Origin: Prauserella marina
Lineage (GTDB): Bacteria; Actinomycetota; Actinomycetes; Mycobacteriales; Pseudonocardiaceae
Length of the DNA: 64,000 bases
Direction of reading: 5' to 3'
Assembly: GCF_002240355.1 (NCBI RefSeq)
Contig: NZ_CP016353.1
Coordinates: 6,673,001-6,737,000, forward strand
Positions 1-64,000 of the stretch are shown here, in pieces (the first letter of the stretch is position 1; each line of letters begins with the position of its first letter). A program made the translations under genes and the position numbers. Below the pieces are notes generated by a model. That model was not told the DNA's origin. It made no database searches and saw only the letters and a list, made by a program, of their open reading frames with translations.

Positions 1-1
1 T

Positions 2-346
2 GTCCGTGGCTATCTCGCGGCAACCGACGGAACGACAGCCGACCTCGACTACGCCGCGTTGTCTGGCGGCGACATGGACAGCGACGCCTACGCCGAGGGC
101 TATGCCGCGGGCCTTGAGCCGGACAGACCCGCCGTCACCTATCTCGAACTGTCGGTCCGCGACGACGGTCGGTTCACCGGCACGCTCGACCTCTCCCACT
201 TCGCCGAAGAGCCGGAACCACCCGCACAACCGGTACAGCCCGAGCCGCCGGAACCTGCCGACTGGCCGCGCGACGAGCACGACGGCCCGCGCGGAGAACT
301 GCCGGGCGAGCTGACCTCCCTCTCGGGAACCCTCGACCTCGGCTGA
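2..346 (+). CDS. C-terminal part of an unknown protein (5' end outside window)
   Basis: An open frame runs in from the left edge and stops at 346, giving 114 visible residues. The residues are acidic and Pro/Glu-rich: a GYAAGLEPDRPAV stretch, then a proline-glutamate tail of repeated EPPEP-type runs, ending in SLSGTLDLG. The phrase (F/S)TGTLDLS/G occurs twice, near the middle and at the very end. No domain is recognised, and no membrane segment or signal is visible in this part. An internal TTG at 59 is in the same frame but the frame is open upstream, so the real start lies outside the window. It converges on the minus-strand gene ending at 352. Confidence 0.6.
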   Translation, partial: VRGYLAATDGTTADLDYAALSGGDMDSDAYAEGYAAGLEPDRPAVTYLELSVRDDGRFTGTLDLSHFAEEPEPPAQPVQPEPPEPADWPRDEHDGPRGELPGELTSLSGTLDLG

Positions 347-351
347 GGCGC

Positions 352-1059
352 TTAAAAGCCCTGTTGGCGGGCGCGTTCTTCGGTGGTGAGCTCGGGTTCG
401 GCCTCCAACTGCCCGCCGTACTCCTCGTCGAACGGGTCGACGATGTCGGCGATTTCGCCGAGATCGCGTAGCAACCGCTCAAGCCGCGAAGGGCCGACGT
501 TGGGCGCGACGCTGGCGAGCACCCACTCGTTTTCGAGCCAGGCGACGCCGACATCGCCACCGAGCGCGTCAGCGGCATCGACGAGTTCCTGCGTGATGAG
601 CGACCGCGCCGCCGTGACGTCGTCGGCGAAGGCGTACCGCTGCCCGACGGGACCGAGCAGTTCCGGCATCTCCGCACGCTGGAACGGCACACTCGCCAGC
701 CACAGTTCGAGTAGCACGGGATGAAGCCGATTGCACCGAACGGCGACGAGCACGGCGGGAATCATCCCGTCGGCCTCGATGTCGAAGACGAAGACGGGCC
801 TGCGACCGTCCGAGGTGAAGGTCGAGCCCGCGACGACGTTGACAGCGGAGGAGGCACCGAAGTACCCGATGGCGCCGCCTGCCCACTGCTGAGGCAAGCG
901 GTCGTCCTCTTCCACGTACTGCCAACCGCGCAGCTCAGCCCAGCGTGCGCGCTCGCGATTGCGCGAACTCTCCTTCGCTCTGTCGACGGTGAGCAAGGCG
1001 AGTCCAGCCACCGCGGCGACGGCGGCGATGATGAACCAGATCCACGCTGGAATACCCAC
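352..1059 (-). CDS. Membrane-anchored hypothetical protein
   Basis: 235 residues from a GTG start. Residues 5-25 form one hydrophobic segment (WIWFIIAAVAAVAGLALLTV), followed by a basic stretch (RAKESSRNRERARW), so the bulk of the protein is probably cytoplasmic with an N-out anchor. The soluble part begins LRGWQYVEEDDRLPQQW and has mixed alpha/beta character. I do not recognise a named family; similar single-pass proteins of about 230 residues occur in actinobacteria. The start has only a weak ribosome site. It lies just downstream of the clpB terminator, so it needs its own promoter in the short gap 1060-1127. Confidence 0.7.
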   Translation of the reverse strand: MGIPAWIWFIIAAVAAVAGLALLTVDRAKESSRNRERARWAELRGWQYVEEDDRLPQQWAGGAIGYFGASSAVNVVAGSTFTSDGRRPVFVFDIEADGMIPAVLVAVRCNRLHPVLLELWLASVPFQRAEMPELLGPVGQRYAFADDVTAARSLITQELVDAADALGGDVGVAWLENEWVLASVAPNVGPSRLERLLRDLGEIADIVDPFDEEYGGQLEAEPELTTEERARQQGF

Positions 1060-1076
1060 GCGACCAGGGTATCTCG

Positions 1077-1108
1077 CACGGCCCGCTGACCAAGATCAGC
1101 GGGCCGTG
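1077..1108 (-). terminator. Rho-independent-type hairpin downstream of clpB
   Basis: A perfect 13-bp inverted repeat (CACGGCCCGCTGA and its complement) with a 6-nt loop, 19 bases beyond the clpB stop codon. It has no long T-run, as is usual in G+C-rich actinobacteria. Confidence 0.75.
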
Positions 1109-1127
1109 TCGGAGCTACCCTTTCGGT

Positions 1128-3728
1128 TTATCCCGCTCGCGAGACCCTGAGCGCGCCTTCACCAGCTTCGATCTCGGGTATGTCGACCAGCACCGTGTCG
1201 CCGTCCCTGATCTCGCCTCCGAGCAGCTTGCGGGCCAGCTCGTCACCGATCGCCGACTGCACGAGCCGCCGCAGCGGGCGAGCACCGTAGATCGGGTCGA
1301 AGCCGTTGAGCGCGAGCCACTCCCTCGCGGCCGGCGTGACCTCCAGCGTCAGCCTCCGCTGTGCAAGCCGCCTCCCGAGCGCCTGCACCTGGATGTCCAC
1401 AATGGAAGCCAGTTGCTCCGTGTCGAGCGCGTGGAAGACCACGATGTCGTCGAGCCGGTTCAGGAACTCCGGCTTGAAGTGCCGCTGCACCACGGCGAGC
1501 ACAGCGTCCTTGCGCTGCCGCTCGTCGAGCGAGGCATCCGCGATCGCCTGCGAACCGAGGTTCGAGGTCAGCACCAGGATCGTGTTGCGGAAGTCGACCG
1601 TACGACCCTGGCCGTCGGTGAGCCTCCCGTCGTCGAGCACCTGAAGCAACACGTCGAAGACGTCGGGGTGTGCCTTCTCGACCTCGTCGAGCAGCACGAC
1701 CGAGTACGGCCGTCTCCTCACCGACTCGGTGAGCTGACCGCCCTGGTCGTACCCGACGTAGCCGGGGGGAGCGCCGACGAGCCGGGCGACGCTGTGCTTC
1801 TCGCTGTACTCGCTCATGTCGATGCGCAACATGGCGCGCTCGTCGTCGAAGAGGAATTCCGCGAGTGCCTTCGCCAGCTCGGTCTTTCCGACCCCGGTCG
1901 GGCCGAGGAACAGGAACGATCCGGTGGGCCGGTCGGGGTCGGCCACCCCGGCCCTTGCCCTTCGCACGGCATCGGAGACGACCCGCACCGCGTCGGCCTG
2001 GCCGACGACCCGAGTCCCCAGCTCCTCCTCCATGCGCAACAGCTTGCCCGTCTCGCCTTCGAGCAACCTGCCTGCGGGAATGCCGGTCCACGCGCTCACG
2101 ACGTCCGCGACGTCGTCGGCGCCGACCTCCTCCTTGAGCATCACGTCGGCCTTCGCCTGCGTGACCTCCGTTGCCGTGGCGAGCTCCTTCTCCAGCGAGG
2201 GGATCCGCCCGTACCGCAGCTCGGCGGCATGCGCGAGGTCGGCGTCGCGTTCGGCCCGCTCCGCTTCGCCCCTCAGCTGTTCGAGCTGTTCCTTGAGCTC
2301 TCTGACCTTCTCGATCGAGCCCTTCTCGTTCTGCCACCTCGCGGTCAGTGCCGACAGTTCCTCGCGCTTCTCGGCCAGTTCGGCGCGCAACGCGACGAGC
2401 CGGTCCTTCGAAGCGGGGTCGTCCTCCTTGTCCAGCGCCATCTCCTCGATCTCCATGCGCCGGACGGCACGCTCGACCTCGTCGATCTCGACGGGTCGCG
2501 AGTCGATTTCCATCCTGAGCCTCGACGCGGCCTCGTCGACGAGGTCGATGGCCTTGTCAGGGAGGAACCTCGCGCTGATGTAGCGGTCGGACAAGGTCGC
2601 CGCCGACACGAGTGCCGCATCCGTGATGCGGACACCGTGGTGCACCTCGTAGCGCTCTTTAAGCCCCCGGAGGATGCCGATGGCGTCCTCGACCGATGGC
2701 TCGCCGACCAGCACCTGCTGGAAGCGCCGTTCGAGTGCGGCGTCCTTCTCGATGTGCTTGCGGTACTCGTCGAGCGTCGTGGCCCCGACCATGCGCAGCT
2801 CGCCCCTCGCGAGCATGGGCTTGATCATGTTGCCCGCGTCCATGGCGCCGCCCTCGCCTGACGCACCGGCGCCGACGATCGTGTGCAACTCGTCGATGAA
2901 CGTGACGACCTGGCCGTCGGACTCCTTGATCTCCTTGAGCACGGCCTTGAGCCGCTCCTCGAACTCACCGCGATACTTCGCGCCCGCGACCATCGAGCCG
3001 AGGTCGAGCGAGACGACACGCTTGCCCCGCAGCGATTCGGGGACGTCACCGGCGACGATCCGCTGGGCAAGCCCCTCGACGATGGCTGTCTTGCCGACGC
3101 CGGGCTCGCCGATCAGCACCGGGTTGTTCTTGGTACGGCGGGACAGCACCTGCACGACCCTGCGGATCTCGGTGTCCCTGCCGATGACGGGGTCGAGTTC
3201 GCCTGACCTCGCCGCGTCCGTGAGGTCGACGCCGTACTTCTCAAGTGCCTTGTAGGTGCCCTCCGGATCGGGATTTGTGACCCTCGCCGAGCCCCTGACC
3301 TTGGTGAACGCCTCGCGCAGCGCGTCGGGGGTCGCCCCGTACCTGTTGAGGAGGCTCGCGACCGGCCCTCCCTCCGCGGCGAGCCCGACGAGCACGTGCT
3401 CGGTGGAGACGTACTCGTCGCCGAGCTCGGTCGCCAGCTTCTGCGCGTTGGTGAGTGCCTTGACGGCGTGTGCGTCGAACTGCGGGGTCGACACCGTGGC
3501 GCCGGTGGCGGAGGGCAGCCCCGCGATGATCGGCTCCAGCTCCTTGTGGATCTGCTCGACGTCGGCTCCGACCGCGGTCAGCAGCGGCCCGGCCAGACCG
3601 TCTCCCTGAGCCAGGAGCGCGCCGAACAGGTGCGCGGGCGAGATCTCGGGGTTGCCGGCCATACCGGCCGCCTGCGCGGCGGACGAGATCGCCTGCTGGG
3701 TCTTCGTGGTCGGATTGAAAGCGTCCAT
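1128..3728 (-). CDS. clpB: ClpB disaggregase (Hsp100)
   Basis: 866 residues, full length for ClpB. It is a hexameric AAA+ ATPase that threads aggregated proteins through its pore and works with DnaK/DnaJ/GrpE, encoded a few kb away. Visible domains: Clp N-domain about 1-150, first AAA+ module with Walker A GEPGVGKT at 207-214, the long coiled-coil M domain about 410-525 (rich in Glu/Arg/Lys), and second AAA+ module with Walker A GPTGVGKT and the [13 protein letters not shown] pore region. The M domain separates ClpB from ClpA/ClpC. The ATG has a GAGGTGAGG ribosome site. A HAIR operator 70-90 bases upstream points to HspR repression. Confidence 0.97.
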
Positions 3729-3799
3729 CCCCTCACCTCTGGTCGAAAGATCTACCGGGCCTCGGCACGGGCCCCATCGCTACATATAACGTCAGGAAA

Positions 3800-3820
3800 G
3801 TTGAGTCTGTTCCGCTCAAC
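3800..3820 (-). promoter_or_regulatory. HAIR box (HspR operator) upstream of clpB
   Basis: GTTGAGT-N7-GCTCAAC matches the HAIR consensus CTTGAGT-N7-ACTCAAG in spacing and core; the arms AGTTGAG/CTCAACT at 3799-3821 are perfectly complementary. It lies 72 bases upstream of the clpB ATG. A TATATG on the minus strand near 3784-3789 is a possible -10. HspR is encoded at 7995-8435. It could also affect the divergent symporter gene. Confidence 0.8.
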
Positions 3821-3903
3821 TTGGCCTACTTCTTCCCGCATTAACCAACAAATTGCCAACAAGCCTTGCCAATTTCCAACGTGATGGGGTCAACTTTCGA
3901 TCC

Positions 3904-5496
3904 ATGTTTGCCATGAGCACCCACCTGGTGGCCACGAACCCGCCGCCCGGCACAGCGACCGATGTCCTCGCCGCGGAGGGAGGGACCCTCTCCTCCATCG
4001 AGAACTGGGTCAACGAGGTCTTCACACCCATCTCCGACGGCCTCTCCAACTTCGTATTCGCCGAACTCACCATCGGCGGCATCTCGTTTCCGTGGATCGT
4101 CGCCTGGCTGGTCATCGCCGCGGCCGTCTTCACCATCTACTTCGGCTTCGTACAGTTCCGCAAGTTCAAGCTCGCCACCGAACTCGTGCGAGGCCAGTAC
4201 ACCAGTAAGGACGAGCCGGGGGAGATCAACCACTTCCAGGCACTCGCATCCGCGTTGTCGGGAACAGTCGGGCTCGGCAACATCGCGGGCGTCGGCGTCG
4301 CCGTCACCATCGGCGGACCAGGCGCGACCCTGTGGATGGTCGTGGCGGGCCTGCTCGCGATGTGCACCAAGTTCGTGGAGTGCACGCTCGGCGTGAGATA
4401 TCGCGAGACCCACGAGGACGGCACCGTCTCCGGTGGCCCAATGCACTATCTGCGCAAGGGGCTTGCCGAGCGATTCGGCAACAAGTTCGGGATCATTCTC
4501 GGCAGGGTGCTCGCCGTCCTCGCCGCCGTGATGCTGCTGTTCTTCGCGTTCGCAGGCGGCAACATGTTCCAGGCGAACCAGACGTTCGCGCAGGTCAAGG
4601 ACGTCACGGGTGGCGATGAGGGCTTCCTTGGCAGTGATGGAGCCGCGTTCATCTTCGGCGTTCTGCTCGCCATCGTCGTCGGCGCGGTGATCATCGGCGG
4701 CATCAAGTCGATCGGCGCCGTCACCAGCAGGCTCGTCCCCGCGATGGGCATCATCTACGTCACGGCCTGCCTGATCGTCATTCTCGTCAACTTCACCGAG
4801 GTGCCCGCCGCGTTCGGCCAGATCCTCGCCGGGGCGTTCACGGGCGAGGGCGTCGCCGGTGGCGCGATCGGCGCGCTGATCGTCGGCTTCCAGCGCGCCC
4901 TCTTCTCCAACGAGGCCGGCATCGGTTCCGCTCCGATCGCGCACTCGGCCGTGAAGACGAAGAACCCCGCGACCGAGGGCTACGTCGCCCTGCTCGAACC
5001 ATTCATCGACACGGTGATCGTGTGCACGATGACCGCGCTCACCGTCGTCATCGCCAACACCCCGTTCTGGAACGACGCCCGCGCCGACGTGGCGGCGGGC
5101 GGCGAGACGCCGGACGGCGTGACGGTGACCTCGAACGCGTTCGAAACCGTGCTGCCGTGGTTCCCCTACATCCTGACGATCGCGGTGGTGCTCTTCGCGC
5201 TTTCCACGCTCATCACGTGGGGCTACTACGGACAGAAGGCGTGGACGTTCCTGTTCGGCAAGAACCGGACGAGCGAGCGCGTCTACCAGGTGATCTTCTG
5301 CCTGTTCACCATCGCGGGCTGCGTGCTGACGCTCGGCAGCGTGCTCAATTTCGCCGACGCCGTACTGTTCCTGCTCGCGCTGTTCAACATCATCGGCCTC
5401 TACCTGCTCGTTCCCATCGTGAAGAGGGAGGTTGCCGACTTCGCGGCGAAGCTGAAGTCGGGAGAGGTCAAGAAGCAGGACAAGACCAAGGTCTGA
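3904..5496 (+). CDS. Sodium:alanine/glycine symporter (AGCS family)
   Basis: Integral membrane symporter, 530 residues from the chosen start, that would import alanine or glycine with Na+. The family signature is present: GTVGLGNIAGVGVAV, followed by TIGGPGATLWM, and the later FSNEAGIGSAPIAHSA motif, with about ten hydrophobic segments. The N-terminus before FPWIVAWLVIAAAVF is probably extracytoplasmic. The start is uncertain: ATG at 3904 or 3913, or a TTG at 3853, and none has a strong ribosome site. It is divergent from clpB and shares its intergenic region. The C-terminus is lysine-rich. Substrate identity is by family, not shown by the sequence. Confidence 0.9.
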   Translation: MFAMSTHLVATNPPPGTATDVLAAEGGTLSSIENWVNEVFTPISDGLSNFVFAELTIGGISFPWIVAWLVIAAAVFTIYFGFVQFRKFKLATELVRGQYTSKDEPGEINHFQALASALSGTVGLGNIAGVGVAVTIGGPGATLWMVVAGLLAMCTKFVECTLGVRYRETHEDGTVSGGPMHYLRKGLAERFGNKFGIILGRVLAVLAAVMLLFFAFAGGNMFQANQTFAQVKDVTGGDEGFLGSDGAAFIFGVLLAIVVGAVIIGGIKSIGAVTSRLVPAMGIIYVTACLIVILVNFTEVPAAFGQILAGAFTGEGVAGGAIGALIVGFQRALFSNEAGIGSAPIAHSAVKTKNPATEGYVALLEPFIDTVIVCTMTALTVVIANTPFWNDARADVAAGGETPDGVTVTSNAFETVLPWFPYILTIAVVLFALSTLITWGYYGQKAWTFLFGKNRTSERVYQVIFCLFTIAGCVLTLGSVLNFADAVLFLLALFNIIGLYLLVPIVKREVADFAAKLKSGEVKKQDKTKV

Positions 5497-5512
5497 GCCT
5501 TCCGGCCCCGAT

Positions 5513-5565
5513 CCCTGCCCGGTCCCCGCTCGGCCTACCGGCCGTCCGTGGAGGACCGGGCAGGG
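5513..5565. terminator. Hairpin between convergent symporter and MarR genes
   Basis: CCCTGCCCGGTCC at 5513-5525 and its exact complement at 5553-5565, with a 27-nt loop. It lies 17 bases past the symporter stop and includes the last codons of the marR-type gene, so it could serve both convergent genes. Confidence 0.5.
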
Positions 5566-6023
5566 CAGGGCGTTTCCTGGTCGACCACCGCACGCAAGTC
5601 CGCGTTCACCGCCCCCAGCCGTTCGGTCAGCTCCTTCAGCTCGGCCTCGTCCCATTCGCCGAACGCCTCGCTGAGAAACTCGGCGTGCAGCCGCTTCCAG
5701 CGGACGAGCCGCCGCTCACCCTCCTCTGACACCTTCACGAGCGATGCCCTGCCGTCCTCAGGAGCGGGCCTGCGCTCGATGAGCCCCGCCTCGGCGAGCT
5801 GACTCACCTGTCTGCTGATCACCGAGATGTCGACCATCCGATGTTTCGCCAGCTCGGAGAGGCGCGACTCACCTCGGCGCTCGATCTCCGACAGCAACAT
5901 CGCGGCCGCGGGGTGCGGTCCCTGCTCCTGCTGCCAGAGCTGCATGATCCACGCGTGCTGTAGCTGAGAGGCCAGCTTCAGCTGCCTCATCAAGTCAACG
6001 CATACCTCTTCGGAGGGGACCAC
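5535..6023 (-). CDS. MarR-family transcriptional regulator
   Basis: 162 residues. A winged helix-turn-helix of MarR type is seen at about 45-115: AAMLLSEIERRGESRLSELAKH, then the recognition region MVDISVISRQVSQLAEAGLIERRPAPEDGRA, where the wing carries the family's DxR motif. Flanking helices would make the dimer interface. Such proteins are usually local repressors relieved by small ligands. Start is either GTG 6023 (used here) or ATG 5990; neither is clearly favoured by a ribosome site. It converges on the symporter gene and is divergent from the flavohemoprotein region; repeats at 6053-6099 just upstream are candidate operators. Confidence 0.88.
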   Translation of the reverse strand: MVPSEEVCVDLMRQLKLASQLQHAWIMQLWQQEQGPHPAAAMLLSEIERRGESRLSELAKHRMVDISVISRQVSQLAEAGLIERRPAPEDGRASLVKVSEEGERRLVRWKRLHAEFLSEAFGEWDEAELKELTERLGAVNADLRAVVDQETPCPARSSTDGR

Positions 6024-6052
6024 TACCTACCACCCGGTCACTCAAAGTTACT

Positions 6053-6099
6053 TGCTCGATACAAATTCTACCTTAATGGTTGCGTGCTCAATACACGCA
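6053..6099. promoter_or_regulatory. Candidate operator repeats upstream of the MarR gene
   Basis: Two direct repeats TGCTCGATACA (6053-6063) and TGCTCAATACA (6085-6095) are spaced 32 bp, about three helical turns. The second is embedded in an inverted repeat TGCGTG-N7-CACGCA (6081-6099). The region is noticeably A+T-richer than its surroundings. Binding by the MarR protein is inferred from position only. Confidence 0.4.
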
Positions 6100-6240
6100 T
6101 TGGGTGAATTACGGCACGAAACCGGCGGAGGTGCCACCCAAGTGGAGCAACCAAAGGCGGACAACCTTCGTAATGGCTACCGAACAACCGCTCAGGAACC
6201 TACTGTTGTGTTGGCGCTTGCTCGGAAAGGTGGAATATTC

Positions 6241-6318
6241 ATGAAGCCGACGGAGTCGTTGTGGGGCACTGACCTGCTGGAGCGGGACTCGCCCTCAAGG
6301 TCACCCATTCGTGAATAA
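6241..6318 (+). CDS. Possible 25-residue small ORF upstream of the flavohemoprotein gene
   Basis: An ATG preceded by GGAAAGGTGG opens a 25-codon frame (MKPTESLWGT..., ending SPIRE) that stops 69 bases before the flavohemoprotein start. It is hydrophilic and matches no family that I know. The good ribosome site and its position suggest a leader peptide or small protein, but a frame of this length could be chance. Codon use is less G/C-biased than in neighbouring genes. Confidence 0.25.
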   Translation: MKPTESLWGTDLLERDSPSRSPIRE

Positions 6319-6387
6319 TCGCGAGCGGCAAAAGGTGACTCTGAGTATGCAAAAACGCGCGCAGATCGAGACCACTGGGGCAGATGG

Positions 6388-7563
6388 ATGACAGCCGACG
6401 CGATCAGCCCGCTACCCCGGGTTTCTCCGCCAAGGCAACCGCCTCCGGCCGTCACCGCGATGGTCGATCTGATCAGGGACACCTGGCGGCAAGCCGAGCC
6501 CTACACGCCGGAGATCTCCCAGTTCTTCTACGGGATGCTGTTCACGCTGGCGCCTGCCACCCGCGACTTTTTTCCCATCAACATGGAGGTGCAGCGAGGA
6601 CGGCTCGTCAGGGCACTCGTGCACATTCTCCAGCTCGTCGACCGGCCCGACGATCTCGCGCCGTATCTCCGCCAGCTCGGAAGGGACCACCGCAAGTTCG
6701 GCGTGATCCCCAACCACTACGAGGCCGTCGGCACCGCGCTGCTCGCGGCGCTCAAGCGGCACCTCGGTCCCGCGTGGACCCAGCCGGTCGAGCTGGCCTG
6801 GGCTGAGGCGTACACGATCATCGCCAGGTCGATGCAGGAAGCGGCGGCCTCGTCGGAGCACCCGGCTTGCTGGACGGCGACCGTCGCCGAGCACAGGCGG
6901 CTGAGCTGGGACCTCGCGCTGGTCAGGATCGAGCCCGAAGTCCACATCCCGTTCGAGGCAGGCCAGTACCTGAGCATCGAGGTACCGCAACGCCCCCGGC
7001 TGTGGCGCTACCTTTCGCCCGCCAATGGCCCACGTCCCGATGGGTCGCTCGAATTCCACGTGCGCGCGATCGAAGGCGGCTGGGTGTCTCGGGCCATCGT
7101 CAGCCACACCCAGAGCGGCGACGTGTGGCGCATCGGCCCGCCGATGGGCAGGCTCGCCGTCGACAGGGAAAACGGCAGGGACGTGCTGATGATCGCGGGC
7201 GGCACCGGGCTCGCGCCGCTCCGCTCGATACTCGACGAGCTGGGGCAATGGGGCGACAACCCGAGAGTGACGCTCTTCTACGGGGGCGCGACGCGGGACG
7301 ATCTCTACGATCTCGAACAGCTTCGGACGCTGGCCTCCACCAACCCGTGGCTCACCGTGCGGCCCGTCGTCGAGCGCGCGGAGGGACTGCCGGGGTTCGA
7401 CCACGGCACGCTGGCCGATGTCGTCACCAGGCATGGGGCGTGGCCAGGCCACGACGTCCTCGTCTCCGGCTCGCCGTCGATGATCAGGGCGACGGTCTCG
7501 CGGATGCTGGTCGCCGGAACGGCGCTCGACCAGATCCGCTACGACCCGTTCACCCTGGACTGA
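6388..7563 (+). CDS. Flavohemoprotein-like globin/FAD/NAD oxidoreductase
   Basis: 391 residues. The globin domain is at about 22-155, with the F-helix histidine in LGRDHRKFGVIPNHY. A ferredoxin-reductase-type FAD domain is at about 160-260 (FEAGQYLSIEV; RYLSPAN in place of the usual RxYS motif), and an NAD(P) domain at about 265-391 (IAGGTGLAPLRSIL and VLVSGSPSMIR). Family role: NO dioxygenation or related heme-flavin electron transfer from NAD(P)H in the cytoplasm. The loss of the Tyr in the FAD motif resembles actinobacterial divergent flavohemoglobins, so classical NO dioxygenase activity is not certain. ATG start; about 25 proline-rich residues precede the globin fold. Confidence 0.88.
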   Translation: MTADAISPLPRVSPPRQPPPAVTAMVDLIRDTWRQAEPYTPEISQFFYGMLFTLAPATRDFFPINMEVQRGRLVRALVHILQLVDRPDDLAPYLRQLGRDHRKFGVIPNHYEAVGTALLAALKRHLGPAWTQPVELAWAEAYTIIARSMQEAAASSEHPACWTATVAEHRRLSWDLALVRIEPEVHIPFEAGQYLSIEVPQRPRLWRYLSPANGPRPDGSLEFHVRAIEGGWVSRAIVSHTQSGDVWRIGPPMGRLAVDRENGRDVLMIAGGTGLAPLRSILDELGQWGDNPRVTLFYGGATRDDLYDLEQLRTLASTNPWLTVRPVVERAEGLPGFDHGTLADVVTRHGAWPGHDVLVSGSPSMIRATVSRMLVAGTALDQIRYDPFTLD

Positions 7564-7590
7564 AGCCAGCCGCCGAGCCACGCGCGTCGG

Positions 7591-7948
7591 CGAGTCCTCT
7601 GTCTAGGCCACCGAGATCCGCGCTCAGGTCGCCGAGATCCGCGCTGGGGACGGCGACATCTGCGTCCAAGCCGTCGAGATCCGCGGCCAGAACCACGAGT
7701 TCTGCATCCATGCGCGCGAGTTCCGCATCCATGCGCGCGAATGGCGCATTCGCCGGGAATCGAACCGCCACCACCGACACGGGCACCAACCGCTCGCACG
7801 AGCGCAGATCTCGCCGTCCCGAACGCAGAACTCGCCAACCTGAGCGCGGATCTCGCTAGCCTGAGTGCGGATCTCGCCGACCCGAACGCAGATCTCGCCA
7901 GCCTGGGTGCAGAACTCGGCGGCCTGGGTGCGGGACTCGCGACGTGAC
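7591..7948. repeat. Inverted pair of 21-bp tandem repeat arrays (locus 1 of 3)
   Basis: The left arm, 7591-7758, holds eight 21-bp units reading CGAGATCCGCGCTCAGGTCGC-like. The right arm, 7802-7948, holds seven units in opposite orientation, reading GTGCGGATCTCGCCGACC-like. The arms are separated by 43 bp and fill the space between the convergent flavohemoprotein and hspR genes. Units vary at scattered positions; CTCG (CGAG) is nearly invariant. The outermost unit of the right arm has GGGACTCG, and that of the left arm its complement CGAGTCC, in place of GGATCTCG. There are no spacers, so this is not CRISPR. Transcribed, the arms could form a long imperfect hairpin. Function unknown. Confidence 0.85.
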
Positions 7949-7994
7949 GCGACGACGGGCTCGCCCCGCGCGGTCGGGTTCGCCCCGCGCGGCG

Positions 7995-8435
7995 CTAGCG
8001 GCGGCGCGGCCGCCACACGACGAGCGCGCTCTCCTGGCGCACCGGCACCAGGTCCTTGCGGTACGAGGCATGCACAGCCGCCGCTGCCTGCTCAGCGGCG
8101 GCATACGCACCAGCCAGCTCTTCCGTCAGTTCGGAAAGCCTGTGCTGCAAAGCCTCGACCTGGTTTTCCAGCTCGATGATCCGTTTGATTCCGGCGAGGT
8201 TGACGCCTTCCTCCTGCGAAAGCCGCTGCACCTCGCGGAGCAGCGCGATGTCGCGCATGGAGTAGCGGCGTCCGCCTCCGGACGTCCGGCCCGGCGAGAC
8301 GAGTCCCAGCCGGTCGTAGGAGCGCAGCGTCTGAGCATGCAGACCGGACAGCTGCGCGGCGACCGAGATCACGAACATCGGCGTGTCCTCGGTCGCGCCG
8401 TGCGGCAACCCACCCGGAAGTCCGGAACCGAACAT
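7995..8435 (-). CDS. hspR: HspR, MerR-family heat-shock repressor
   Basis: 146 residues. The MerR helix-turn-helix is at about 20-65: FVISVAAQLSGLHAQTLRSYDRLGLVSPGRTSGGGRRYS, followed by MRDIALLREVQRLSQEEGVNLAGIKRII and a coiled coil (LENQVEALQHRLSELTEEL). HspR binds HAIR sequences with DnaK as co-repressor, shutting off the dnaK operon, clpB and often lon. It is the last gene of the dnaK operon. Its ATG shares one base with the dnaJ stop (TGATG), indicating translational coupling. The basic C-terminus (VWRPRRR) ends near the repeat locus. HAIR boxes in this window at 3800, 12342 and 12398 are its likely targets. Confidence 0.96.
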   Translation of the reverse strand: MFGSGLPGGLPHGATEDTPMFVISVAAQLSGLHAQTLRSYDRLGLVSPGRTSGGGRRYSMRDIALLREVQRLSQEEGVNLAGIKRIIELENQVEALQHRLSELTEELAGAYAAAEQAAAAVHASYRKDLVPVRQESALVVWRPRRR

Positions 8436-9637
8436 CAAGCCCCCCTGTCTCGCAACAGTGCGGTGATCTCCGGCCGCGGGTCGTGCTTCGCGACCGTCTC
8501 GGCATAGTTTTCCAGCGCGGCCTTGGCCTTGCTGTCCACCTTGGCCGGGATGACGACCTGCAATGTGACGAGCAGATCGCCCTGGCTCCCGTCGCGCTTC
8601 GCGATGCCCTTGCCTCGCACGCGCAGGACCCTGCCGTTCGCGGTGCCCGACGGCACCTTGAGCGACACCTTCGAGTCCAGGGTAGGCACGGTGACCGTGC
8701 TGCCAAGGACCAGTTCGGTGAACTCGACGGGCAACGAGATCGTCAGGTCGTTGCCGGAACGGCCGAACACCGGATGCGGGTTGACGTGCACCCGCACGTA
8801 GAGGTCGCCAGCCGTCGCGCCACCCCTGCCGGGCTCGCCTTGCCCCGCGAGGCGGATGCGCTGGTTGTCGTCGACACCGGCAGGGATACGCACGGTCAGC
8901 GTCCTCGTGCGAGTGCTGATGCCATCGCCGTGACATTCAGGGCAGGGGTCGTCGATGATCGTGCCCCTTCCCCTGCAATCCCTGCACGGTTCGGAGAACG
9001 CGAACGCCCCCTGGCTTCTGTTGACGAGGCCCGCGCCCTGACAGGTCGGGCAGGTCCTCGGCTGGGTTCCCGGCCTCGCGCCGTTGCCTCCGCAGGTCGC
9101 GCAACTGGCCGGACTCGACAACCGCAACGGCAGGGTCGCGCCCTTGACCGCCTCAGCGAAGTCGATGCGGACATCGGTTTCGACGTCGGCGCCCCGCTGA
9201 CCGCGAGCGGCGGTGGGTTCTCCACCGCCCCTCCTGCCGAACAAGTTGCCGAGCATGTCGCCGAGTCCACCGAATCCGGTGCCACCGCCCGCGGCGGCAC
9301 CGCCCTGGCCGAAGATGTCGCCGAAGTCGAATCCACCTTGGCCGGGAGCCCCGCCGGGACCACCAGCGCCAGGGAAGCCGAAGCCACCTGGGCTGCCGGA
9401 GCCGAACAGGCTCCTCGCCTCGTCGTACTCCTTGCGCTTGTCGGCGTCGGAGAGCACGCCGTACGCCTCGGACACGGCCTTGAACTTCTGCTCGGCCTCG
9501 GGATTGCCCGGATTGGCATCCGGGTGGTTCTCCCTCGCGAGCTTCCGGTAGGCCTTCTTGATCTCGTCCTGTGAGGCGTCGGAGGAGACGCCCAACTCAC
9601 GGTAGAAGTCCTTACCGATCCACTCCCTGGCGCTCAT
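8435..9637 (-). CDS. dnaJ: DnaJ (Hsp40) co-chaperone
   Basis: 400 residues. J domain about 9-75 with the HPD tripeptide ([12 protein letters not shown]) that stimulates DnaK ATPase. A Gly/Phe-rich linker follows ([19 protein letters not shown]). The cysteine-rich zinc domain shows four CxxCxGxG-like repeats: [32 protein letters not shown]. The C-terminal substrate-binding domains begin about residue 240. This is the DnaJ1 type found in actinobacterial dnaK operons. It is 27 bases after grpE and overlaps hspR by one base. Confidence 0.97.
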
Positions 9638-9664
9638 CGGGCGTCCCTCCCTTCTCCGTCGTTG

Positions 9665-10353
9665 TCAGCGGGTGTGCTCATCGGCGTCGATGGGCAGTTC
9701 GCCACCGACCGGTGGGTCGACGGGTCCGTCGGCCGCCGACTCGCCACCCGGCTCGTGGTCGGTGACGCCGACAAGTGCCTCACGCAGCACCCTGTCGGCG
9801 AGCCGGTAGCCACGGCGAAGCACCATGGTGACCGTCGGACCTGCCACGTCGGGCGACGTGCTGTGCTGAACGGCCTCGTGCACGCTCGGGTCGAAGGGCT
9901 CGCCCTCCTTGCCGAACGATTCGAGGCCGACCCGCTCAAGCGCGCCGACGAACTTGTCGGCGACGGCCTTGAACGCACCCGTCAGGTCGCCGTGCGACTC
10001 GGCGCGCTCAAGGTCGTCGAGCAGCGGAAGCAGCTCGTTGACGACCGCCGCCTTGCCGCCCTCAGCGACCGATTCCTTGTCCCTGTCGACCCTGCGCCGG
10101 TAGTTGGCGTACTCGGCCTGGAGCCGCTGAAGGTCGGCGGTGCGCTCCTCAAGCTGCCGCTCAAGGTCGCTCGCGGGCGCAACGGACTCGTCGACCGTCT
10201 CCTCCCCGAGCTGCGGCCCCGGGGTGCCCTCCTCGGAGGGCACCTCCGTTGGCTGCTCGCGCAACTGCCCGGTCTCCGGATCGATCTTCCTGCGATCCCG
10301 GACGACCACTGGCTCCTGTACTGCCTCTTGCTCGGTGCCGTCGTATCGCTCTG

Positions 10354-10357
<4 letters not shown>
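9665..10357 (-). CDS. grpE: GrpE nucleotide exchange factor
   Basis: 230 residues, GTG start overlapping the dnaK stop (GTGA). The long helical coiled coil is seen at about 60-115 ([28 protein letters not shown]) and the GrpE signature further on ([37 protein letters not shown]). It releases ADP from DnaK so that substrate can leave. The N-terminal 50 residues are acidic and variable, as usual in actinobacterial GrpE. It lies between dnaK and dnaJ in one transcription unit. Confidence 0.96.
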
Positions 10358-12246
<1,889 letters not shown>

Positions 12247-12327
12247 TGTGAGTTCCCTCCTGCTTGCTTTCTTCTCTCGGTCAGCACTCCGACCAGGACT
12301 TTGCCGCCTGATCGAGCGCTGACCAGC

Positions 12328-12362
12328 ATTATCGCTTCCACATTGAGTGGGATCCACTCAAG
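12328..12362 (-). promoter_or_regulatory. dnaK promoter: HAIR box 1 with possible -10
   Basis: ATTGAGT-N7-ACTCAAG at 12342-12362 is a near-perfect HAIR box, about 95 bases upstream of dnaK. On the minus strand GATAAT (12333-12328) is a plausible -10, so bound HspR would cover the -35 zone. The -35 itself is not evident. Confidence 0.85.
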
Positions 12363-12397
12363 TTGTATCCGGAGCCCGCCCGGTCAGTCAAACCAGA

Positions 12398-12418
12398 CTT
12401 GAGCGAGCCCCGCTCAAT
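12398..12418 (-). promoter_or_regulatory. HAIR box 2 upstream of dnaK
   Basis: CTTGAGC-N7-GCTCAAT keeps the seven-base spacer of the HAIR consensus, with two changes in the arms. It is centred 56 bp upstream of box 1, allowing cooperative binding by two HspR units. Confidence 0.75.
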
Positions 12419-12472
12419 CTTTCTGCTCGTTCAACGCGCGAGCTCAGGGTCTTGTTCCCCGTCCACCGCCGG

Positions 12473-13189
12473 TCATGCGTTCTCGATCGTCACGTTGCCC
12501 GAGTTGGTGACCACGTCGAGCACCAGCTCGGCGGAGGGATCCGTGGCAATGCCGATCTCCCTGTCACCGCTGTCCGTCGAGCCCTCGACGCGGTAGGGAC
12601 CCCTCGGTACCGTGACCTCGATGTTGCCGCTGGCGGCGCTGGCAGAGACGTCCCGCGCTTCCGTCAGCTCCAGCGTCACGTTGCCCGACTTGACCTCAGC
12701 CTGCACAGTTCCCCCAAGGCCATTGCCGGAAACGTTGCCGGAATCGACGACCACGCTGACCGGCCCGGCCACATCGTCGACGGTCACGTTGCCGGAGTCG
12801 GCATGGACGTCGACGCTGCCGACCCCGCTGAAGGTCAAGTCACCCGAGTCGCCGCCGCCCCCGATGCTGGTCCCCACCGGCACGATGACCTCGTAGTCGA
12901 TCGAGCACGAGAATCCGCAGCTCTCCAGCCGTAACGTGCCATCCCGCATCGAGAAGAAGTCGCCTTCCGGGTCACTCCAGCGGTACTCGAAGTGCTGCCG
13001 GATCGTGGTCTCCTCGACGTCGGCGACCGTGATGTCGACGTCCCCCGCATCGGTCGCCAACTCGACGTGCCGCACCCGCTCCTGCACCGTGTGCTCCGCG
13101 TCCTTGTTCGATTCCGCCAGCACACCCGTCGCGATGGCGACACCGATGCCGACCATCACGACACCCCCGATCGCCAAACCGACCCGCAT
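12473..13189 (-). CDS. Exported DUF4097-type beta-solenoid protein
   Basis: 238 residues. The first 25 form a signal anchor (LAIGGVVMVGIGVAIATGVLA). The rest is built of short beta repeats marked by DSGNV/SGNVT/SGDLT (at least six copies), the hallmark of DUF4097/adhesin-like domains that fold as a stacked beta solenoid. Two close cysteines (CGFSC) near residue 92 could form a disulfide outside the membrane. Function unknown in the family. ATG with GGAGGGACTCAG upstream. It ends just beyond the dnaK promoter region; the two share direction but not a transcript, given the 226-base regulatory gap. Confidence 0.85.
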   Translation of the reverse strand: MRVGLAIGGVVMVGIGVAIATGVLAESNKDAEHTVQERVRHVELATDAGDVDITVADVEETTIRQHFEYRWSDPEGDFFSMRDGTLRLESCGFSCSIDYEVIVPVGTSIGGGGDSGDLTFSGVGSVDVHADSGNVTVDDVAGPVSVVVDSGNVSGNGLGGTVQAEVKSGNVTLELTEARDVSASAASGNIEVTVPRGPYRVEGSTDSGDREIGIATDPSAELVLDVVTNSGNVTIENA

Positions 13190-13368
13190 CTGAGTCCCTC
13201 CGCCGCAACTTCCCTGCGCGACACACGCTATGTGGCGCGGCCTGCCGATGACATCGGGGCGAACCCCCGAAAGACCCTGAGGTTGCCCCTACCCGAAGTC
13301 GGTGGTGCACCGGCCGGTGTCACTAGCCTGACCCCCAAGCGACAGATCAAGTTGAGGAGGACGACGAC

Positions 13369-13911
13369 ATGACAAGGGCGCAGAACCCCTACGACTCGTT
13401 GCCGCAGGTGCCATCCTTCACCGTGCGCAGCAACGACGTCTCCGAGGGGGAGACGCTGGCATCCCCTCACCTGAGCGGCATCTTCGGCGTGCCGGGCGGC
13501 GAGGACCGCTCTCCTCACCTCGTGTGGGAGGGCTTTCCCGCCGAGACGAAGAGCTTCGCGGTGACCTGCTTCGATCCCGACGCCCCCACCGGAAGCGGCT
13601 TCTGGCATTGGGCTGTCTTCAACATCCCCGCCTCGGTCACCGAACTCGCGTCGGGGGCGGGAGACGCGGCGGGCTCCGGACTGCCTTCGGGAGCGACGAC
13701 GCTGGCCGGTGACGGAAACGTGCGGCAGTACCTCGGCGCGGCGCCCCCTCCCGGGCACGGCCCGCACCGCTACATCTTCGCCGTGCACGCGCTCGACGTC
13801 GATTCGCTCGACATCCCGGGTGAGGCTCGCCCCGCGTTCCTCGGTTTCAACATGTTCGGCCACACGCTGGCTCGCGCGACGCTGACCGCTCTCTACGAGA
13901 ACAAGGGCTGA
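13369..13911 (+). CDS. YbhB/YbcL-type PEBP protein
   Basis: 180 residues, the size of bacterial phosphatidylethanolamine-binding (Raf-kinase-inhibitor-like) proteins. Motifs: SPHLVWEGFP, VTCFDPDAPTGSGFWHWAVFNIPASV and GPHRYIFAVHALDVDSLDI, which form the conserved ligand pocket of the fold. It lacks a signal peptide and should be cytosolic. The biochemical role of bacterial members is unclear. The ATG has GAGGAGG upstream, and a strong terminator follows, so it is monocistronic. Confidence 0.93.
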   Translation: MTRAQNPYDSLPQVPSFTVRSNDVSEGETLASPHLSGIFGVPGGEDRSPHLVWEGFPAETKSFAVTCFDPDAPTGSGFWHWAVFNIPASVTELASGAGDAAGSGLPSGATTLAGDGNVRQYLGAAPPPGHGPHRYIFAVHALDVDSLDIPGEARPAFLGFNMFGHTLARATLTALYENKG

Positions 13912-13921
13912 ACCGGCTCGC

Positions 13922-13957
13922 GGGGCGGCAGGCGCCGACCACCTCGCCTGCCGCCCC
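13922..13957 (+). terminator. Terminator after the PEBP gene
   Basis: GGGGCGGCAGGCG and its exact complement (13-bp stem, 10-nt loop) 11 bases past the stop codon, followed by TTC. Confidence 0.8.
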
Positions 13958-14107
13958 TTCGGGCCGTGTTCGGTGCCGAATTCCCGATCGATGAAATCCT
14001 CGGCGTTGACCGGCATTCGCCGACGTCCGACGATCAAGTGACGACCTGAACGGGCCTTTCGGCTCGTTCGAGCCGACCACCACCGTCGACGACGACGAGG
14101 AGCGCCG

Positions 14108-15133
14108 ATGAAGGCCGTCCGTCTGCACGAGTATGACAAGCGCCCCGTGGTCGAGGAAGTTCCCGAACCGCGCATCGGCGGACCGCTCGACGTACTCGTC
14201 GAGATCGGTGGCGCCGGACTGTGCCGCACCGATCTGCACATCGTCGAAGGGCAGTGGGAGGAAAAGTCCGGGGTCCGGCTTCCCTACACGATCGGACATG
14301 AGAACGCTGGCTGGGTACGGGAAATCGGCTCCGCTGTGTCCAATGTGGCCGTTGGTGATCCCGTCATTCTGCATCCGCTGGCCACCTGCGGTCTGTGCAG
14401 AGCATGCAGGGCGGGTGACGACGTGCACTGCTCGAACTCCACCTTCCCCGGTATCGACAGCGACGGCGGCATGGCCGAGTTGCTGCTCACGAACGCCCGT
14501 TCGGTCGTCACGCTCGACCCAGCGCTTCGCCCTGCCGACGTCGCCGCGCTCGCCGACGCGGGCCTGACCGCCTATCACGCCGTCCGCAAGGCGATCCCGT
14601 TGCTGTACCCGGGAACCAAGGTCGTCGTGATCGGCGCGGGCGGGCTCGGCCACATCGGGGTGCAGTGCCTCGTCGCGCTCACCTCCTCGGAGATCATCGT
14701 CGTCGACCGTTCACCGGAAGCGCTCGAACTGGCAGCCGGATACGGTGCCGCGCACCCGGTGCTCGCCGACGGTTCCCACGTGGAGGCGGTCGCCGAGCTG
14801 ACGGGCGGCGAAGGCGCGCACGTCGTACTCGACTTCGTCGGCGAGAAGGGCGCTGAACGCGACGCGGTCGCCATGCTCAGAAGAGCCGGTTCCTACTTCG
14901 TCATCGGCTACGGAGGAAGCCTCGACATTCCCACCATCGACATCATCTCCAGTGAGATCAACGTGATCGGCAATCTCGTCGGCAGCTACAACGATCTCGC
15001 GGAACTGATGAGTCTCGCGGCGTCCGGCAAGGTCAGTCTGCACACGACGACCTATCCACTCGATGCCGTCAACGGGGCGATGGACGATCTCGACAACGGA
15101 CGGCTGACGGGCCGCGGAATTCTCGTACCGTGA
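14108..15133 (+). CDS. Zinc-dependent NAD alcohol dehydrogenase
   Basis: 341 residues, medium-chain dehydrogenase family. Catalytic zinc ligands: Cys in GLCRTDLH and the GHENAGWV histidine/glutamate. The structural zinc lobe has four cysteines in CGLCRACRAGDDVHC. The Rossmann motif is VIGAGGLGHIG, with Asp in IIVVDRSP favouring NAD. It oxidises an alcohol to an aldehyde or ketone. Close relatives sit in actinobacterial propane/acetone oxidation clusters (prm/mim). It is the first gene of a four-gene operon, with GAGGAG before its ATG and only 15 bases to the next gene. The monooxygenase genes usually found beside it are not here. Confidence 0.92.
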   Translation: MKAVRLHEYDKRPVVEEVPEPRIGGPLDVLVEIGGAGLCRTDLHIVEGQWEEKSGVRLPYTIGHENAGWVREIGSAVSNVAVGDPVILHPLATCGLCRACRAGDDVHCSNSTFPGIDSDGGMAELLLTNARSVVTLDPALRPADVAALADAGLTAYHAVRKAIPLLYPGTKVVVIGAGGLGHIGVQCLVALTSSEIIVVDRSPEALELAAGYGAAHPVLADGSHVEAVAELTGGEGAHVVLDFVGEKGAERDAVAMLRRAGSYFVIGYGGSLDIPTIDIISSEINVIGNLVGSYNDLAELMSLAASGKVSLHTTTYPLDAVNGAMDDLDNGRLTGRGILVP

Positions 15134-15148
15134 AGGGAGCTTGTCGCA

Positions 15149-16189
15149 ATGTATGAAAAGGACGGCGAACGCTACTTCATCGTCGACAGTCACATCCATG
15201 CATGGGACGGGAGGCCGTCGAACCAGGCCAACCGCTATGGCGAAGGCTTCATCAACTGTTTTTACGACTACCACCGCAACCTTTCACCCGAGAGCGAGTT
15301 GTGGTCGCTCAAGGAGTTCTGGCAGCAGAGCGAAGAGCGGATCATGCACGACCTCTTCGAGGTCGGATACGTCGACAAGGCGATCTTCCAGCCGACCTAC
15401 CTCACCGACTTCTTCGTCAACGGCTTCAACACGACGGAACAGGACGGTGCGCTCGCCGAGAAGCACCCCGACCGGTTCATCGTCAACGGCTCGTGGGATC
15501 CGAGGGACGGCGAGGCGGGACTCGACCGGCTCGAAGAACTCGCGGCGCGGTGGAGCCTCAAGGGCATCAAGCTCTACACGGCGGAGTGGAAGGGCGAGTC
15601 GAAGGGCTGGAAGCTGTCGGATCCATGGTCGTACAGGTACCTCGAAAAGTGCCAGGAACTGGGAATCCGCAACATTCATGTCCACAAGGGACCGACGATC
15701 TATCCGCTCAACAGGGACGCCTTCGATGTCGCCGATGTCGATGACGTCGCGAGCGCGTTCCCCGAACTGCGGTTCATCGTCGAGCACGTCGGACTTCCCC
15801 GGCTTGAGGACTTCTGCTGGATCGCGACGCAGGAACCGAACGTGTACGGAGGGCTCGCGGTCGCGATGCCGTTCATCCACAGCCGCCCGCGCTATTTCGC
15901 GCAGATCATCGGCGAACTGTTGTACTGGCTGGACGAGAACCGCATCACCTTCGCGAGCGACTACGCGATCTGGACTCCGAAGTGGCTCGTGGAGTCCTTT
16001 GTGGACTTTCAGATTCCCGAGGACATGCAGGGCGAACTCGGCGCGCTGACCACTGATGTGAAGCGCAAGATACTCGGCCTCAACGCTGCGAAGCTCTACG
16101 ACATCGACGTGCCGCCGGAACTGGACGTCGCGCCAGAGCCGACGGATTCGGGCGAGGCCGTGGGCTCTGCGCCGAAGGTGCCGGCATGA
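15149..16189 (+). CDS. Amidohydrolase-family (TIM-barrel) metal hydrolase
   Basis: 346 residues. DSHIHAWDG near residue 16 gives the HxH metal ligands; later HVHKGPT, FIVEHVG and the terminal FASDYAIW Asp complete the amidohydrolase-2 pattern. Members of this subgroup sit next to the alcohol dehydrogenase in propane monooxygenase loci of Mycobacterium and Rhodococcus, where their job is undefined (maturation or product handling has been suggested). The last 20 residues are a Pro/Glu-rich tail. Its stop overlaps the next ATG by four bases. The substrate cannot be read from the sequence. Confidence 0.88.
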   Translation: MYEKDGERYFIVDSHIHAWDGRPSNQANRYGEGFINCFYDYHRNLSPESELWSLKEFWQQSEERIMHDLFEVGYVDKAIFQPTYLTDFFVNGFNTTEQDGALAEKHPDRFIVNGSWDPRDGEAGLDRLEELAARWSLKGIKLYTAEWKGESKGWKLSDPWSYRYLEKCQELGIRNIHVHKGPTIYPLNRDAFDVADVDDVASAFPELRFIVEHVGLPRLEDFCWIATQEPNVYGGLAVAMPFIHSRPRYFAQIIGELLYWLDENRITFASDYAIWTPKWLVESFVDFQIPEDMQGELGALTTDVKRKILGLNAAKLYDIDVPPELDVAPEPTDSGEAVGSAPKVPA

Positions 16190-16869
16190 ACGTCCTCGCC
16201 GCGCTCGGCACGGTCCGTGATCCCGAACTGGACGAGCCCATCACCGAACTGGGGTTCGTCAGCGAGTGGAGCGTCGACGGCGGTCACGTCGTCGTCCGGC
16301 TGCGGCTGCCGACGTACTTCTGTGCCCCCAACTTCGCCTACCTGATGGTCGCCGACGCCAACGACGCCGTGCTCGCCCTGCCAGGGGTCACGTCGGCCGA
16401 CGTGAAGCTGGAAGACCATTTCGCGGCCGACGCCATCAACGCCGGTGTCGCCGACCAGACCGGATTCGTCGGCGCGTTTCCCGAGCAGGCGGTCGAAGAA
16501 CTGACCGAGCTGCGGATGACCTTCAAACGAAAGGCCTACCTCGCGAGCCTCGACCGGCTCGCCAGAAAACTCGACCGCGAAGGAAAACCACTGCCGGACA
16601 CTCTCGGTGAACTCGCCGACTGCGCCGAGCGAACCGGGCTGCTGCGAAGGCGCGCCGACCTCGGTCTGTCCTGCGACGAGGCGGCCCCGCTTCTGCTCGA
16701 CGAGTACGGCGAGCCGATTCCGGTCGCACGCTCGGCACTCAAGCTGCGCTTCGCCCGCGCGGTGCGGGTCAGCGTCGACGGCAACGCCGCGTTCTGCAGA
16801 GGGCTGCTGACCACTCGTTATCCCCATGGCGCCCAGCACGCCGACACGTATGCTGGGGGCCGCGGGTAA
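16186..16869 (+). CDS. DUF59/MIP18-like iron-sulfur assembly-type protein
   Basis: 227 residues. The first 85 match the DUF59 fold (GTVRDPELDEPITELGFVSEW; RLPTYFCAPNFAYL; LPGVTSADVKLE), with one cysteine at the metal-site loop. The remaining 140 residues are an extension with no named domain, including CDEAAPLLLDEYGEPIP and two further cysteines. DUF59 proteins help load Fe-S or diiron centres. Such long versions accompany diiron monooxygenases in propane-oxidation clusters. Translationally coupled to the amidohydrolase (ATGA). Confidence 0.82.
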   Translation: MNVLAALGTVRDPELDEPITELGFVSEWSVDGGHVVVRLRLPTYFCAPNFAYLMVADANDAVLALPGVTSADVKLEDHFAADAINAGVADQTGFVGAFPEQAVEELTELRMTFKRKAYLASLDRLARKLDREGKPLPDTLGELADCAERTGLLRRRADLGLSCDEAAPLLLDEYGEPIPVARSALKLRFARAVRVSVDGNAAFCRGLLTTRYPHGAQHADTYAGGRG

Positions 16870-16908
16870 CCGGAGTTCAGTGGCGAACTGCGGAGCGGGA
16901 GGTGCGCT

Positions 16909-17697
16909 GTGCCGGAGGACGACGACAAGCGACCCAGCGGACTGATCGGCTCCGCACAGCGAGCACTCAGAGTGCTCGAAGTCGTCGCTTCGGCTGGCGA
17001 CGGCATCACGGCCAAGGCCGTCGCGAGGCGCGCCGGATTCAAGCTCTCGACGACCTATCACCTGCTCAACACCCTTGTTCACGAGGGATATCTGATCCGG
17101 CTCGGTCACGGGAGAGGATTCGGGCTCGGCTACAAGCTCGGCGGGCTCTACCACCGGCTGTGCGCCGAACTCGACGTCGACCAGGTACTGCGGGACGAAC
17201 TGGCGACGCTGCACCGGCGGGCGGAGGCAGCCGCGTACTACACGGTGTTCAGGGACACCGAGGTCGTCGTGGCCGCCGTCGCCGATTCGCCGAGGTTCCC
17301 GAGGGCCGAACCGCTCAACTTCGGTTTCCACGAGGCGGCGCACGCGACGGCGTTCGGCAAGGTGCTGCTCGCCGCGCTGCCGAAGCGGACAAGGAAGGAC
17401 TACCTCGTCGGCGCGGGCATGCCACGGCTCACCGAGCGCACCACGGTGCGTGAAGAGGAGCTGGACACCGAGTTGGAGCACGTGCGGGATTCGGGCATGG
17501 CGCTGGAGATCGAGGAGTTCCAGCCTGAGCTGGCCTGCCTCTCCGCGCCGGTGTTCGGCGCCGACAACAAGGTGATGGGTGCCGTCGCTTTCTCGGTACC
17601 CGCCACGCAATTCGCCTCTCGACGGTGGGAGCTGGAGCGCGCGGCTCGTGCGGGAGCCGCGCGGTTCACCTATGTCCTCGCAGCCAACCCGGATTAA
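16909..17697 (+). CDS. IclR-family transcriptional regulator
   Basis: 262 residues. The N-terminal winged helix (about 15-75: GSAQRALRVLEVVASAGDGITAKAVARRAGFKLSTTYHLLNTL) is followed by the IclR effector domain with HATAFGKVLLAALP and the MALEIEEFQPELACLSAPVF segment. GTG start with GGGAGGTG upstream, 39 bases after the DUF59 gene, so it is probably co-transcribed and controls this operon in response to a carboxylic or aromatic ligand. An inverted repeat 18 bases past its stop may be an operator for it or for the next gene. Confidence 0.92.
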   Translation: MPEDDDKRPSGLIGSAQRALRVLEVVASAGDGITAKAVARRAGFKLSTTYHLLNTLVHEGYLIRLGHGRGFGLGYKLGGLYHRLCAELDVDQVLRDELATLHRRAEAAAYYTVFRDTEVVVAAVADSPRFPRAEPLNFGFHEAAHATAFGKVLLAALPKRTRKDYLVGAGMPRLTERTTVREEELDTELEHVRDSGMALEIEEFQPELACLSAPVFGADNKVMGAVAFSVPATQFASRRWELERAARAGAARFTYVLAANPD

Positions 17698-17714
17698 CTC
17701 AAGCAAAGAATCTA

Positions 17715-17735
17715 TTTACAGTCGGGAACTGTAAA
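17715..17735. promoter_or_regulatory. Perfect 8-bp inverted repeat before the VWA gene
   Basis: TTTACAGT-CGGGA-ACTGTAAA lies between the iclR-type gene and the VWA gene, 50 bases before the latter's ATG. The A+T-rich stem makes a poor terminator, so an operator is more likely. The binding protein is unknown. Confidence 0.45.
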
Positions 17736-17784
17736 GCCTGCCCGCTCGTCGCATGCACAGCAACGACGAGTGAGGAGTTCGCCC

Positions 17785-19632
17785 ATGGGGGCACGACGAA
17801 AAGCATGCGTCGCCATGCTGGCCGCGGTCGCCGTCATCACCATCGGCCGACCCTCGGCAGCACAACCACCCGCCGAGGAAGCCGTTTTCGGCTCGATCAT
17901 GTTCGTGCTGGACGCGTCCAACTCGATGACCGCACCCATGGACGAGGGCGGAACGCGGATGGACGCGGCGAAGGCGGCGATGGACACGCTCATCGACAAG
18001 CTTCCCGTCAACGTCGGCGTCGGCCTCCAGGTCTACGGATCGGGGACCGGAGACAGCGCGGCCGAGAAGGAAGCGGGCTGCCAGGACGTACGCACCCTGC
18101 AAGAGGTCGGGCCGCCGGACAAGGACGCACTGCACGCCCAGGTCGCCGACGTCCAGCCGCGCGGATACACGCCCATCGGAACGGCACTGACCTCGGCTGC
18201 CGACGAACTCCCCGAGGACGGCCCTCGGGCGATCGTGCTGATCTCCGACGGCATCGACACGTGCGCCCCGCCCGCCCCGTGCGACGTGGCACGAGACCTC
18301 GACGGCGCGGCCGTCGACCTCGCGGTACACGCGGTCGGCTTCCAGGTCGACGAGGAAGCGAGGGACGAACTCGACTGCGTCGCGGGCGAGACGGGCGGCG
18401 AGTACCACGACGCACCCGATGCCGACGCGCTCGAAGACCTGCTGCCCGAACTCGCCAACAGGGCGCTGCGCTACTACGACGTCGAGGGCGAGCGGGTGAG
18501 CGGCACCGAACAGGTCGCGGAAGCGCCCTACCTGAAACCGGGGCAGTACACCGACTCCGTCGCCAAGAACACCGCGCACTACTACCGGGTTCACGTTCCG
18601 GAAGGCGCGACCGGCCATTTCACCGTCATCCACGTGATGAGCAAGGACAAGAAACGCACCGATTCCCGGGTGCGGCTCAGACTCCTGGACGGCGAACGCA
18701 GATTGTGCGGGGAGAACACGGGTTCGCGCGAGTACAACTACGACGGTCCCGAGACCGCGAGCGTGAGCTGGTCACCGGCCGACCCGCTGACGATGTGCGA
18801 CCCAGCGGGCCCTCACTACCTTGAGGTCGAGTGGGACAACGAGGCCGACTCGGCCTCCGACAACATCGAACTGCTCGTGTCGCTGGAGAAACCCGTCGAG
18901 GGGGACCAGGGTCACGCGCCGCAGACGCGGGGCGTGCCGTTCACGACGCCGCGGGGGGAGCAGGAGATCGCGTGGGGCGGCGGCTCGTTCAACACCGCCG
19001 CGCCGCTGCCCGGTACTGGACGCTACGTCGACAAGCTGAACTACAGCGAGTACAGCATCTACAAGGTGTGGGTCGACTGGGGACAGGCGCTGTCCTACCA
19101 GCTCAGAGTGAGTGGAGGAGAGCAGGGCAACGACGCGACCGTCGTCACCGAACTTCGGGGCCCCGCAAGGGAAACCTCCCGTGAGCACTGGTGGCGGTCC
19201 GCCGAGCACAACGGCGATTCCGTCGCGCTGGACAGCGTCAGCACGCCGAGGGTGTTCCACGCCAACAGGAACGGCGATGATCGAGTCCGGCCCGCGGCAC
19301 AGGCGGGCTGGTACTACATCGTCGTCAAGCTCAGCCCGGTGTGGAGCGATCCCAGCTCGTCACCCGACGAGCTCCCGACGTACGAACTTGCCGTCAACGT
19401 GACCGGCGGGCGCGTCGCCGGACCGGAGTACCGGGAGATGACCGTGCCCGAGGAGGCGCCGCCGCTTCCCGCGTCGCGAGCGAACTGGACTCCACCGGCT
19501 CTGGTTGCGGCGGCCAGAGCCGCTTCCGATCCGGGCTGGGCGTGGTGGATCGTCGGCGGGATCGGTGGTGCCGCGCTGATCGGCGGTACGGCGTTGGTGT
19601 TCGTCGTCCGTCACCGCGGTTTGAGGAGATAG
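17785..19632 (+). CDS. Secreted, membrane-anchored von Willebrand A domain protein
   Basis: 615 residues. Signal peptide at 1-26 ending PSAAQ. VWA domain about 35-215 with the MIDAS motif DASNS (43-47) and later metal-loop residues (YTPIGTAL; LISDGIDTC). The middle is a long beta-rich region, and the C-terminus is one membrane helix (WWIVGGIGGAALIGGTALVFVV) with a basic RHRGLRR tail. It should therefore face the outside, anchored at its C-terminus. VWA proteins mediate metal-dependent protein contacts. ATG 17785 is preferred over an upstream GTG because AGGAG lies 8 bases before it. Its end overlaps the convergent tetR-type gene by 22 bases. Confidence 0.88.
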   Translation: MGARRKACVAMLAAVAVITIGRPSAAQPPAEEAVFGSIMFVLDASNSMTAPMDEGGTRMDAAKAAMDTLIDKLPVNVGVGLQVYGSGTGDSAAEKEAGCQDVRTLQEVGPPDKDALHAQVADVQPRGYTPIGTALTSAADELPEDGPRAIVLISDGIDTCAPPAPCDVARDLDGAAVDLAVHAVGFQVDEEARDELDCVAGETGGEYHDAPDADALEDLLPELANRALRYYDVEGERVSGTEQVAEAPYLKPGQYTDSVAKNTAHYYRVHVPEGATGHFTVIHVMSKDKKRTDSRVRLRLLDGERRLCGENTGSREYNYDGPETASVSWSPADPLTMCDPAGPHYLEVEWDNEADSASDNIELLVSLEKPVEGDQGHAPQTRGVPFTTPRGEQEIAWGGGSFNTAAPLPGTGRYVDKLNYSEYSIYKVWVDWGQALSYQLRVSGGEQGNDATVVTELRGPARETSREHWWRSAEHNGDSVALDSVSTPRVFHANRNGDDRVRPAAQAGWYYIVVKLSPVWSDPSSSPDELPTYELAVNVTGGRVAGPEYREMTVPEEAPPLPASRANWTPPALVAAARAASDPGWAWWIVGGIGGAALIGGTALVFVVRHRGLRR

Positions 19633-20171
19633 TCGACGACGGGCCGCAGTTCCTCCGCCGTCGGCGGTTCGTCGTCGATCAGCCCCTGGATGAGCAGCCC
19701 GTCGATGCCCGCGAGGAAGACCCTGAACGCGACCTCGTCGTCGTGGCGCACCATCGACGTCAACACGTCGAGCCAGCGCCGCGCGGCGGGGCGCAATTCG
19801 GGTCGGCGTGCCGCGAGCAGATACAACTCGTATTCGGCCATGGTGCGGCCCCTGCGCGGGCCGAGCGCTTCCGCGAGCAGGTTGGCAACTTCCTCAGCGC
19901 CCCTGCTTCCCCGCGAACGGGCCCTGTCGATCATCCAGTAGACCTCGGTTGCCATGTCCCTGGCGCACTCGATCAGCGTGGCGATCAACAGGTCGTTGAG
20001 GCTGGAGAAGTGATACGTCGTCGACGTCGTCGGCACTCCGGCCTCCGCCGCCACCGTCCGGTGGGTCACCCCCGCGACGCCGTCGCGTTCGATGATCCGC
20101 AGCGTCGCCTCGATGATCTCGGTACGCCGCTTCTCGCCGCGAGCCCTGCGGCCGTCGGTTCGCTGTCTCAT
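19611..20171 (-). CDS. TetR-family regulator, next to an SMR exporter
   Basis: 186 residues. TetR helix-turn-helix at about 15-60 (RTEIIEATLRIIERDGVAGVTHRTVAAEAGVPTTSTTYHFSSLNDLL). The ligand-binding part contains the AEYELYLLAARRPELRPAARRWLD stretch common in this subgroup. It follows the SMR gene by 9 bases on the same strand, so it most likely controls that exporter and itself. Confidence 0.9.
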   Translation of the reverse strand: MRQRTDGRRARGEKRRTEIIEATLRIIERDGVAGVTHRTVAAEAGVPTTSTTYHFSSLNDLLIATLIECARDMATEVYWMIDRARSRGSRGAEEVANLLAEALGPRRGRTMAEYELYLLAARRPELRPAARRWLDVLTSMVRHDDEVAFRVFLAGIDGLLIQGLIDDEPPTAEELRPVVDYLLKPR

Positions 20172-20180
20172 CGCGATTCC

Positions 20181-20513
20181 CTACTGTCCTGCCTTGCTGC
20201 CGATCTCAAGCAGCACCACTCCGCCGATCACCAGCAGCAAGCCGAAGACCATCGTCAGATTCATCGGCTCGCTCAGGAACGCGGCGCCGATGAGCGCCAC
20301 GAGCGCGACACCGGCCGCGGCCCAGATGGCGTAGGCGATGCTGACCGGCAGCCCGGCTTTGAGTGCCTTGCCGAGAAAGAAGAAGGTGACGCCGTAGCCG
20401 AGCACCACGACGATCGACGGCCCGAGCTTGCTGAATCCCTCGGAGAGCTTGAGCGACACGGTCGCCGTCACCTCGGCCACGATCGCGATCGCGAGCAACA
20501 CGTACGCACTCAT
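20181..20513 (-). CDS. Small multidrug resistance (SMR/EmrE-like) exporter
   Basis: 110 residues with four membrane helices, the exact SMR size. The conserved membrane-embedded glutamate is in helix 1 (LAIAIVAEVTATVSLKLSEGFSKLGPS), with the family's SIAYAIWAAAGVALVA in helix 3. These dimers exchange protons for cationic drugs or guanidinium-type compounds. The ATG at 20513 is chosen by homology; an 18-codon upstream extension is rejected. First gene of an SMR-tetR pair. Confidence 0.93.
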   Translation of the reverse strand: MSAYVLLAIAIVAEVTATVSLKLSEGFSKLGPSIVVVLGYGVTFFFLGKALKAGLPVSIAYAIWAAAGVALVALIGAAFLSEPMNLTMVFGLLLVIGGVVLLEIGSKAGQ

Positions 20514-20594
20514 AATCACCAGACTATCTGAACGATCGTCCCAATTGTGGCGAGTTTTGCACCACATCAGTGGGACTTCCGCGTTGTGGATCGA

Positions 20595-20608
20595 TTACTG
20601 ATCAGTAA
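20595..20608. promoter_or_regulatory. Palindromic operator upstream of the EtfD gene
   Basis: TTACTGATCAGTAA is a perfect 14-bp palindrome, 54 bases before the etfD-type ATG. Two related sites, TTACC-N4-GGTAA and TTACCGGCCAGTAG, precede the fadE5-like gene at 35057-35095, suggesting one shared (TetR-type) regulator of fatty-acid oxidation. Confidence 0.6.
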
Positions 20609-20661
20609 GAAGGGTTAGGCTCCCGAAACCCACCGCGAAGTCCGAACCGAAAGGCCCGATC

Positions 20662-22869
20662 ATGGGTGCATTGCAGATCACGCTCGGCGTGGTCGGCGTT
20701 GCCGTCAGCGTTGTCGCTTGGGGTGTGTTCGTCGCAGGCGTCGTACGTCAAGTACGCATCATCCGTCTCGGTCAGCCGGACGCGACACGCAACGGCCCGT
20801 TCGCCGCTCGACTCGGCACGCTCGTCAAAGAGTTCGCCGCCCACACGAGGATGAACAAGTTCCGGCACGTCGGGCCATGGCACTGGCTCGTGATGTGGGG
20901 CTTCCTGATCGGCTCCCTCGCGCTGTTCGAAGCCTACGGCGAGACGTTCAACCCGCACTTCGCGTGGCCCATCATCGGCCATTGGGAGCCATGGCAGCTC
21001 CTGCTCGAACTGCTCGGCCTCGGCACCGTCGTCGGCGGCGTCGCGCTGGTGATCATCCGCCAGCTCAACCACCCGCGAAGGGCCGACCGGCAGTCCAGGT
21101 TCGCGGGCTCCAACTTCGGGCAGGCCTACTTCGTCGAGGCCGTCGTCGTCATCGAGGGCCTCGGCATCCTCGGCGTCAAGGCGTTCAAGATCGCCAGCGG
21201 CATCGAGGACCCGTCCCTGTGGTCGAGCTTCGTGACCAAGCCGCTCGCCGAACTGCTGCCGACGAGCACCGCAGCCGTGTCGATCATGGCGCTGATCAAG
21301 CTGCTCTCCGGCATGATCTGGCTGCTCATCGTGGGCAGGACGCTCACGATGGGTGTCGCATGGCACCGCTTCAGCGCGTTCTTCAACATCTACTTCAAGC
21401 GCGAGGACGACGGCGGGGTCGCGCTCGGCAAGCTCAAGCCGATGATGAGCGAAGGAAAGCCGCTCGACTTCGAGGAAGCCGATCCGGAGAAGGACGTCTT
21501 CGGCGCAGGCAAGGTCGAGGACTTCTCATGGAAGGGCTGGCTCGACTTCTCCACCTGCACCGAATGCGGGCGTTGCCAGTCGCAGTGCCCGGCGTGGAAC
21601 ACCGGAAAGCCGCTCTCGCCGAAGCTGCTCATCACCCAGCTTCGCGACCACGCCTACGCCAAGGCGCCCTACCTGCTCGCCGGTGGCAAGAAGGACATGG
21701 CGGGCGACGAGGTCGGGCTCACCGGCGACAATCCCTACGCGGGCATCGACGTGCTTGCCATCGCGGAAGCCGAAAGGGCACTCGTCGGCGACGACGGCGG
21801 CGTCATCGACCCCGAGGTGCTGTGGTCGTGCACCTCCTGCGGTGCTTGCGTCGAGCAGTGCCCCGTCGACATCGAGCACGTCGACCACATCGTCGACATG
21901 CGCCGGTACCAGGTGATGATCGAGTCGAACTTCCCGTCCGAGCTGAACACGATGTTCAAGAACCTGGAGAACAAGGGCAACCCGTGGGGCCAGAACTCCA
22001 AGGACCGGCTTGCCTGGGCCGACGACCTCGACTTCGAGGTGCCCGTCTTCGACGGCGAGTTCGGCGACACCGAGTACCTGTTCTGGGTCGGTTGTGCCGG
22101 CGCCTTCGAGGACAGGGCGAAGAAGACGACGAGGGCCGTCGCCGAACTGCTGCACATCGCGGGCGTCAAGTACTCGGTGCTCGGGCCTGAGGAAACCTGC
22201 ACCGGCGACCCCGCTCGAAGGGCAGGCAACGAGTTCGTCTTCCAGATGCTCGCCCAGCAGAACGTCGAGGTGCTGAACTCGGTGTTCGAGGACGTCGAGC
22301 GACAGCAGCGCAAGATCGTGGTCACCTGCGCGCACTGCTTCAACACGCTCGCGAACGAGTACCCCGACCTCGGCGGCGACTACGAGGTCGTGCACCACAC
22401 GCAGCTACTCAACAGGCTGGTCAGGGAAAAGCGGCTCACGCCCGTCGCCCCGATCGCCGAAGACGTCACCTACCACGACCCGTGCTATCTCGGCAGGCAC
22501 AACAAGGTGTACGAGGCTCCGCGCGAGTTGGTCGGCGCTTCCGGCGCCGCACTGCGCGAAATGCCGAGGCACGGCGACCGCTCCATGTGCTGCGGCGCCG
22601 GTGGTGCGCGAATGTGGATGGAGGAGCGCATCGGCAAGCGCATCAACGTCGAGCGCGTCGACGAGGCGCTCGGCACCGCGCCTTCGAAGATCGCGACCGG
22701 TTGCCCGTTCTGCAGGGTGATGCTCACCGACGGGGTCACGGCGAGGCAGAACGACGGCAAGGCGAGTGAGCAGGTCGAGGTCGTCGACGTGGCGCAACTG
22801 CTGCTCACCGCGGTCAAGCGCGGCGAGACCAAGGCTCCCGTGCCCTCGGGAACGGCAACGGAGGAGTAG
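20662..22869 (+). CDS. etfD: EtfD-type membrane Fe-S oxidoreductase
   Basis: 735 residues, homologous to mycobacterial Rv0338c. The N-terminal 230 residues hold about five membrane helices of nitrate-reductase-gamma type. Two [4Fe-4S] ferredoxin motifs follow: CTECGRCQSQCP (about 299) and CTSCGACVEQCP (about 390). Two CCG-type cysteine domains come last (CAHCFNTLANEYP; DPCYLGRHNK; MCCGAGGARMWMEE; GCPFCRVML). EtfD takes electrons from acyl-CoA dehydrogenases via ETF and delivers them to the quinone pool, so beta-oxidation depends on it. ATG start; transcribed alone, with a palindromic operator upstream and a terminator downstream. Confidence 0.92.
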   Translation: MGALQITLGVVGVAVSVVAWGVFVAGVVRQVRIIRLGQPDATRNGPFAARLGTLVKEFAAHTRMNKFRHVGPWHWLVMWGFLIGSLALFEAYGETFNPHFAWPIIGHWEPWQLLLELLGLGTVVGGVALVIIRQLNHPRRADRQSRFAGSNFGQAYFVEAVVVIEGLGILGVKAFKIASGIEDPSLWSSFVTKPLAELLPTSTAAVSIMALIKLLSGMIWLLIVGRTLTMGVAWHRFSAFFNIYFKREDDGGVALGKLKPMMSEGKPLDFEEADPEKDVFGAGKVEDFSWKGWLDFSTCTECGRCQSQCPAWNTGKPLSPKLLITQLRDHAYAKAPYLLAGGKKDMAGDEVGLTGDNPYAGIDVLAIAEAERALVGDDGGVIDPEVLWSCTSCGACVEQCPVDIEHVDHIVDMRRYQVMIESNFPSELNTMFKNLENKGNPWGQNSKDRLAWADDLDFEVPVFDGEFGDTEYLFWVGCAGAFEDRAKKTTRAVAELLHIAGVKYSVLGPEETCTGDPARRAGNEFVFQMLAQQNVEVLNSVFEDVERQQRKIVVTCAHCFNTLANEYPDLGGDYEVVHHTQLLNRLVREKRLTPVAPIAEDVTYHDPCYLGRHNKVYEAPRELVGASGAALREMPRHGDRSMCCGAGGARMWMEERIGKRINVERVDEALGTAPSKIATGCPFCRVMLTDGVTARQNDGKASEQVEVVDVAQLLLTAVKRGETKAPVPSGTATEE

Positions 22870-22887
22870 CAGCCGGAAGTGATCTGG

Positions 22888-22931
22888 CGGCGGCCGTGGG
22901 GGAGACCGAAGAGTCACCCCTGCGGCCGCCG
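22888..22931 (+). terminator. Terminator after the EtfD gene
   Basis: CGGCGGCCG (22888-22896) and its complement CGGCCGCCG (22923-22931), with an inner GGGG/CCCC pairing, followed by TCTTTGT. Confidence 0.7.
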
Positions 22932-23058
22932 TCTTTGTCACCGGAATATAAGTCCACAGTAGACACACGCGGGGGGTGGACATGGCGAGTAACATGGGCA
23001 ACCCTCGCGGTCAACGTCGTCAGCGAGGCCATGGCAGCGGTATGCGAGGCGGACAGGC

Positions 23059-23583
23059 GTGGGCACCCCCGACGACGAATCCAACACGGCCGACGAAAAG
23101 ACCGTCGGCCGTACCGGCGCGCGCTTCCCCTCCCCACGGCATCGTGACCACCACCAGCCTCCCGTACGGCGCAGCGAACGCGTGTTCGCGACCTACGAGA
23201 ACAGCCCGGCAGACGAAGACGGCGAAGAAGAGCCGCACGAACAGCACAGACTGCGGGTGCGGCCCTACGTACTGACCCGCGGCCGCACCCAGGGCAGTCA
23301 CTACCTCGCCATCGAGACCCTGATCTCGACCGATCCGCAAGCACCGTGGACGAACGAACGGTTCGGCGGTGAGTACCAGGCCGTGCGCAGGTTGTGCATG
23401 CAGCCGAGATCGGTCGCCGAGGTCGCCGCGCTGCTTTCGGTGCCGCTCGGCGTGGCGAGGGTGCTGATCTCCGACCTCGCGGAAGGCGGGTTCGTCCAGG
23501 TTCATCGCAGCTCGATGACCGAGAGCGGGCGCCCTGACCCGGTATTGCTGCAACGGGTACTCGCGGGGCTGTATCAGCTCTGA
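23059..23583 (+). CDS. DUF742 domain protein without conservon partners
   Basis: 174 residues from a GTG start with GAGG upstream. The C-terminal 110 residues match DUF742 (RVRPYVLTRGRTQ; LAIETLISTD; RRLCMQPRSVAEVAALLSVPLGVARVLISDLAEGGFVQVH), which resembles a winged helix. The N-terminal 60 residues are charged and probably disordered. In actinobacteria DUF742 proteins normally sit in conservons with a sensor kinase, a roadblock protein and a small GTPase; none is adjacent here. The role is probably regulatory, but unproven. No ribosomal or membrane signals. Confidence 0.78.
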   Translation: MGTPDDESNTADEKTVGRTGARFPSPRHRDHHQPPVRRSERVFATYENSPADEDGEEEPHEQHRLRVRPYVLTRGRTQGSHYLAIETLISTDPQAPWTNERFGGEYQAVRRLCMQPRSVAEVAALLSVPLGVARVLISDLAEGGFVQVHRSSMTESGRPDPVLLQRVLAGLYQL

Positions 23584-23591
23584 CCCTTGCC

Positions 23592-23622
23592 GCAAGAACT
23601 GAATCAGTGGTTCACTTCTTGC
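23592..23622 (+). promoter_or_regulatory. 31-bp operator directly before the TetR start codon
   Basis: Left arm GCAAGAACTGAATC (23592-23605), spacer AGT, right arm GGTTCACTTCTTGC (23609-23622). The arms match at 12 of 14 positions. The ATG of the TetR gene begins at the very next base, so there is no room for a normal ribosome site and a bound dimer would block transcription and possibly a leaderless start. Confidence 0.7.
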
Positions 23623-24228
23623 ATGGTGTACCGGCGCACCCCGGCGATCCAGGCCCGGATGGACGTTCAGCGGACCTCGATACTCGACGCCGCCGTAGAG
23701 CAACTGGCCGAACACGGCTACGCCGGCTGCTCGATGGCAGCCGTCGCGACCAGAGCGGGGGTGGCGACCGGCAGCGTTTACCGCCACTTTCCAGGGAAAG
23801 CCGAACTGGTGGCCGAACTGTTCACCCTCCTCGTCACCCGTGAGGTCGACGCGGTCGAGCGGGCAGCACAAGCCCATGGCACCGTCGCCGACCGCGTCGT
23901 CGAGGTCACCGACACCTTCGCGAACAGGGCACTCAAGGCACCCCGGCTCGCCTACGCGCTGCTCGCCGAACCCGTCGACGCGCCCGTCGAAGAGCAACGA
24001 CTCGTGTTCCGGAAGGCGTTTCGCGACATCGTCGCCGCACACGTCGCCGAGGGCGTCGCCGAAGGCACCATCCCGCCCCAAGATCCCCACATCACGGCGG
24101 CCGCCATCGTCGGAGCCGTCGCCGAGGTCATGATCGGTCCGCTCACGTCGGGCGATCCCGCCGCCGTCGAGGAACTGAGGACCTTCACCCTTCGCGCGCT
24201 AGGAGCAGCACATGCCAACGACTCATGA
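23623..24228 (+). CDS. TetR-family regulator of the acyl-CoA dehydrogenase operon
   Basis: 201 residues. Helix-turn-helix at about 15-60 (RTSILDAAVEQLAEHGYAGCSMAAVATRAGVATGSVYRHFPGKAELV). The ATG at 23623 is placed by homology; an upstream in-frame TTG region encodes the operator itself. It overlaps the following acyl-CoA dehydrogenase gene by 17 bases, so it is an autoregulated local repressor, probably sensing an acyl-CoA. A 31-bp palindrome abuts its start codon. Confidence 0.92.
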   Translation: MVYRRTPAIQARMDVQRTSILDAAVEQLAEHGYAGCSMAAVATRAGVATGSVYRHFPGKAELVAELFTLLVTREVDAVERAAQAHGTVADRVVEVTDTFANRALKAPRLAYALLAEPVDAPVEEQRLVFRKAFRDIVAAHVAEGVAEGTIPPQDPHITAAAIVGAVAEVMIGPLTSGDPAAVEELRTFTLRALGAAHANDS

Positions 24229-25837
24229 GGTGACCAACCAGGTGCCTCCGCTCTACGGCAACAATCTCGCCGAAGACAAGAGCCTGCTCGAAGGTCTGCG
24301 CAGGGAAGGCGCCGGGTGGGCCGAGGACGACCTGCTGCGTCTCGGTGCGCTCGCCGGAACGGAGCAGGTGCAGGAGTGGGGAAGGCTCGTCAACGAGAAC
24401 CCACCGAAACTGCGCACGCACGACCGCGTCGGCAACCGCATCGACGAGGTCGACTTCCACCCCCACTGGCACGACCTCATGACCGTCGCCGTCACGAACG
24501 GGCTACACGCCGCACCGTGGCGCGACGACCGGCAGGGCACGCACGTCGCCAGGGCAGCCAAGTTCTACGCCTGGAGCCAGATCGAGGCAGGCCACACCTG
24601 TCCCATCTCCATGACCTACTCCGCAGTGCCTGCCCTCAGGCACAATCCCGCACTCGCCAAGTTCTACGAACCGCTGCTGGCCGCGAGCGAATACGACTAC
24701 GGCCTCCGCGAACCCGGCACCAAACGCGGGCTCATCGCGGGCATGTCCATGACCGAGAAACAAGGTGGCTCCGACGTCAGGGCCAACACGACTCACGCGA
24801 CCCCCGCTCAGGACGGCTCGTACCGGATCATCGGACACAAGTGGTTCACCTCGGCGCCGATGTCGGACGTCTTCCTGACGCTCGCGCATGCGCCGGGCGG
24901 GCTGTCTTGCTTCCTGCTGCCGAGGGTGCTTCCCGACGGCAGCCGCAACCGAATCCTGTTGCAGCGACTCAAGGACAAGCTCGGCAACCGGTCGAACGCC
25001 TCCGCCGAGATCGAGTACGACGACGCGGTCGGCTGGCTCGTCGGCGAGGAAGGCAGAGGCGTCCGCACGATCATCGAAATGGTCAACAACACCCGCCTCG
25101 ACTGCGTCACGGGCAGCGCGGCAGGCATGCGCTACGGCGTCGTGCGCGCGCTGCACCACGCCACGCACCGCAGTGCGTTCGGCGCGCACCTCGTCGACCA
25201 GCCGTTGATGCGCAACGTGCTGGCCGACCTCGCGGTCGAGTCGGAAGCCGCCACCGTCGTCGCGATGCGGCTCGCTGGAGCGAGCGACCGCGCCAACGCT
25301 GGCGACGCCAACGAGGAGGCATTCAGGCGGCTCGGCCTCGCGGCGACCAAATACTGGGTCTGCAAACGGGCGCCCTCGCACGCCGCCGAAGCGCTCGAAT
25401 GCCTCGGCGGCAACGGTTACGTCGAGGAATCCGGGATGCCCCGGCTGTTCCGCGAGTCGCCGCTTTCTTCCATCTGGGAAGGCTCAGGCAACGTCGCCGC
25501 GCTCGACACGTTGCGGGCCATGGCGAAGCAGCCGGACTCGGTCGAGGCGTTCAACGCCGAACTGGAACTCGCCTCGGGCGCCGACCCACGGCTCGACGAC
25601 GCGATCGCGCGCGTGCGCAAGGAACTCGCCGACCTCTCCGACATCGAGTTTCGTGCCCGCAAGGTCGTGGAGACCCTGGCGCTCGCCCTCCAGGGCTCGC
25701 TGCTCGTCCGGCACGGCGATCCCGCCGTCGCGGACGCCTTCTGCGCCTCACGCCTCGGTGGCGATTGGGGTGTCGCCTTCGGAACCCTGCCGTCGGGTGC
25801 CGACTCGCGGGCGATCATCGACAGGATCGCACCGTGA
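24212..25837 (+). CDS. AidB-like acyl-CoA dehydrogenase
   Basis: 541 residues, the size of the AidB subgroup rather than the usual 390. The N-terminal extension (about 1-170) is followed by the flavin-binding core, with MSMTEKQGGSDVRANTT, the HKWFTSAPMSD beta-domain segment and ECLGGNGYVEESGMPRLFRE, where acyl-CoA dehydrogenases place FAD contacts. AidB was first linked to alkylation stress, but many members act on acyl-CoAs. The neighbours (TetR before, enoyl-CoA hydratase after, GTGA overlap) favour acyl-CoA oxidation, with electrons going to ETF and EtfD. Confidence 0.9.
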   Translation: MPTTHEVTNQVPPLYGNNLAEDKSLLEGLRREGAGWAEDDLLRLGALAGTEQVQEWGRLVNENPPKLRTHDRVGNRIDEVDFHPHWHDLMTVAVTNGLHAAPWRDDRQGTHVARAAKFYAWSQIEAGHTCPISMTYSAVPALRHNPALAKFYEPLLAASEYDYGLREPGTKRGLIAGMSMTEKQGGSDVRANTTHATPAQDGSYRIIGHKWFTSAPMSDVFLTLAHAPGGLSCFLLPRVLPDGSRNRILLQRLKDKLGNRSNASAEIEYDDAVGWLVGEEGRGVRTIIEMVNNTRLDCVTGSAAGMRYGVVRALHHATHRSAFGAHLVDQPLMRNVLADLAVESEAATVVAMRLAGASDRANAGDANEEAFRRLGLAATKYWVCKRAPSHAAEALECLGGNGYVEESGMPRLFRESPLSSIWEGSGNVAALDTLRAMAKQPDSVEAFNAELELASGADPRLDDAIARVRKELADLSDIEFRARKVVETLALALQGSLLVRHGDPAVADAFCASRLGGDWGVAFGTLPSGADSRAIIDRIAP

Positions 25838-26649
25838 CCGTCAGGGTCGAGCGTTCCGGCGAGATCACGACGATCGTGCTCGACCGCCCGGCCAAACGCA
25901 ACGCCGTCGACGGGCCGACGAGCAGGGCACTTGCCTCGGCCTTCCGCGAATTCGACGAAGAGGAGACGGCGAGCGTCGCCGTGCTGTTCGGCGAAGGAGG
26001 CACCTTCTGCGCAGGCGCCGACCTTGGCGCCATCGGCACCGAAGACGGCAACACCGTCAGCCAGGACGGCGACGGGCCGATGGGACCGACCCGGCTGCGT
26101 CTCGGCAAGCCGGTGATCGCGGCGATCTCCGGTCACGCCGTTGCCGGAGGACTCGAACTCGCGCTGTGGTGCGACCTTCGCGTCGTCGAGGAGGACGCCG
26201 TGCTCGGTGTGTTCTGCCGCAGGTGGGGCGTTCCGCTCATCGACGGGGGCACCTTCCGGTTGCCGAGACTGATCGGCACGAGCAGAGCGATGGATCTCGT
26301 GCTCACCGGAAGGGCGGTTTCCGCACGTGAGGCCATGGACATCGGTCTCGCCAACCGGCTCGTGCCGACCGGTTCGGCGAGGGAGGCCGCGGAAGAACTC
26401 GCCGACGAGATCGCCGCGTTCCCACAGACCTGCCTTCGTCAGGACCGGCTGTCGCTGCTCGAACAGGAAGGTCTCGCGGAGGAGGAAGCCATCGCGGTCG
26501 AGCACCGGCACGGCATGGTGTCACTTGCCGAGGCAGCCGACGGGGTGCGCCGCTTCCAGCGGGGAGCGGGACGGCACGGGACCTTCAGTAACCGAAATTC
26601 TGCGTCCAGTACCAGCCCTGCGAGTTCACCCCGACCCCGATCGTCTTGA
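25834..26649 (+). CDS. Enoyl-CoA hydratase/isomerase
   Basis: 271 residues, crotonase fold. GTG start overlapping the dehydrogenase stop. Motifs: LDRPAKRNAVDG, GTFCAGADLGAI (first oxyanion-hole strand), and SGHAVAGGLELALWCDLRV (second oxyanion hole). CoA binding is expected in the N-terminal half. One of the two usual catalytic glutamates is not obvious in RRWGVPLIDGG, where Asp takes its place, so hydratase versus isomerase or hydrolase is open. The last 20 or so residues (SNRNSASSTSPASS...) look like non-family sequence that reads into the convergent CAP gene (65-base overlap). Confidence 0.88.
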   Translation: MTVRVERSGEITTIVLDRPAKRNAVDGPTSRALASAFREFDEEETASVAVLFGEGGTFCAGADLGAIGTEDGNTVSQDGDGPMGPTRLRLGKPVIAAISGHAVAGGLELALWCDLRVVEEDAVLGVFCRRWGVPLIDGGTFRLPRLIGTSRAMDLVLTGRAVSAREAMDIGLANRLVPTGSAREAAEELADEIAAFPQTCLRQDRLSLLEQEGLAEEEAIAVEHRHGMVSLAEAADGVRRFQRGAGRHGTFSNRNSASSTSPASSPRPRSS

Positions 26650-27367
26650 TGTCGCAGTTCAGGATGTTTTGCCGATGCCCGTCGGACGACATCCACGCGT
26701 GCATGACCGCATCGGCGCTGGAGAGCCCCATGGCGATGTTCTCGGCGGCGGGGCTCGGATATCCGGCCCGCTCGATGCGCTGATCGAAGCTGACGCCCTC
26801 CGGCGTCGTGTGGTCGAGGTAGCCGCGCCGCGCCATGTCGTCACTGTGCTTCTGCGCCGCGCCGGTCAGCCTGGAGTCGATGGAGACCGCGCCACAGCCC
26901 GCCGTGGCCCTCTCGTCGTTCACCAGATTCGCCACCTGTGTCGTCAGCGAGCCATCGCCGCTGGACGACTTCGGCGGCGAGGTCGGCTCGCTCGGCGTCG
27001 TGCTGCTCGTGTCCGGGCTCTCCGGCGAGCTCGACGCGGGCGGTTGTTCCTCGGAGGCCGATGACGTCTCACGTTCCGAGGTTTCCGGCGGCTTCTCCTC
27101 CGTCGTCGGCTCCGGCTCCTCAGTCGTGGTCGAGGACTCGGTCGTATCGGTCGACGGTGTGGCCGAGCCGGGTTCGGCCCGCTGGAGCGAACTGTTGTAC
27201 TGGCTGTCAGGGCCCGGCATCGCGGTAGCCGGTGCGTTGCGTGGTGCTTGGAGCCACAGCAGATGACCCCCGACGGCCACTGCGACACCCACAAGCACAC
27301 TCAGCATCACTAAACGTGACCGAAGTCGAGAGCTCGGGGCAGACACAATGGCGGAAGCTACCACCAA
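26585..27367 (-). CDS. Secreted CAP-domain (SCP-like) protein
   Basis: 260 residues. Signal anchor at about 20-40 (LVMLSVLVGVAVAVGGHLLWL), then a 100-residue Ser/Thr/Pro/Glu-rich linker, then a CAP domain at about 140-260: VANLVNDERATAGC, LTGAAQKHSDDMA, DHTTPEGVSFDQRI, AENIAMG, SDGHRQNILN and YWTQNFGY, which together carry the family's His/Glu metal-site residues. The linker suggests that the domain is held away from the cell wall. Function in bacteria is not settled. The start may be later, at Met21. Confidence 0.9.
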   Translation of the reverse strand: MVVASAIVSAPSSRLRSRLVMLSVLVGVAVAVGGHLLWLQAPRNAPATAMPGPDSQYNSSLQRAEPGSATPSTDTTESSTTTEEPEPTTEEKPPETSERETSSASEEQPPASSSPESPDTSSTTPSEPTSPPKSSSGDGSLTTQVANLVNDERATAGCGAVSIDSRLTGAAQKHSDDMARRGYLDHTTPEGVSFDQRIERAGYPSPAAENIAMGLSSADAVMHAWMSSDGHRQNILNCDIKTIGVGVNSQGWYWTQNFGY

Positions 27368-27415
27368 AGCGTGAGTTATTGAACTGTTACTTTGCGCTCA
27401 GGTGTCGCGACAAGG

Positions 27416-27997
27416 TCACCGGCGGGTGTCGATCCGGTCGAAGTTCTTGTAGGCCTTGCTGGGCGTCGGCCCGCGTTGTCCCTGGTAGCGCGACCCCGCC
27501 TCGGACGAGCCGTAGGGGAACTCGGCTGGGCTCGTCAGCCGGAAGAGACAGAGCTGCCCGATCTTCATGCCGGGCCACAGCGTGATCGGCAGGTTGGCGA
27601 CGTTCGACAGCTCAAGCGTGATGTGCCCGGTGAAACCGGGGTCGATGAATCCCGCCGTCGAGTGCGTCAGCAGACCGAGCCGCCCCAGCGACGACTTGCC
27701 CTCAAGCCTGCCTGCCAGATCGTCGGGCAGCGTGAAGATCTCGTACGTCGAGCCGAGCACGAACTCGCCCGGATGCAGTACGAACGGATCTTCGCCTTCC
27801 TTCTCCACCAGCGACGTCAGCTCGTCCTGCTGCAACTGCGGATCGATGTGCGTGTACCTGGTGTTGTCGAAAACGCGGAAGAAGCGATCGAGACGCACGT
27901 CGATGCTCGAAGGTTGCAGCATCTCCGGGGCGAAAGGATCAACCCGGAGCCGCTGGGCATCGAGCTCTTTGCGGAGGTCACGGTCACTCAATAGCAC
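27416..27997 (-). CDS. dcd: dCTP deaminase (probably bifunctional, dUMP-forming)
   Basis: 193 residues, GTG start. Trimeric dUTPase fold: [70 protein letters not shown] and [17 protein letters not shown]. The [10 protein letters not shown] segment, with Ala next to Gly in the nucleotide loop, resembles the mycobacterial enzyme that converts dCTP straight to dUMP. It supplies dUMP for thymidylate synthesis. 19 bases downstream of the MpaB-like gene on the same strand. Confidence 0.95.
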
Positions 27998-28016
27998 TCG
28001 GACACCCTAACCGGGC

Positions 28017-29273
28017 TCACGCGGCAGGCTGGGTTTCGGTGCGCATATGCCTCGCGTAGCTCGGATCGACCCTGAACAGCTTGCCGAGCCGCGACACGTA
28101 CTGCCGCCTTCCTGCTTCGCCGAGCCGCTCCTGCACCGCCGCGGCGCCGGGCACCTTGCGCAGGACGGTCTCCGTCGCGAAGTTCGCCGCGGCAGCCGCG
28201 ACGACGACCCCCTTTGCGAGCGGATCATCGGGCAGCCGGAGAAAGTCGGCGTTGGTCTTGCCGAGCACCAGCCTGCTGATGGAGGAGTGCAGCCGGACCG
28301 AAACGTGCGAGAGGACCTTGCCTGCCGCCCCCCGGCCCTTGCCGACCTCGGCGTGGGAGGTGACGAGCGCGGCGGCCAACCGCTTGGAGTCCTCGTCCGG
28401 GATGAACTCGGTGGTCGCGAGCAACCACAGCAGTCGCCACGAGTCCTCTTCCGTCACGGGCAGGATTTCCTCGGGAATGCCCATCAGCCAGCCCACGTAC
28501 CGCCACAGGTGCAGGATGTCGGCGCGCTCCCGCTCGTGGAATCTGACGCCGAGCAGCCGCATGCCCAGCACGTAGACCTGCGAGAACAGCAGGAGGGTGC
28601 CGACGGTTTGCACCTGGTTGACCGGCTGGTCCCACGCTTCGTAGTCCCAGTCGGCCCTGCGATTCATGGCGGCCCTGACGTGAGCGTGCACGAGCCGGAC
28701 TCGCAGCGCGGAGGCGTAGCCGTGTTCCCGCTGCCGAAGCGCGCCTGGCGTCGTGACGTCGATCCACCACATGGCCGTCTCGACGAGACGCCGTGAGGCC
28801 GTTCGCTCGATGGCTCCCGTTCCGACGAGCGACTTCGTGGCCCGCGACGCGAGGTAGCCACCCATCAGCGACATGTCGCCGAGCGGGAAAAGGCCGAGCA
28901 GCCCGGTGCGAATGATCGCCTTCGCGCCGCGTTCTATGCGGCGTTGATCGACCCAGTACGGTGTCGCCTCCACGGAGCGGAAGAACTCGGTGAGCTGCGG
29001 CGGGGCGTCGGGTAGCGCGTCGATGCCGTCCGTGAGTGCCCGCTCGAACAGAGCGCGCCCCTCGCCGGGTGGCGACGCTTCGATCATGGCGACCACATCG
29101 TCGGCGAGCGGATCGGCGACCCGGGCATACCGCCGAAGCGCGCGGACCTGCCCCTCGGACGCGCGAAGATCACCGGGGGCGAAGAGCCGCACCGCGAGCC
29201 GGAAGCCGCCCTGCCTCAGCAACTCCGGATCCGCCAGCAGTGCGTCTTCTTTCGTGTCCGTGACGTTCTTCAT
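28017..29273 (-). CDS. MpaB/Lcp-type oxygenase (DUF2236)
   Basis: 418 residues. Family marks: ERGAKAIIRTGLLGLFPLGDMSLMGGYLASRATKSLV, RRLVETAMWWIDVTTPGAL, RLVHAHVRAAM and ILHLWRYVGWLMGIPEEILPVTEED. This family includes latex-clearing protein and fungal MpaB, which bind b-type heme through histidine and cleave C=C bonds with O2; HAHVRA and ILHLWRYVGW carry candidate histidines. The substrate is unknown. ATG 29273 is chosen for its AGGTGAAGCG ribosome site over an upstream start. No signal peptide is visible. Confidence 0.85.
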   Translation of the reverse strand: MKNVTDTKEDALLADPELLRQGGFRLAVRLFAPGDLRASEGQVRALRRYARVADPLADDVVAMIEASPPGEGRALFERALTDGIDALPDAPPQLTEFFRSVEATPYWVDQRRIERGAKAIIRTGLLGLFPLGDMSLMGGYLASRATKSLVGTGAIERTASRRLVETAMWWIDVTTPGALRQREHGYASALRVRLVHAHVRAAMNRRADWDYEAWDQPVNQVQTVGTLLLFSQVYVLGMRLLGVRFHERERADILHLWRYVGWLMGIPEEILPVTEEDSWRLLWLLATTEFIPDEDSKRLAAALVTSHAEVGKGRGAAGKVLSHVSVRLHSSISRLVLGKTNADFLRLPDDPLAKGVVVAAAAANFATETVLRKVPGAAAVQERLGEAGRRQYVSRLGKLFRVDPSYARHMRTETQPAA

Positions 29274-29403
29274 CGCTTCACCTGCCCCGCACGACACCGA
29301 CAACAAGTGTTGTCACTTAGGGGCATCGGCGTCAAGGACGAGTGTCGACGGGGATGCCCACCTGTGAGCGAAATGCGGCACCGTGTATGCTTTCGGTGCC
29401 CTT

Positions 29404-29474
29404 GCGGATGTAGTTCAATGGTAGAACATCAGCTTCCCAAGCTGAATACGCGGGTTCGATTCCCGTCATCCGCT
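29404..29474 (+). tRNA. tRNA-Gly (anticodon CCC)
   Basis: Acceptor GCGGATG pairs with CATCCGC, with T as the discriminator base. The D arm (GTTCAATGGTAGAAC) and T arm (CGGGTTCGATTCCCG) are intact, and the anticodon loop TTCCCAA gives CCC, reading GGG glycine codons. 71 nt; CCA is not encoded. Confidence 0.97.
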
Positions 29475-29497
29475 CTCATGGAGTTTTAGCAGCTCAG

Positions 29498-29530
29498 AAG
29501 GCCCGCCTCCCGATCTTGGAGGCGGGCCTT
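29498..29530 (+). terminator. Terminator after tRNA-Gly
   Basis: Perfect 13-bp inverted repeat AAGGCCCGCCTCC with a 7-nt loop, 23 bases beyond the tRNA. Confidence 0.85.
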
Positions 29531-29602
29531 CCGCTTGTGTTGTTCACGCGCCCCTGGGGTGCAAGACGGAGGCTGACTTCTGCGTCCACAGTGGACTTAC
29601 GG

Positions 29603-30163
29603 TTAATCCTCTCGCCAGCCGGCGTGGTCGAGGATTTCGGCGATCACCGGCCACTTGGCTTCCGCGTAATAGTTGACGTCACGCCATTCTCGCTCTGCCA
29701 GCTCCCACTTGATCTCGGCATAGCGGTCCCGGTCGGCGTCGCTTGCCCTGAGTTGATCGCGGAAGGCAAGGTATCGGCGCAACTCCACATGCTCCGGTGG
29801 ATAACAGTGCAGGTTGACCGGCTCGTCGGGCTCGCCGATACGCAGGCACCGATGCTCGGGCTCCTTCACCCGCACGTCGTAACCAGCGGCTTCGAGGTCG
29901 GGCAGGTACGCCTGTTCGTCGTCAGGATCGTCGATACCGACCACGATGTCGATGATCGGCTTCGCCGCGAGCCCGGGAACCGACGTCGACCCGATGTGCT
30001 CGATCCGCCGGGCCCTTTCGCCGAGGATCGCCCGCAACTCGGCGGCGCGGCGCTCGTAACGAACGGGCCAGCTCGGGTCGTACTCGACGATGGTCACCTT
30101 CGCCGGACGGACCCCGTGCACCAGCTTCGCGTTGAGATCGTCGTCGCTCAGGGCCTCGGGCAT
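29603..30163 (-). CDS. GrpB/YqkA-family nucleotidyltransferase-like protein
   Basis: 186 residues. Pol-beta-type nucleotidyltransferase signature of the GrpB family: RRIEHIGSTSVPGLAAKPIIDIVVGIDD, with the GSTS loop and the D(I)(V)V metal-binding acidic pair, preceded by VEYDPSWPVRYERRAAELR. Members are thought to transfer nucleotides, sometimes linked to CoA metabolism or tRNA, but the substrate is undefined. The ATG at 30163 has AGGAAGG upstream. A frame extension of 146 codons runs through the repeat locus and is rejected. Confidence 0.9.
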   Translation of the reverse strand: MPEALSDDDLNAKLVHGVRPAKVTIVEYDPSWPVRYERRAAELRAILGERARRIEHIGSTSVPGLAAKPIIDIVVGIDDPDDEQAYLPDLEAAGYDVRVKEPEHRCLRIGEPDEPVNLHCYPPEHVELRRYLAFRDQLRASDADRDRYAEIKWELAEREWRDVNYYAEAKWPVIAEILDHAGWRED

Positions 30164-30247
30164 TGTGGTTGCCTTCCTGTGAAGCGGGGCAGCCATCGTA
30201 TTGGCGGCGCCCGGCGGCAGCCAGCCGATTTCGGCGGGCGCGGCCGA

Positions 30248-30310
30248 GTGCGGATCTCGCGGTCCTGAGTGCGGATGTCGACGGCCTGAACGCAGAACTC
30301 GCGTCTCAGG
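30248..30310. repeat. Three-unit 21-bp repeat array (locus 2 of 3)
   Basis: Three 21-bp units at 30248, 30269 and 30290, beginning GTGCGGATCTCGCGGTCC and matching the right arms of the arrays near 7.8 kb and 48.5 kb. There is only one orientation here. The stop codon of the ComB gene lies inside the third unit. Function unknown. Confidence 0.8.
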
Positions 30311-31082
30311 GCGGGGCGGTTCGGAAAACAGCATCATGCAGGACCGGCACCACGTCGGACTGGTCAACCTCACCGGCGACCTCGACATCGCCCGCAAACC
30401 CGGAAGCCACGAGGTCGCGCCCACTCGCACAATCATGGAGCCGCCCCGGCAATTCCGGCGCCACATCCCGGTACGCGGCCACGGCCCCCCTCGCTTCCGG
30501 CGACAACACCTCCGGCGTCGACCTTTCCATCGAGGCCGCCAGTGCCTCGATGAACGCCCCCGCGCCCCACAGATCCTCGATCGCCGGTCTAAGCGCCCCA
30601 TCTGCCCACTGCTCGCCCGCCGCGATCACCGTGACCGGAGAGCCAAGGCCCATGGTCGCCAACCGGCCGACCGTCCACGCCGCTGCCGCCTTCGCGTTTC
30701 GTAGCGACACACCGATGACCTGACTACCGGTTCGCGCGACCGCCCGCGCGATTGTGGCTCCGTTGGGCGAAGGCAACACCAGCCGGGAAAGCCCATCGGC
30801 GGAACGCACGGTCTCCGGCGAGAGACTCACCTCGCCAAAACCCGCGCGCGAGCGCCCGACGGCGAGTACCGCATCGTTGGAGCGCGCGAACTCAGCGGCC
30901 GTGGAATCCCGCCAGGGATACGGGAAAACGGCAACGCCCCTGTCCGCGGCAACCGTCAACGTCGTCGTGAACGACAGGACGTCGACGACAGCTGTTATCG
31001 CCGCATCGCGGGTGATCTCGCGCGCTCCCGCGAGCCCCCACTCACAACGCACCTGGTATTCATGCTGCGAAAACGGGCTCAT
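30306..31082 (-). CDS. comB: 2-phosphosulfolactate phosphatase-like protein (ComB)
   Basis: 258 residues, the ComB family size. Motifs: AAITAVVDVLSFTTTLTVAADRG near the start, VLPSPNGATIARAVARTG in the middle and VIAAGEQWADGALRPAIEDLWGAGAFIEAL, the metal- and phosphate-binding strands of the family. In archaea it dephosphorylates phosphosulfolactate for coenzyme M synthesis; bacterial homologues are common and their substrate is not established. It follows ridA by 19 bases. The stop codon falls in a 21-bp repeat unit, so the last residues (FRTAPP) may be altered by the repeat insertion. Confidence 0.85.
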   Translation of the reverse strand: MSPFSQHEYQVRCEWGLAGAREITRDAAITAVVDVLSFTTTLTVAADRGVAVFPYPWRDSTAAEFARSNDAVLAVGRSRAGFGEVSLSPETVRSADGLSRLVLPSPNGATIARAVARTGSQVIGVSLRNAKAAAAWTVGRLATMGLGSPVTVIAAGEQWADGALRPAIEDLWGAGAFIEALAASMERSTPEVLSPEARGAVAAYRDVAPELPGRLHDCASGRDLVASGFAGDVEVAGEVDQSDVVPVLHDAVFRTAPP

Positions 31083-31101
31083 CGCTGCCCGGCGGTGTCG
31101 A

Positions 31102-31515
31102 TCACGGCACAGGCAGGCAGGCTACGGCTTCGACTTCGACCAGCTGATCGTCGTAGCCGAGTACGGCCACCCCCAGCAAGGTGCTCGGCGCATCGTGGTC
31201 ACCGAAGGCTTCCCTCACGACCTCCCACGCCGCCACGAGATCCGCCTGCTCTTTCGAGGCGACATAGACAGTGGACTTGACGACATCGCCCAACGTAGCT
31301 CCGGCTTCGCCGAGCGCGGTCTCCAGATTGCGCATCACCTGCCGCGCCTGTCCCGCGTAGTCGCCGACCGCGACGGTGTTCCCCTTTTCGTCGAGCGGGC
31401 ACGCACCTGCCGTGTAGATGAGGGTGCGATCGGAGACACCGACCTTCGCGGCATAGGCGTACTCGGCAACATCGGAAAGGGCTGTGCTGCGGACAAGGCG
31501 AACGGCATTCGACAC
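31102..31515 (-). CDS. RidA/YjgF-family imine deaminase
   Basis: 137 residues, the RidA size. LIYTAGACPLDEKGNTV, QARQVMRNLETALGEAGATLGDVVKSTVYV and VEVEAVACLP are the trimer-forming and active-site strands. RidA hydrolyses reactive 2-aminoacrylate-type enamines; the usual catalytic arginine position is not certain here. GTG start. Likely first gene of a ridA-comB unit, divergent from a phosphatase gene. Confidence 0.9.
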   Translation of the reverse strand: MSNAVRLVRSTALSDVAEYAYAAKVGVSDRTLIYTAGACPLDEKGNTVAVGDYAGQARQVMRNLETALGEAGATLGDVVKSTVYVASKEQADLVAAWEVVREAFGDHDAPSTLLGVAVLGYDDQLVEVEAVACLPVP

Positions 31516-31606
31516 GGGCAGAGCTTTCTGGTCGGCAACGAGGGTTTATCGCCATCCAACGTCCCAGGGACCGCGCCCGCAATCGAATTAGGCGGATACT
31601 GCTCTC

Positions 31607-32071
31607 ATGGGCAAGGATGGATTCACCGGCGCGACAGAGCTTCCCGACGGCACCCTCGTCAGGGGAAGAGGGCTCGGCCTGCCAAAACCAGAAGGGCTCG
31701 ACCCCGACTTCGGTCTCTACCTCGGCGGGCCGGTGCTGAGGCGCAGGCACGATGCGTCGCTCGGCTGGGAGCACGAGTGGATCAACTGGCCGGACGGGCT
31801 GCTGCCGACCAACCGGCAACTTGCCGCCGACCGCATCGTCGCCTTGTTCGAGCGCGCCCGCACGGGCCAAGACGTCGAGATCGCCTGCCACGGCGGCGTC
31901 GGCAGGACGGGAACCACGATGGCCTGCCTCGCGACGCTGTCCGGACTCAGCGCGGAGGAGGCATTCACCTGGACGCGGCAGAACTACCAGCGACGAGCCG
32001 TTGAGACGCCGTGGCAACGGAAGTGGATCGGCTGGTTCGCGGCCAACCGCACTCTCAAGGGTTCTTCCTGA
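31607..32071 (+). CDS. Dual-specificity/tyrosine phosphatase-like protein
   Basis: 154 residues. The P-loop EIACHGGVGRTGTTMAC has the Cys-X5-Arg signature of cysteine phosphatases, and WINWPDGLLP upstream may supply the general-acid loop. The first 40 residues lead into a YLGGPVLRRRH strand. It is soluble and short, like bacterial protein-tyrosine phosphatases acting on kinase-signalling or polysaccharide regulators. It overlaps the convergent MmcQ-type gene by 17 bases. Confidence 0.85.
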   Translation: MGKDGFTGATELPDGTLVRGRGLGLPKPEGLDPDFGLYLGGPVLRRRHDASLGWEHEWINWPDGLLPTNRQLAADRIVALFERARTGQDVEIACHGGVGRTGTTMACLATLSGLSAEEAFTWTRQNYQRRAVETPWQRKWIGWFAANRTLKGSS

Positions 32072-32396
32072 GCCTCGCGGGCGCTTTCAACAGCCAGGCT
32101 TCGTGGACAAGCTCGGCAAGCTCCGCTTCATCGGCGCGATCCAGGTCGACGAGGATCGCGCCGTACCCGTCGTAGTGTGGCGTCGTGTAATACGCGGGAT
32201 CGCCGGAGGCAAGCAACGCCTGCTTCTCGTCGAGCCCGCACATCAGCACGAGCCCACCGTCGGACTCGCTTCTGAGCCTCGCGAAGCCCTTGCCCGCGAC
32301 CTTGAGCGCCGGGGTGCGGTACCAGGTCGATTCCTCGGTCTCCGGCAACTTCGTGCCGATGCGAACTACGTCTTCCCACGTTGGCATACCGGCCAT
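32055..32396 (-). CDS. MmcQ/YjbR-family protein
   Basis: 113 residues from the ATG at 32396 (a second ATG at 32387 is also possible; an upstream extension is less likely). Pattern: EDVVRIGTKLPETEESTWYRTPALKVAGKGFARL and ALLASGDPAYYTTPHYDGYGAILVDL, typical of the MmcQ/YjbR fold, which has a double-wing DNA-binding-like shape but no proven role. Cytosolic. Confidence 0.85.
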   Translation of the reverse strand: MAGMPTWEDVVRIGTKLPETEESTWYRTPALKVAGKGFARLRSESDGGLVLMCGLDEKQALLASGDPAYYTTPHYDGYGAILVDLDRADEAELAELVHEAWLLKAPARLRKNP

Positions 32397-32529
32397 CTTC
32401 ACCGGTGGTCCGCCGGGTGTCTTGGTGAAACAGGAGCCGTCCGGCCATCGGCCATTCGGCCGATACATGATCGGTTACCGGCTCATCGGTCGAAGAGGAG
32501 CGGACCCCTCCGGCCATAACGTCCTTTTC

Positions 32530-33282
32530 ATGACCACAGCACAGGAAACGGCGCTGAAGTACGGACTCCTCGGCTTCATCGTCGTGTGGGGGATCGTGCT
32601 CGTTCCGCAGGTGATCACGCATCTCGCCAAGTACGGCAGGATCGACCGGAGGAAGCTTGTCGTCACCGCGACCGTGATCCTCTACGCGTGCCTCGGCCTC
32701 GCCGTGGTCTTCCTCCCTCTGCCGACCGGCGGAAGTTCCGGTCTTTCCCAGACCGTGCAGCTCGTGCCGTTCCAGTGGATCGACGACGTGAAAAGGGAGG
32801 CAGTGACCTCGGGAATCCCCGGTGGGCTCTCGACGCTGGCCTTCCAGCAGATGGCGATGAACGTGTTGCTGTTCGTCCCGCTCGGCATCTTCGCGAACAC
32901 GCTGTGGCGAAAGGGGGCGACGAAAACCCTGCTGATCGGATTCGGGGTCTCGTTCGCCATCGAGGTCACGCAGGTCACCGCGAACTTCGGCACCGCACCG
33001 TTCGTCTACCGGATCTTCGATGTCGACGATCTGCTGAACAACACCGCGGGAGCCGTGCTCGGCTGGGTGGTCGCGGCACTGGCCTCGGCACTGCGCTCCA
33101 CCGCGAACACCGGGGCTGGGCACACCGTCAATTCGAGGAATGCTGTTCCAGCGGCGTCCGCGACCGTGCCGGTGCCAGTGAGTCGACCTCACCGAGTTCC
33201 GCAAGCCGTGCCCTTCGACGCACGGCATGACGCCGCGCGGCTCGCCGGTCTTCGTACGCAACCGTTGCCGCGGCGGCCATGA
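32530..33282 (+). CDS. VanZ-family membrane protein
   Basis: 250 residues with about five membrane helices. VanZ hallmarks: NVLLFVPLGIFANTLWR and FAIEVTQVT...RIFDVDDLLNNTAGAVLGW. VanZ-type proteins give low teicoplanin resistance in enterococci, and actinobacterial members have unknown roles. ATG 32530 is chosen as the first Met before the hydrophobic core; the frame is open further upstream but that part overlaps the MmcQ-type gene. The last 50 residues (Pro/Arg-rich) extend beyond the family and overlap a convergent small gene. Confidence 0.88.
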   Translation: MTTAQETALKYGLLGFIVVWGIVLVPQVITHLAKYGRIDRRKLVVTATVILYACLGLAVVFLPLPTGGSSGLSQTVQLVPFQWIDDVKREAVTSGIPGGLSTLAFQQMAMNVLLFVPLGIFANTLWRKGATKTLLIGFGVSFAIEVTQVTANFGTAPFVYRIFDVDDLLNNTAGAVLGWVVAALASALRSTANTGAGHTVNSRNAVPAASATVPVPVSRPHRVPQAVPFDARHDAARLAGLRTQPLPRRP

Positions 33283-33322
33283 TTATCAGCACCGCGAGGC
33301 CGATGACCCAAGCCAGTTGCAC
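33128..33322 (-). CDS. Small single-pass membrane protein
   Basis: 64 residues, GTG start with a strong AAGGGGGATGAC ribosome site. One membrane helix (LAWVIGLAVLIIMAAAATVAY) is followed by a highly basic region (EDRRAARRHAVRRRARLAEL) and a hydrophilic tail. No family is recognised; it resembles small actinobacterial envelope proteins with an N-out helix. It overlaps the C-terminal extension of the VanZ gene by 155 bases on the opposite strand; the good ribosome site and membrane pattern support it as a real gene. Confidence 0.55.
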   Translation of the reverse strand: MQLAWVIGLAVLIIMAAAATVAYEDRRAARRHAVRRRARLAELGEVDSLAPARSRTPLEQHSSN

Positions 33323-33418
33323 GTCATCCCCCTTGATGCCGTCGTGTGTGGCAGATCACACAGCGTACGCAATTTGGTACGACTTGGCCACCCCCTGCCA
33401 CCACGCACACTGCTGTTC

Positions 33419-33982
33419 ATGCCCGATCGGCCCGACAAACCCAGCCCACCCAGCTCTGATCAGCTCGCGGCAGCACACGACAGGACGATTCCCGACGTCA
33501 TCGGCCCCGACCTGAGGGTGTTGTTCGCCGGGATCAATCCCGGCCTCTACTCCGCGGCGACGGGCCATCACTTCGCGAGACCCGGCAACCGGTTCTGGCC
33601 GACGCTGCACCGCGGCGGCTTCACGCCGCGACAGTTCAGACCGGACGAACAGCACGAACTACTCGACCTCGGGATCGGCATCACGAACTTCGTCGCGAGA
33701 GCGACAGCCAAGGCGAACGAGCTGACCTCCGACGAACTACACGCGGGTGGGCGGAATCTCATTCACACCGTCGAGCGCTACCGGCCGGGGTGGCTCGCGG
33801 TGCTCGGGGTCACCGCCTACCGCGCCGCGCTCGGCCCGAAAGACGCCAAGGTCGGCGAGCAGAAGTCCCAGTTCAGCAGCACGAAGGTGTGGTTGTTGCC
33901 CAATCCGAGCGGGCTCAACGCCCACTGGACACCGGCAGCGCTCGCCGAAGAGTTCGGCAGACTAAAGGCCGTCTCCGGATAA
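33419..33982 (+). CDS. mug: Mug-type G/U mismatch-specific DNA glycosylase
   Basis: 187 residues. Uracil-glycosylase fold: LRVLFAGINPGLYSAATGHHFARPGNRFWPTL contains the GINPG active-site loop and the HHFARPGNRFW segment, and VWLLPNPSGLNAHW the second conserved loop of Mug/TDG enzymes. It removes uracil or ethenocytosine opposite G. The ATG at 33419 follows a poor ribosome site; a longer frame upstream runs into the small membrane gene and is rejected. Confidence 0.93.
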   Translation: MPDRPDKPSPPSSDQLAAAHDRTIPDVIGPDLRVLFAGINPGLYSAATGHHFARPGNRFWPTLHRGGFTPRQFRPDEQHELLDLGIGITNFVARATAKANELTSDELHAGGRNLIHTVERYRPGWLAVLGVTAYRAALGPKDAKVGEQKSQFSSTKVWLLPNPSGLNAHWTPAALAEEFGRLKAVSG

Positions 33983-34198
33983 CGCACTACGCGTTCCCTA
34001 TCGCAGCAGCTCAGCTATGCCTCGACCCCCCGCACGGGGGAGACTCCGTCATGGATTGAATGAATGGTCGTCCAAAGCGTCACGAGGCGGAGCTACCCGA
34101 GTCCCAGCAGTGGAGGTACCGAAAGGGGCCTCGCGGGGGCCGTGCGAACGGCAAGCGAGCGCATCCTCAACCAGGATGTGTGGGGAGACGGAGAACGA
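33983..34198. other. 216-base gap between mug and the LuxR-type gene
   Basis: It contains a short CCCCC-N4-GGGGG hairpin at about 34026-34039, a likely terminator for the glycosylase gene. I see no convincing small gene, riboswitch or operator in the rest. Confidence 0.4.
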
Positions 34199-34990
34199 AT
34201 GACGCACAGCATGGACAAGGGCCGGACAACGCTCGGCCTCGGCGCTGCGGGGACTCGCGCGCTGACCGTCGCGGCACTTGATCCAGTACCGATCTTCCGC
34301 GAAGGACTGAACGCGCTGGTCAACCGTACTCCCGGGTTGCGGTGGGTCGGCTACGCGGCAAACCATCACGGTTCACTGCAACTCTGCGAACAGCTTCGGC
34401 CGAACATCGTCATCGTCGACTCCGGCTTCGATCCCCACTGCCACCTCGTCAGACTGCTCAGCGACGGCGACCCGACGCTCGTCATCGTGGTCATGGTCAG
34501 GGAGGCGCAGCGGACCCCGCAGTTTCTGGCGACCGCGGTCGCCGCGGGCGCCCACGGCATAGTGCCGAGGTCGGCCGAACCACGCAGGCTGGCGGAAGCG
34601 ATCCGGAGGGCACACGTCGACCGCCGCTACACCGACCCCTCGCTCACGCCACTCACCGCGAGGCCGAAACGGCAGACGACAATGAACGGGCAGGTCATGA
34701 ACTCGCCCTACCGGCCGCAAATGCCGCTGTCACGCCGCGAGTACCAGGTGCTGCAACTCGTGGCCGAGGGGCTGGAGAACTCGGCCATCGCGAAAATTCT
34801 GTTCCTCTCCGTCGAAACCGTGCGCACGCACGTCAAGAGCATCCTCCGCAAGCTCTCCGCGAAAGACCGCACACACGCGGTGACCACCGCGTTCCGCTCC
34901 GGCATCCTGATCGCGAGGCCGGACGACTCCGCGAGCGCGCCGAGAAATCCGCAGACGCCGCCGTCGGCTAGCCCGAACGCACCCGCCTGA
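34199..34990 (+). CDS. LuxR-family response-regulator-like protein with atypical receiver
   Basis: 263 residues. The receiver-like domain is at about 18-140: LTVAALDPVPIFREGLNALVN, then PNIVIVDSGFD holding the putative phospho-Asp. The acidic pair of true receivers (usually DDH) is reduced to one Asp in ALDPVP, and the switch Thr/Ser is replaced by Val (VIVVMVRE). The LuxR DNA-binding domain at about 175-240 is complete: SRREYQVLQLVAEGLENSAIAKILFLSVETVRTHVKSILRKL. It is probably an orphan regulator. ATG 34199 with GGAGAACGA upstream; an N-terminal extension of 45 codons is possible but lacks homology. Soluble, no partner kinase nearby. Confidence 0.82.
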   Translation: MTHSMDKGRTTLGLGAAGTRALTVAALDPVPIFREGLNALVNRTPGLRWVGYAANHHGSLQLCEQLRPNIVIVDSGFDPHCHLVRLLSDGDPTLVIVVMVREAQRTPQFLATAVAAGAHGIVPRSAEPRRLAEAIRRAHVDRRYTDPSLTPLTARPKRQTTMNGQVMNSPYRPQMPLSRREYQVLQLVAEGLENSAIAKILFLSVETVRTHVKSILRKLSAKDRTHAVTTAFRSGILIARPDDSASAPRNPQTPPSASPNAPA

Positions 34991-35056
34991 GGCGCGCACC
35001 GGTCACATCACCGGTGGATCCGTTCGTCACAAACGGAGTGTTCGCCTTGCCGTCAG

Positions 35057-35095
35057 TTACCCACAGGTAATATTCTGGAAGTTACCGGCCAGTAG
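35057..35095. promoter_or_regulatory. Two TTACY-N4-RGTAA sites in the fadE5 promoter
   Basis: TTACC-CACA-GGTAA at 35057-35070 is perfectly palindromic. TTACCGGCCAGTAG at 35082-35095 is imperfect. Centre-to-centre spacing is 25 bp. Both match the site before etfD. TTGCCG (35047) and TATTCT (35071), 18 bases apart, could be the -35 and -10, so binding would block RNA polymerase. Confidence 0.6.
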
Positions 35096-35158
35096 GGCAG
35101 CGATGTCCCGCACGGAGTGCCCAGCCGGAATCCCGAACTACCCGTACGGAGCGACGAC

Positions 35159-37003
35159 ATGGGCCACTACAAGAGCAATGTCCGAGACCTTGAGTTCAAC
35201 CTCTTCGAGGTCCTCGGCGTGCAGGACCGTCTCGGCAAGGGCGTACTCGCGGACTCCGACGAGGAGACCGCCCGCGGTGTCCTTTCCGAACTCAACAACC
35301 TTGCCGTCGGCCCGCTGGCCGAGTCCTTCGCCGACGCCGACCGCAACCCACCGGTCTACGACCCCAAGACGTTCTCGGCCACGCTGCCCGAGTCGTTCAA
35401 GAAGAGCTACCAGCAACTGTGGGACGGGGAGTGGTGGCGGCTCGGCCTGCCCAACCACCTCGGCGGCTTCGGCCTCCCCCCGACCGTGCAGTGGGCCGCG
35501 TCCGAGCTGATCCTCGGCGCCAACCCCGCGCTGTTCATGTACATGGCGGGCCCCAACTTCGCGATGATCGTCGACCGCAACGGCACCGACGAGCAGAAGC
35601 GCTGGGCTCAGTTCATGATCGACAGGGCATGGGGAGCGACGATGGTGCTCACCGAGCCCGACGCCGGTTCCGACGTCGGCGCCGGCCGCACGAAGGCCAT
35701 CCGGCAGGAGGACGGAAGCTGGCACCTCGACGGCGTCAAGCGCTTCATCACCTCCGGCGACCAGGACATGACCGAGAACATCATGCACCTGGTGCTCGCC
35801 AGGCCCGAGGGACAGGGAATCGAGACCAAGCCGGGAACGAAGGGCCTCTCGCTCTTCCTCGTACCCAAGTTCCACTTCGACCCCGAGACCGGCGCGCCAG
35901 GCGAGCGCAACGGTGCCTTCGTCACCAACGTCGAGCACAAGATGGGCATCAAGGTCTCGACGACCTGCGAGCTGACCTTCGGCCAGCACGGCACGCCTGC
36001 CAAGGGGTGGCTGCTCGGCGAGGTGCACGACGGCATCGCACAGATGTTCCAGGTCATCGAGTACGCCCGCATGATGGTGGGCACGAAGGCCATCGCGACG
36101 CTGTCGACCGGCTACCTCAACGCGCTTGAGTACGCCAAGGAACGCGTTCAGGGTGCCGACCTGACCAAGATGCTGGACAAGGCCGCGCCACGGGTCACCA
36201 TCACGCACCACCCCGACGTCCGCAGGTCGCTGATGTTGCAGAAGGCGTACGCGGAGGGGCTGCGGGCGGTCTACCTGTACACGGCCTCTTTCCAGGACCA
36301 GCTCTGGACGGGAGAGGGCGACGACGAGTCGCGGAATCTCGCCGAGCGGGTCAACGACCTGCTGCTGCCCGTCGTCAAGGGCGTCGGCTCCGAGCGGGCC
36401 ACCGAGCAGCTCGTGCAGTCGCTACAGACCCTCGGCGGATCCGGGTTCCTCCAGGACTACCCCATCGAGCAGTACATCCGTGATTCGAAGATCGACTCGC
36501 TGTACGAGGGCACCACCGCCATCCAGTCGATGGACTTCTTCTTCCGCAAGATCGTCCGCGACAAGGGCAAGGCACTCACTCACGTCGCGGGCGAGATCAC
36601 CGCCTTCGTCCAGTCAGAGGCGGGCAACGGGCGGCTCAAGAACGAGCGCGCGCTGCTCAAGCAGGCACTCGACGACGTGCAGGGCATGCTCGGCGCGCTC
36701 ATCGGCTACCTGACGGCCTCCCAGGAGGACGTGCGCAACACCTACAAGATCGGTCAGCAGACCGTCAGGTTGCTGCTTTCGGCAGGCGATCTGCTCGTCG
36801 GCTGGCAGCTGCTCAAGCAGGCCGAGATCGCGCTCGGCAAGCTCGACGGCACGCCGCCGGCGAAGGACGTCGCCTTCTACAACGGCAAGGTCGCCGTCGC
36901 GTCCTTCTTCGCCAAGAACGTTCTGCCGGAGCTGACCGCGCGCCGCGCGATCGTAGAGGCAGCCGACAACGACCTGATGGAGATCGACGAAGCGGCGTTC
37001 TGA
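35159..37003 (+). CDS. FadE5-like acyl-CoA dehydrogenase
   Basis: 614 residues, matching the mycobacterial FadE5 type (about 610). The N-terminus [21 protein letters not shown] fixes the start 14 codons after the first in-frame ATG. An acyl-CoA dehydrogenase core follows: [20 protein letters not shown] (flavin loop), [13 protein letters not shown], and [15 protein letters not shown], where the catalytic Glu of the family lies (YEG). A C-terminal DUF-type extension is present. It introduces the first double bond of fatty acyl-CoAs, passing electrons to ETF. It is transcribed alone between the shared operator sites and a terminator. Confidence 0.93.
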
Positions 37004-37014
37004 CCCGCGGCCTG

Positions 37015-37051
37015 GGGCCGCCCTTCCCCTTTCGAGGGAGGAGGGCGGCCC
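37015..37051 (+). terminator. Terminator after the FadE5-like gene
   Basis: GGGCCGCCC (37015-37023) pairs exactly with GGGCGGCCC (37043-37051), with further partial pairing inside; 12 bases beyond the stop. Confidence 0.75.
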
Positions 37052-37123
37052 TTCGCATGGTTGCCTTCGCGAGTGCGGGGTAACCCTGTCGAGTCATGTG
37101 CTGACTTGACGACAGGAGCGACC

Positions 37124-37405
37124 ATGGCTGTCTCGGGAATCATCTCCGCGATCCTCGTAGGACTGGTGCTCGGCGTACTTGCCAGGCTCATCGCGCCTGG
37201 CAAGCAGAACATCCCCGTGTGGCTGACCATCCTGGTCGGCATCGTTGCCGCCTTCATCGGTACCGCCATCGCGAGGGGACTCGGCTACGCCGACACGTCC
37301 GGCTGGGACTGGCTGGAGTTCTTCACGCAGCTCGTCGTCGCCGCCATCGGTGTGTCGATCGCGGCGAGCCTGTACCCCCGCAACCGAAGCCAGCTGAAGA
37401 AGTGA
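37124..37405 (+). CDS. GlsB/YeaQ/YmgE-family membrane protein
   Basis: 93 residues with three hydrophobic segments: ISAILVGLVLGVLARLIAPG, IPVWLTILVGIVAAFIGTAIARGLG and FFTQLVVAAIGVSIAASLY. The LIAPG turn after helix 1 and the small size are typical of this stress-linked membrane family, of unknown function. ATG with GACAGGAGCGACC upstream. 16 bases before the LRR gene. Confidence 0.88.
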   Translation: MAVSGIISAILVGLVLGVLARLIAPGKQNIPVWLTILVGIVAAFIGTAIARGLGYADTSGWDWLEFFTQLVVAAIGVSIAASLYPRNRSQLKK

Positions 37406-37421
37406 GCTAGCTTCACTGCCC

Positions 37422-38147
37422 ATGACACGGCAGGTGGCAGGGCAGCTCAGCGGGCAGGACCTCACCGAGATTCCGGAGTCGATCCGGGACAGCACCGAAC
37501 TGTACGAACTCGATGCCTACCGAAACCGCATCGCGGTGCTCCCGGATTGGCTCTGGAATCTCGCCGAGCTGCGGGTGTTGAATCTCGCCGACAACCGGCT
37601 CACCGAGATCTCGCCAAGGATCAGCGAGCTGACCAACCTGCACACGCTCGACCTCGGCCACAACACCATCGCCACCCTTCCCGACGAGCTCGGCGAGCTG
37701 CCGAACCTCACCGAGTACCTGTATCTGAGCGACAACAGGCTTTCGACGCTTCCCGCCTCCATCGGCAAGCTCGACCGCCTCCGGTATCTCGGCGCGACCG
37801 ACAACGACCTCACCGCGCTCCCGGCCACCATCGGCAACCTCGGCGCGTTGCGCGAATTGCGCCTCTACCACAACGAACTCACCGAACTTCCCGACCAGAT
37901 CGGCGAGCTGGCCGCGCTGCGGGAACTCCATCTCAGAGGCAACAACCTGGACACCCTGCCCGATTCGGTCGGAAAGCTGACCGACCTGCGCGTGCTGGAC
38001 CTGCGGGACAACGGACTGCGCGAACTACCGGGCTCGCTGGCGCTCCTGCCCAAGCTGGACAAGCTCGACCTTCGCTGGAACAGGAAGCTTCGCGTCCCTG
38101 ATTGGTTCGACGACCTCACCGCACGCGGTTGCGTGATCCTGCGGTGA
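37422..38147 (+). CDS. Leucine-rich repeat protein
   Basis: 241 residues, almost entirely LRRs of 23 residues: L..LPD.IGEL..LREL.L..N.L repeats, at least eight from about residue 15 to 230. The pattern LxxLPxxIGxLxxLxxLxLxxNxL is the plant/Shoc2-like type. There is no signal peptide or membrane helix, so a cytosolic protein-binding role is likely. LRR proteins are uncommon in actinobacteria. It overlaps the convergent VanW gene by 32 bases. Confidence 0.92.
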   Translation: MTRQVAGQLSGQDLTEIPESIRDSTELYELDAYRNRIAVLPDWLWNLAELRVLNLADNRLTEISPRISELTNLHTLDLGHNTIATLPDELGELPNLTEYLYLSDNRLSTLPASIGKLDRLRYLGATDNDLTALPATIGNLGALRELRLYHNELTELPDQIGELAALRELHLRGNNLDTLPDSVGKLTDLRVLDLRDNGLRELPGSLALLPKLDKLDLRWNRKLRVPDWFDDLTARGCVILR

Positions 38148-40032
38148 GGTCGCCGGACCCGGGACGGCCGGGTACGCACAACACCGCGGGCCGTGGTTCA
38201 TAGGTCACCGTGCTGGTTTCCGACCGCACCTCGCGACCGGAACGGTCGTAGAGAGTTCTCGTGTCGGACACGGTGAATCCCGGCGATCCGGCCGACGGCC
38301 TGCATCTCGGTCCTTCGTCCCGCGTCAGCGGCGCCGGCCGGTAGTCGGTCCGTTCCCCCGTATCGCTCTCGACGCGGTATTGCGCTGTTCCCCATATCCG
38401 CACCGTCACCGTCGATCCGCTGACCTGCGCCTGAATCGCGACGCCCTTGGCGAGGTCGTTGGTGAAGGCGAGGTCGACGCCGGAGCCGTCGTCCCGCAAC
38501 GAGACCGCGTCGCGGGCGGGAGGGAATCGGTCCGAGTAGTGCCGGTGGGCGGTGTGCCCCGCGTCCTTGAGCCCCGCGAGATAGGCGGCGTTGTACAGCG
38601 TGCTCGTGAGCTGGGAGACTCCGCCGCCGATCACCTGGCGTCCCGTTCCGTCATCGTGGACGGGAGCCCTGACATAGCCCTGCGACGCGGTACGCGGACC
38701 TGTTCTGGCGTCGAGACTGAACGTCTCTCCCTGTCGCACCAACGCACCGTTGAGCGTCCTCGCCATCGCGGCGACGTTCTTGGCCGCGTCACCGGAGACA
38801 CCGCTCGTACTGAACTCGCCGATGACCTCCTTGATGCCGAGGTCTTCTGCCGCATCGGTACTCAACGCGGGCTTCCTGACGTCGTAGGCGACGGGAAGCT
38901 CCCGGTCAGCCGGTTTCGTGGCGATGTCGAGCAGTGGAGCGAAGGTCCGCTCCCAGTTGATGTTCCTTCCGTCCTCGGAGGGGACGATGTTCGGCGAGGC
39001 ACCCGCGAACTCGATGCGAGCGTCCTTCGGCGACTTCTCCGTACTCATCAGGCCGGGACGGACGGCGTCGCGCAGGGGATCCCGCCCCACACTCATCCGC
39101 AGCCTGCCCTCCTCGGGGGCGAATCGCAGTGCCCTGCTGATGGTGCGCGGCGTGAGCACCGCGTCGCTTCCGTCGCCCCGCACCGTCACCGGCGCGGAAA
39201 CCAACGGCCGGACGGTGCCGTCGAGGACCTTGTGCACCTCGCCGGAGTTCACCTTCGGCGGCGTCACGTCGACGGTCCACTCGACGAACTCGCTCTCCAG
39301 CCAGACGTCCTTGACCGCCGTCATCGCGGCGTCGACGTCGTTCAGCCGCTGCCCCCTCCTCGGCTCGACGGCATAGGGCTCGACGGCGTTGGGGACACCG
39401 GAAACCCCTCGGAACCTGATGTCGCCCTCGACGACCTCACGATTGACGCGCTCACCCGCGATTCTGGTGACCTCGGCCCGCAACGCGTGGTCGTCGGACG
39501 TGCTCACGACCCCGACCTCGCGGGTCGTGAAGAACGAGGCGATGCGGGTCAGCGGGTTGAGCGGCTGGCTGCCCGCCTGCTCGACCGTGCGCTGCCAGTC
39601 GAGTCCGAGACCCGCTTCGCGAGGGGACAACTCGGTGGTGACATCGCCCGCCTTCACGGCAACGGGCCTGGAAAGCCGGGGACCCAATTCGTCCTTGAGA
39701 GTCGCCTCCGCCGCCACCCTGCTCATGCCACCGACATCGACGCCGGCGACGGTGACCCCGCGCGGCACGTCGCCGATGCTGAACATCAGGTCGGCGGCAT
39801 AGAGCACGACGAAGACCACGACAGCGGCACCCGCCAGCAGGAACGCCGTGCCGATGCCCTTGCGGAACCGCCTCGCTTTCGCGGAACGCACCGGCGCCGG
39901 CTCGGCTTCGAGCAGTTCACCAGCGAGGTCGTCAGCGGGATAACGCTGAGGGTAGGCGGAAAAGGCCGTGGGGTAGGACGCGTGGTCAGCCGACTCGGAC
40001 TCCTCACCCGGCCAGTCGTGTTCCTCCCGCAA
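38116..40032 (-). CDS. VanW-domain membrane-anchored protein
   Basis: 638 residues. A 65-residue cytosolic N-terminus, one membrane helix (GIGTAFLLAGAAVVVFVVLYAADL), then extracytoplasmic repeats of peptidoglycan-binding type (PRGVTVAGVDVGGMSRVAAEATLKDEL). The VanW domain is at about 425-540: GETFSLDARTGPRTASQGYVRAP, IGGGVSQLTSTLYNAAYLAGL and HRHYSDRFPPARDAVSL. VanW co-occurs with glycopeptide resistance and L,D-transpeptidase-like domains; its role is unknown. TTG start with GGTGGAGGGG just upstream; 23 bases after the GroES-like gene, so the two may be one unit. Confidence 0.9.
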   Translation of the reverse strand: MREEHDWPGEESESADHASYPTAFSAYPQRYPADDLAGELLEAEPAPVRSAKARRFRKGIGTAFLLAGAAVVVFVVLYAADLMFSIGDVPRGVTVAGVDVGGMSRVAAEATLKDELGPRLSRPVAVKAGDVTTELSPREAGLGLDWQRTVEQAGSQPLNPLTRIASFFTTREVGVVSTSDDHALRAEVTRIAGERVNREVVEGDIRFRGVSGVPNAVEPYAVEPRRGQRLNDVDAAMTAVKDVWLESEFVEWTVDVTPPKVNSGEVHKVLDGTVRPLVSAPVTVRGDGSDAVLTPRTISRALRFAPEEGRLRMSVGRDPLRDAVRPGLMSTEKSPKDARIEFAGASPNIVPSEDGRNINWERTFAPLLDIATKPADRELPVAYDVRKPALSTDAAEDLGIKEVIGEFSTSGVSGDAAKNVAAMARTLNGALVRQGETFSLDARTGPRTASQGYVRAPVHDDGTGRQVIGGGVSQLTSTLYNAAYLAGLKDAGHTAHRHYSDRFPPARDAVSLRDDGSGVDLAFTNDLAKGVAIQAQVSGSTVTVRIWGTAQYRVESDTGERTDYRPAPLTRDEGPRCRPSAGSPGFTVSDTRTLYDRSGREVRSETSTVTYEPRPAVLCVPGRPGSGDLTAGSRNRVR

Positions 40033-40055
40033 TTGGCCCCTCCACCAATTCCGCC

Positions 40056-40400
40056 CTACAAGTAAAGGCCCGTGCCGTGCTCCGTACGCTCGGTGGCCAT
40101 CGCGTGGATGTCCCGCTCCCGCATCACCAGGTAGCCATCTCCCTGGATCTCGACCTCCAACTGGTCCTCGGGGTTGAACAGCACGCGATCGCCGACCTTC
40201 ACGTTCCGTACATTATTGCCCACACCGAGTACGTTTCCCCAAGAAAGCCGCCTTGCGACCTGGGCCGTAGCGGGGATGACGATGCCGCTGCTGCTACGGC
40301 GCTCACCCTCGTCGACAGGGACCCTGACGAGGACCCGGTCGTGCAGCATCTGGATTTCAAGCTTGGCGCCCTGTTCGAGCGCGCTGGAACGGTCTGACAC
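40056..40400 (-). CDS. GroES-like (Cpn10) protein
   Basis: 114 residues. Cpn10 fold: MLHDRVLVRVPVDEGERRSSSGIVIPATAQ (mobile-loop region), GNVLGVGNNVRNVKVGDRVLFNPEDQLEVEIQGDGYLVMRERDI. It differs from a standard GroES (about 97 residues, with a GGIVLP-type loop) by an N-terminal lead (VSDRSSALEQG) and a C-terminal tail. GTG at 40400 is the likely start; the longer frame overlaps the NHL gene. No groEL partner in the window, and no HAIR or CIRCE element before it. A dedicated co-chaperone or a paralogue of GroES is possible. Confidence 0.82.
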   Translation of the reverse strand: MSDRSSALEQGAKLEIQMLHDRVLVRVPVDEGERRSSSGIVIPATAQVARRLSWGNVLGVGNNVRNVKVGDRVLFNPEDQLEVEIQGDGYLVMRERDIHAMATERTEHGTGLYL

Positions 40401-40419
40401 GCGGCCAATGCTACGTCCG

Positions 40420-42255
40420 CTATGTGTCGGGAGAGCCGGACATGACGAGTTGCAGTTCGGCTTTGCCCTCCGGATCGAGCTTGATCGGAACCCCCCAGTC
40501 CTGCCTGGTGACCCTGCATACCGGATGCTCGCCTTCCACGTCACAACTCGCGGCTTGGGCGACGACCTGGAGCACGCCCCCCGAATGTCCTTCCGCGAGC
40601 GTGAGGGTGCGCCGCAGCTCCGTTCCCGTTCCCGCGCCTTCCGCCAGCAGTTCCGGCGGCGAGGCGGTGACTTCGAGCCGCGTGGAAGGGCCGAAACGGT
40701 CGTCGAACTTCTCGCCGGGAGGCGGAACGAACAGCACGGAGAAGTCGATCTCGCCCGAAGCGACGACGGTCGGCCTCCGTTGCACGGCGAGCCGCGCGCC
40801 GTCGACCTCGTCGTGCTCAGCGGCCAGCGGCACCAGCCTGTGCGCGGCCGATTCGACCACCAGCACCCCGCCGTCCGTCACGACGAGCCCCGAGGGCTCA
40901 GCGAGATTCCTCGCGATCGTGGACACCTCACCGCGAGCCTGGTCGTAGCGCCTGATCGAGCCGTTGTAGGTGTCGGCGACGGCGACCGTGCCGTCGGGCA
41001 GCACCGCGAGTCCGAGCGGATGCTGCAACAGCGCCGACGGCGCCTTGCCGTCCTTGTGGCCGAACGAGAACAGGTCCGTGCCGACCGCCGTGTACACCGT
41101 GTAGTCGTCGCCGACGGGCTCGATCCACCTCAGCGCGGACGTTTCGGCGTCGACGAACCACAACCGGTCCCTTCCGACGGCGAGCCCTGACGGCTGGGCG
41201 AGGAACGCCTCCTTCGCGGCGCCGTCGCGCAGCCCTTCGACGGTGGTGCCCGCGAACCGTTCGACGGTGCCGCCGACCGGATCGAAGAGGCTGAGCGTGT
41301 GGTTGCCCGCCATGGCGACGACGACGCCACCCGCAGCGTCCCACCAGCGCACATCCCACGGGCTCGTGAGATCGACCTCGATGGCTCGTCCCGAGCTGTC
41401 GCCGTCGCGCCACTGCGTCCCGGTGCCCGCGATGGTGGTCACGCCGCCGGTGCGCAGATCGACACCGCGCAGCAGGTGATTCGCCGTATCGGCCACGACG
41501 AGGTGGTAGCCCACCTTCAGTGCGACGCGCTCCGGCAACAACGCGAGGCCCCCTGGCTCCGCGAACCGCGCCATGTCGAACGCGCCGTCGACGGCCCCTC
41601 GCACACCGCTGCCGAACCTGCGCACCAGAGTTTCGGCGTCCGAGGCGAACTCGGCGATCGAATGGTTGCCGGTGTCGGCGACCAGCACCCTTCCCTCCGA
41701 GGTCACGACCGCCTTGCCGGGGAAGCGGAGTTCCGTCTTCTCGATCTCGGCTGGTACGTAGGGGCTCCCGCCACGACGCAGCGTGCCTGCCCGCTCGTGC
41801 GCTTCCACGACGCCGCCGATGACCTTGCGCAACGCCTCCGCATGGCCCTCACCAGCCGCGACATGCACGACATAGCCCGCAGGGTCGACGACGACCAGCG
41901 TCGGCCACGCCTTCACGGCATAGGCGTCCCAGGTCTTCATGGCCGGATCGTTGAGAACGGGGTGGTGCACGCCGTACCGCTCGACCGCGGCCTCGATGGC
42001 GGCGGCCTCACCCTCGTGCTGGAACTTCGGCGAGTGGACGCCGATGGTGACCAGCACGTCGGCGAACTCCTCCTCAAGCGGACGTAACTCGTCGAGCACG
42101 TGAAGGCAGTTGACACAGCCGGAGGTCCAGAAGTCGAGCAGGACGACCTTGCCGCGCAATCCTGCGAGCGTTACCTGTTCGCCGCCCGTGTTGAGCCAGA
42201 CATCTCCGGTCAATTCGGGCGCGCGCACACTTCCCCGCGGTTTCGCATCACTCAC
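40420..42255 (-). CDS. Thioredoxin-like plus NHL-repeat protein
   Basis: 611 residues. Domain 1 (about 15-160) is a thioredoxin/redoxin fold: GKVVLLDFWTSGCVNCLHVLDELRP carries the CxxC motif CVNC, and KAWPTLVVVDPAG the cis-Pro loop. Domain 2 (about 175-490) is a six-bladed-type NHL propeller with repeats like VLVADTGNHSIAEF, LVVADTANHLLRGVD and VAVADTYNGSIRRY. Domain 3 is a C-terminal beta domain. This layout resembles NHLRC2-type proteins. GTG at 42255 is preferred over a frame extension. No signal peptide; 19 bases before the GroES-like gene. Confidence 0.9.
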   Translation of the reverse strand: MSDAKPRGSVRAPELTGDVWLNTGGEQVTLAGLRGKVVLLDFWTSGCVNCLHVLDELRPLEEEFADVLVTIGVHSPKFQHEGEAAAIEAAVERYGVHHPVLNDPAMKTWDAYAVKAWPTLVVVDPAGYVVHVAAGEGHAEALRKVIGGVVEAHERAGTLRRGGSPYVPAEIEKTELRFPGKAVVTSEGRVLVADTGNHSIAEFASDAETLVRRFGSGVRGAVDGAFDMARFAEPGGLALLPERVALKVGYHLVVADTANHLLRGVDLRTGGVTTIAGTGTQWRDGDSSGRAIEVDLTSPWDVRWWDAAGGVVVAMAGNHTLSLFDPVGGTVERFAGTTVEGLRDGAAKEAFLAQPSGLAVGRDRLWFVDAETSALRWIEPVGDDYTVYTAVGTDLFSFGHKDGKAPSALLQHPLGLAVLPDGTVAVADTYNGSIRRYDQARGEVSTIARNLAEPSGLVVTDGGVLVVESAAHRLVPLAAEHDEVDGARLAVQRRPTVVASGEIDFSVLFVPPPGEKFDDRFGPSTRLEVTASPPELLAEGAGTGTELRRTLTLAEGHSGGVLQVVAQAASCDVEGEHPVCRVTRQDWGVPIKLDPEGKAELQLVMSGSPDT

Positions 42256-42367
42256 GCCTCTACTAAACGCGAGAGATCGGCCGCCGCTTCCGCTTGGGGG
42301 TGCAATCACCCCATGCGGGCGATATCAGAGCACACCCGCCTCGATCACACCATCCGCAACGGCCAGG

Positions 42368-42526
42368 TCAGGTGCCGTCTTTCACGGGGCCGCCTGCCGG
42401 TTCGGTGAGGGTGACCGTCGGCGCCGGGTCGGGCAAGGAGCCTCCCCGCCGGTGCGGGTGTTCGGTGCAGCCTGCGGCGAGACCGGCGATGGCGAGGGTG
42501 GCGAGGATCGAGGCGGCGAGTCGCAT
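42368..42526 (-). CDS. Small lipoprotein, 52 residues
   Basis: Reading minus strand from the ATG at 42526: a lipoprotein signal RLAASILATLAIAGLAAGC with the lipobox LAAGC (Cys20), then a 32-residue Pro/Gly/Thr-rich mature part (TEHPHRRGGSLPDPAP...). The hydrophobic segment and lipobox are intact. It is 78 bases after the SRPBCC gene and on the same strand as the surrounding genes. The mature part has no recognised domain. The ribosome site is modest. Confidence 0.6.
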   Translation of the reverse strand: MRLAASILATLAIAGLAAGCTEHPHRRGGSLPDPAPTVTLTEPAGGPVKDGT

Positions 42527-42604
42527 GACGGATGCCTGTACTCCGCGAGGTGAGAAGCGAGTTGAAGAACCGATAACGGCACATCGCAGGCCCCGCTCGC
42601 GCCG

Positions 42605-43069
42605 TTACGCCTCGGCGCGTTCCTTCAACCTGCGCAACGTCGCGGCGATGTTGCGGGTGTTGAGGCCGTCCCTGTCGAAAACGCCGATCAGCGGGCCGGT
42701 GACCACCCTGAACCAGGACGTTCTTTTGTCCCACGTGCTCTCGACGACGCGGCAGCCGTCTTCCGCCGGTTCGATGTCGTACTGCCAACGGGAGACCGCG
42801 AACGGCCCGGCGGAGACCTCGAACGCGAACCGCTCGCCCCTGGCCGCGTCCGTGATCGTGGACACCGTGCTCCACCTGCGGAACCCGTTGCGGTTGTGTC
42901 CTCGGAACCGTGCGCCCTCGCGTGCCTCGCGCGCGCCGTCGAGCCACCGGTAGCCGGTGTACTCCCCGGCGAGCTCGGCGAGAACACCGGGGTCACTGAT
43001 CAACGAGTACACGGTTTCGGCCGAGGCTCCGACCTCGATCTCGCCGCTCGCATTGGGTTTGTCCGCCAT
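42605..43069 (-). CDS. SRPBCC (START-like) domain protein
   Basis: 154 residues, the size of one polyketide-cyclase-type lipid-binding fold. ASAETVYSLISDPGVLAELAG opens the domain, GARFRGHNRNGFRRWSTVSTITDAARGERFAFEV and WQYDIEPAEDGCRVVESTWD are the middle strands, and TRNIAATLRRLKERAE the C-terminal helix. Cytosolic; binds or handles an unknown hydrophobic ligand. 11 bases after the 790-residue membrane protein. Confidence 0.9.
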   Translation of the reverse strand: MADKPNASGEIEVGASAETVYSLISDPGVLAELAGEYTGYRWLDGAREAREGARFRGHNRNGFRRWSTVSTITDAARGERFAFEVSAGPFAVSRWQYDIEPAEDGCRVVESTWDKRTSWFRVVTGPLIGVFDRDGLNTRNIAATLRRLKERAEA

Positions 43070-43080
43070 CGGTGCGAATC

Positions 43081-45453
43081 CTAACTTCCGTTACGGCGCA
43101 ACGTTCTCGTCACGCCAGCGGCGACCGTGGTCGCGAGCACCCAGCCCATCGCCGTGAAACCGGTCGAGACCCACTTGTCCTCGTCGGCCATGTACCAACG
43201 GCCCTTGTTGCCGAAATCCACGATCGGCACGAGCAGATCGACGGTGTACAGCACGGGGTTCCATTCGAGTCCGCTGTCGTCCCTGTTCACCGCACACCGT
43301 TCGCCGACGACCTCGAACCGGTCCGTCGTGTCGTTGACACAACTGTCCTCGCGCATGCCGAACCACATGCTTCCGGCGACGAGCAGCATCAACAGCCAGC
43401 CAAGGGCACGAAAGGGCCGGTAGCCGTAACCGACCATCGACCGCTGCAACCAGCTCCACAACCTGACGCCGCCGCCGAAAAAACGGTAGCCGTGTGCGAG
43501 AGCGTCGTAGCGGAACTGCTGCTTCTTGAGCAGCACCGTATCGGCGTGCTCCTCGTTGCCGCTCGCCCTGAGCATGACGGCCAACTGGTCGTAGGGACCT
43601 GGCCGGTATCCGCCCATGGCCTTCCTGAGCCGCTCAAGCCGTTCGCCGACCGCTTCGTCGTCGCGCAGGGCGATGGGCGTGGCCAGCGCGTCGTACCGGA
43701 AGTCCTCCAGTTCGAGCCCTCCGGTCGCCTCCCACAGGTTGTCGTTGTCCTGCAACGTTCCGCACGTCGAGCGCAACAACACGACCATGCCTTCCGGCGG
43801 CGTGCTCGGCATCAGATCGAACTCGTCGGCGTTCGCGTCACCGCAGTCGAGCGCGATGCCGTGCCGTGGCGTCGAGTGGAGTTCGGCGCCTCGGAAATCG
43901 ATGCGGCGCTTGACGTCCGCTCCGTCCAGCGTGACGCCGCCCGTCGCCTTGAACGCCCTGTCCCTGTCGGCGATGAGCAGCACGTTTCTCGCGACGACAA
44001 CCGAACGGAGATCGACCGACCAGCTGCTCAGTTCGTTCAGCTCAGGCTGAACGACCTCGGTTCCCCTCATGTCGATGCTGCCGCCGACGGCCATTCCTTG
44101 CAGCCGCACGGTTCCCGCGACGGCACAGCTTCTGAAGAGCAGGTTTCCGGAAACGGTACTGCGCCGCGCGGAAAGGGCATCGCGCTCCGGATGGAAGAAC
44201 GTGGCGCCGGAGATCAGCATGTTGCCGCGAACGTTGACGTCGGCGAGCCGGAACTGCCCCTCCGCCCACATGTTCGTGCCGTCGATGTCGCCGTTGATCT
44301 CGCTGCCGTCCAAATGGATGGCCCTGTCGTGAAACGGCGCCGTCTGACCACGGAGCACTCTGACTCTCGCCGCCGCGAGGCGCAGCGAGCCACCGAGATG
44401 AGCGTTGACCATGCGGATCGTTCCGGTGACCTCCAATTGGTCACTCAGCTCGACGTTTCCCTCCACCTGGAGCCGATCGGCGATCAGCGCGGGACGCGGA
44501 TCGACGTACCAGTCACCCGTCTTCCACGCGTCGACGACGATGTCGCCGGTCTGGTCGACAGCGAGTCTGGCTCCTCTGAACACGATGTCGCCGGCGACCT
44601 TGGCACTCGGCATGAACAACATGCCGTCCGAACTGAACCTGCGCCGGTCGGCGCGAGGACCGTAATTGTCCACTTCGCACAGTAGGCTGCCACCGATCTG
44701 CAACCCGTTTCCGTTGAGCGCGAACCCTTCCGCGTTCTTCAGCGTCGCGCCGGAGAAGTTGACGTTACCTCCGGTTCGCAGTCCGGGAATCCTGACCTCG
44801 CCGCTGGCTTCGAGCCGGTAGGCCAGCAGGGCGCCGGTGATCACGAGACGGTCGGCGAGCAGTGCCTTCCCTCGCGGATGCCGCAGCGTGCTTCGCGTCA
44901 ACACGACGGACCCCTCGATGACGGCATCGGTGAGATTCACCGCGGCATCGGGAAGTCCGCGCTCGGCGTCCTCGGCCCTGCGCACCGTCGTCTCGCTGTC
45001 CGGTTTGCCGACGTCGACCTCGACCACACTCCGGATCAACCGCAAGTCGTTGCGGCTGCGGAAGTTGCGTGCCTTCAGCCCAGGCAGCCAGCACCTGCGG
45101 AACACGAGCCCGAGCAGGCTCGCCTCACGGACATCGGGCGGCTGCTCGAACCGGCAACGCTCGAAGCGGAACAGATACTGGAGGTCGGCGGCGCGCAGGT
45201 CGAGTTTTCCCGTGATGTAGGCATCCTCGACCTGCACGATCGGCGCGTTCGTCGCCTGCTTGCGCCAGCGCCACAGCGTGCCGGTACCCGGCTCGATGAA
45301 AGGGCGAAGCAGATCCGCCGCCTTGACCTCGTACTGCTTGCCAGGATTGGGCTGGAAAGGATCGAGCCGGGGACGTTCCTGTTCGTTCGACTCGTGCTGT
45401 CCTTCCTCGCCTTCGCCAGGCTCACGTGGGCCGTTGCGACGAAAGCCCGGCAT
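43081..45453 (-). CDS. Beta-helix membrane-associated protein of unknown function
   Basis: 790 residues. About 60 hydrophilic residues, then a long repeat-rich beta-helix (about 70-560) of short turns such as GDIVFRGARL, GNVNFSGATL, GGSLRLAAARV and GNMLISGATF, resembling bactofilin or pentapeptide-like solenoids. The C-terminus has two membrane helices (FRALGWLLMLLVAGSMWFGM and FTAMGWVLATTVAAGVT) around an external loop with two cysteines. In databases, relatives are often labelled membrane oxidoreductases without evidence. ATG 45453 has AGAGGGGG upstream. Heads the minus-strand group down to VanW. Confidence 0.75.
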   Translation of the reverse strand: MPGFRRNGPREPGEGEEGQHESNEQERPRLDPFQPNPGKQYEVKAADLLRPFIEPGTGTLWRWRKQATNAPIVQVEDAYITGKLDLRAADLQYLFRFERCRFEQPPDVREASLLGLVFRRCWLPGLKARNFRSRNDLRLIRSVVEVDVGKPDSETTVRRAEDAERGLPDAAVNLTDAVIEGSVVLTRSTLRHPRGKALLADRLVITGALLAYRLEASGEVRIPGLRTGGNVNFSGATLKNAEGFALNGNGLQIGGSLLCEVDNYGPRADRRRFSSDGMLFMPSAKVAGDIVFRGARLAVDQTGDIVVDAWKTGDWYVDPRPALIADRLQVEGNVELSDQLEVTGTIRMVNAHLGGSLRLAAARVRVLRGQTAPFHDRAIHLDGSEINGDIDGTNMWAEGQFRLADVNVRGNMLISGATFFHPERDALSARRSTVSGNLLFRSCAVAGTVRLQGMAVGGSIDMRGTEVVQPELNELSSWSVDLRSVVVARNVLLIADRDRAFKATGGVTLDGADVKRRIDFRGAELHSTPRHGIALDCGDANADEFDLMPSTPPEGMVVLLRSTCGTLQDNDNLWEATGGLELEDFRYDALATPIALRDDEAVGERLERLRKAMGGYRPGPYDQLAVMLRASGNEEHADTVLLKKQQFRYDALAHGYRFFGGGVRLWSWLQRSMVGYGYRPFRALGWLLMLLVAGSMWFGMREDSCVNDTTDRFEVVGERCAVNRDDSGLEWNPVLYTVDLLVPIVDFGNKGRWYMADEDKWVSTGFTAMGWVLATTVAAGVTRTLRRNGS

Positions 45454-45743
45454 CACTCGGCCCCCTCTACTCACATCCACCCTCTTCGCCCACAGAGTGC
45501 GTCCGGGAACCGTCGCGTACCGGCTACGCGGTGCCCATCCGGCGCCTCGCGGCGTTGTCGTCGGTCACCATGACGCCGTCATGGCTCCCTCCTCCGCCTT
45601 GCGACGCATCCGAATGGATCACCGCTCGCACGGAGGACGACTCCCGGACGCACCCACAGCGAAGCTGATCTTGCACATCGAGCGCAATAGGCTCAATGGA
45701 GTACTGCGAGTATTCAGACGACCGCTTACCGGCAACCGCTCCT
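45454..45743. other. Gap between the beta-helix gene and the amino-acid ABC operon
   Basis: It holds a perfect 17-bp palindrome (CCATGACG-C-CGTCATGG) at 45568-45584, which could be an operator for the minus-strand gene starting at 45453. A possible 77-codon minus-strand frame overlapping the ABC gene lacks a good ribosome site and homology. I see nothing else. Confidence 0.4.
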
Positions 45744-46499
45744 TCACTCGTCGGCATGCACCGGATTCAAAACGCGACGAAGGAACGTTTGCGTACGCTC
45801 CTGTTGAGGATCACCGATGACCTGGGACGGCGGCCCTTCCTCCACGACGACTCCGCCGTCCATGAAGAGCACTTTGTCAGCAACCTCACGGGCGAACTGC
45901 ATCTCGTGGGTCACCACGAGCATCGTCATGCCCTCCTCGGCCAGATTGCGCATCACGGCGAGCACATCACCGACGAGTTCGGGGTCGAGCGCGGAGGTCG
46001 GCTCGTCGAACAACATCACCGCGGGCTGCATCGACAACGCTCTCGCGATCGCGACCCGTTGCTGCTGACCGCCGGAAAGCTGATCGGGCATCGAGCCGGC
46101 CTTCTCGGCGAGACCGACCTTCTCCAGGTTGTCCCTCGCGATCGACTCCGCCTCGTCCTTGTCCCGCTTGAGCACCTTGCGCTGCGCCACCGTCAGGTTG
46201 TCCAGTACGCACAGGTGGCCGAACAGGTTGAAGCTCTGGAAGACCATGCCGATGGTCCGCCGCGCCCTGTCGATGTCGACATCGGGATCGGTCATCTCGA
46301 ATCCGTTGACGACGACCTTGCCCGCGTTGGGTTCCTCAAGCAGATTGACGCAGCGCAGCAGCGTCGACTTTCCCGAACCCGAGGGCCCGATGATGCAGAC
46401 GACCTCGCCGCGCCGCACCGTCATGTCGATGCCCTTGAGCACCTCAAGCCTGCCGAACGCCTTGTTCAGTCCGGAAATCTCGACAATCGCGTCGGTCAT
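45744..46499 (-). CDS. Polar amino-acid ABC transporter, ATPase
   Basis: 251 residues. Walker [11 protein letters not shown]-loop [16 protein letters not shown], signature LSGGQQQR, Walker [15 protein letters not shown] and the His switch VVTHEM. The FGHL segment is typical of glutamine/glutamate importers (GlnQ/GluA). Its ATG overlaps the permease stop (ATGA), fixing the start. Last gene of a three-gene importer operon. Confidence 0.95.
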
Positions 46500-47305
46500 G
46501 CGGTCACCTTCAACCCTTGCTCCTCCTTGCGACCGCTCCGCCGCTCCAGGTACCGCGACAGGTAACCCAGTGGAATCGTGATGATCAGATAGCACACGCC
46601 TGCCAGCAGAATCGGCGTCAGCGAGTTCGTCTGGTTCAACCCCTCGCGACCGAACTTCGCCAGCTCGTACTCGTCCCTCGCGAGACCGAGCAGGTAGATC
46701 AGCGAGGAATCCTTGGTGAGCAGGATCAACTCGTTGGTCAACGGAGGAAGGATGATGCGGAACGCCTGCGGGATCACGACCGTGATCGTCGCCCTCGCCT
46801 GCGACATGCCGAGCGAACGCGCTGCCTCGACCTGACCGCGCGGAACCGCCTGGATGCCTGCCCTCAACGTCTCCGCGATGTAGGCGGAGCCGACGAGGCC
46901 GAGCGCGATCGCCGCCGTCGAATAGATGTCGAACTTGAGCCCGAACGCCAACGGCACGCCGTAGCCGAGCGCGATGAACACGAGCAGCGCGGGAATCCCG
47001 CGGAAGAACTCGATGTAGATCGTGGCGAGCCAGCGGTAAGGACCGACGGACGACAGCTTCATCAACGCCAGCACCAGACCGAGGGCAAGACCGACCCCGA
47101 ACCCCAGTGCGGTGTAGATGATGGTGTTGACCAGCGCCGACGAGAGTACGTCGGGGAACTGGGTCGCCGCGGCATCCCCGTTGAAGAACGCGTGCCGGAT
47201 CGTGCCCCAGTCGGCCAACACCGCAACGAGCACGATCGCGATCACGAGAATGGCGTACTGCACGCCACGGAAGGCCCGCGCGCGTTGACGGCGCGACATC
47301 GCCAT
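46496..47305 (-). CDS. Polar amino-acid ABC transporter, permease
   Basis: 269 residues with about five membrane helices and a HisM/GlnP-type domain: [43 protein letters not shown] and the EAA loop [41 protein letters not shown] follows. The EAA loop docks the ATPase. Only one permease gene is present, so the channel is probably a homodimer. ATG with AAGGAGTTCTTC before it. Confidence 0.94.
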
Positions 47306-47332
47306 GAAGAACTCCTTGTTACGTGGCGACTA

Positions 47333-48154
47333 TCAGTTGCCTGTCTGTGCTTGCGGGAACCACTTCTCGTAGATTGCGTCGTAGCGGCCGTCTTCCCTCG
47401 CGGCGGCCAGCACCTCGTCGACCTTGGCCTTGAGTGCGCCGTTGCCCTTGCGCATGCCGATGCCGTACTGCTCTCCGGTTTCGAACTCCTCGGTGACCTC
47501 GGTGTCCGGGTTCCCCTCGACGAACTCGTAGAGCACGGTGTTGTCGTTGATGCCTGCCGCGATCTGGCCGGTCTTGACCGCTGTCTGCATCAGCGCGAGG
47601 TCCTCAAACTGACGCAGCGTGTACCCGAACTCCTCTTCGTGCTCCATCGCGTAGCTCTCGCCGGTGGTCGCCGACTGCACGCCGAGTTCCTTGCCCCGCA
47701 GGTCCTCCAGGCTCTGGATGCCGCTGTCCTTCTGGACCAGCAGCGCCTGGTTGGCGTCGAAGTAGCCTTCGGAGAAGTCCATCACGCGCTTGCGCTTGTC
47801 GTTGATGGTCATCGCCGCCGCGGCGACATCGCAGTCGCCGTTCTCGAATGCCGCGCCCGACTCGATGCCCTCGAAGGGGGTGTCGAAGATTTCCTGCTCG
47901 ACGCCCAACTCCTCGGCGACGAGGTCGACGAGTTCGACGTCGAAGCCGACCGTCTCACCGCCCTCGGTGAACTGGAACGGCGGGTAGGGCAGGTGGGTAC
48001 ATGTCACCAGCTTGCCCTCTTTGACCAGCGAGATCTCGCCGCCGGCTTCGGTGTCTCCGCCGGGATTGACCTCCTCCGCGCAACTCACGACGGTTGCGGC
48101 GAGGGCGACTGCGGGCAGCAGGACGAGTGCTCTGAGGCTGGATCGGCGAGCCAC
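47333..48154 (-). CDS. Polar amino-acid ABC transporter, substrate-binding lipoprotein
   Basis: 273 residues. Lipoprotein signal with lipobox VVSC near residue 25. Mature SBP_bac_3 domain: LVTCTHLPYPPFQFTEGGETVGFDVELVDLVAEELG, AAAAMTINDKRKRVMDFSEGYFDAN and YGIGMRKGNGALKAKVDEVL. Likely ligand glutamate or glutamine, judged by operon type. The GTG at 48154 is preferred because AGGAG lies 8 bases upstream. First gene of the operon; the 21-bp repeat locus lies in its upstream region. Confidence 0.92.
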   Translation of the reverse strand: MARRSSLRALVLLPAVALAATVVSCAEEVNPGGDTEAGGEISLVKEGKLVTCTHLPYPPFQFTEGGETVGFDVELVDLVAEELGVEQEIFDTPFEGIESGAAFENGDCDVAAAAMTINDKRKRVMDFSEGYFDANQALLVQKDSGIQSLEDLRGKELGVQSATTGESYAMEHEEEFGYTLRQFEDLALMQTAVKTGQIAAGINDNTVLYEFVEGNPDTEVTEEFETGEQYGIGMRKGNGALKAKVDEVLAAAREDGRYDAIYEKWFPQAQTGN

Positions 48155-48285
48155 GGCGTTCACTCCTAGTAGTTCATACTGGTCGAGTGCACGCATCCTG
48201 CCACCCTTTTCGGCGAGTGCACAGCATCAGCACGTTACGGACCCGTTGCGACGTGTGTCGTGGTCCGGTAGGTGTCGTGCTCCGG

Positions 48286-48592
48286 CGAGTCCCGCACTCA
48301 GGACGCCGAGATCCGCATTCGCGTTGCCGAGCTCCGCATTCAGGTCGGCGAGATGCGCATTCGGGTCGCGTTGGTGCGCAAGCTCCGTTGGTGCTCACGC
48401 TCCGGTGGGACTCAAGCCCATTGGCGTCGAAGTCTGGTGGGGTCGAAGCTCCGCTGGCGTCGGCCCTTGGCGACGTGCACACGGTTGTGGGCGCCAAGGG
48501 TCGGCGGCGCCCGAGCCCTCACCGGCGTCCGCGGATCTCGACGTCCTGGGTGCGGATCTCGACGTCCTGGGCGGGGGACTCGCGCGCGGACG
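48286..48592. repeat. Inverted pair of 21-bp tandem repeat arrays (locus 3 of 3)
   Basis: Four units (48286-48369) reading CGAGTCCCGCACTCAGGACGC-like are followed, after 160 bp, by three units (48530-48592) in the opposite orientation, reading TGCGGATCTCGACGTCCTGGG-like. They belong to the same family as at 7.6 kb and 30.2 kb. The outermost units again carry GGGACTCG (or its complement) instead of GGATCTCG. It lies between the amino-acid importer start and the siderophore permease end. Confidence 0.82.
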
Positions 48593-48607
48593 GGGGGACT
48601 CGCGGGG

Positions 48608-48650
48608 CTCACCGGCGGCTCGGGCGGCGGCTCACCGGCGGCTCGGGCGG
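48608..48650. repeat. 20-bp direct duplication
   Basis: CTCACCGGCGGCTCGGGCGG at 48608-48627 is repeated at 48631-48650, separated by CGG. It is just outside the 21-bp arrays and may reflect local slippage. Confidence 0.7.
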
Positions 48651-48657
48651 CTCTCGG

Positions 48658-49683
48658 TCAGGCTCGGGCCAGGGTTTGGCGCTTGGTTCGGCGGCCCAGG
48701 ACAAGGAACCAGGCCAGATAGGCTCCGCCGAGCGCCGAGGTGACCACGCCTACCGGCAACAGCGACGACTCCAGCAGTCGCTGACCGAGGTAGTCCGACG
48801 CCACGACGAGCGCGGCCCCCAACAGCGCAGCCGTGAGCAGGTTCGGTCCCGGCCTTCTCGTCAGCCGCTTGGCGATCTGCGGCGCCGCGAGCGCGACGAA
48901 CGGGATCGGCCCCGCCGTCGCGACCGCGACCGCCACCAACGCGACGGCCAGCACGAACAGCAGGCGCCGCATCCGGTCGACATCGACACCGATGCCGATG
49001 GCGACGTCGTCGCCCATTTCCAGCATCCGCAGCGGCTTCGCGTAAGCGAACACCACGGGGGCGAGCAGGGCGACGGCCACGACGATCGGCACCAGGTAAC
49101 GCCAGTCCCTTCCGGCGAGGTTGCCGACCTGCCAGGTCACCGCCTGCGCCGCCGATTCAGCCGTCGCCCTCGTGAGCAGGTAGGCGCTGATCCCGATCAG
49201 CACGGTGCCGATACCGACCCCGACGAGCACGAGCCGGTCACTGCGCAGTCCCCGCCGTCCGCACAGCGCTGTGACCAGCACCGCCGTCAGCAGCCCTCCG
49301 ACGATGGCGCCGAAAGCGACCGTGACCGTCCCAGCGCCGAACACGATGATCGTGGCGACGCCACCGGTCGCCGATCCAGCCGTGAAGCCGATGATGTCCG
49401 GGCTGCCGAGCGGGTTGCGGCTCAGCGTCTGGAAAACGGCGCCGGAAAGCGCCAGCGCGATGCCGACGACGATGGCGACCAGGACTCTCGGCAACCGCTG
49501 CTCGGTGACGACGAGGTAGTCGAACTTGCTTCCCTGCCCCGCGAGCGTCGCCAGTACGTCGCCGAACGACATCGGATACTCACCGGTGCCGATGGAGAGC
49601 ACAGCAAGCGCGGCCGTGACGAGAACGAGGGCCGCGACCACGACGACCGCCCTGCGCTCCATGCGCTTCCGCACCGCGCTCAT
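48658..49683 (-). CDS. Siderophore ABC transporter permease (FecCD/FepG type)
   Basis: 341 residues with about nine to ten membrane helices. Motifs: LVVTEQRLPRVLVAIVVGIALALSGAVFQTLSRNPLGSPDIIGFTAGSATGG and PIPFVALAAPQIAKRLTRRPG, the conserved loops of iron-siderophore permeases that couple to the ATPase. The ATG overlaps the upstream permease stop (ATGA), so both are one unit. No ATPase gene follows; a repeat locus does. Confidence 0.94.
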   Translation of the reverse strand: MSAVRKRMERRAVVVVAALVLVTAALAVLSIGTGEYPMSFGDVLATLAGQGSKFDYLVVTEQRLPRVLVAIVVGIALALSGAVFQTLSRNPLGSPDIIGFTAGSATGGVATIIVFGAGTVTVAFGAIVGGLLTAVLVTALCGRRGLRSDRLVLVGVGIGTVLIGISAYLLTRATAESAAQAVTWQVGNLAGRDWRYLVPIVVAVALLAPVVFAYAKPLRMLEMGDDVAIGIGVDVDRMRRLLFVLAVALVAVAVATAGPIPFVALAAPQIAKRLTRRPGPNLLTAALLGAALVVASDYLGQRLLESSLLPVGVVTSALGGAYLAWFLVLGRRTKRQTLARA

Positions 49684-50702
49684 GGCCGCACCGTCCGCAG
49701 TCGCCGGATCAGGAAGACGAAGACGAGCCCGCCGACGACGTCGGTGACGATGCCGACCTGCAACTCGGCCGGGCTCGCGAGCAGCCTGCCGAGCACGTCG
49801 CAGCCGAGCAGCACGACCGGAGCGGCGAGAACGGAGAGACCGAGCACCCAGCGTTCGTCCTGTCCTGCCACGAGTCGTACCAGGTGCGGAACCATCAGGC
49901 CGACGAACGCGATCGGTCCGCAGGCCGCCGTCGCCGCGCCGCACAGCAACCCGACCGCGAGGATGCTGATCACCCTGACGACAGCGGGGTTGGCGCCGAG
50001 CCCGTGCGCGGTGTCATCGCCGAGTGCGATGGCGTTGAGCGAGCGACCGAGCAGCAACGCGATGACCACTCCGGCGACGAAGAACGGGATGAGCCCGGTC
50101 AGCGTGCTGAGGTCCCTGTCGGCGAGGGAACCGACGAGCCAGAATCGCATCTTGTCGAGCGCGTGGGTGTCGATCACCTGCATGGCCTGGTTGATGCCGA
50201 CGAATGCGGCCTGCAACGCGACTCCGGCAAGCGCGAGCCGCATCGGGCTGTTGGCTCCCCTTCCCCCACCGATGGCGTAGACGAGGGCGGTCGCGACGAT
50301 CGAGCCGACGAAAGCGAACCACACCAGGTGCCCTGGCGCGGTCACTCCGAACACGGCGGAGGCGAAGACGATGGCGACGGCGGCTCCGTGGTTGATGCCG
50401 AGGATCCCGGGGTCCGCGATGGGGTTCCTCGTCACCGACTGCATGAGCGCGCCCGCGAGACCAAGCGCCATGCCGACGACGATGCCGAGTACGGTCCTCG
50501 GCAGCCTCGTGTCGCGTACGACGGTGTCGCTGTAGCTTCCGTCGTAGGCGAAGAGCGCGTGCAGCACTTCGGTCAGCGAGAGCCGGTTCGAGCCGAGCGC
50601 GATGGAGAGCAGCACGACGACCGCCAACGCGACGACGATGCCGAGTAACGCCAGCGCTCGCGTCGACCGGCGGGTTTCTCGCACCGAGACGGTCACCACC
50701 AT
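49680..50702 (-). CDS. Siderophore ABC transporter permease (FecCD/FepD type)
   Basis: 340 residues. VVRDTRLPRTVLGIVVGMALGLAGALMQSVTRNPIADPGILGINHGAAVAIV and CGPIAFVGLMVPHLVRLVAGQD are the FecCD signatures; about ten membrane helices. ATG 50702 is taken as start; a TTG two codons upstream is unlikely. It is divergent from a siderophore-binding protein gene, and an iron box lies between them, so both are probably repressed by an iron-loaded regulator. Confidence 0.94.
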   Translation of the reverse strand: MVVTVSVRETRRSTRALALLGIVVALAVVVLLSIALGSNRLSLTEVLHALFAYDGSYSDTVVRDTRLPRTVLGIVVGMALGLAGALMQSVTRNPIADPGILGINHGAAVAIVFASAVFGVTAPGHLVWFAFVGSIVATALVYAIGGGRGANSPMRLALAGVALQAAFVGINQAMQVIDTHALDKMRFWLVGSLADRDLSTLTGLIPFFVAGVVIALLLGRSLNAIALGDDTAHGLGANPAVVRVISILAVGLLCGAATAACGPIAFVGLMVPHLVRLVAGQDERWVLGLSVLAAPVVLLGCDVLGRLLASPAELQVGIVTDVVGGLVFVFLIRRLRTVRP

Positions 50703-50713
50703 GGCCAACAGAC

Positions 50714-50732
50714 TAAGGCCAGGCTAACCTCA
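50714..50732. promoter_or_regulatory. IdeR/DmdR-type iron box
   Basis: TAAGGCCAGGCTAACCTCA matches the consensus TTAGGTTAGGCTAACCTAA at 15 of 19 positions. It sits between the divergent permease (50702) and binding-protein (50743) genes, so one site could control both. Confidence 0.8.
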
Positions 50733-50742
50733 TCGCGTGACC

Positions 50743-51732
50743 ATGTTCAGTGATGTGAATCGTAGGCGCTTTCTCGGCGGCGCTCTTGCGCTGGGTGCCA
50801 CGACTGTGCTGGCCGCGTGCGGTTACCAAGAAGACACCACGCAGCAAGGTTCCGAATCGACCTGGTCCTTCAAGGACGACAGGGGTCGCACGCTCGACGG
50901 CAACCGCCCCGAGCGCATCGTCGCCCAGGTGACGGCTGCGGCGGCGCTGTGGGAATTCGGCATCCGCCCCGTGGGCATCTTCGGTCCTTCGAAACTGCCG
51001 ACGGGCAAACCGGATCCGCAGGTCGGCAACGTCGACCTCGCCTCGGTCCAGTCGCTCGGCAACGTGTGGGGCGAGTTCAACTACGACCGCTACGTCGAGC
51101 TCAAGCCGCAGTTGCTGGTCAGCGTGATGTATCTCAAGGACGAGTTGTGGTACGTCCCAGCCGAGCAGGCCGGCGCCGTCGAGCGGGCCGCCCCGACCGT
51201 CGGTCTCGACCTCGGCGGTATCTCGATCACCGACGGCATCGAGAAGTTCCGCGCCCTCGCGAAGGCACTCGGCGGCGACGTCGACTCCGATTCGGTCAAG
51301 AAGGCGAAAGCCGAGTTCGACTCGTTCACCGAGGACTTCCCGCAGACGGTGAACGCGGTCGGTGACAAGAAGTTGCTGCTGGTGTCCGCGACGCAGGAAG
51401 GCGTGTGGGCAGGCAACGCGCAGGGCTTCCCCAGCAGCAAGTACCTCGCTGACAACGGGTTGAGCTTCGTGGAGCCGAACGCACCGGGTGACGGCAACTA
51501 CTGGGAGCAACTGAGCTGGGAGAACGCAGGGACCTATCCGGCCGACGTGATCCTGCTCGACAGCAGGTACGGAAACCTCCAGGCCGACCAGCTCGGGGGC
51601 TATCCGACCTGGCAGAAGCTGCCCGCCGTGCAGGAGGGCAACGTGATTCCGTGGAATCCGGAGACGCCCTTCTCGTACTCGGCGGCCGTCGGGGAACTCG
51701 GCTCGATCGGTACTGCCCTACGCGCTATCTGA
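50743..51732 (+). CDS. Siderophore/iron ABC transporter binding lipoprotein
   Basis: 329 residues from ATG 50743 (a GTG at 50737 is also possible). The start has both a twin-arginine-like motif (NRRRFLGG) and a lipobox LAAC, so the protein is probably exported and lipid-anchored. TroA/FepB-type fold: FKDDRGRTLDGNRPERIVAQ, LWEFGIRPVGIFGP and GDKKLLLVSATQEGVWAG. It delivers an iron chelate to the FecCD permeases encoded divergently. Only 22 bases before bioY, with a weak 7-bp hairpin between, so read-through is possible. Confidence 0.92.
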   Translation: MFSDVNRRRFLGGALALGATTVLAACGYQEDTTQQGSESTWSFKDDRGRTLDGNRPERIVAQVTAAAALWEFGIRPVGIFGPSKLPTGKPDPQVGNVDLASVQSLGNVWGEFNYDRYVELKPQLLVSVMYLKDELWYVPAEQAGAVERAAPTVGLDLGGISITDGIEKFRALAKALGGDVDSDSVKKAKAEFDSFTEDFPQTVNAVGDKKLLLVSATQEGVWAGNAQGFPSSKYLADNGLSFVEPNAPGDGNYWEQLSWENAGTYPADVILLDSRYGNLQADQLGGYPTWQKLPAVQEGNVIPWNPETPFSYSAAVGELGSIGTALRAI

Positions 51733-51741
51733 CCAGCGCGT
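51720..51741 (+). terminator. Short hairpin between the binding-protein gene and bioY
   Basis: ACGCGCT/AGCGCGT stem of 7 bp with an 8-nt loop that includes the stop codon. No T-run, so it is at most a weak terminator or attenuator. Confidence 0.35.
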
Positions 51742-51754
51742 TAGGTTGCCATAC

Positions 51755-52330
51755 GTGCCAGGACCACGCCCTACTCTTCCCGCGTCCGACCTCGCGAGGA
51801 CGGTCGTATTCGCCGCGTTCATCGCCGTGCTCGGCTTGTTTCCAGGGTTCTACGTCGGCGGATCCGGCGTGCCGATCATCATCCAGAACATGGGTCCGCT
51901 GCTCGCGGGCATCATTCTCGGGGCGAGGAGGGCTACGGCGGCCGTCGTGCTGATGCTCGCGTTGACCGCCATCGGGCTCCCGCTCCTTTCCGGAGGACGT
52001 GGCGGGGTCGCGCCGTTCATCGGGCCAAGCGGCGGTTTCCTCTTCGGCTGGATCGCCTCCGCGCTGGTCGCGGGCCTGATCGCGCAGCGGGCTCGCAACA
52101 GGGGACTGCCCGTGTTGCTGCTGGCGGCCTTCGCGGGCCTGCTCGCCGACTACCTCGTCGGCATCCCCTTCCTCGGCTTCTACACCGGCGACTTCGGTGC
52201 GGCCTTCGTGCAGTCACTCGTCTTCGTGCCTGGCGATCTCGCCAAGGTCGTCGTCGCCGCGCTCGTTGCCTCCGTCGTACACAGAGCGCTTCCCGGCACT
52301 CTCGTCAGCTCAGCGGCCAGGAACGAATGA
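51755..52330 (+). CDS. bioY: BioY, biotin-specific S component of an ECF importer
   Basis: 191 residues with six hydrophobic segments. BioY marks: VFAAFIAVLGLFPGFYVGGSGVPIIIQNMGPLLAGIILG and GGRGGVAPFIGPSGGFLFGWIASALVAGL, where GGV-type loops contact biotin, and GLLADYLVGIPFLGFYTG. It binds biotin and pairs with BioM (ATPase) and BioN (T component), encoded three genes on. GTG at 51755 with TTAGG upstream is preferred to a TTG at 51746. Its stop overlaps the ligase start (ATGA). Confidence 0.93.
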   Translation: MPGPRPTLPASDLARTVVFAAFIAVLGLFPGFYVGGSGVPIIIQNMGPLLAGIILGARRATAAVVLMLALTAIGLPLLSGGRGGVAPFIGPSGGFLFGWIASALVAGLIAQRARNRGLPVLLLAAFAGLLADYLVGIPFLGFYTGDFGAAFVQSLVFVPGDLAKVVVAALVASVVHRALPGTLVSSAARNE

Positions 52331-53589
52331 CCTTCGCGACACCGCCGGTCACCGGTTCGGTTCCCGGCGAGCTGCTTGCCTCGGCCAACGCCGCGGCTGT
52401 CAGCCTCGGCGAGCTGGGCGTTGGCGAGGGCGACCGGATCGCCATCGACTCGCCGACCGTGCTTCCGTGGCTGCTCGGGGCCGATCTACTCGGCGCAGCC
52501 TCCGTCGTGATCGACCCTTCGTGGCCTGCCGAGCACCGGCAGGGCGTGCTCGACGACGCCCGTCCGCGCACCGTGGTCGGGGCGGACCTCGACCCTCGCG
52601 AGTTTTTCGCCGAGCGAGCGGCCGGTACCGGGTCGACCGTGTTCTACCTGCCGACGACTTCGGGCAGCAGCGGGAGGCCGAAGGTGCTCGCCCGCACCCG
52701 CGACTCCTGGCTGCGCAGCTTCGCCGCGCTCGGCCCGATCGGCGGCCCTGTGCTCATCCCGGGCCCGCTCAGCTCGTCGCTGTTTCTCTTCGGCGCGCTG
52801 CACACGCTGTGGTCCGGTGGCAGCCCGCTGCTGAGGCCGAGGTGGAGTCCCGCCGAGGCCCGCGAGGCCCAAGCCGTGCACCTGGTTCCCGCGATGCTGG
52901 CCGGGCTGCTGACCGAGCTGGACCGAACCGGGGGGCCGTGCGCGCTGCGCACCGTCGTCTGTGGAGGCGCCGAACTCGGCCAGCGACTGCGGGAACGGTT
53001 TCACCGGCTGCTCCCCGAGGCGGAGCTGATCGAGTACTACGGCTCGGCCGAGCACTCGTTGATCGCCATTCGCAGGGGCGCAACGCTGATGCGGGTTCCG
53101 GATGTCGATCTCGACGTCCGGGACGGCGTGTTGTGGGTGAGGTCACCGTTGGCGTTCTCCGGCTACCTCCGACAAGGCGTGCTCGACCCGGCAGGGGAGT
53201 GGTCGACGGTCGGTGACCTCGCCGAGGTCGCGGCTTCCGGCGAGGTGACCGTGCACGGAAGGGGCAGTTCCACCATCACGAGCGGGGGCAACCTCGTCCC
53301 AGCCGAGGAGGTCGAGCGGGTTCTTCGCGCGGTAGCGGGGGTGACCGACGTCGTCGTCTCCGGTACGCCGCATCCGAGGCTGGGAGCCGTCGTCACGGCG
53401 GTCGTCGAGGGAGCGCCTTCGCTTCGCGAGCTGCGACAGGCGGCCCGCGCGGCGCTGCCTCCCGCGAAGCGCCCGCGCCGCTGGCTGGTCACGACGACGC
53501 TGCCGAGGACGGCGTCGGGAAAGCCGGCGCGCTCGGCGATCGCCGAGCGACTGCGAGACGAGACGTTGACGGCGGAGCCGCTGGTATGA
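52327..53589 (+). CDS. AMP-forming acyl-CoA ligase in the biotin operon (YhfT-like)
   Basis: 420 residues, shorter than a usual acyl-CoA ligase (500-600), with a compact N-terminal part. P-loop-like motif LPTTSGSSGRPKVLARTRDS, then ELIEYYGSAEHSLIAIR (A5-type), STVGDLAEVAASGEVTVHGRGSSTITSGGNLV (A7/A8 with the GD and hinge) and LPRTASGKPARSAI (A10 lysine). Such enzymes activate a carboxylic acid with ATP. Operons joining bioY, a ligase and a thiolase are known in Bacillus (yhfU-yhfT-yhfS), where the product is unclear; a biotin or pimelate-like acid is a reasonable guess. Overlaps both neighbours by four bases. Confidence 0.88.
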   Translation: MTFATPPVTGSVPGELLASANAAAVSLGELGVGEGDRIAIDSPTVLPWLLGADLLGAASVVIDPSWPAEHRQGVLDDARPRTVVGADLDPREFFAERAAGTGSTVFYLPTTSGSSGRPKVLARTRDSWLRSFAALGPIGGPVLIPGPLSSSLFLFGALHTLWSGGSPLLRPRWSPAEAREAQAVHLVPAMLAGLLTELDRTGGPCALRTVVCGGAELGQRLRERFHRLLPEAELIEYYGSAEHSLIAIRRGATLMRVPDVDLDVRDGVLWVRSPLAFSGYLRQGVLDPAGEWSTVGDLAEVAASGEVTVHGRGSSTITSGGNLVPAEEVERVLRAVAGVTDVVVSGTPHPRLGAVVTAVVEGAPSLRELRQAARAALPPAKRPRRWLVTTTLPRTASGKPARSAIAERLRDETLTAEPLV

Positions 53590-54701
53590 CGGCCGGGGAT
53601 GCTCCTGTCGTCGTCGCGGCGCTGCGTTCACCCATCGGTTCGGCAGGCGGGGCGCTGCGCGGGTATCCGGTGGCCGAACTCGCCGCGCCAGTGCTGCGCG
53701 CCGTACTCGACGCGACTGGTGTGGACGAACTAGCTGACGTCGTGCTCGGCAACGTCTTCGGCCCTGGCGGCAATCCGGCGAGGGTCGCCGCGTTGCGGGC
53801 GGGGCTCGGGGTTCCCGGCATGACGGTGGACCGGCAGTGCGCGAGCGGGCTCGCGGCAATCGCCACGGCAGCAGCGATGATCAGGGCAGGCGAGGGCGAG
53901 GCGTACCTCGCCGGCGGGGTGGAAAGCGCGTCGACGGCGCCGTACCGGGCCTGGCGCACCGAACCGCCGACCTGGTACGACAGGGCGCCGTTCGCACCGG
54001 CCGACATCGGTGATCCGGACATGGGCCCCGCGGCCGACCTGGTCGCGGCCGAAGCGGGGATTTCCCGCGAACGACAGGATCTCTTCGCGACGCGCAGCCA
54101 TGAGCGAGCCGTCGCGGCCCAGCGCGCGGGCACCTTCGATGCGGAGATCGTCCCTTTCGGAGAGGTCACGCACGACGAACGGCCCCGCGCCGGGTTCACC
54201 TTCGAACGGCTCGCCCGCTTCCGGCCCGCTTTCAGCGAGGAAGGAACCGCGACAGCGGCCAATTCGTGCGGTATCAACGACGGAGCGGCCGTCGTGCTCA
54301 TCGTGAGTGAGTCGATGCGTGAACGGCTCGGGCTTCGCGGGCTGCGATTGCTTTCCTCGGCGACCTCGGCCGTCGACCCCAACCGGCTCGGGCTCGGCGC
54401 GGTGGGCGCGATGCGCCAGGTCAGTGCGGCATTGCCTGCCGCACCGGACGTCGTGGAGTTCAACGAGGCGTTCGCGGGGCAGACACTCGCCTGCCTCGAC
54501 GCGGCGGGTATCGACGAGCACACGGTGAGTCCCGACGGCGGTGCGATCGCGCTGGGACATCCGTGGGGTGCCTCAGGTGCGGTTCTTGTCGTCAGGTTGT
54601 TCACTCGGCTGGTGAGAATGGGCGGTGCCCGCACCGGGCTCGCCGCGCTGTCGGCGGGAGGCGGCGTCGGCGTCGCGACGGCGTGGGAGGTGACATCGTG
54701 A
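53586..54701 (+). CDS. Thiolase-fold protein in the biotin operon (YhfS-like), second Cys replaced
   Basis: 371 residues, thiolase fold. The nucleophilic Cys85 is present (DRQCASGL), as are Asn293 in FNEAFAGQ and His325 in GHPWGASG. The second catalytic cysteine of the C-x-GGG-x-G loop is replaced by Ser356 (ALSAGGGVG). Thiolases condense or cleave 3-ketoacyl-CoA; the missing base may change the reaction. It lies between an acyl-CoA ligase and bioM, with overlapping starts (ATGA, GTGA), so one polycistronic unit. Likely works on the CoA product of the ligase. Related to YhfS of Bacillus by context. Confidence 0.88.
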   Translation: MTAGDAPVVVAALRSPIGSAGGALRGYPVAELAAPVLRAVLDATGVDELADVVLGNVFGPGGNPARVAALRAGLGVPGMTVDRQCASGLAAIATAAAMIRAGEGEAYLAGGVESASTAPYRAWRTEPPTWYDRAPFAPADIGDPDMGPAADLVAAEAGISRERQDLFATRSHERAVAAQRAGTFDAEIVPFGEVTHDERPRAGFTFERLARFRPAFSEEGTATAANSCGINDGAAVVLIVSESMRERLGLRGLRLLSSATSAVDPNRLGLGAVGAMRQVSAALPAAPDVVEFNEAFAGQTLACLDAAGIDEHTVSPDGGAIALGHPWGASGAVLVVRLFTRLVRMGGARTGLAALSAGGGVGVATAWEVTS

Positions 54702-55372
54702 TCGAGTTCGACGGCATCGGCCATCACTACGGCAAGCGCACCGTACTGTCCGATGTGGACCTTTCGCTGCCCGAGCGACGCGTGGCCTTCGTCGGCGCCA
54801 ACGGATCGGGAAAATCGACACTGGCCCGCATGATCAACGGCCTCGTGCTCCCCGAAAAGGGATCCGTGCGGGTCGAAGGGCTCGATCCGGCGAAGAACGG
54901 GCGTGAGGTGCGCCGCAAGGTCGGCTTCATCTTCACCAACCCGGACAGCCAGATCGTGATGCCGACGGCAGGTGAGGACGTCGCCTTCTCACTGCGAAAA
55001 AGCGAACTGTCCAAAAAGGAGCGAGCGGCGAAGGCGGAGCGCGTGCTCGCCGACTACGGCCTCTCCGGATACGCCGAACATCCGGCCCACCAGCTTTCCG
55101 GAGGCCAGAAGCAGCTGCTCGCGCTGTGCTCGATGCTGGTGCTCGACCCCGACGTACTGGTGTGCGACGAGCCGACGACGCTGCTCGACCTCCGCAACAA
55201 ACGCAGGTTCGCCGAGACGCTGCGGGAACTGCGGCAGCAGGTCGTGCTGGTCACCCACGACCTCGAACTGCTGGACGACTTCGAAAGGGTCGTCGTACTC
55301 GACGAGGGCAGGGTGGTCGCCGACGACGAACCACGGCCCGCGTTGACGTACTACCGGAAGCTCGTGGAATGA
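54698..55372 (+). CDS. bioM: BioM, ATPase of the biotin ECF importer
   Basis: 224 residues. Walker A GANGSGKST, Q-loop FTNPDSQIVMPTAGEDVAFSL (NPDxQ is the ECF ATPase type), signature LSGGQKQLLAL, Walker B VLVCDEPTTLLDL and His switch VTHDLELLDD. GTG start with GGGAGGTGACATC upstream; the longer frame overlaps the thiolase gene and is rejected. Drives biotin uptake with BioN and BioY. Confidence 0.94.
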   Translation: MIEFDGIGHHYGKRTVLSDVDLSLPERRVAFVGANGSGKSTLARMINGLVLPEKGSVRVEGLDPAKNGREVRRKVGFIFTNPDSQIVMPTAGEDVAFSLRKSELSKKERAAKAERVLADYGLSGYAEHPAHQLSGGQKQLLALCSMLVLDPDVLVCDEPTTLLDLRNKRRFAETLRELRQQVVLVTHDLELLDDFERVVVLDEGRVVADDEPRPALTYYRKLVE

Positions 55373-55980
55373 CGCCCTTCGGACTCACCGAGCCGGGTTC
55401 GAGCTTGCTGCACAGAACACCGGCGGGCTGGAAGCTGCTGGCACTGCTCGTGCTCGCGGCCGTCGTGTTCGTGGTGCGGTCGCCAGTGTGGCTCGGCGGA
55501 ATCACGGTGGTCGTCCTGCTCGGGTACGCGCTCGCGCGAATTCCCGCACGCCGTTGCCTGCACACGGCACGCACCCTCGCCGTGCTCGTGGTGTTCGTCT
55601 TCGCGCTGCAATCGTGGCTGCTGGGCATCGAAGCCGCGGCCGTGATCTGCCTTCGCATCGTCGCCGCACTCGCCGCGGCCAACCTGTTCACGCTGACGAC
55701 GAAGGTCGACGACGTGGTGTCCGCCGTCGAACGCGGACTGCGGCCGTTGCGCCGGTTCGGGATCAAACCGGACCGGATCGGCCTGCTCGTCGGACTGACG
55801 TTGCAGGCGGTCGCCGCGATCTCCGGCATCGCCGGTGAGGTACGCGAGGCCGCGAAAGCGCGGGGAGCGCAGCGGTCGCCGACCGCGTTCGCCGTGCCGT
55901 TTCTGGTACGCACGCTGCGGCACGCCGACGAGCTGGGCGAAGCGCTCGCCGCCCGCGGCATCGGCGACCGCGGGCGGTGA
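55369..55980 (+). CDS. bioN: BioN, transmembrane T component of the biotin ECF importer
   Basis: 203 residues with four to five helices, the CbiQ/EcfT type: GSSLLHRTPAGWKLLALLVLAAVVF near the start, and the coupling helices VVSAVERGLRPLRRFGIKPDRIGLLVGLTLQAV and VREAAKARGAQRS, where the ARG motif docks the ATPase. ATG overlaps bioM by four bases. Last gene of the biotin operon; converges on the M20 peptidase gene. Confidence 0.92.
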   Translation: MTPFGLTEPGSSLLHRTPAGWKLLALLVLAAVVFVVRSPVWLGGITVVVLLGYALARIPARRCLHTARTLAVLVVFVFALQSWLLGIEAAAVICLRIVAALAAANLFTLTTKVDDVVSAVERGLRPLRRFGIKPDRIGLLVGLTLQAVAAISGIAGEVREAAKARGAQRSPTAFAVPFLVRTLRHADELGEALAARGIGDRGR

Positions 55981-55986
55981 GCGACC

Positions 55987-57405
55987 TCAGCTCCTCGCGT
56001 GCGCGTCGAGGATGTGCGCGACCGCCTCGGTGACCCGCCTCGCCTGGTCGAGATGCAGCCACTCGTCGGGAACGTGCGCGTTGGAGTCGGGCCCGAGCGC
56101 TCCGGTGACGAGGAACTGCGCACGCGGGTACTTCTCGCCGAGCAAGCCCATGAACGGGATCGAGCCGCCGAGCCCTACCGCGCGCCACGGCTGCCCGAAC
56201 ACCTCGTCGCTGACCTTTCCGAGCGCGTCGGCAAGCCATGGCGCCGTCGCGGGCGCGTTCCAGCCGTCCGCGTGTTCGGTCGAGGTGATCTCGATGGTCG
56301 CCGAGTACGGAACGTCCGTGGTGAGCGCCTTTTCGATGGCGGCGAGCGCACTCGCCGAGTCGGCGGTGGGCGGCAGCCGGAAGCTGAGCGCCAGCGTGGT
56401 CGCCTCACGCAGGACGTTGCCCGCGTCGGCAGGCTCTGGGAAGCCCGAAGCGCCGATCACCGACAGCGTCGGCCGCCAACTGTTGCCGAGCAGCAATTCG
56501 ATCTCGTCATCGGCGACGGGCCGCGTCGAGCCGTTCAAAGGGAACGTGCCGCGCGAGCCGCCCGGCGAAACCTCCGCGGTCGCGGCGATTTCCTCCCTGC
56601 GGTTGGCGGGCACCTCGACGTTGCACTCGGCGAGCAGGATCTCGCCGGTCGCGGAGTTCTCGATGCGCTCGATGAGGTTGCGCAGGACCCGGAACGAGCT
56701 GGGAACGACGCCACTGGCGAGTCCCGAATGCTGCGCCGAGTCGAGCACCCTCGCGGTGACGTGGACCTGCGCGAGCCCGCGCAGGCTCGTGGTGAGCCAC
56801 AGCCGGTCGTAGTCGTTGCCGCCCGAGTCGAGGCACACGACGAAGGTGACCTCGCCGAGCCGGTCACTGAGGTGTTCGAGGTAGGCGGGCAGGTCGGGGC
56901 TTCCCGATTCCTCGCCCGTTTCGAGCAGGACGACCGCGCGGGCATGGGCGCCGCCGTTGGCCCTCAGCGCCTCCATCGCGACGGTTGCCGCGTATCCGGC
57001 GTAGCCGTCGTCGGCGGAACCCCTGCCGTAGAGCTTGCCGTCCTCGACGACCGCCTTCCACGGACCGAGGCCGTCCGACCAGCCACCGACCGGCGGCTGT
57101 TTGTCGAGGTGGCCGTAGAGCAGCACGGTGCCCTTGTCCTCGGCGCCCTCGGTGGCCGGGACGTCGAGCAGCAACACGGGGCTGCGGTTGCCGAGCCTGA
57201 CCACGTCGATGGCGGCACCGGGGATCTCCCTTTCGGCCAGCCACGCCTTGACGTGATCGATGGCGGCGTCGAGCTGACCGGTTTTTGCCCAGTCCTTGTC
57301 GAACACCGGCGAGAGCGCGGGGATTTCCACGAGTCCGGAAAGGCTGGGCAGTACGTCATTCGCCCACCGGTCACGAACGCTGTTACTCACAGTTTGCTGG
57401 TCCAC
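55987..57405 (-). CDS. M20-family metallodipeptidase
   Basis: 472 residues. Dinuclear zinc site of M20: LLYGHLDKQPP (first His/Asp), GRGSADDGYAG (bridging Asp), LLETGEESGSPDLP (catalytic Glu and zinc Glu) and VCLDSGGNDYDRLW. The lid domain is in the middle (about 210-330). It cleaves dipeptides or acylated amino acids in the cytoplasm. GTG at 57405 is chosen by homology; the longer frame would overlap the promoter of the Liv-type operon. It converges on bioN. Confidence 0.92.
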   Translation of the reverse strand: MDQQTVSNSVRDRWANDVLPSLSGLVEIPALSPVFDKDWAKTGQLDAAIDHVKAWLAEREIPGAAIDVVRLGNRSPVLLLDVPATEGAEDKGTVLLYGHLDKQPPVGGWSDGLGPWKAVVEDGKLYGRGSADDGYAGYAATVAMEALRANGGAHARAVVLLETGEESGSPDLPAYLEHLSDRLGEVTFVVCLDSGGNDYDRLWLTTSLRGLAQVHVTARVLDSAQHSGLASGVVPSSFRVLRNLIERIENSATGEILLAECNVEVPANRREEIAATAEVSPGGSRGTFPLNGSTRPVADDEIELLLGNSWRPTLSVIGASGFPEPADAGNVLREATTLALSFRLPPTADSASALAAIEKALTTDVPYSATIEITSTEHADGWNAPATAPWLADALGKVSDEVFGQPWRAVGLGGSIPFMGLLGEKYPRAQFLVTGALGPDSNAHVPDEWLHLDQARRVTEAVAHILDAHARS

Positions 57406-57499
57406 TCCGCCATCCTGCCATCGGCGTAAGCAACCGCTAAATGTCACAGTTCGGCTCGGGTCTTGCTGTGCGCAGCGTGAACGCATAACGTCCATATCC

Positions 57500-57514
57500 G
57501 ATGTGATCCACATC
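57500..57514. promoter_or_regulatory. Inverted repeat before the Liv-type operon
   Basis: GATGTG-ATC-CACATC is a perfect 6-3-6 inverted repeat, 17 bases before the first GTG. Position suggests an operator or leader hairpin. No regulator is encoded nearby. Confidence 0.4.
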
Positions 57515-57531
57515 ACTTTGATGGAGGATCG

Positions 57532-58326
57532 GTGACTCCCATGCTGTCCGTGAGCAACCTCGAAGTCGTCTACGACGACGTCGTGCCCGCGCTCCGCGGA
57601 CTGAGCATCACGGTGCCTTCCGGCGCGATCGTGGCGTTGCTCGGCGCCAACGGCGCTGGCAAGACCACCCTGCTGCGCGCGGTCACCGGCCTGCTCGTCC
57701 CGCATCGCGGCAAGATCACCAAGGGCGCCGTACGGCTCGCCGGAACCGACGTCACGGGCGCCGACGCCGCCTTCATCGTCCGCAACGGCATCGCCCAGGT
57801 GATGGAAGGCAGGCGGATCTTCGCCGAGATCACGGTTGAGGAAAACCTCAAGGCGGGCGCGTACAGCAGACGAAACCGCGGCGAAATCCGCGAGTCCTAC
57901 GTGCGGGTGCTCGATCTCTTCCCCGTGCTCGCGACGAGGCGCAAGGCCATCGCGGGTTACCTCTCCGGCGGCGAGCAGCAAATGCTCGCCATCGGAAGAG
58001 CACTCATGGCCGCGCCGAAGCTGTTACTGCTCGACGAGCCTTCACTCGGTCTCGCGCCCCGCCTCGTCGAACAGGTCCGCGACATCATCACGCACATCAA
58101 CCGGCAGGGAACCAGCGTGCTGCTGGTCGAACAGAACGCCGTCATGGCGCTGTCGGTCGCAGGGTCGGGATACGTGCTCGAAACCGGAAAGGTCGTCAAG
58201 GAAGGCGAATCGGCCGCATTGCTCGCCGACGAGGACATCAGGGAGTTCTACCTGGGGGCAAGCGCCGAACACCGGTCGTTCGCCGAGGTCAAGAGCTACC
58301 GGAGGAAGAAGCGATGGAGCGCCTGA
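57532..58326 (+). CDS. Branched-chain-type ABC importer, ATPase (LivF type)
   Basis: 264 residues. Walker A GANGAGKTT, the LivF trait GIAQVMEGRRIFAEITVEENL, signature LSGGEQQMLAI, Walker B LLLLDEPSLGLAP and the EQN-type switch VLLVEQNA. The C-terminus (SYRRKKRWSA) is an extension. GTG start with GGAGGATCG before it. First gene of a six-gene operon that includes an acyl-CoA ligase. Confidence 0.94.
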   Translation: MTPMLSVSNLEVVYDDVVPALRGLSITVPSGAIVALLGANGAGKTTLLRAVTGLLVPHRGKITKGAVRLAGTDVTGADAAFIVRNGIAQVMEGRRIFAEITVEENLKAGAYSRRNRGEIRESYVRVLDLFPVLATRRKAIAGYLSGGEQQMLAIGRALMAAPKLLLLDEPSLGLAPRLVEQVRDIITHINRQGTSVLLVEQNAVMALSVAGSGYVLETGKVVKEGESAALLADEDIREFYLGASAEHRSFAEVKSYRRKKRWSA

Positions 58327-59090
58327 CGCCGCTGCTCGAAGCATCCGGGCTGACCCTCCGCTTCGGCGGGGTGACAGCGTTGGACGACGTCGGTTTCGAG
58401 GTCGGCGGCGGCGAACTGTTCGCGATCATCGGGCCGAACGGTGCAGGCAAGACGTCGATCTTCAACTGCCTCAACGGGGTGTACCGCCCGCAGCGGGGCA
58501 CGATCACCCTCGAAGGGACCTCGCTCGTCGGGCGCGCCCCTGCCGCGATCGCCGCGATGGGTGTCGCGAGGACGTTCCAGAACCCCGGACTGTTCAGCAG
58601 GCTCACCGTGGTCGAAAACCTGATGCTCGGAAGGCACCACCTCATGCGCACCGGGTTCTTCTCCGGCATGGCGTGGTGGGGAAGGGCCAAGCGGGAGGAG
58701 ATCCGGCACAGGGCAGCCGTCGAGGACATCGTCGATCTGCTCGAACTTGAGCCGTACCGGTGGTCGCCCGCCGGACTGCTGCCCTACGGCGTCGCGAAGC
58801 GGGCCGAACTGGGCCGCGCGCTCGCGATGGAGCCCAAGTTGCTGCTGCTCGACGAACCGGTCGCCGGGATGAATCTCGAAGAGACCGAGGACACCGCGCG
58901 CTACCTGCTCGAAGTCCGAGCGGAACTCGGTATCGCCATGATCCTGGTCGAGCACGACATGAGCCTGGTGATGGACGTCGCCGACCGGGTGCTCGCGCTC
59001 GACTTCGGGAAGGCGATCGCGACAGGGAAACCCAGCGAGGTCCAGCACGATCCCCTCGTCGTCGAGGCATACCTCGGCGGTGCGGCGTGA
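58314..59090 (+). CDS. Branched-chain-type ABC importer, ATPase (LivG type)
   Basis: 258 residues. Walker A GPNGAGKTS, the LivG trait GVARTFQNPGLFSRLTVVENLMLGRH, Walker B LLLLDEPVAGMN (NxEE following) and ILVEHDMSLVMDVADRVLALDFG. The signature segment LLPYGVAKRAELGRAL is a weaker LSGG-type, as usual in LivG. Overlaps livF-type by 13 bases. Confidence 0.94.
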   Translation: MERLTPLLEASGLTLRFGGVTALDDVGFEVGGGELFAIIGPNGAGKTSIFNCLNGVYRPQRGTITLEGTSLVGRAPAAIAAMGVARTFQNPGLFSRLTVVENLMLGRHHLMRTGFFSGMAWWGRAKREEIRHRAAVEDIVDLLELEPYRWSPAGLLPYGVAKRAELGRALAMEPKLLLLDEPVAGMNLEETEDTARYLLEVRAELGIAMILVEHDMSLVMDVADRVLALDFGKAIATGKPSEVQHDPLVVEAYLGGAA

Positions 59091-60925
59091 AGACCGCGGC
59101 CGGTGGGCTCGGCACGAAGCCGGTCCGGCACGCCGACGACGCCGAGCCGACATTGCCCGCGCGGTTGCTCGCCAACGCACACCACCGTCCCTCCGCCGTC
59201 GCGCTTCGCGAGAAGCACCGCGGCTACTGGCGGGAATGGACCTGGTCGGAATACGCGCGCAGGGTCGCCAACACGGCGGCAGCCCTGCGGCGACTGGGCG
59301 TCGCGCGAGGTGAACGCGTCGCCATCCACGCGGAGAACCGGCCGGAGTGGGTGATCGCCGACCTCGCGGCGCAGAGCATCGGGGCCACCAGCGTCGGGAT
59401 CTACCCGACGTCGCCGTCGGCCGAGGTGGAGTACCTGCTCGCGCATTGCGGCGCGACCGTGCTCATCGCAGAGGACGAGGAGCAACTGGACAAGGTCCGC
59501 GCGGTACGCGGCAAGCTTCCCGCGCTACGGCACATCATCGTCATCGACACTCGCGGGATCGGAGACGAGGATCTGCTGACCTTCGCCGCGCTGGAGGAAA
59601 TCGGCGCGAACACCGACGATCCGCTCGCCGCGCTCGCCGAGTCGGTCGCCGCGCTCGACCCCTCATCGCCCGCGATCATCGTCTACACGTCGGGAACGAC
59701 GGGCCCGCCGAAGGGCGCCCTGCTCTCGCACGCGAACCTCACTGCCTCGGCGAGCACGTTCCTCACCGCGCTCGGCGGCACTTCGGCCGACGAAGTACTC
59801 AGCTACCTCCCGCTCTGCCACATCGCGGAACGGCTCACCTCGGTGATCGACTCGGTGTGGGCGGGCTCCGTCGTGAACTTCGGCGAGGGTGGGCCTGCCT
59901 TCCCCCGAGACCTCCGCGACATTCAGCCAACCGTCTTCCTCGGCGTGCCGAGGGTGTGGGAGAAGCTGCTCGCCGGTGTCGAGTTGCGCATGGCTGACGC
60001 GTCGCCGTTCAAGAAGCTCGTGTACCGGTCGTGCCTGCGGCAGGGCAGGCGGATCGCGCCATCGAGGATGCGCGGTACCACCGGTCTCACCGACCGGTTG
60101 ATCCTCGCGTTGTGCGAGCTGCTGATCTTCCGCACGTTGCGGGAAAAGCTCGGCATGGTGCGAGTGCGGGTCGCGTTGAGCGGGGCGGCCCCGATCGCGC
60201 CCGAAGTGCTCGAATTCCTGTGGGCCATCGGCATCCACGTCAGGGAGGGGTACGGACAGACGGAGAACACGGCGATCTGCACGCTCACTCCGGCAGACGA
60301 CATCCGGCTCGGCATGGTCGGCACCGCGCTTCCCGGCGTCGAACTGTCCATTGCGGACGACGGAGAGATCATCACAAGGTCGGCCGGTGTCTTCCTCGGC
60401 TACCTCGACGATCCCGAAGCGAGCGCGCAGGCCGTCGACGAGCAGGGCTGGTTGCACACCGGCGACATAGGGGTCGTCGACGCCGACGGGTTCCTTCGCA
60501 TCACCGATCGCAAGAAGGACATCATCATCACGGCAGGCGGCAAGAACGTCTCGCCTTCGGAGATCGAGAACCGGCTCAAGGTCTCGCCCTATGTGCGCGA
60601 AGCCGTCGTGATCGGCGACCGGCGCAAATACCTGACCGCGTTGATCGGTATCGAGTCCGACGTCGTCGGTGAATGGGCGAGCAGGAAGGGCATCGGGTAC
60701 ACCACCTATGCCGACCTTTCCGGAAAGCCCGAGGTGACGACTCTGATCCAGACCGTTGTCGACAGCACGAACGCCGTACTCGCCGACGTCGAACGGATCA
60801 AGCGCTTCACCCTGATCACGCGGGAACTCGATCACGAGTACGGCGAACTGACCGCGACGCACAAGGTCAAGCGGGCCGCCGTGGCGAAACTGTTCGGCGG
60901 CGAGATCGAGGCGATGTACCGATGA
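59087..60925 (+). CDS. Long-chain-type acyl-CoA ligase in the Liv operon
   Basis: 612 residues, FadD15-type. AMP-binding motif IIVYTSGTTGPPKGALLSH; EGYGQTENTAICTLTPADDIRLGMVG; GWLHTGDIGVVDADGFLRITDRKKDIIITAGGKNVSPSEIEN, and a C-terminal HKVKRAAVAKLF lysine. It makes acyl-CoA from a carboxylic acid, ATP and CoA. Placement between ABC ATPases and permeases suggests that the imported acid is activated on entry. GTG start overlaps livG-type stop (GTGA); the 109-codon upstream frame is rejected. Confidence 0.94.
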   Translation: MKTAAGGLGTKPVRHADDAEPTLPARLLANAHHRPSAVALREKHRGYWREWTWSEYARRVANTAAALRRLGVARGERVAIHAENRPEWVIADLAAQSIGATSVGIYPTSPSAEVEYLLAHCGATVLIAEDEEQLDKVRAVRGKLPALRHIIVIDTRGIGDEDLLTFAALEEIGANTDDPLAALAESVAALDPSSPAIIVYTSGTTGPPKGALLSHANLTASASTFLTALGGTSADEVLSYLPLCHIAERLTSVIDSVWAGSVVNFGEGGPAFPRDLRDIQPTVFLGVPRVWEKLLAGVELRMADASPFKKLVYRSCLRQGRRIAPSRMRGTTGLTDRLILALCELLIFRTLREKLGMVRVRVALSGAAPIAPEVLEFLWAIGIHVREGYGQTENTAICTLTPADDIRLGMVGTALPGVELSIADDGEIITRSAGVFLGYLDDPEASAQAVDEQGWLHTGDIGVVDADGFLRITDRKKDIIITAGGKNVSPSEIENRLKVSPYVREAVVIGDRRKYLTALIGIESDVVGEWASRKGIGYTTYADLSGKPEVTTLIQTVVDSTNAVLADVERIKRFTLITRELDHEYGELTATHKVKRAAVAKLFGGEIEAMYR

Positions 60926-61818
60926 CGGCCTTCCTGCAAAACTGCTTCGCCGGACTGTCACTCGGTTCGACCTACGCCTTGGTGGCGCTGGGTTTCGTCG
61001 TGATCTTCAAGTCGAGCGGGGTCATCAACTTCGCGCAGGGCGGCCTGCTCGCGCTCGGCGCCTACCTCGGATACACGTTCGCGAACGAGCTCGCGCTCGC
61101 CTTCGTCGTCGCGGTCGTGTTGTGCTGCCTTTCGACGGCCGTCGTCGGCGCGACGTTCGAACGCATCGTGCTGCGGCGAATGGTGGGCCAGCCGCCCTTC
61201 GCCGTCATCATGATCACGATCGGACTGCTGTTCATCCTGTCCCCGCTCGTCACCGCGATCTGGGGATTCGACCAGAAACAGCTCGACAATCCGTGGAACA
61301 TCAGGACGGTCGAGCTCGGCGGCGTGGTCTTCGGAGTCCGCGACCTGTGGACCATCGGCATCACGGCGGCCGTCGTCGTCGGGTTCTTCGTGTTCTTCCG
61401 CCGCACCTCGCTGGGACTCGCGATGCGGGTGACGGCGTTCGATCAGGAAGCCGCTCTGGCACAGGGAATCAGCGCCCGCAGGGTGTACGCGACGTCGTGG
61501 GCGATCTCGGCCGCGCTCGGCGCGCTGGCCGGTGTCCTCATGGCGACCGGGCCGGGCGGACTGAACCCCTCGATCGGCAACATCGCGCTGGCCGCGTTCC
61601 CCGCGATGATCCTCGGCGGCATGGATTCCCCTTCCGGTGCCGTGCTCGGCGGGTTGATCATCGGCCTAGCCGAGGCGCTGACGAGGGGTTACCAGGACCA
61701 GCTCTTCTCGTGGGCCGGCAGCAACGTCTCGGTGATCGTGCCCTACGTGCTGATGATCCTGATCCTGCTCGTCCGGCCATACGGGCTGCTCGGCACCAAG
61801 GAAGTGAGGCGGGTCTGA
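60922..61818 (+). CDS. Branched-chain-type ABC importer, permease (LivH type)
   Basis: 298 residues, about eight helices. LSLGSTYALVALGFVVIFKSSGVINFAQGGLLALGAYL is the LivH opening; the EAA-like loop MRVTAFDQEAALAQGISARRVYATSWAISAALGALAGVL is present. ATG overlaps the ligase stop. Forms the channel with the LivM-type protein. Confidence 0.94.
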   Translation: MTAFLQNCFAGLSLGSTYALVALGFVVIFKSSGVINFAQGGLLALGAYLGYTFANELALAFVVAVVLCCLSTAVVGATFERIVLRRMVGQPPFAVIMITIGLLFILSPLVTAIWGFDQKQLDNPWNIRTVELGGVVFGVRDLWTIGITAAVVVGFFVFFRRTSLGLAMRVTAFDQEAALAQGISARRVYATSWAISAALGALAGVLMATGPGGLNPSIGNIALAAFPAMILGGMDSPSGAVLGGLIIGLAEALTRGYQDQLFSWAGSNVSVIVPYVLMILILLVRPYGLLGTKEVRRV

Positions 61819-62912
61819 TGGGCGCGCACCGCAACGCCACCTTGGGGTACGCCGACGATCTGCGGTTGTTCCCCACCCCGCTCAAGCGCACGGGCCTGCT
61901 CGTGATGCTCGTCGTCTTCCTCGTGCTGCCCACCATCGTTCGCGACGACTTCTGGCTTTCCGTGCTCATCTACGTCGGGATCACCGCGGTGGGTGCGATC
62001 GGGCTGAACCTGCTGACCGGCTATTGCGGCCAGATCTCGCTCGGCCACGCCTTCTTCATCGGCGCTGGTGCTTACGCGGCGGCGAGATTCGGTGGAGCGA
62101 TGGGACTTCCGCTCCCGGTGTGGCTGCTCGGCGCCGCGCTCGTCGGCGCGATCCTCGGTGGGCTCGTCGGCCCGTTCGCATTGCGGCTGCGGGGTCACTA
62201 CCTCGCGATCGTCACGCTCGGCCTCGTTTTCATCGGCGATCATTTGTGGCGCAACCTCACCGGCATCACGGGAGGAAACTCGGGGACCTCCGTCGCGGCA
62301 TCCGCCTCGCTCGGGCCGATCGACCTCGACGGCCTCTCCGTCTTCGGTCAGTTCTACTCCCGCAACCAGGGCTGGTTCTGGCTCGTGTGGGGCCTCGTCG
62401 CGATCGTCGCGCTGCTGGCGAAGAACCTGGCGAGAACAAGGCCGGGAAGAGCATTGCAGGCCATCAGGGACAGGGACCAGGCAGCCGAGATCATCGGTGT
62501 CCGCGCGGGGCGCTACAAGATCGGCGCCTTCATGGTCTCCAGCGCCATCGCGTCGATGGCCGGTGCGCTCTTCGGCGCCTACCAGCAGTTCGTCAGCCCT
62601 GACGAGTGGGATCTGCTGCTGTCCATCCAGTACATCGCGATCGTGATCGTCGGAGGACTCGGCACCATCTTCGGGTCGATACTGGGCGCCGTCTTCGTCG
62701 GCGCGCTTCCCGCGCTCATCGACCGCTACAGCGACGTGATCCCCGGCGTTCGAACCAGCGTCGGCGGCGAGGGATTCATCAGCGTTTTCGCGCTCAACCA
62801 AGCCATTTTCGGCCTGCTCATCGTGTTGTTCCTGGTGTTCGAACCGAGAGGACTCGCCGGGATCTGGCTGCGCATCAGGACCTACTTCGCTCACTGGCCT
62901 TTCTCCTACTGA
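61818..62912 (+). CDS. Branched-chain-type ABC importer, permease (LivM type)
   Basis: 364 residues, about ten helices. LLTGYCGQISLGHAFFIGAGAYAAARFG is the LivM signature; GRALQAIRDRDQAAEIIGVRAGRYKIGAFMVSSAIASMAGALFGAY holds the coupling loop. ATG shares a base with the LivH-type stop. Longer upstream frame rejected. Confidence 0.94.
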   Translation: MGAHRNATLGYADDLRLFPTPLKRTGLLVMLVVFLVLPTIVRDDFWLSVLIYVGITAVGAIGLNLLTGYCGQISLGHAFFIGAGAYAAARFGGAMGLPLPVWLLGAALVGAILGGLVGPFALRLRGHYLAIVTLGLVFIGDHLWRNLTGITGGNSGTSVAASASLGPIDLDGLSVFGQFYSRNQGWFWLVWGLVAIVALLAKNLARTRPGRALQAIRDRDQAAEIIGVRAGRYKIGAFMVSSAIASMAGALFGAYQQFVSPDEWDLLLSIQYIAIVIVGGLGTIFGSILGAVFVGALPALIDRYSDVIPGVRTSVGGEGFISVFALNQAIFGLLIVLFLVFEPRGLAGIWLRIRTYFAHWPFSY

Positions 62913-62927
62913 TCAAGGAGGCCCATC

Positions 62928-64000
62928 ATGCAAGGGAAACCATGGAGAATCGGGGCCGTCCTCGCCTCGGCCACGCTGCTGGCCGTCGCCGCGTGTGGTG
63001 GCGCGGGCAACGAACAGCAGTCCGGTGGAGGTCAGGCCGGCGCGCCGCCGAACACGGCGGGATTCGACGGCACGACCATCAAACTCGGGGTACTCAGCCC
63101 GCTTTCCGGTCCGGTAGCCGTCATCGGCCAGCCGCTGACCGAGGGCAACAAGGTGTGGTTCGACTACGTCAACTCGCGGGGCGGTATCGCGGGAAAGTAC
63201 AAGGTCGAACTGGTGCAGGAGGACAACCAGTACGCGGCCGACGTCACCGTGCAGCAATACAACAAGATCAAGAACGACGTCGTCGCGTTCACCCAGGTTC
63301 TCGGTACCGCTCCGACGCTCGCCGTGCTGCCGTTGCTGCGCACCGACAAGATCATCGCGGCGCCCGCCTCGCTCGACGCGTTCTGGGTTCGCGAGGACAA
63401 CCTGCTGCCGGTCGGGGCCCCCTACCAGGTGCAGGCCATCAACACGATGGACTACTACCTCACCGAGGGCGGGGGCAGCCGTGACTCGCGGATCTGCACC
63501 ATGGTCCAGGACGACGTCTACGGCGAGGCCGGTCAGCAGGGCATCGACTTCGCGGCGAAGGAGTACGGATTCACCGTCGCCAACACGCAGAAGTTCAAGG
63601 TGGGCACCGAGAACTACGCGGGCCAGATCGGTGCGCTCGCCTCGGCCGGCTGCGAGATGGTGTTCCTGACCGCGACCCCCGCCGACGCGGGCAAGATCTG
63701 GGGAACCGCCGCCCAGGCGAAGTTCGCACCGAAGTGGTTCGCGCAGTCACCGAGCTACGCCAACGCGCTGGCCCAGTCGGCTGTCGCGCCCTACCTCCAG
63801 CAGTACGTGACCATCGCGGCCGAGGGAACCGAATGGGGCGACTCGTCCGTGAAAGGCATGCGCGACATGGTGAGCAGGGCCGAACAGTACGCGCCGAAGC
63901 AGCAGCCCGACTACTACTTCGGCTTCGGCTACAACCAGGGAAGGGCCATGACCGCGTTGCTGGAGAAGGCCGTCGCCGACGGTGATCTGTCAAGGGACGG
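62928..64000 (+). CDS. Branched-chain-type ABC importer, binding lipoprotein (3' end outside window)
   Basis: Starts at ATG 62928 with AAGGAGGCCCATC upstream and remains open to the window end (357 codons visible). Lipobox LAVAACGG near residue 23. Mature LivK/Leu-Ile-Val-binding fold: IKLGVLSPLSGPVAVIGQPLTEGNKVWFDYVNSRGGIAGKYKVELVQEDNQY, later FAQSPSYANAL. The type-1 periplasmic-binding core should need about 40 more residues. Ligand unknown; the operon's acyl-CoA ligase hints at a carboxylic acid rather than an amino acid. Confidence 0.93.
   Translation, partial: MQGKPWRIGAVLASATLLAVAACGGAGNEQQSGGGQAGAPPNTAGFDGTTIKLGVLSPLSGPVAVIGQPLTEGNKVWFDYVNSRGGIAGKYKVELVQEDNQYAADVTVQQYNKIKNDVVAFTQVLGTAPTLAVLPLLRTDKIIAAPASLDAFWVREDNLLPVGAPYQVQAINTMDYYLTEGGGSRDSRICTMVQDDVYGEAGQQGIDFAAKEYGFTVANTQKFKVGTENYAGQIGALASAGCEMVFLTATPADAGKIWGTAAQAKFAPKWFAQSPSYANALAQSAVAPYLQQYVTIAAEGTEWGDSSVKGMRDMVSRAEQYAPKQQPDYYFGFGYNQGRAMTALLEKAVADGDLSRD

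Follow-up and report, generated by a model that had tools for sequence, protein, structure and literature searches.

Why would the operon of a vitamin importer also encode an acid ligase and a thiolase homologue? The question was raised by a 64,000-nucleotide stretch of the Prauserella marina genome (the window), in which both genes lie inside an operon for a biotin transporter of the ECF type. A similar pair, yhfT-yhfS, is known to belong to the biotin regulon in two well-studied Gram-positive species; we found no pathway assigned to it in the literature. The features of the window locus are as follows.

51742..51747, + strand: TANNNT box (TAGGTT), probable -10 element of bioY, whose transcript would be leaderless, from the window sequence and 42/69 loci
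51755..52330, + strand: bioY, ECF transporter substrate-binding S component; GTG start; Pfam BioY, 107.2 bits
52327..53589, + strand: short ANL-type acid ligase, 420 aa; ATG start; AMP-binding, 90 bits, and AMP-binding_C, 44 bits
53586..54701, + strand: thiolase-fold enzyme, 371 aa; ATG start; Thiolase_N, 204 bits, and Thiolase_C, 83 bits
54698..55372, + strand: bioM, ECF ATPase (A component); GTG start; ABC_tran, 97 bits
55369..55980, + strand: bioN, ECF transmembrane T component; ATG start; CbiQ, 46.4 bits

Reading frames and sequence show that the five genes follow one another in the order bioY, AMP-forming ligase, thiolase homologue, bioM, and bioN, and that all four junctions are 4-base start/stop overlaps (successively ATGA, ATGA, GTGA, and ATGA), which confirms the tightly coupled unit described in the initial annotation. 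By Pfam families, the S, A, and T components of the transporter are together in the operon. BioY, the only one found in the window's genome, matches L. lactis BioY (4dve) with an E value of 1.9e-24, and the best NCBIfam match of BioM is ECF_ATPase_1, with 197.9 bits against a cut-off of 315. The TANNNT box ends 7 bases before the bioY start. Since TANNNT is found at -15 to -11 in 42 of 69 loci, compared with a mean of 0.8 and a maximum of 6 at control positions, transcription probably starts at bioY. Scans with presumed motifs found no BioQ or BioR site, and a scan with one presumed BirA half-site gave nothing useful. In one locus (L158), a birA gene with an HTH domain, recognized by eye, is divergent from bioY.

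We investigated how often the arrangement recurs. The ligase was present at an E value of 1e-30 in 9 of 41 related genomes, the window's genome among them, and the remaining eight have the identical five-gene order. In a scan using one genome per species, with loci found via the ligase, the exact order was seen in 72 of 77 loci, including one (L090) whose bioY and thiolase are disrupted. Because these 77 loci were gathered by likeness to bioY-linked ligases, near relatives dominate them; some rows are near-identical, and at least five of the nine ligase-bearing related genomes recur among them. In-frame 4-base overlaps occur across the loci at 50/73, 66/75, 62/73, and 64/74 of the successive junctions (L090 omitted). 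An alternative order, bioM-bioN-bioY-ligase-thiolase, is found in Glutamicibacter, Azospirillum, and Sinorhizobium loci, and in Shinella the pair is likewise with bioMNY, in an order other than the window's. Quick trees placed the ligases and the thiolases of these loci and their relatives in one clade each, spanning two phyla with a support of 100 against the controls used. The recurring gene order, in eight other related genomes and 72 of 77 loci, together with the shared clades, rules out chance neighbors. The initial annotation had made the absence of bioY-linked co-occurrence from other genomes one half of its refutation test; the co-occurrence is widely found, in the 72 loci and in other gene orders, so this half does not speak against it.

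The linkage has exceptions. Searching 8 to 14 kb around bioY by tblastn in 17 related genomes, the readable ones among 20 neighborhoods taken from the 21 genomes with BioY but no ligase match, we found neither a ligase nor a thiolase match. Locus L156 reads bioY-ligase-bioM-bioN, with the thiolase absent; in L160, 35 kb separate the ligase-thiolase pair from bioY, and neither R. etli nor R. leguminosarum has the pair beside bioY. A plasmid survey matched 357 records, of which 7 were opened, chosen from 25 among the matches listed. No relative was found in viral contigs searched with the thiolase alignment.

The ligase keeps its adenylation motifs. In 79 aligned rows, the key positions of what we take to be the ANL motifs (P-loop, YGxxE, GD, hinge Arg, and catalytic Lys) are kept in 74 to 79, and Lys399 is kept in 78. 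The closest structural matches of the predicted structure (model pLDDT of 86.7) are 3r44, MenE, 4-chlorobenzoyl-CoA ligase, and MatB. The closest specific curated family for most ligases scanned is PRK07638, with scores below its cut-off; the window ligase is also below the cut-off and is not its genome's best match. PRK07638 was rejected as a marker, since at 1e-42 it has matches in 208 of 346 genomes and is thus not specific to this ligase. Among the 30 PRK07638 loci listed, the first, third, and fifth adjoin bioY or thiolase-bioM.

The other enzyme has a thiolase fold by structure comparison (TM of 0.88), shared with the Zoogloea thiolase, BktB, and PcaF, as are the nucleophilic Cys (Cys89 in Zoogloea), the His of GHP, and usually the NEAF motif. 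We aligned 86 rows, leaving out L092 and L096 and including L160, R. etli, and R. leguminosarum, where the gene is not beside bioY. The nucleophile Cys85 is Cys in 85 of the rows, the sole exception being L090, where the thiolase frame is disrupted at that end. The GHP His (His325 in the window) is present in all 86, and the NEAF Asn (Asn293) is Asn in 60 and Thr in 26. Unlike in the biosynthetic and degradative thiolases, however, the Cys of the CXG motif is absent from all 86 rows: position 356 is Ser in 75, as in the window, Gly in 6, and Ala in 5. This Cys (Cys378) is described as the catalytic base of thiolases (PMC3406046), and it is kept in 14/14 other thiolases matched in the window's genome. 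Cys228 was considered as a relocated base and rejected, as it is also Cys in 3 of 14 ordinary paralogues and absent in 2 of 86 members. With the base used by ordinary thiolases missing, plain thiolytic shortening is doubtful; a decarboxylating step of the malonyl type, or acyl transfer alone, would suit the enzyme better than reversible thiolysis. Mycobacterial TLP1 and TLP2 are likewise described as thiolase folds with altered catalytic motifs (PMC3406046), but TLP1 has also lost the nucleophile, which is retained here together with the His. The closest specific curated family for the thiolases is PRK06690, again below the cut-off; the window thiolase is its genome's best match by 80 bits, yet below the cut-off too. 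PRK06690 and PRK07638 each pass their own cut-off in 1 of 14 control genomes. We take these two models to cover YhfS and YhfT.

The yhfU-yhfT-yhfS set of B. subtilis and the yhfS-yhfT set of S. aureus, both of the BirA regulon, likewise tie a ligase and a thiolase homologue to biotin, and in Bacillus a BioY-type protein accompanies the pair, as here. In contrast to these sets, the window's pair is inside a full bioYMN operon, and its PRK matches fall short of the cut-offs. The initial annotation had noted the resemblance to a set without an assigned pathway, in line with what is reported of these genes (PMC4016012, PMC6391492), and in the open-access literature we found no paper assigning a function to a yhf-type set. 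Repression of yhfUTS and yhfS-yhfT by BirA with biotin has been described (PMC4016012, PMC6391492); they should therefore be expressed when biotin is short, as expected of a salvage route. In an RNA-seq study of S. meliloti nolR, the BioY, AMP-binding, and thiolase genes are reported to shift together (PMC12445080). The BioMNY/BioYMN transporters of Corynebacterium and rhizobia also have their S, A, and T components in one operon, but in the window two enzyme genes are inserted between the S and A components. What appear to be the same two enzyme families are fixed in the biotin importers of two phyla, biotin auxotrophs included, and they share a catalytic change; a vague co-regulation thereby becomes a specific, testable pathway question.

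We searched the carriers for biotin synthesis genes, with E-value thresholds of 1e-40 for bioB, 1e-10 for bioD, and 1e-60 for bioF. In 50 unit-bearing genomes, covering 50 of 76 usable loci, bioB was present in 41 and missing in 9. All three genes were undetected in five carriers, G028, G078, G086, G087, and G088, of which the last two are MAGs; the bioD search covered 77 of 91 genomes and the bioF search 24, and every bioF match in these genomes scored under the model's cut-off. In the window's genome we found bioB, bioD, and a bioF-like gene, so its organism probably makes biotin, as most carriers probably do. S. meliloti 1021, which is called a biotin auxotroph (PMC8914248), carries the unit (PMC12445080). 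Since the unit is kept in this strain and in the five genomes, it cannot serve pimelate synthesis only, and the pimelate-like substrate offered in the initial annotation is disfavored. G028, G043, and G078, all without detected bioB or bioD, have a single BioY each, so biotin should enter through the operon BioY unless they have a further carrier. Reading the BioY substrate from a few binding positions was given up: the numbering used was out of register, and ligase-free BioYs differ too.

We tentatively propose that the operon is a biotin-vitamer salvage unit, in which imported shortened biotin would be activated and its side chain extended. BioYMN would import biotin as well as vitamers whose side chain is altered. 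The ligase would first form an acyl-adenylate and from it a thioester, with either CoA or acyl carrier protein. The acyl group would be loaded on Cys85, and the thiolase-fold enzyme, acting as a condensing enzyme, would add two carbons to a shortened side chain of the bisnorbiotin type. General fatty-acid enzymes would reduce the keto product, and a thioesterase, as found beside the pair in rhizobia, would release biotin. We infer the substrate, direction, carrier, and every catalytic step of this route from what was directly observed, namely, gene order, conservation, shared clades, motif loss, and presence in genomes without detected biotin synthesis genes; the open-access literature yielded no test of these enzymes with a biotin compound. 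The initial suggestion that an acid is activated and then processed as a thioester, in a link with biotin, is supported. Of the suggestion that a biotin-like or pimelate-like acid is shortened or extended, the biotin-like acid and the extension are favored, while the pimelate-like acid and thiolytic shortening are not.

The salvage reading is weakened by the 17 genomes with bioY but without the pair and by the exceptions in L156, L160, R. etli, and R. leguminosarum. Also counted against it are the loss of the NEAF Asn in 26/86 rows, the lack of a BioR or BioQ site in our scans, the pantothenate report for YhfU (PMC11487621), the probable biotin synthesis in the window's genome and most carriers (bioB in 41/50), and the gene content of the actinobacterial operons, in which we noticed neither a keto-reductase nor a dehydratase. 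If it is true, many supposed simple biotin importers could also use biotin breakdown products, which would alter the picture of how soil and root communities exchange vitamins. A wider version, in which norbiotins from β-oxidation of biotin would be imported, activated, and rebuilt by a base-less decarboxylating condensing enzyme as a widespread repair route, would also explain the BirA-controlled yhfT-yhfS; we consider it somewhat unlikely.

Trapping or storage of biotin is an unlikely alternative, in which the ligase would convert imported biotin itself to a thioester unable to escape from the cell, the thiolase-fold enzyme would load the biotinyl group onto a carrier, and release on need would fall to a thioesterase. 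Acyl transfer would still be possible after loss of the CXG base, a thioesterase adjoins the pair in rhizobia, and a single operon couples import with activation. However, two enzymes seem more than needed, and the BirA-controlled relatives are reported to be made at low biotin, the opposite of storage (PMC6391492, PMC4016012).

BioY might carry another acid for these enzymes to process, for instance pantothenate, a fatty acid, or an aromatic acid. Later work describes Bacillus YhfU as the pantothenate carrier PanU, required for pantothenate use by a B. subtilis panC strain (PMC11487621). YhfT, a relative that is said to yield acyl-adenylate only, is linked to surfactin fatty-acid activation (PMC10988940), and the modeled ligase fold appears nearest to fatty-acyl, MenE, aryl-acid, and MatB ligases. 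Yet panC is present in 15 of 16 unit-bearing genomes tested, birA adjoins the unit in L158, and the operon BioY is the only one in G028, G043, and G078, which lack detected bioB and bioD; we consider another acid quite unlikely.

Most named carriers are actinomycetes and rhizobia, in whose habitats biotin antimetabolites are produced. Such compounds, or excess biotin, entering through BioY could be disarmed or broken down by side-chain activation and alteration, and the ligase and thiolase fold do resemble the ends of a β-oxidation path. This is improbable, as the missing CXG base disfavors thiolysis, the relatives are made at low biotin, and the unit is found in genomes without detected bioB, bioD, and bioF, where wasting biotin would be costly.

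In the BioZ route to pimeloyl-ACP (Agrobacterium, Brucella, and Sinorhizobium fredii), a thiolase-superfamily condensing enzyme also serves biotin supply and feeds fatty-acid synthesis (PMC11089781), but BioZ itself resembles FabH, and bioF, A, D, and B are needed to process its product; of these, bioF, bioD, and bioB went undetected in several carriers. As BioZ does with glutaryl-CoA and malonyl-ACP, the unit might supply a pimeloyl thioester, starting from an imported short diacid, for which a ligase and a condensing enzyme would suffice together with fatty-acid synthesis, and bioB in 41/50 carriers and the BirA control of relatives would fit, but this is highly improbable, as the unit is retained both by the auxotroph S. 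meliloti (PMC8914248) and by genomes in which bioB, bioD, and bioF all went undetected.

The surroundings of the unit differ between groups. Rhizobial loci have a hot-dog thioesterase and a zinc-type/quinone-reductase-like gene nearby, not always on the same strand. Among the recurrent neighbors in 75 actinobacterial loci, judged by eye, there was no thioesterase and no CoA or ACP reductase; the gene caller used for this neighborhood clustering missed or antisensed some operon genes. The neighbors recurring in these 75 loci are helicase-like (28), phosphoribosyltransferase-like (25), nicotinamidase-like (23), and ACT-domain/phosphatase-like (15) genes and amino-acid ABC genes (11).

When analyzing the bioY region of Prauserella marina, we recovered the five tightly coupled genes of the initial annotation, with coordinates and four-base overlaps exactly as claimed:

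51755-55980, plus strand, bioY-ligase-thiolase-bioM-bioN, with a four-base start/stop overlap at each junction

The products carry, in this order, the Pfam domains BioY, AMP-binding with AMP-binding_C, Thiolase_N with Thiolase_C, ABC_tran, and CbiQ, and no second BioY was found in the 6.99-Mb genome. A TANNNT box lies 7 bases 5' of the bioY GTG, and its recurrence in 42 of 69 loci suggests a transcript that is probably leaderless and initiates at bioY; the end of a FhuD-like gene only 22 bases 5' of bioY counts against a separate start. The segment 48658-51732 holds two siderophore-type permease frames (FecCD-like, by eye; minus strand) and this FhuD-like binding protein (Peripla_BP_2; plus strand) immediately 5' of bioY; in Prauserella muralis (L041), too, bioY follows the end of a similar protein (by eye). 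At 57532-60925, two LivF/LivG-like ABC ATPases and then a long-chain acyl-CoA synthetase (by eye) form a second transporter and acid-ligase arrangement near the biotin unit.

The ligase and thiolase are genuine and dedicated partners of BioY. Among 41 related genomes (P. marina counted), BioY occurs in 30 and the ligase, at E 1e-30, in 9, the other eight of which all repeat the five-gene order. Searching the ligase alignment against one genome per species gave 77 loci, 72 with the identical order. The arrangement is more general than could initially be foreseen. Two loci begin within the ligase at a contig end (L044 and L050), one stops within the thiolase (L092), and Glutamicibacter (L095) has bioM-bioN-bioY-ligase-thiolase; L096 was rejected, its ligase being unrelated. 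Among more distant genomes of the phylum, L158 keeps all five genes; in L157, ligase-thiolase-bioM-bioN reach the edge of one contig and bioY sits at the edge of a second. L156 (4818-8219; genome 64% complete) has bioY-ligase-bioM-bioN without the thiolase, and L160 has ligase and thiolase about 35 kb away from bioY. The L156 ligase has the top PRK07638 score among the matches listed from 346 genomes. At L158 (5005-6675), a birA whose product has an HTH at its N terminus (by eye) diverges from the unit. In Fodinicola (L090, 5321-5638), bioY lies in two frames and the thiolase start is disrupted, through either decay or sequencing error. The exact inverted repeat GTTGTGG-N5-CCACAAC, a candidate operator, precedes bioY in six Actinopolyspora loci and one Halosaccharopolyspora locus:

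L063, 5147; L065, 5226; L072, 5109; L081, 5084; L083, 5122; L084, 4986; L094, 5014

Helicase-like (28 of 75 loci, L020-L094), phosphoribosyltransferase-like (25), and nicotinamidase-like (23) genes, named by eye, recur 5' of bioY, perhaps as NAD salvage genes in shared synteny.

A plasmid search gave 357 records in all, and we examined 7 among the 25 matches listed. Azospirillum has bioM-bioN-bioY-ligase-thiolase, to which Sinorhizobium and Shinella add an opposite-strand thioesterase and a zinc-type dehydrogenase; the S. meliloti Ak57 ligase lacks an annotation, and the match covers only its C-terminal two-thirds. R. etli and R. leguminosarum have thioesterase-ligase-thiolase without an adjoining bioY. 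In quick trees, where monophyly holds only relative to the controls included, 19 unit-type thiolases (16 from bioY loci) formed one clade against the 14 other P. marina thiolases (SH-aLRT 100), as did 21 unit-type ligases (18 from bioY loci) against 27 other Actinomycetota ligases (support 100). In nolR-plus S. meliloti, three genes are reported to go down together about 4.6- to 9.7-fold: the one for BioY, SMc00965 (AMP-binding), and SMc00966 (thiolase family), with log2 changes of -3.28, -2.61, and -2.20 (PMC12445080). This common response is evidence for a single functional unit.

The ligase looks catalytically competent from its sequence, since adenylation motifs and Lys399 are present in nearly all 79 aligned ligases. 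Its nearest folds (mycobacterial fatty acyl-CoA synthetase, MenE, chlorobenzoyl-CoA ligase, and MatB) do not identify the substrate. The thiolase homologue retains the nucleophile Cys85, the GHP His325, and Asn293, and has Ser356 in place of the CXG cysteine, reported to serve thiolases as the proton-accepting base (PMC3406046). This position is Ser in 75, Gly in 6, Ala in 5, and Cys in none of the 86 aligned unit-type and related thiolases, and Cys in all 14 paralogues matched in the P. marina genome. The predicted structure (pLDDT 80.2, weak at 119-144 and 215-228) is a thiolase fold (TM 0.88 to solved thiolases). The earlier description as thiolase-like stands for the fold, but "thiolase" should not yet be used as a functional label. 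We infer that an acyl-enzyme would form and that ordinary reversible thiolysis would not occur; the step may be acyl transfer or, as in ketoacyl synthases, malonyl-unit condensation. The replacement of the NEAF Asn by Thr in 26 of the 86 rows counts against this reading.

BirA is reported to bind 5' of the related yhfUTS of B. subtilis and yhfS-yhfT of S. aureus, which these reports describe with putative functions only (PMC4016012, PMC6391492, PMC7235819). According to a review, YhfT yields acyl-adenylates, not CoA thioesters, and the group is handed to ACP (PMC10988940); this would be in keeping with a route tied to fatty acid synthesis. No pathway was assigned to the bioY-ligase-thiolase set in the open-access literature searched.

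Our leading reading, held tentatively and at somewhat under even odds, is biotin vitamer salvage in general: the cell would increase its biotin supply by importing and converting an acid other than biotin itself. It draws on the expression of relatives at low biotin, the importer linkage and presence in auxotrophs, acid activation beside a condensing-type fold without the thiolysis base, and the rhizobial thioesterase and reductase-like protein. Side-chain extension in particular is less probable. Shortened biotins are the natural compounds that can be named as needing a new carbon-carbon bond, and bisnorbiotin occurs in soil. It is also described as a recognised biotin catabolite, in humans (PMC11203980).

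Behind vitamer salvage we place trapping of biotin, handling of another substrate by BioY and the enzymes, detoxification, and pimelate supply. Pantothenate is a possible other substrate, YhfU having been reported later as a pantothenate S component (PMC11487621). However, 15 of the 16 unit-bearing genomes tested have panC, and G028, G043, and G078 have one BioY each (that of G086 falls into two frames), so the import these carriers need should be biotin rather than pantothenate. A biotin requirement is described for both S. meliloti 1021 and R. etli CFN42, which are auxotrophs (PMC8914248). In 50 unit-bearing genomes, bioB was present in 41 and undetected in 9. Searches of unit-bearing genomes detected none of bioB, bioD, and bioF in G028 (4 contigs, 100% complete), G078, G086, and two MAGs; bioB and bioD were undetected in G043, bioB and bioF in G047, and bioB alone, which may reflect draft gaps, in G001, G085, and G089. 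The pimelate-like substrate of the initial annotation was therefore not borne out, as a pimelate route would be pointless in the five genomes that keep the unit without the three genes. In P. marina itself (C1, about 1746784-1749366; L099, 3784-6366), a cytochrome P450 gene lies just before bioA in the vicinity of bioB, its end some 30 bases away (by eye), and is a possible BioI-like source of pimelate.
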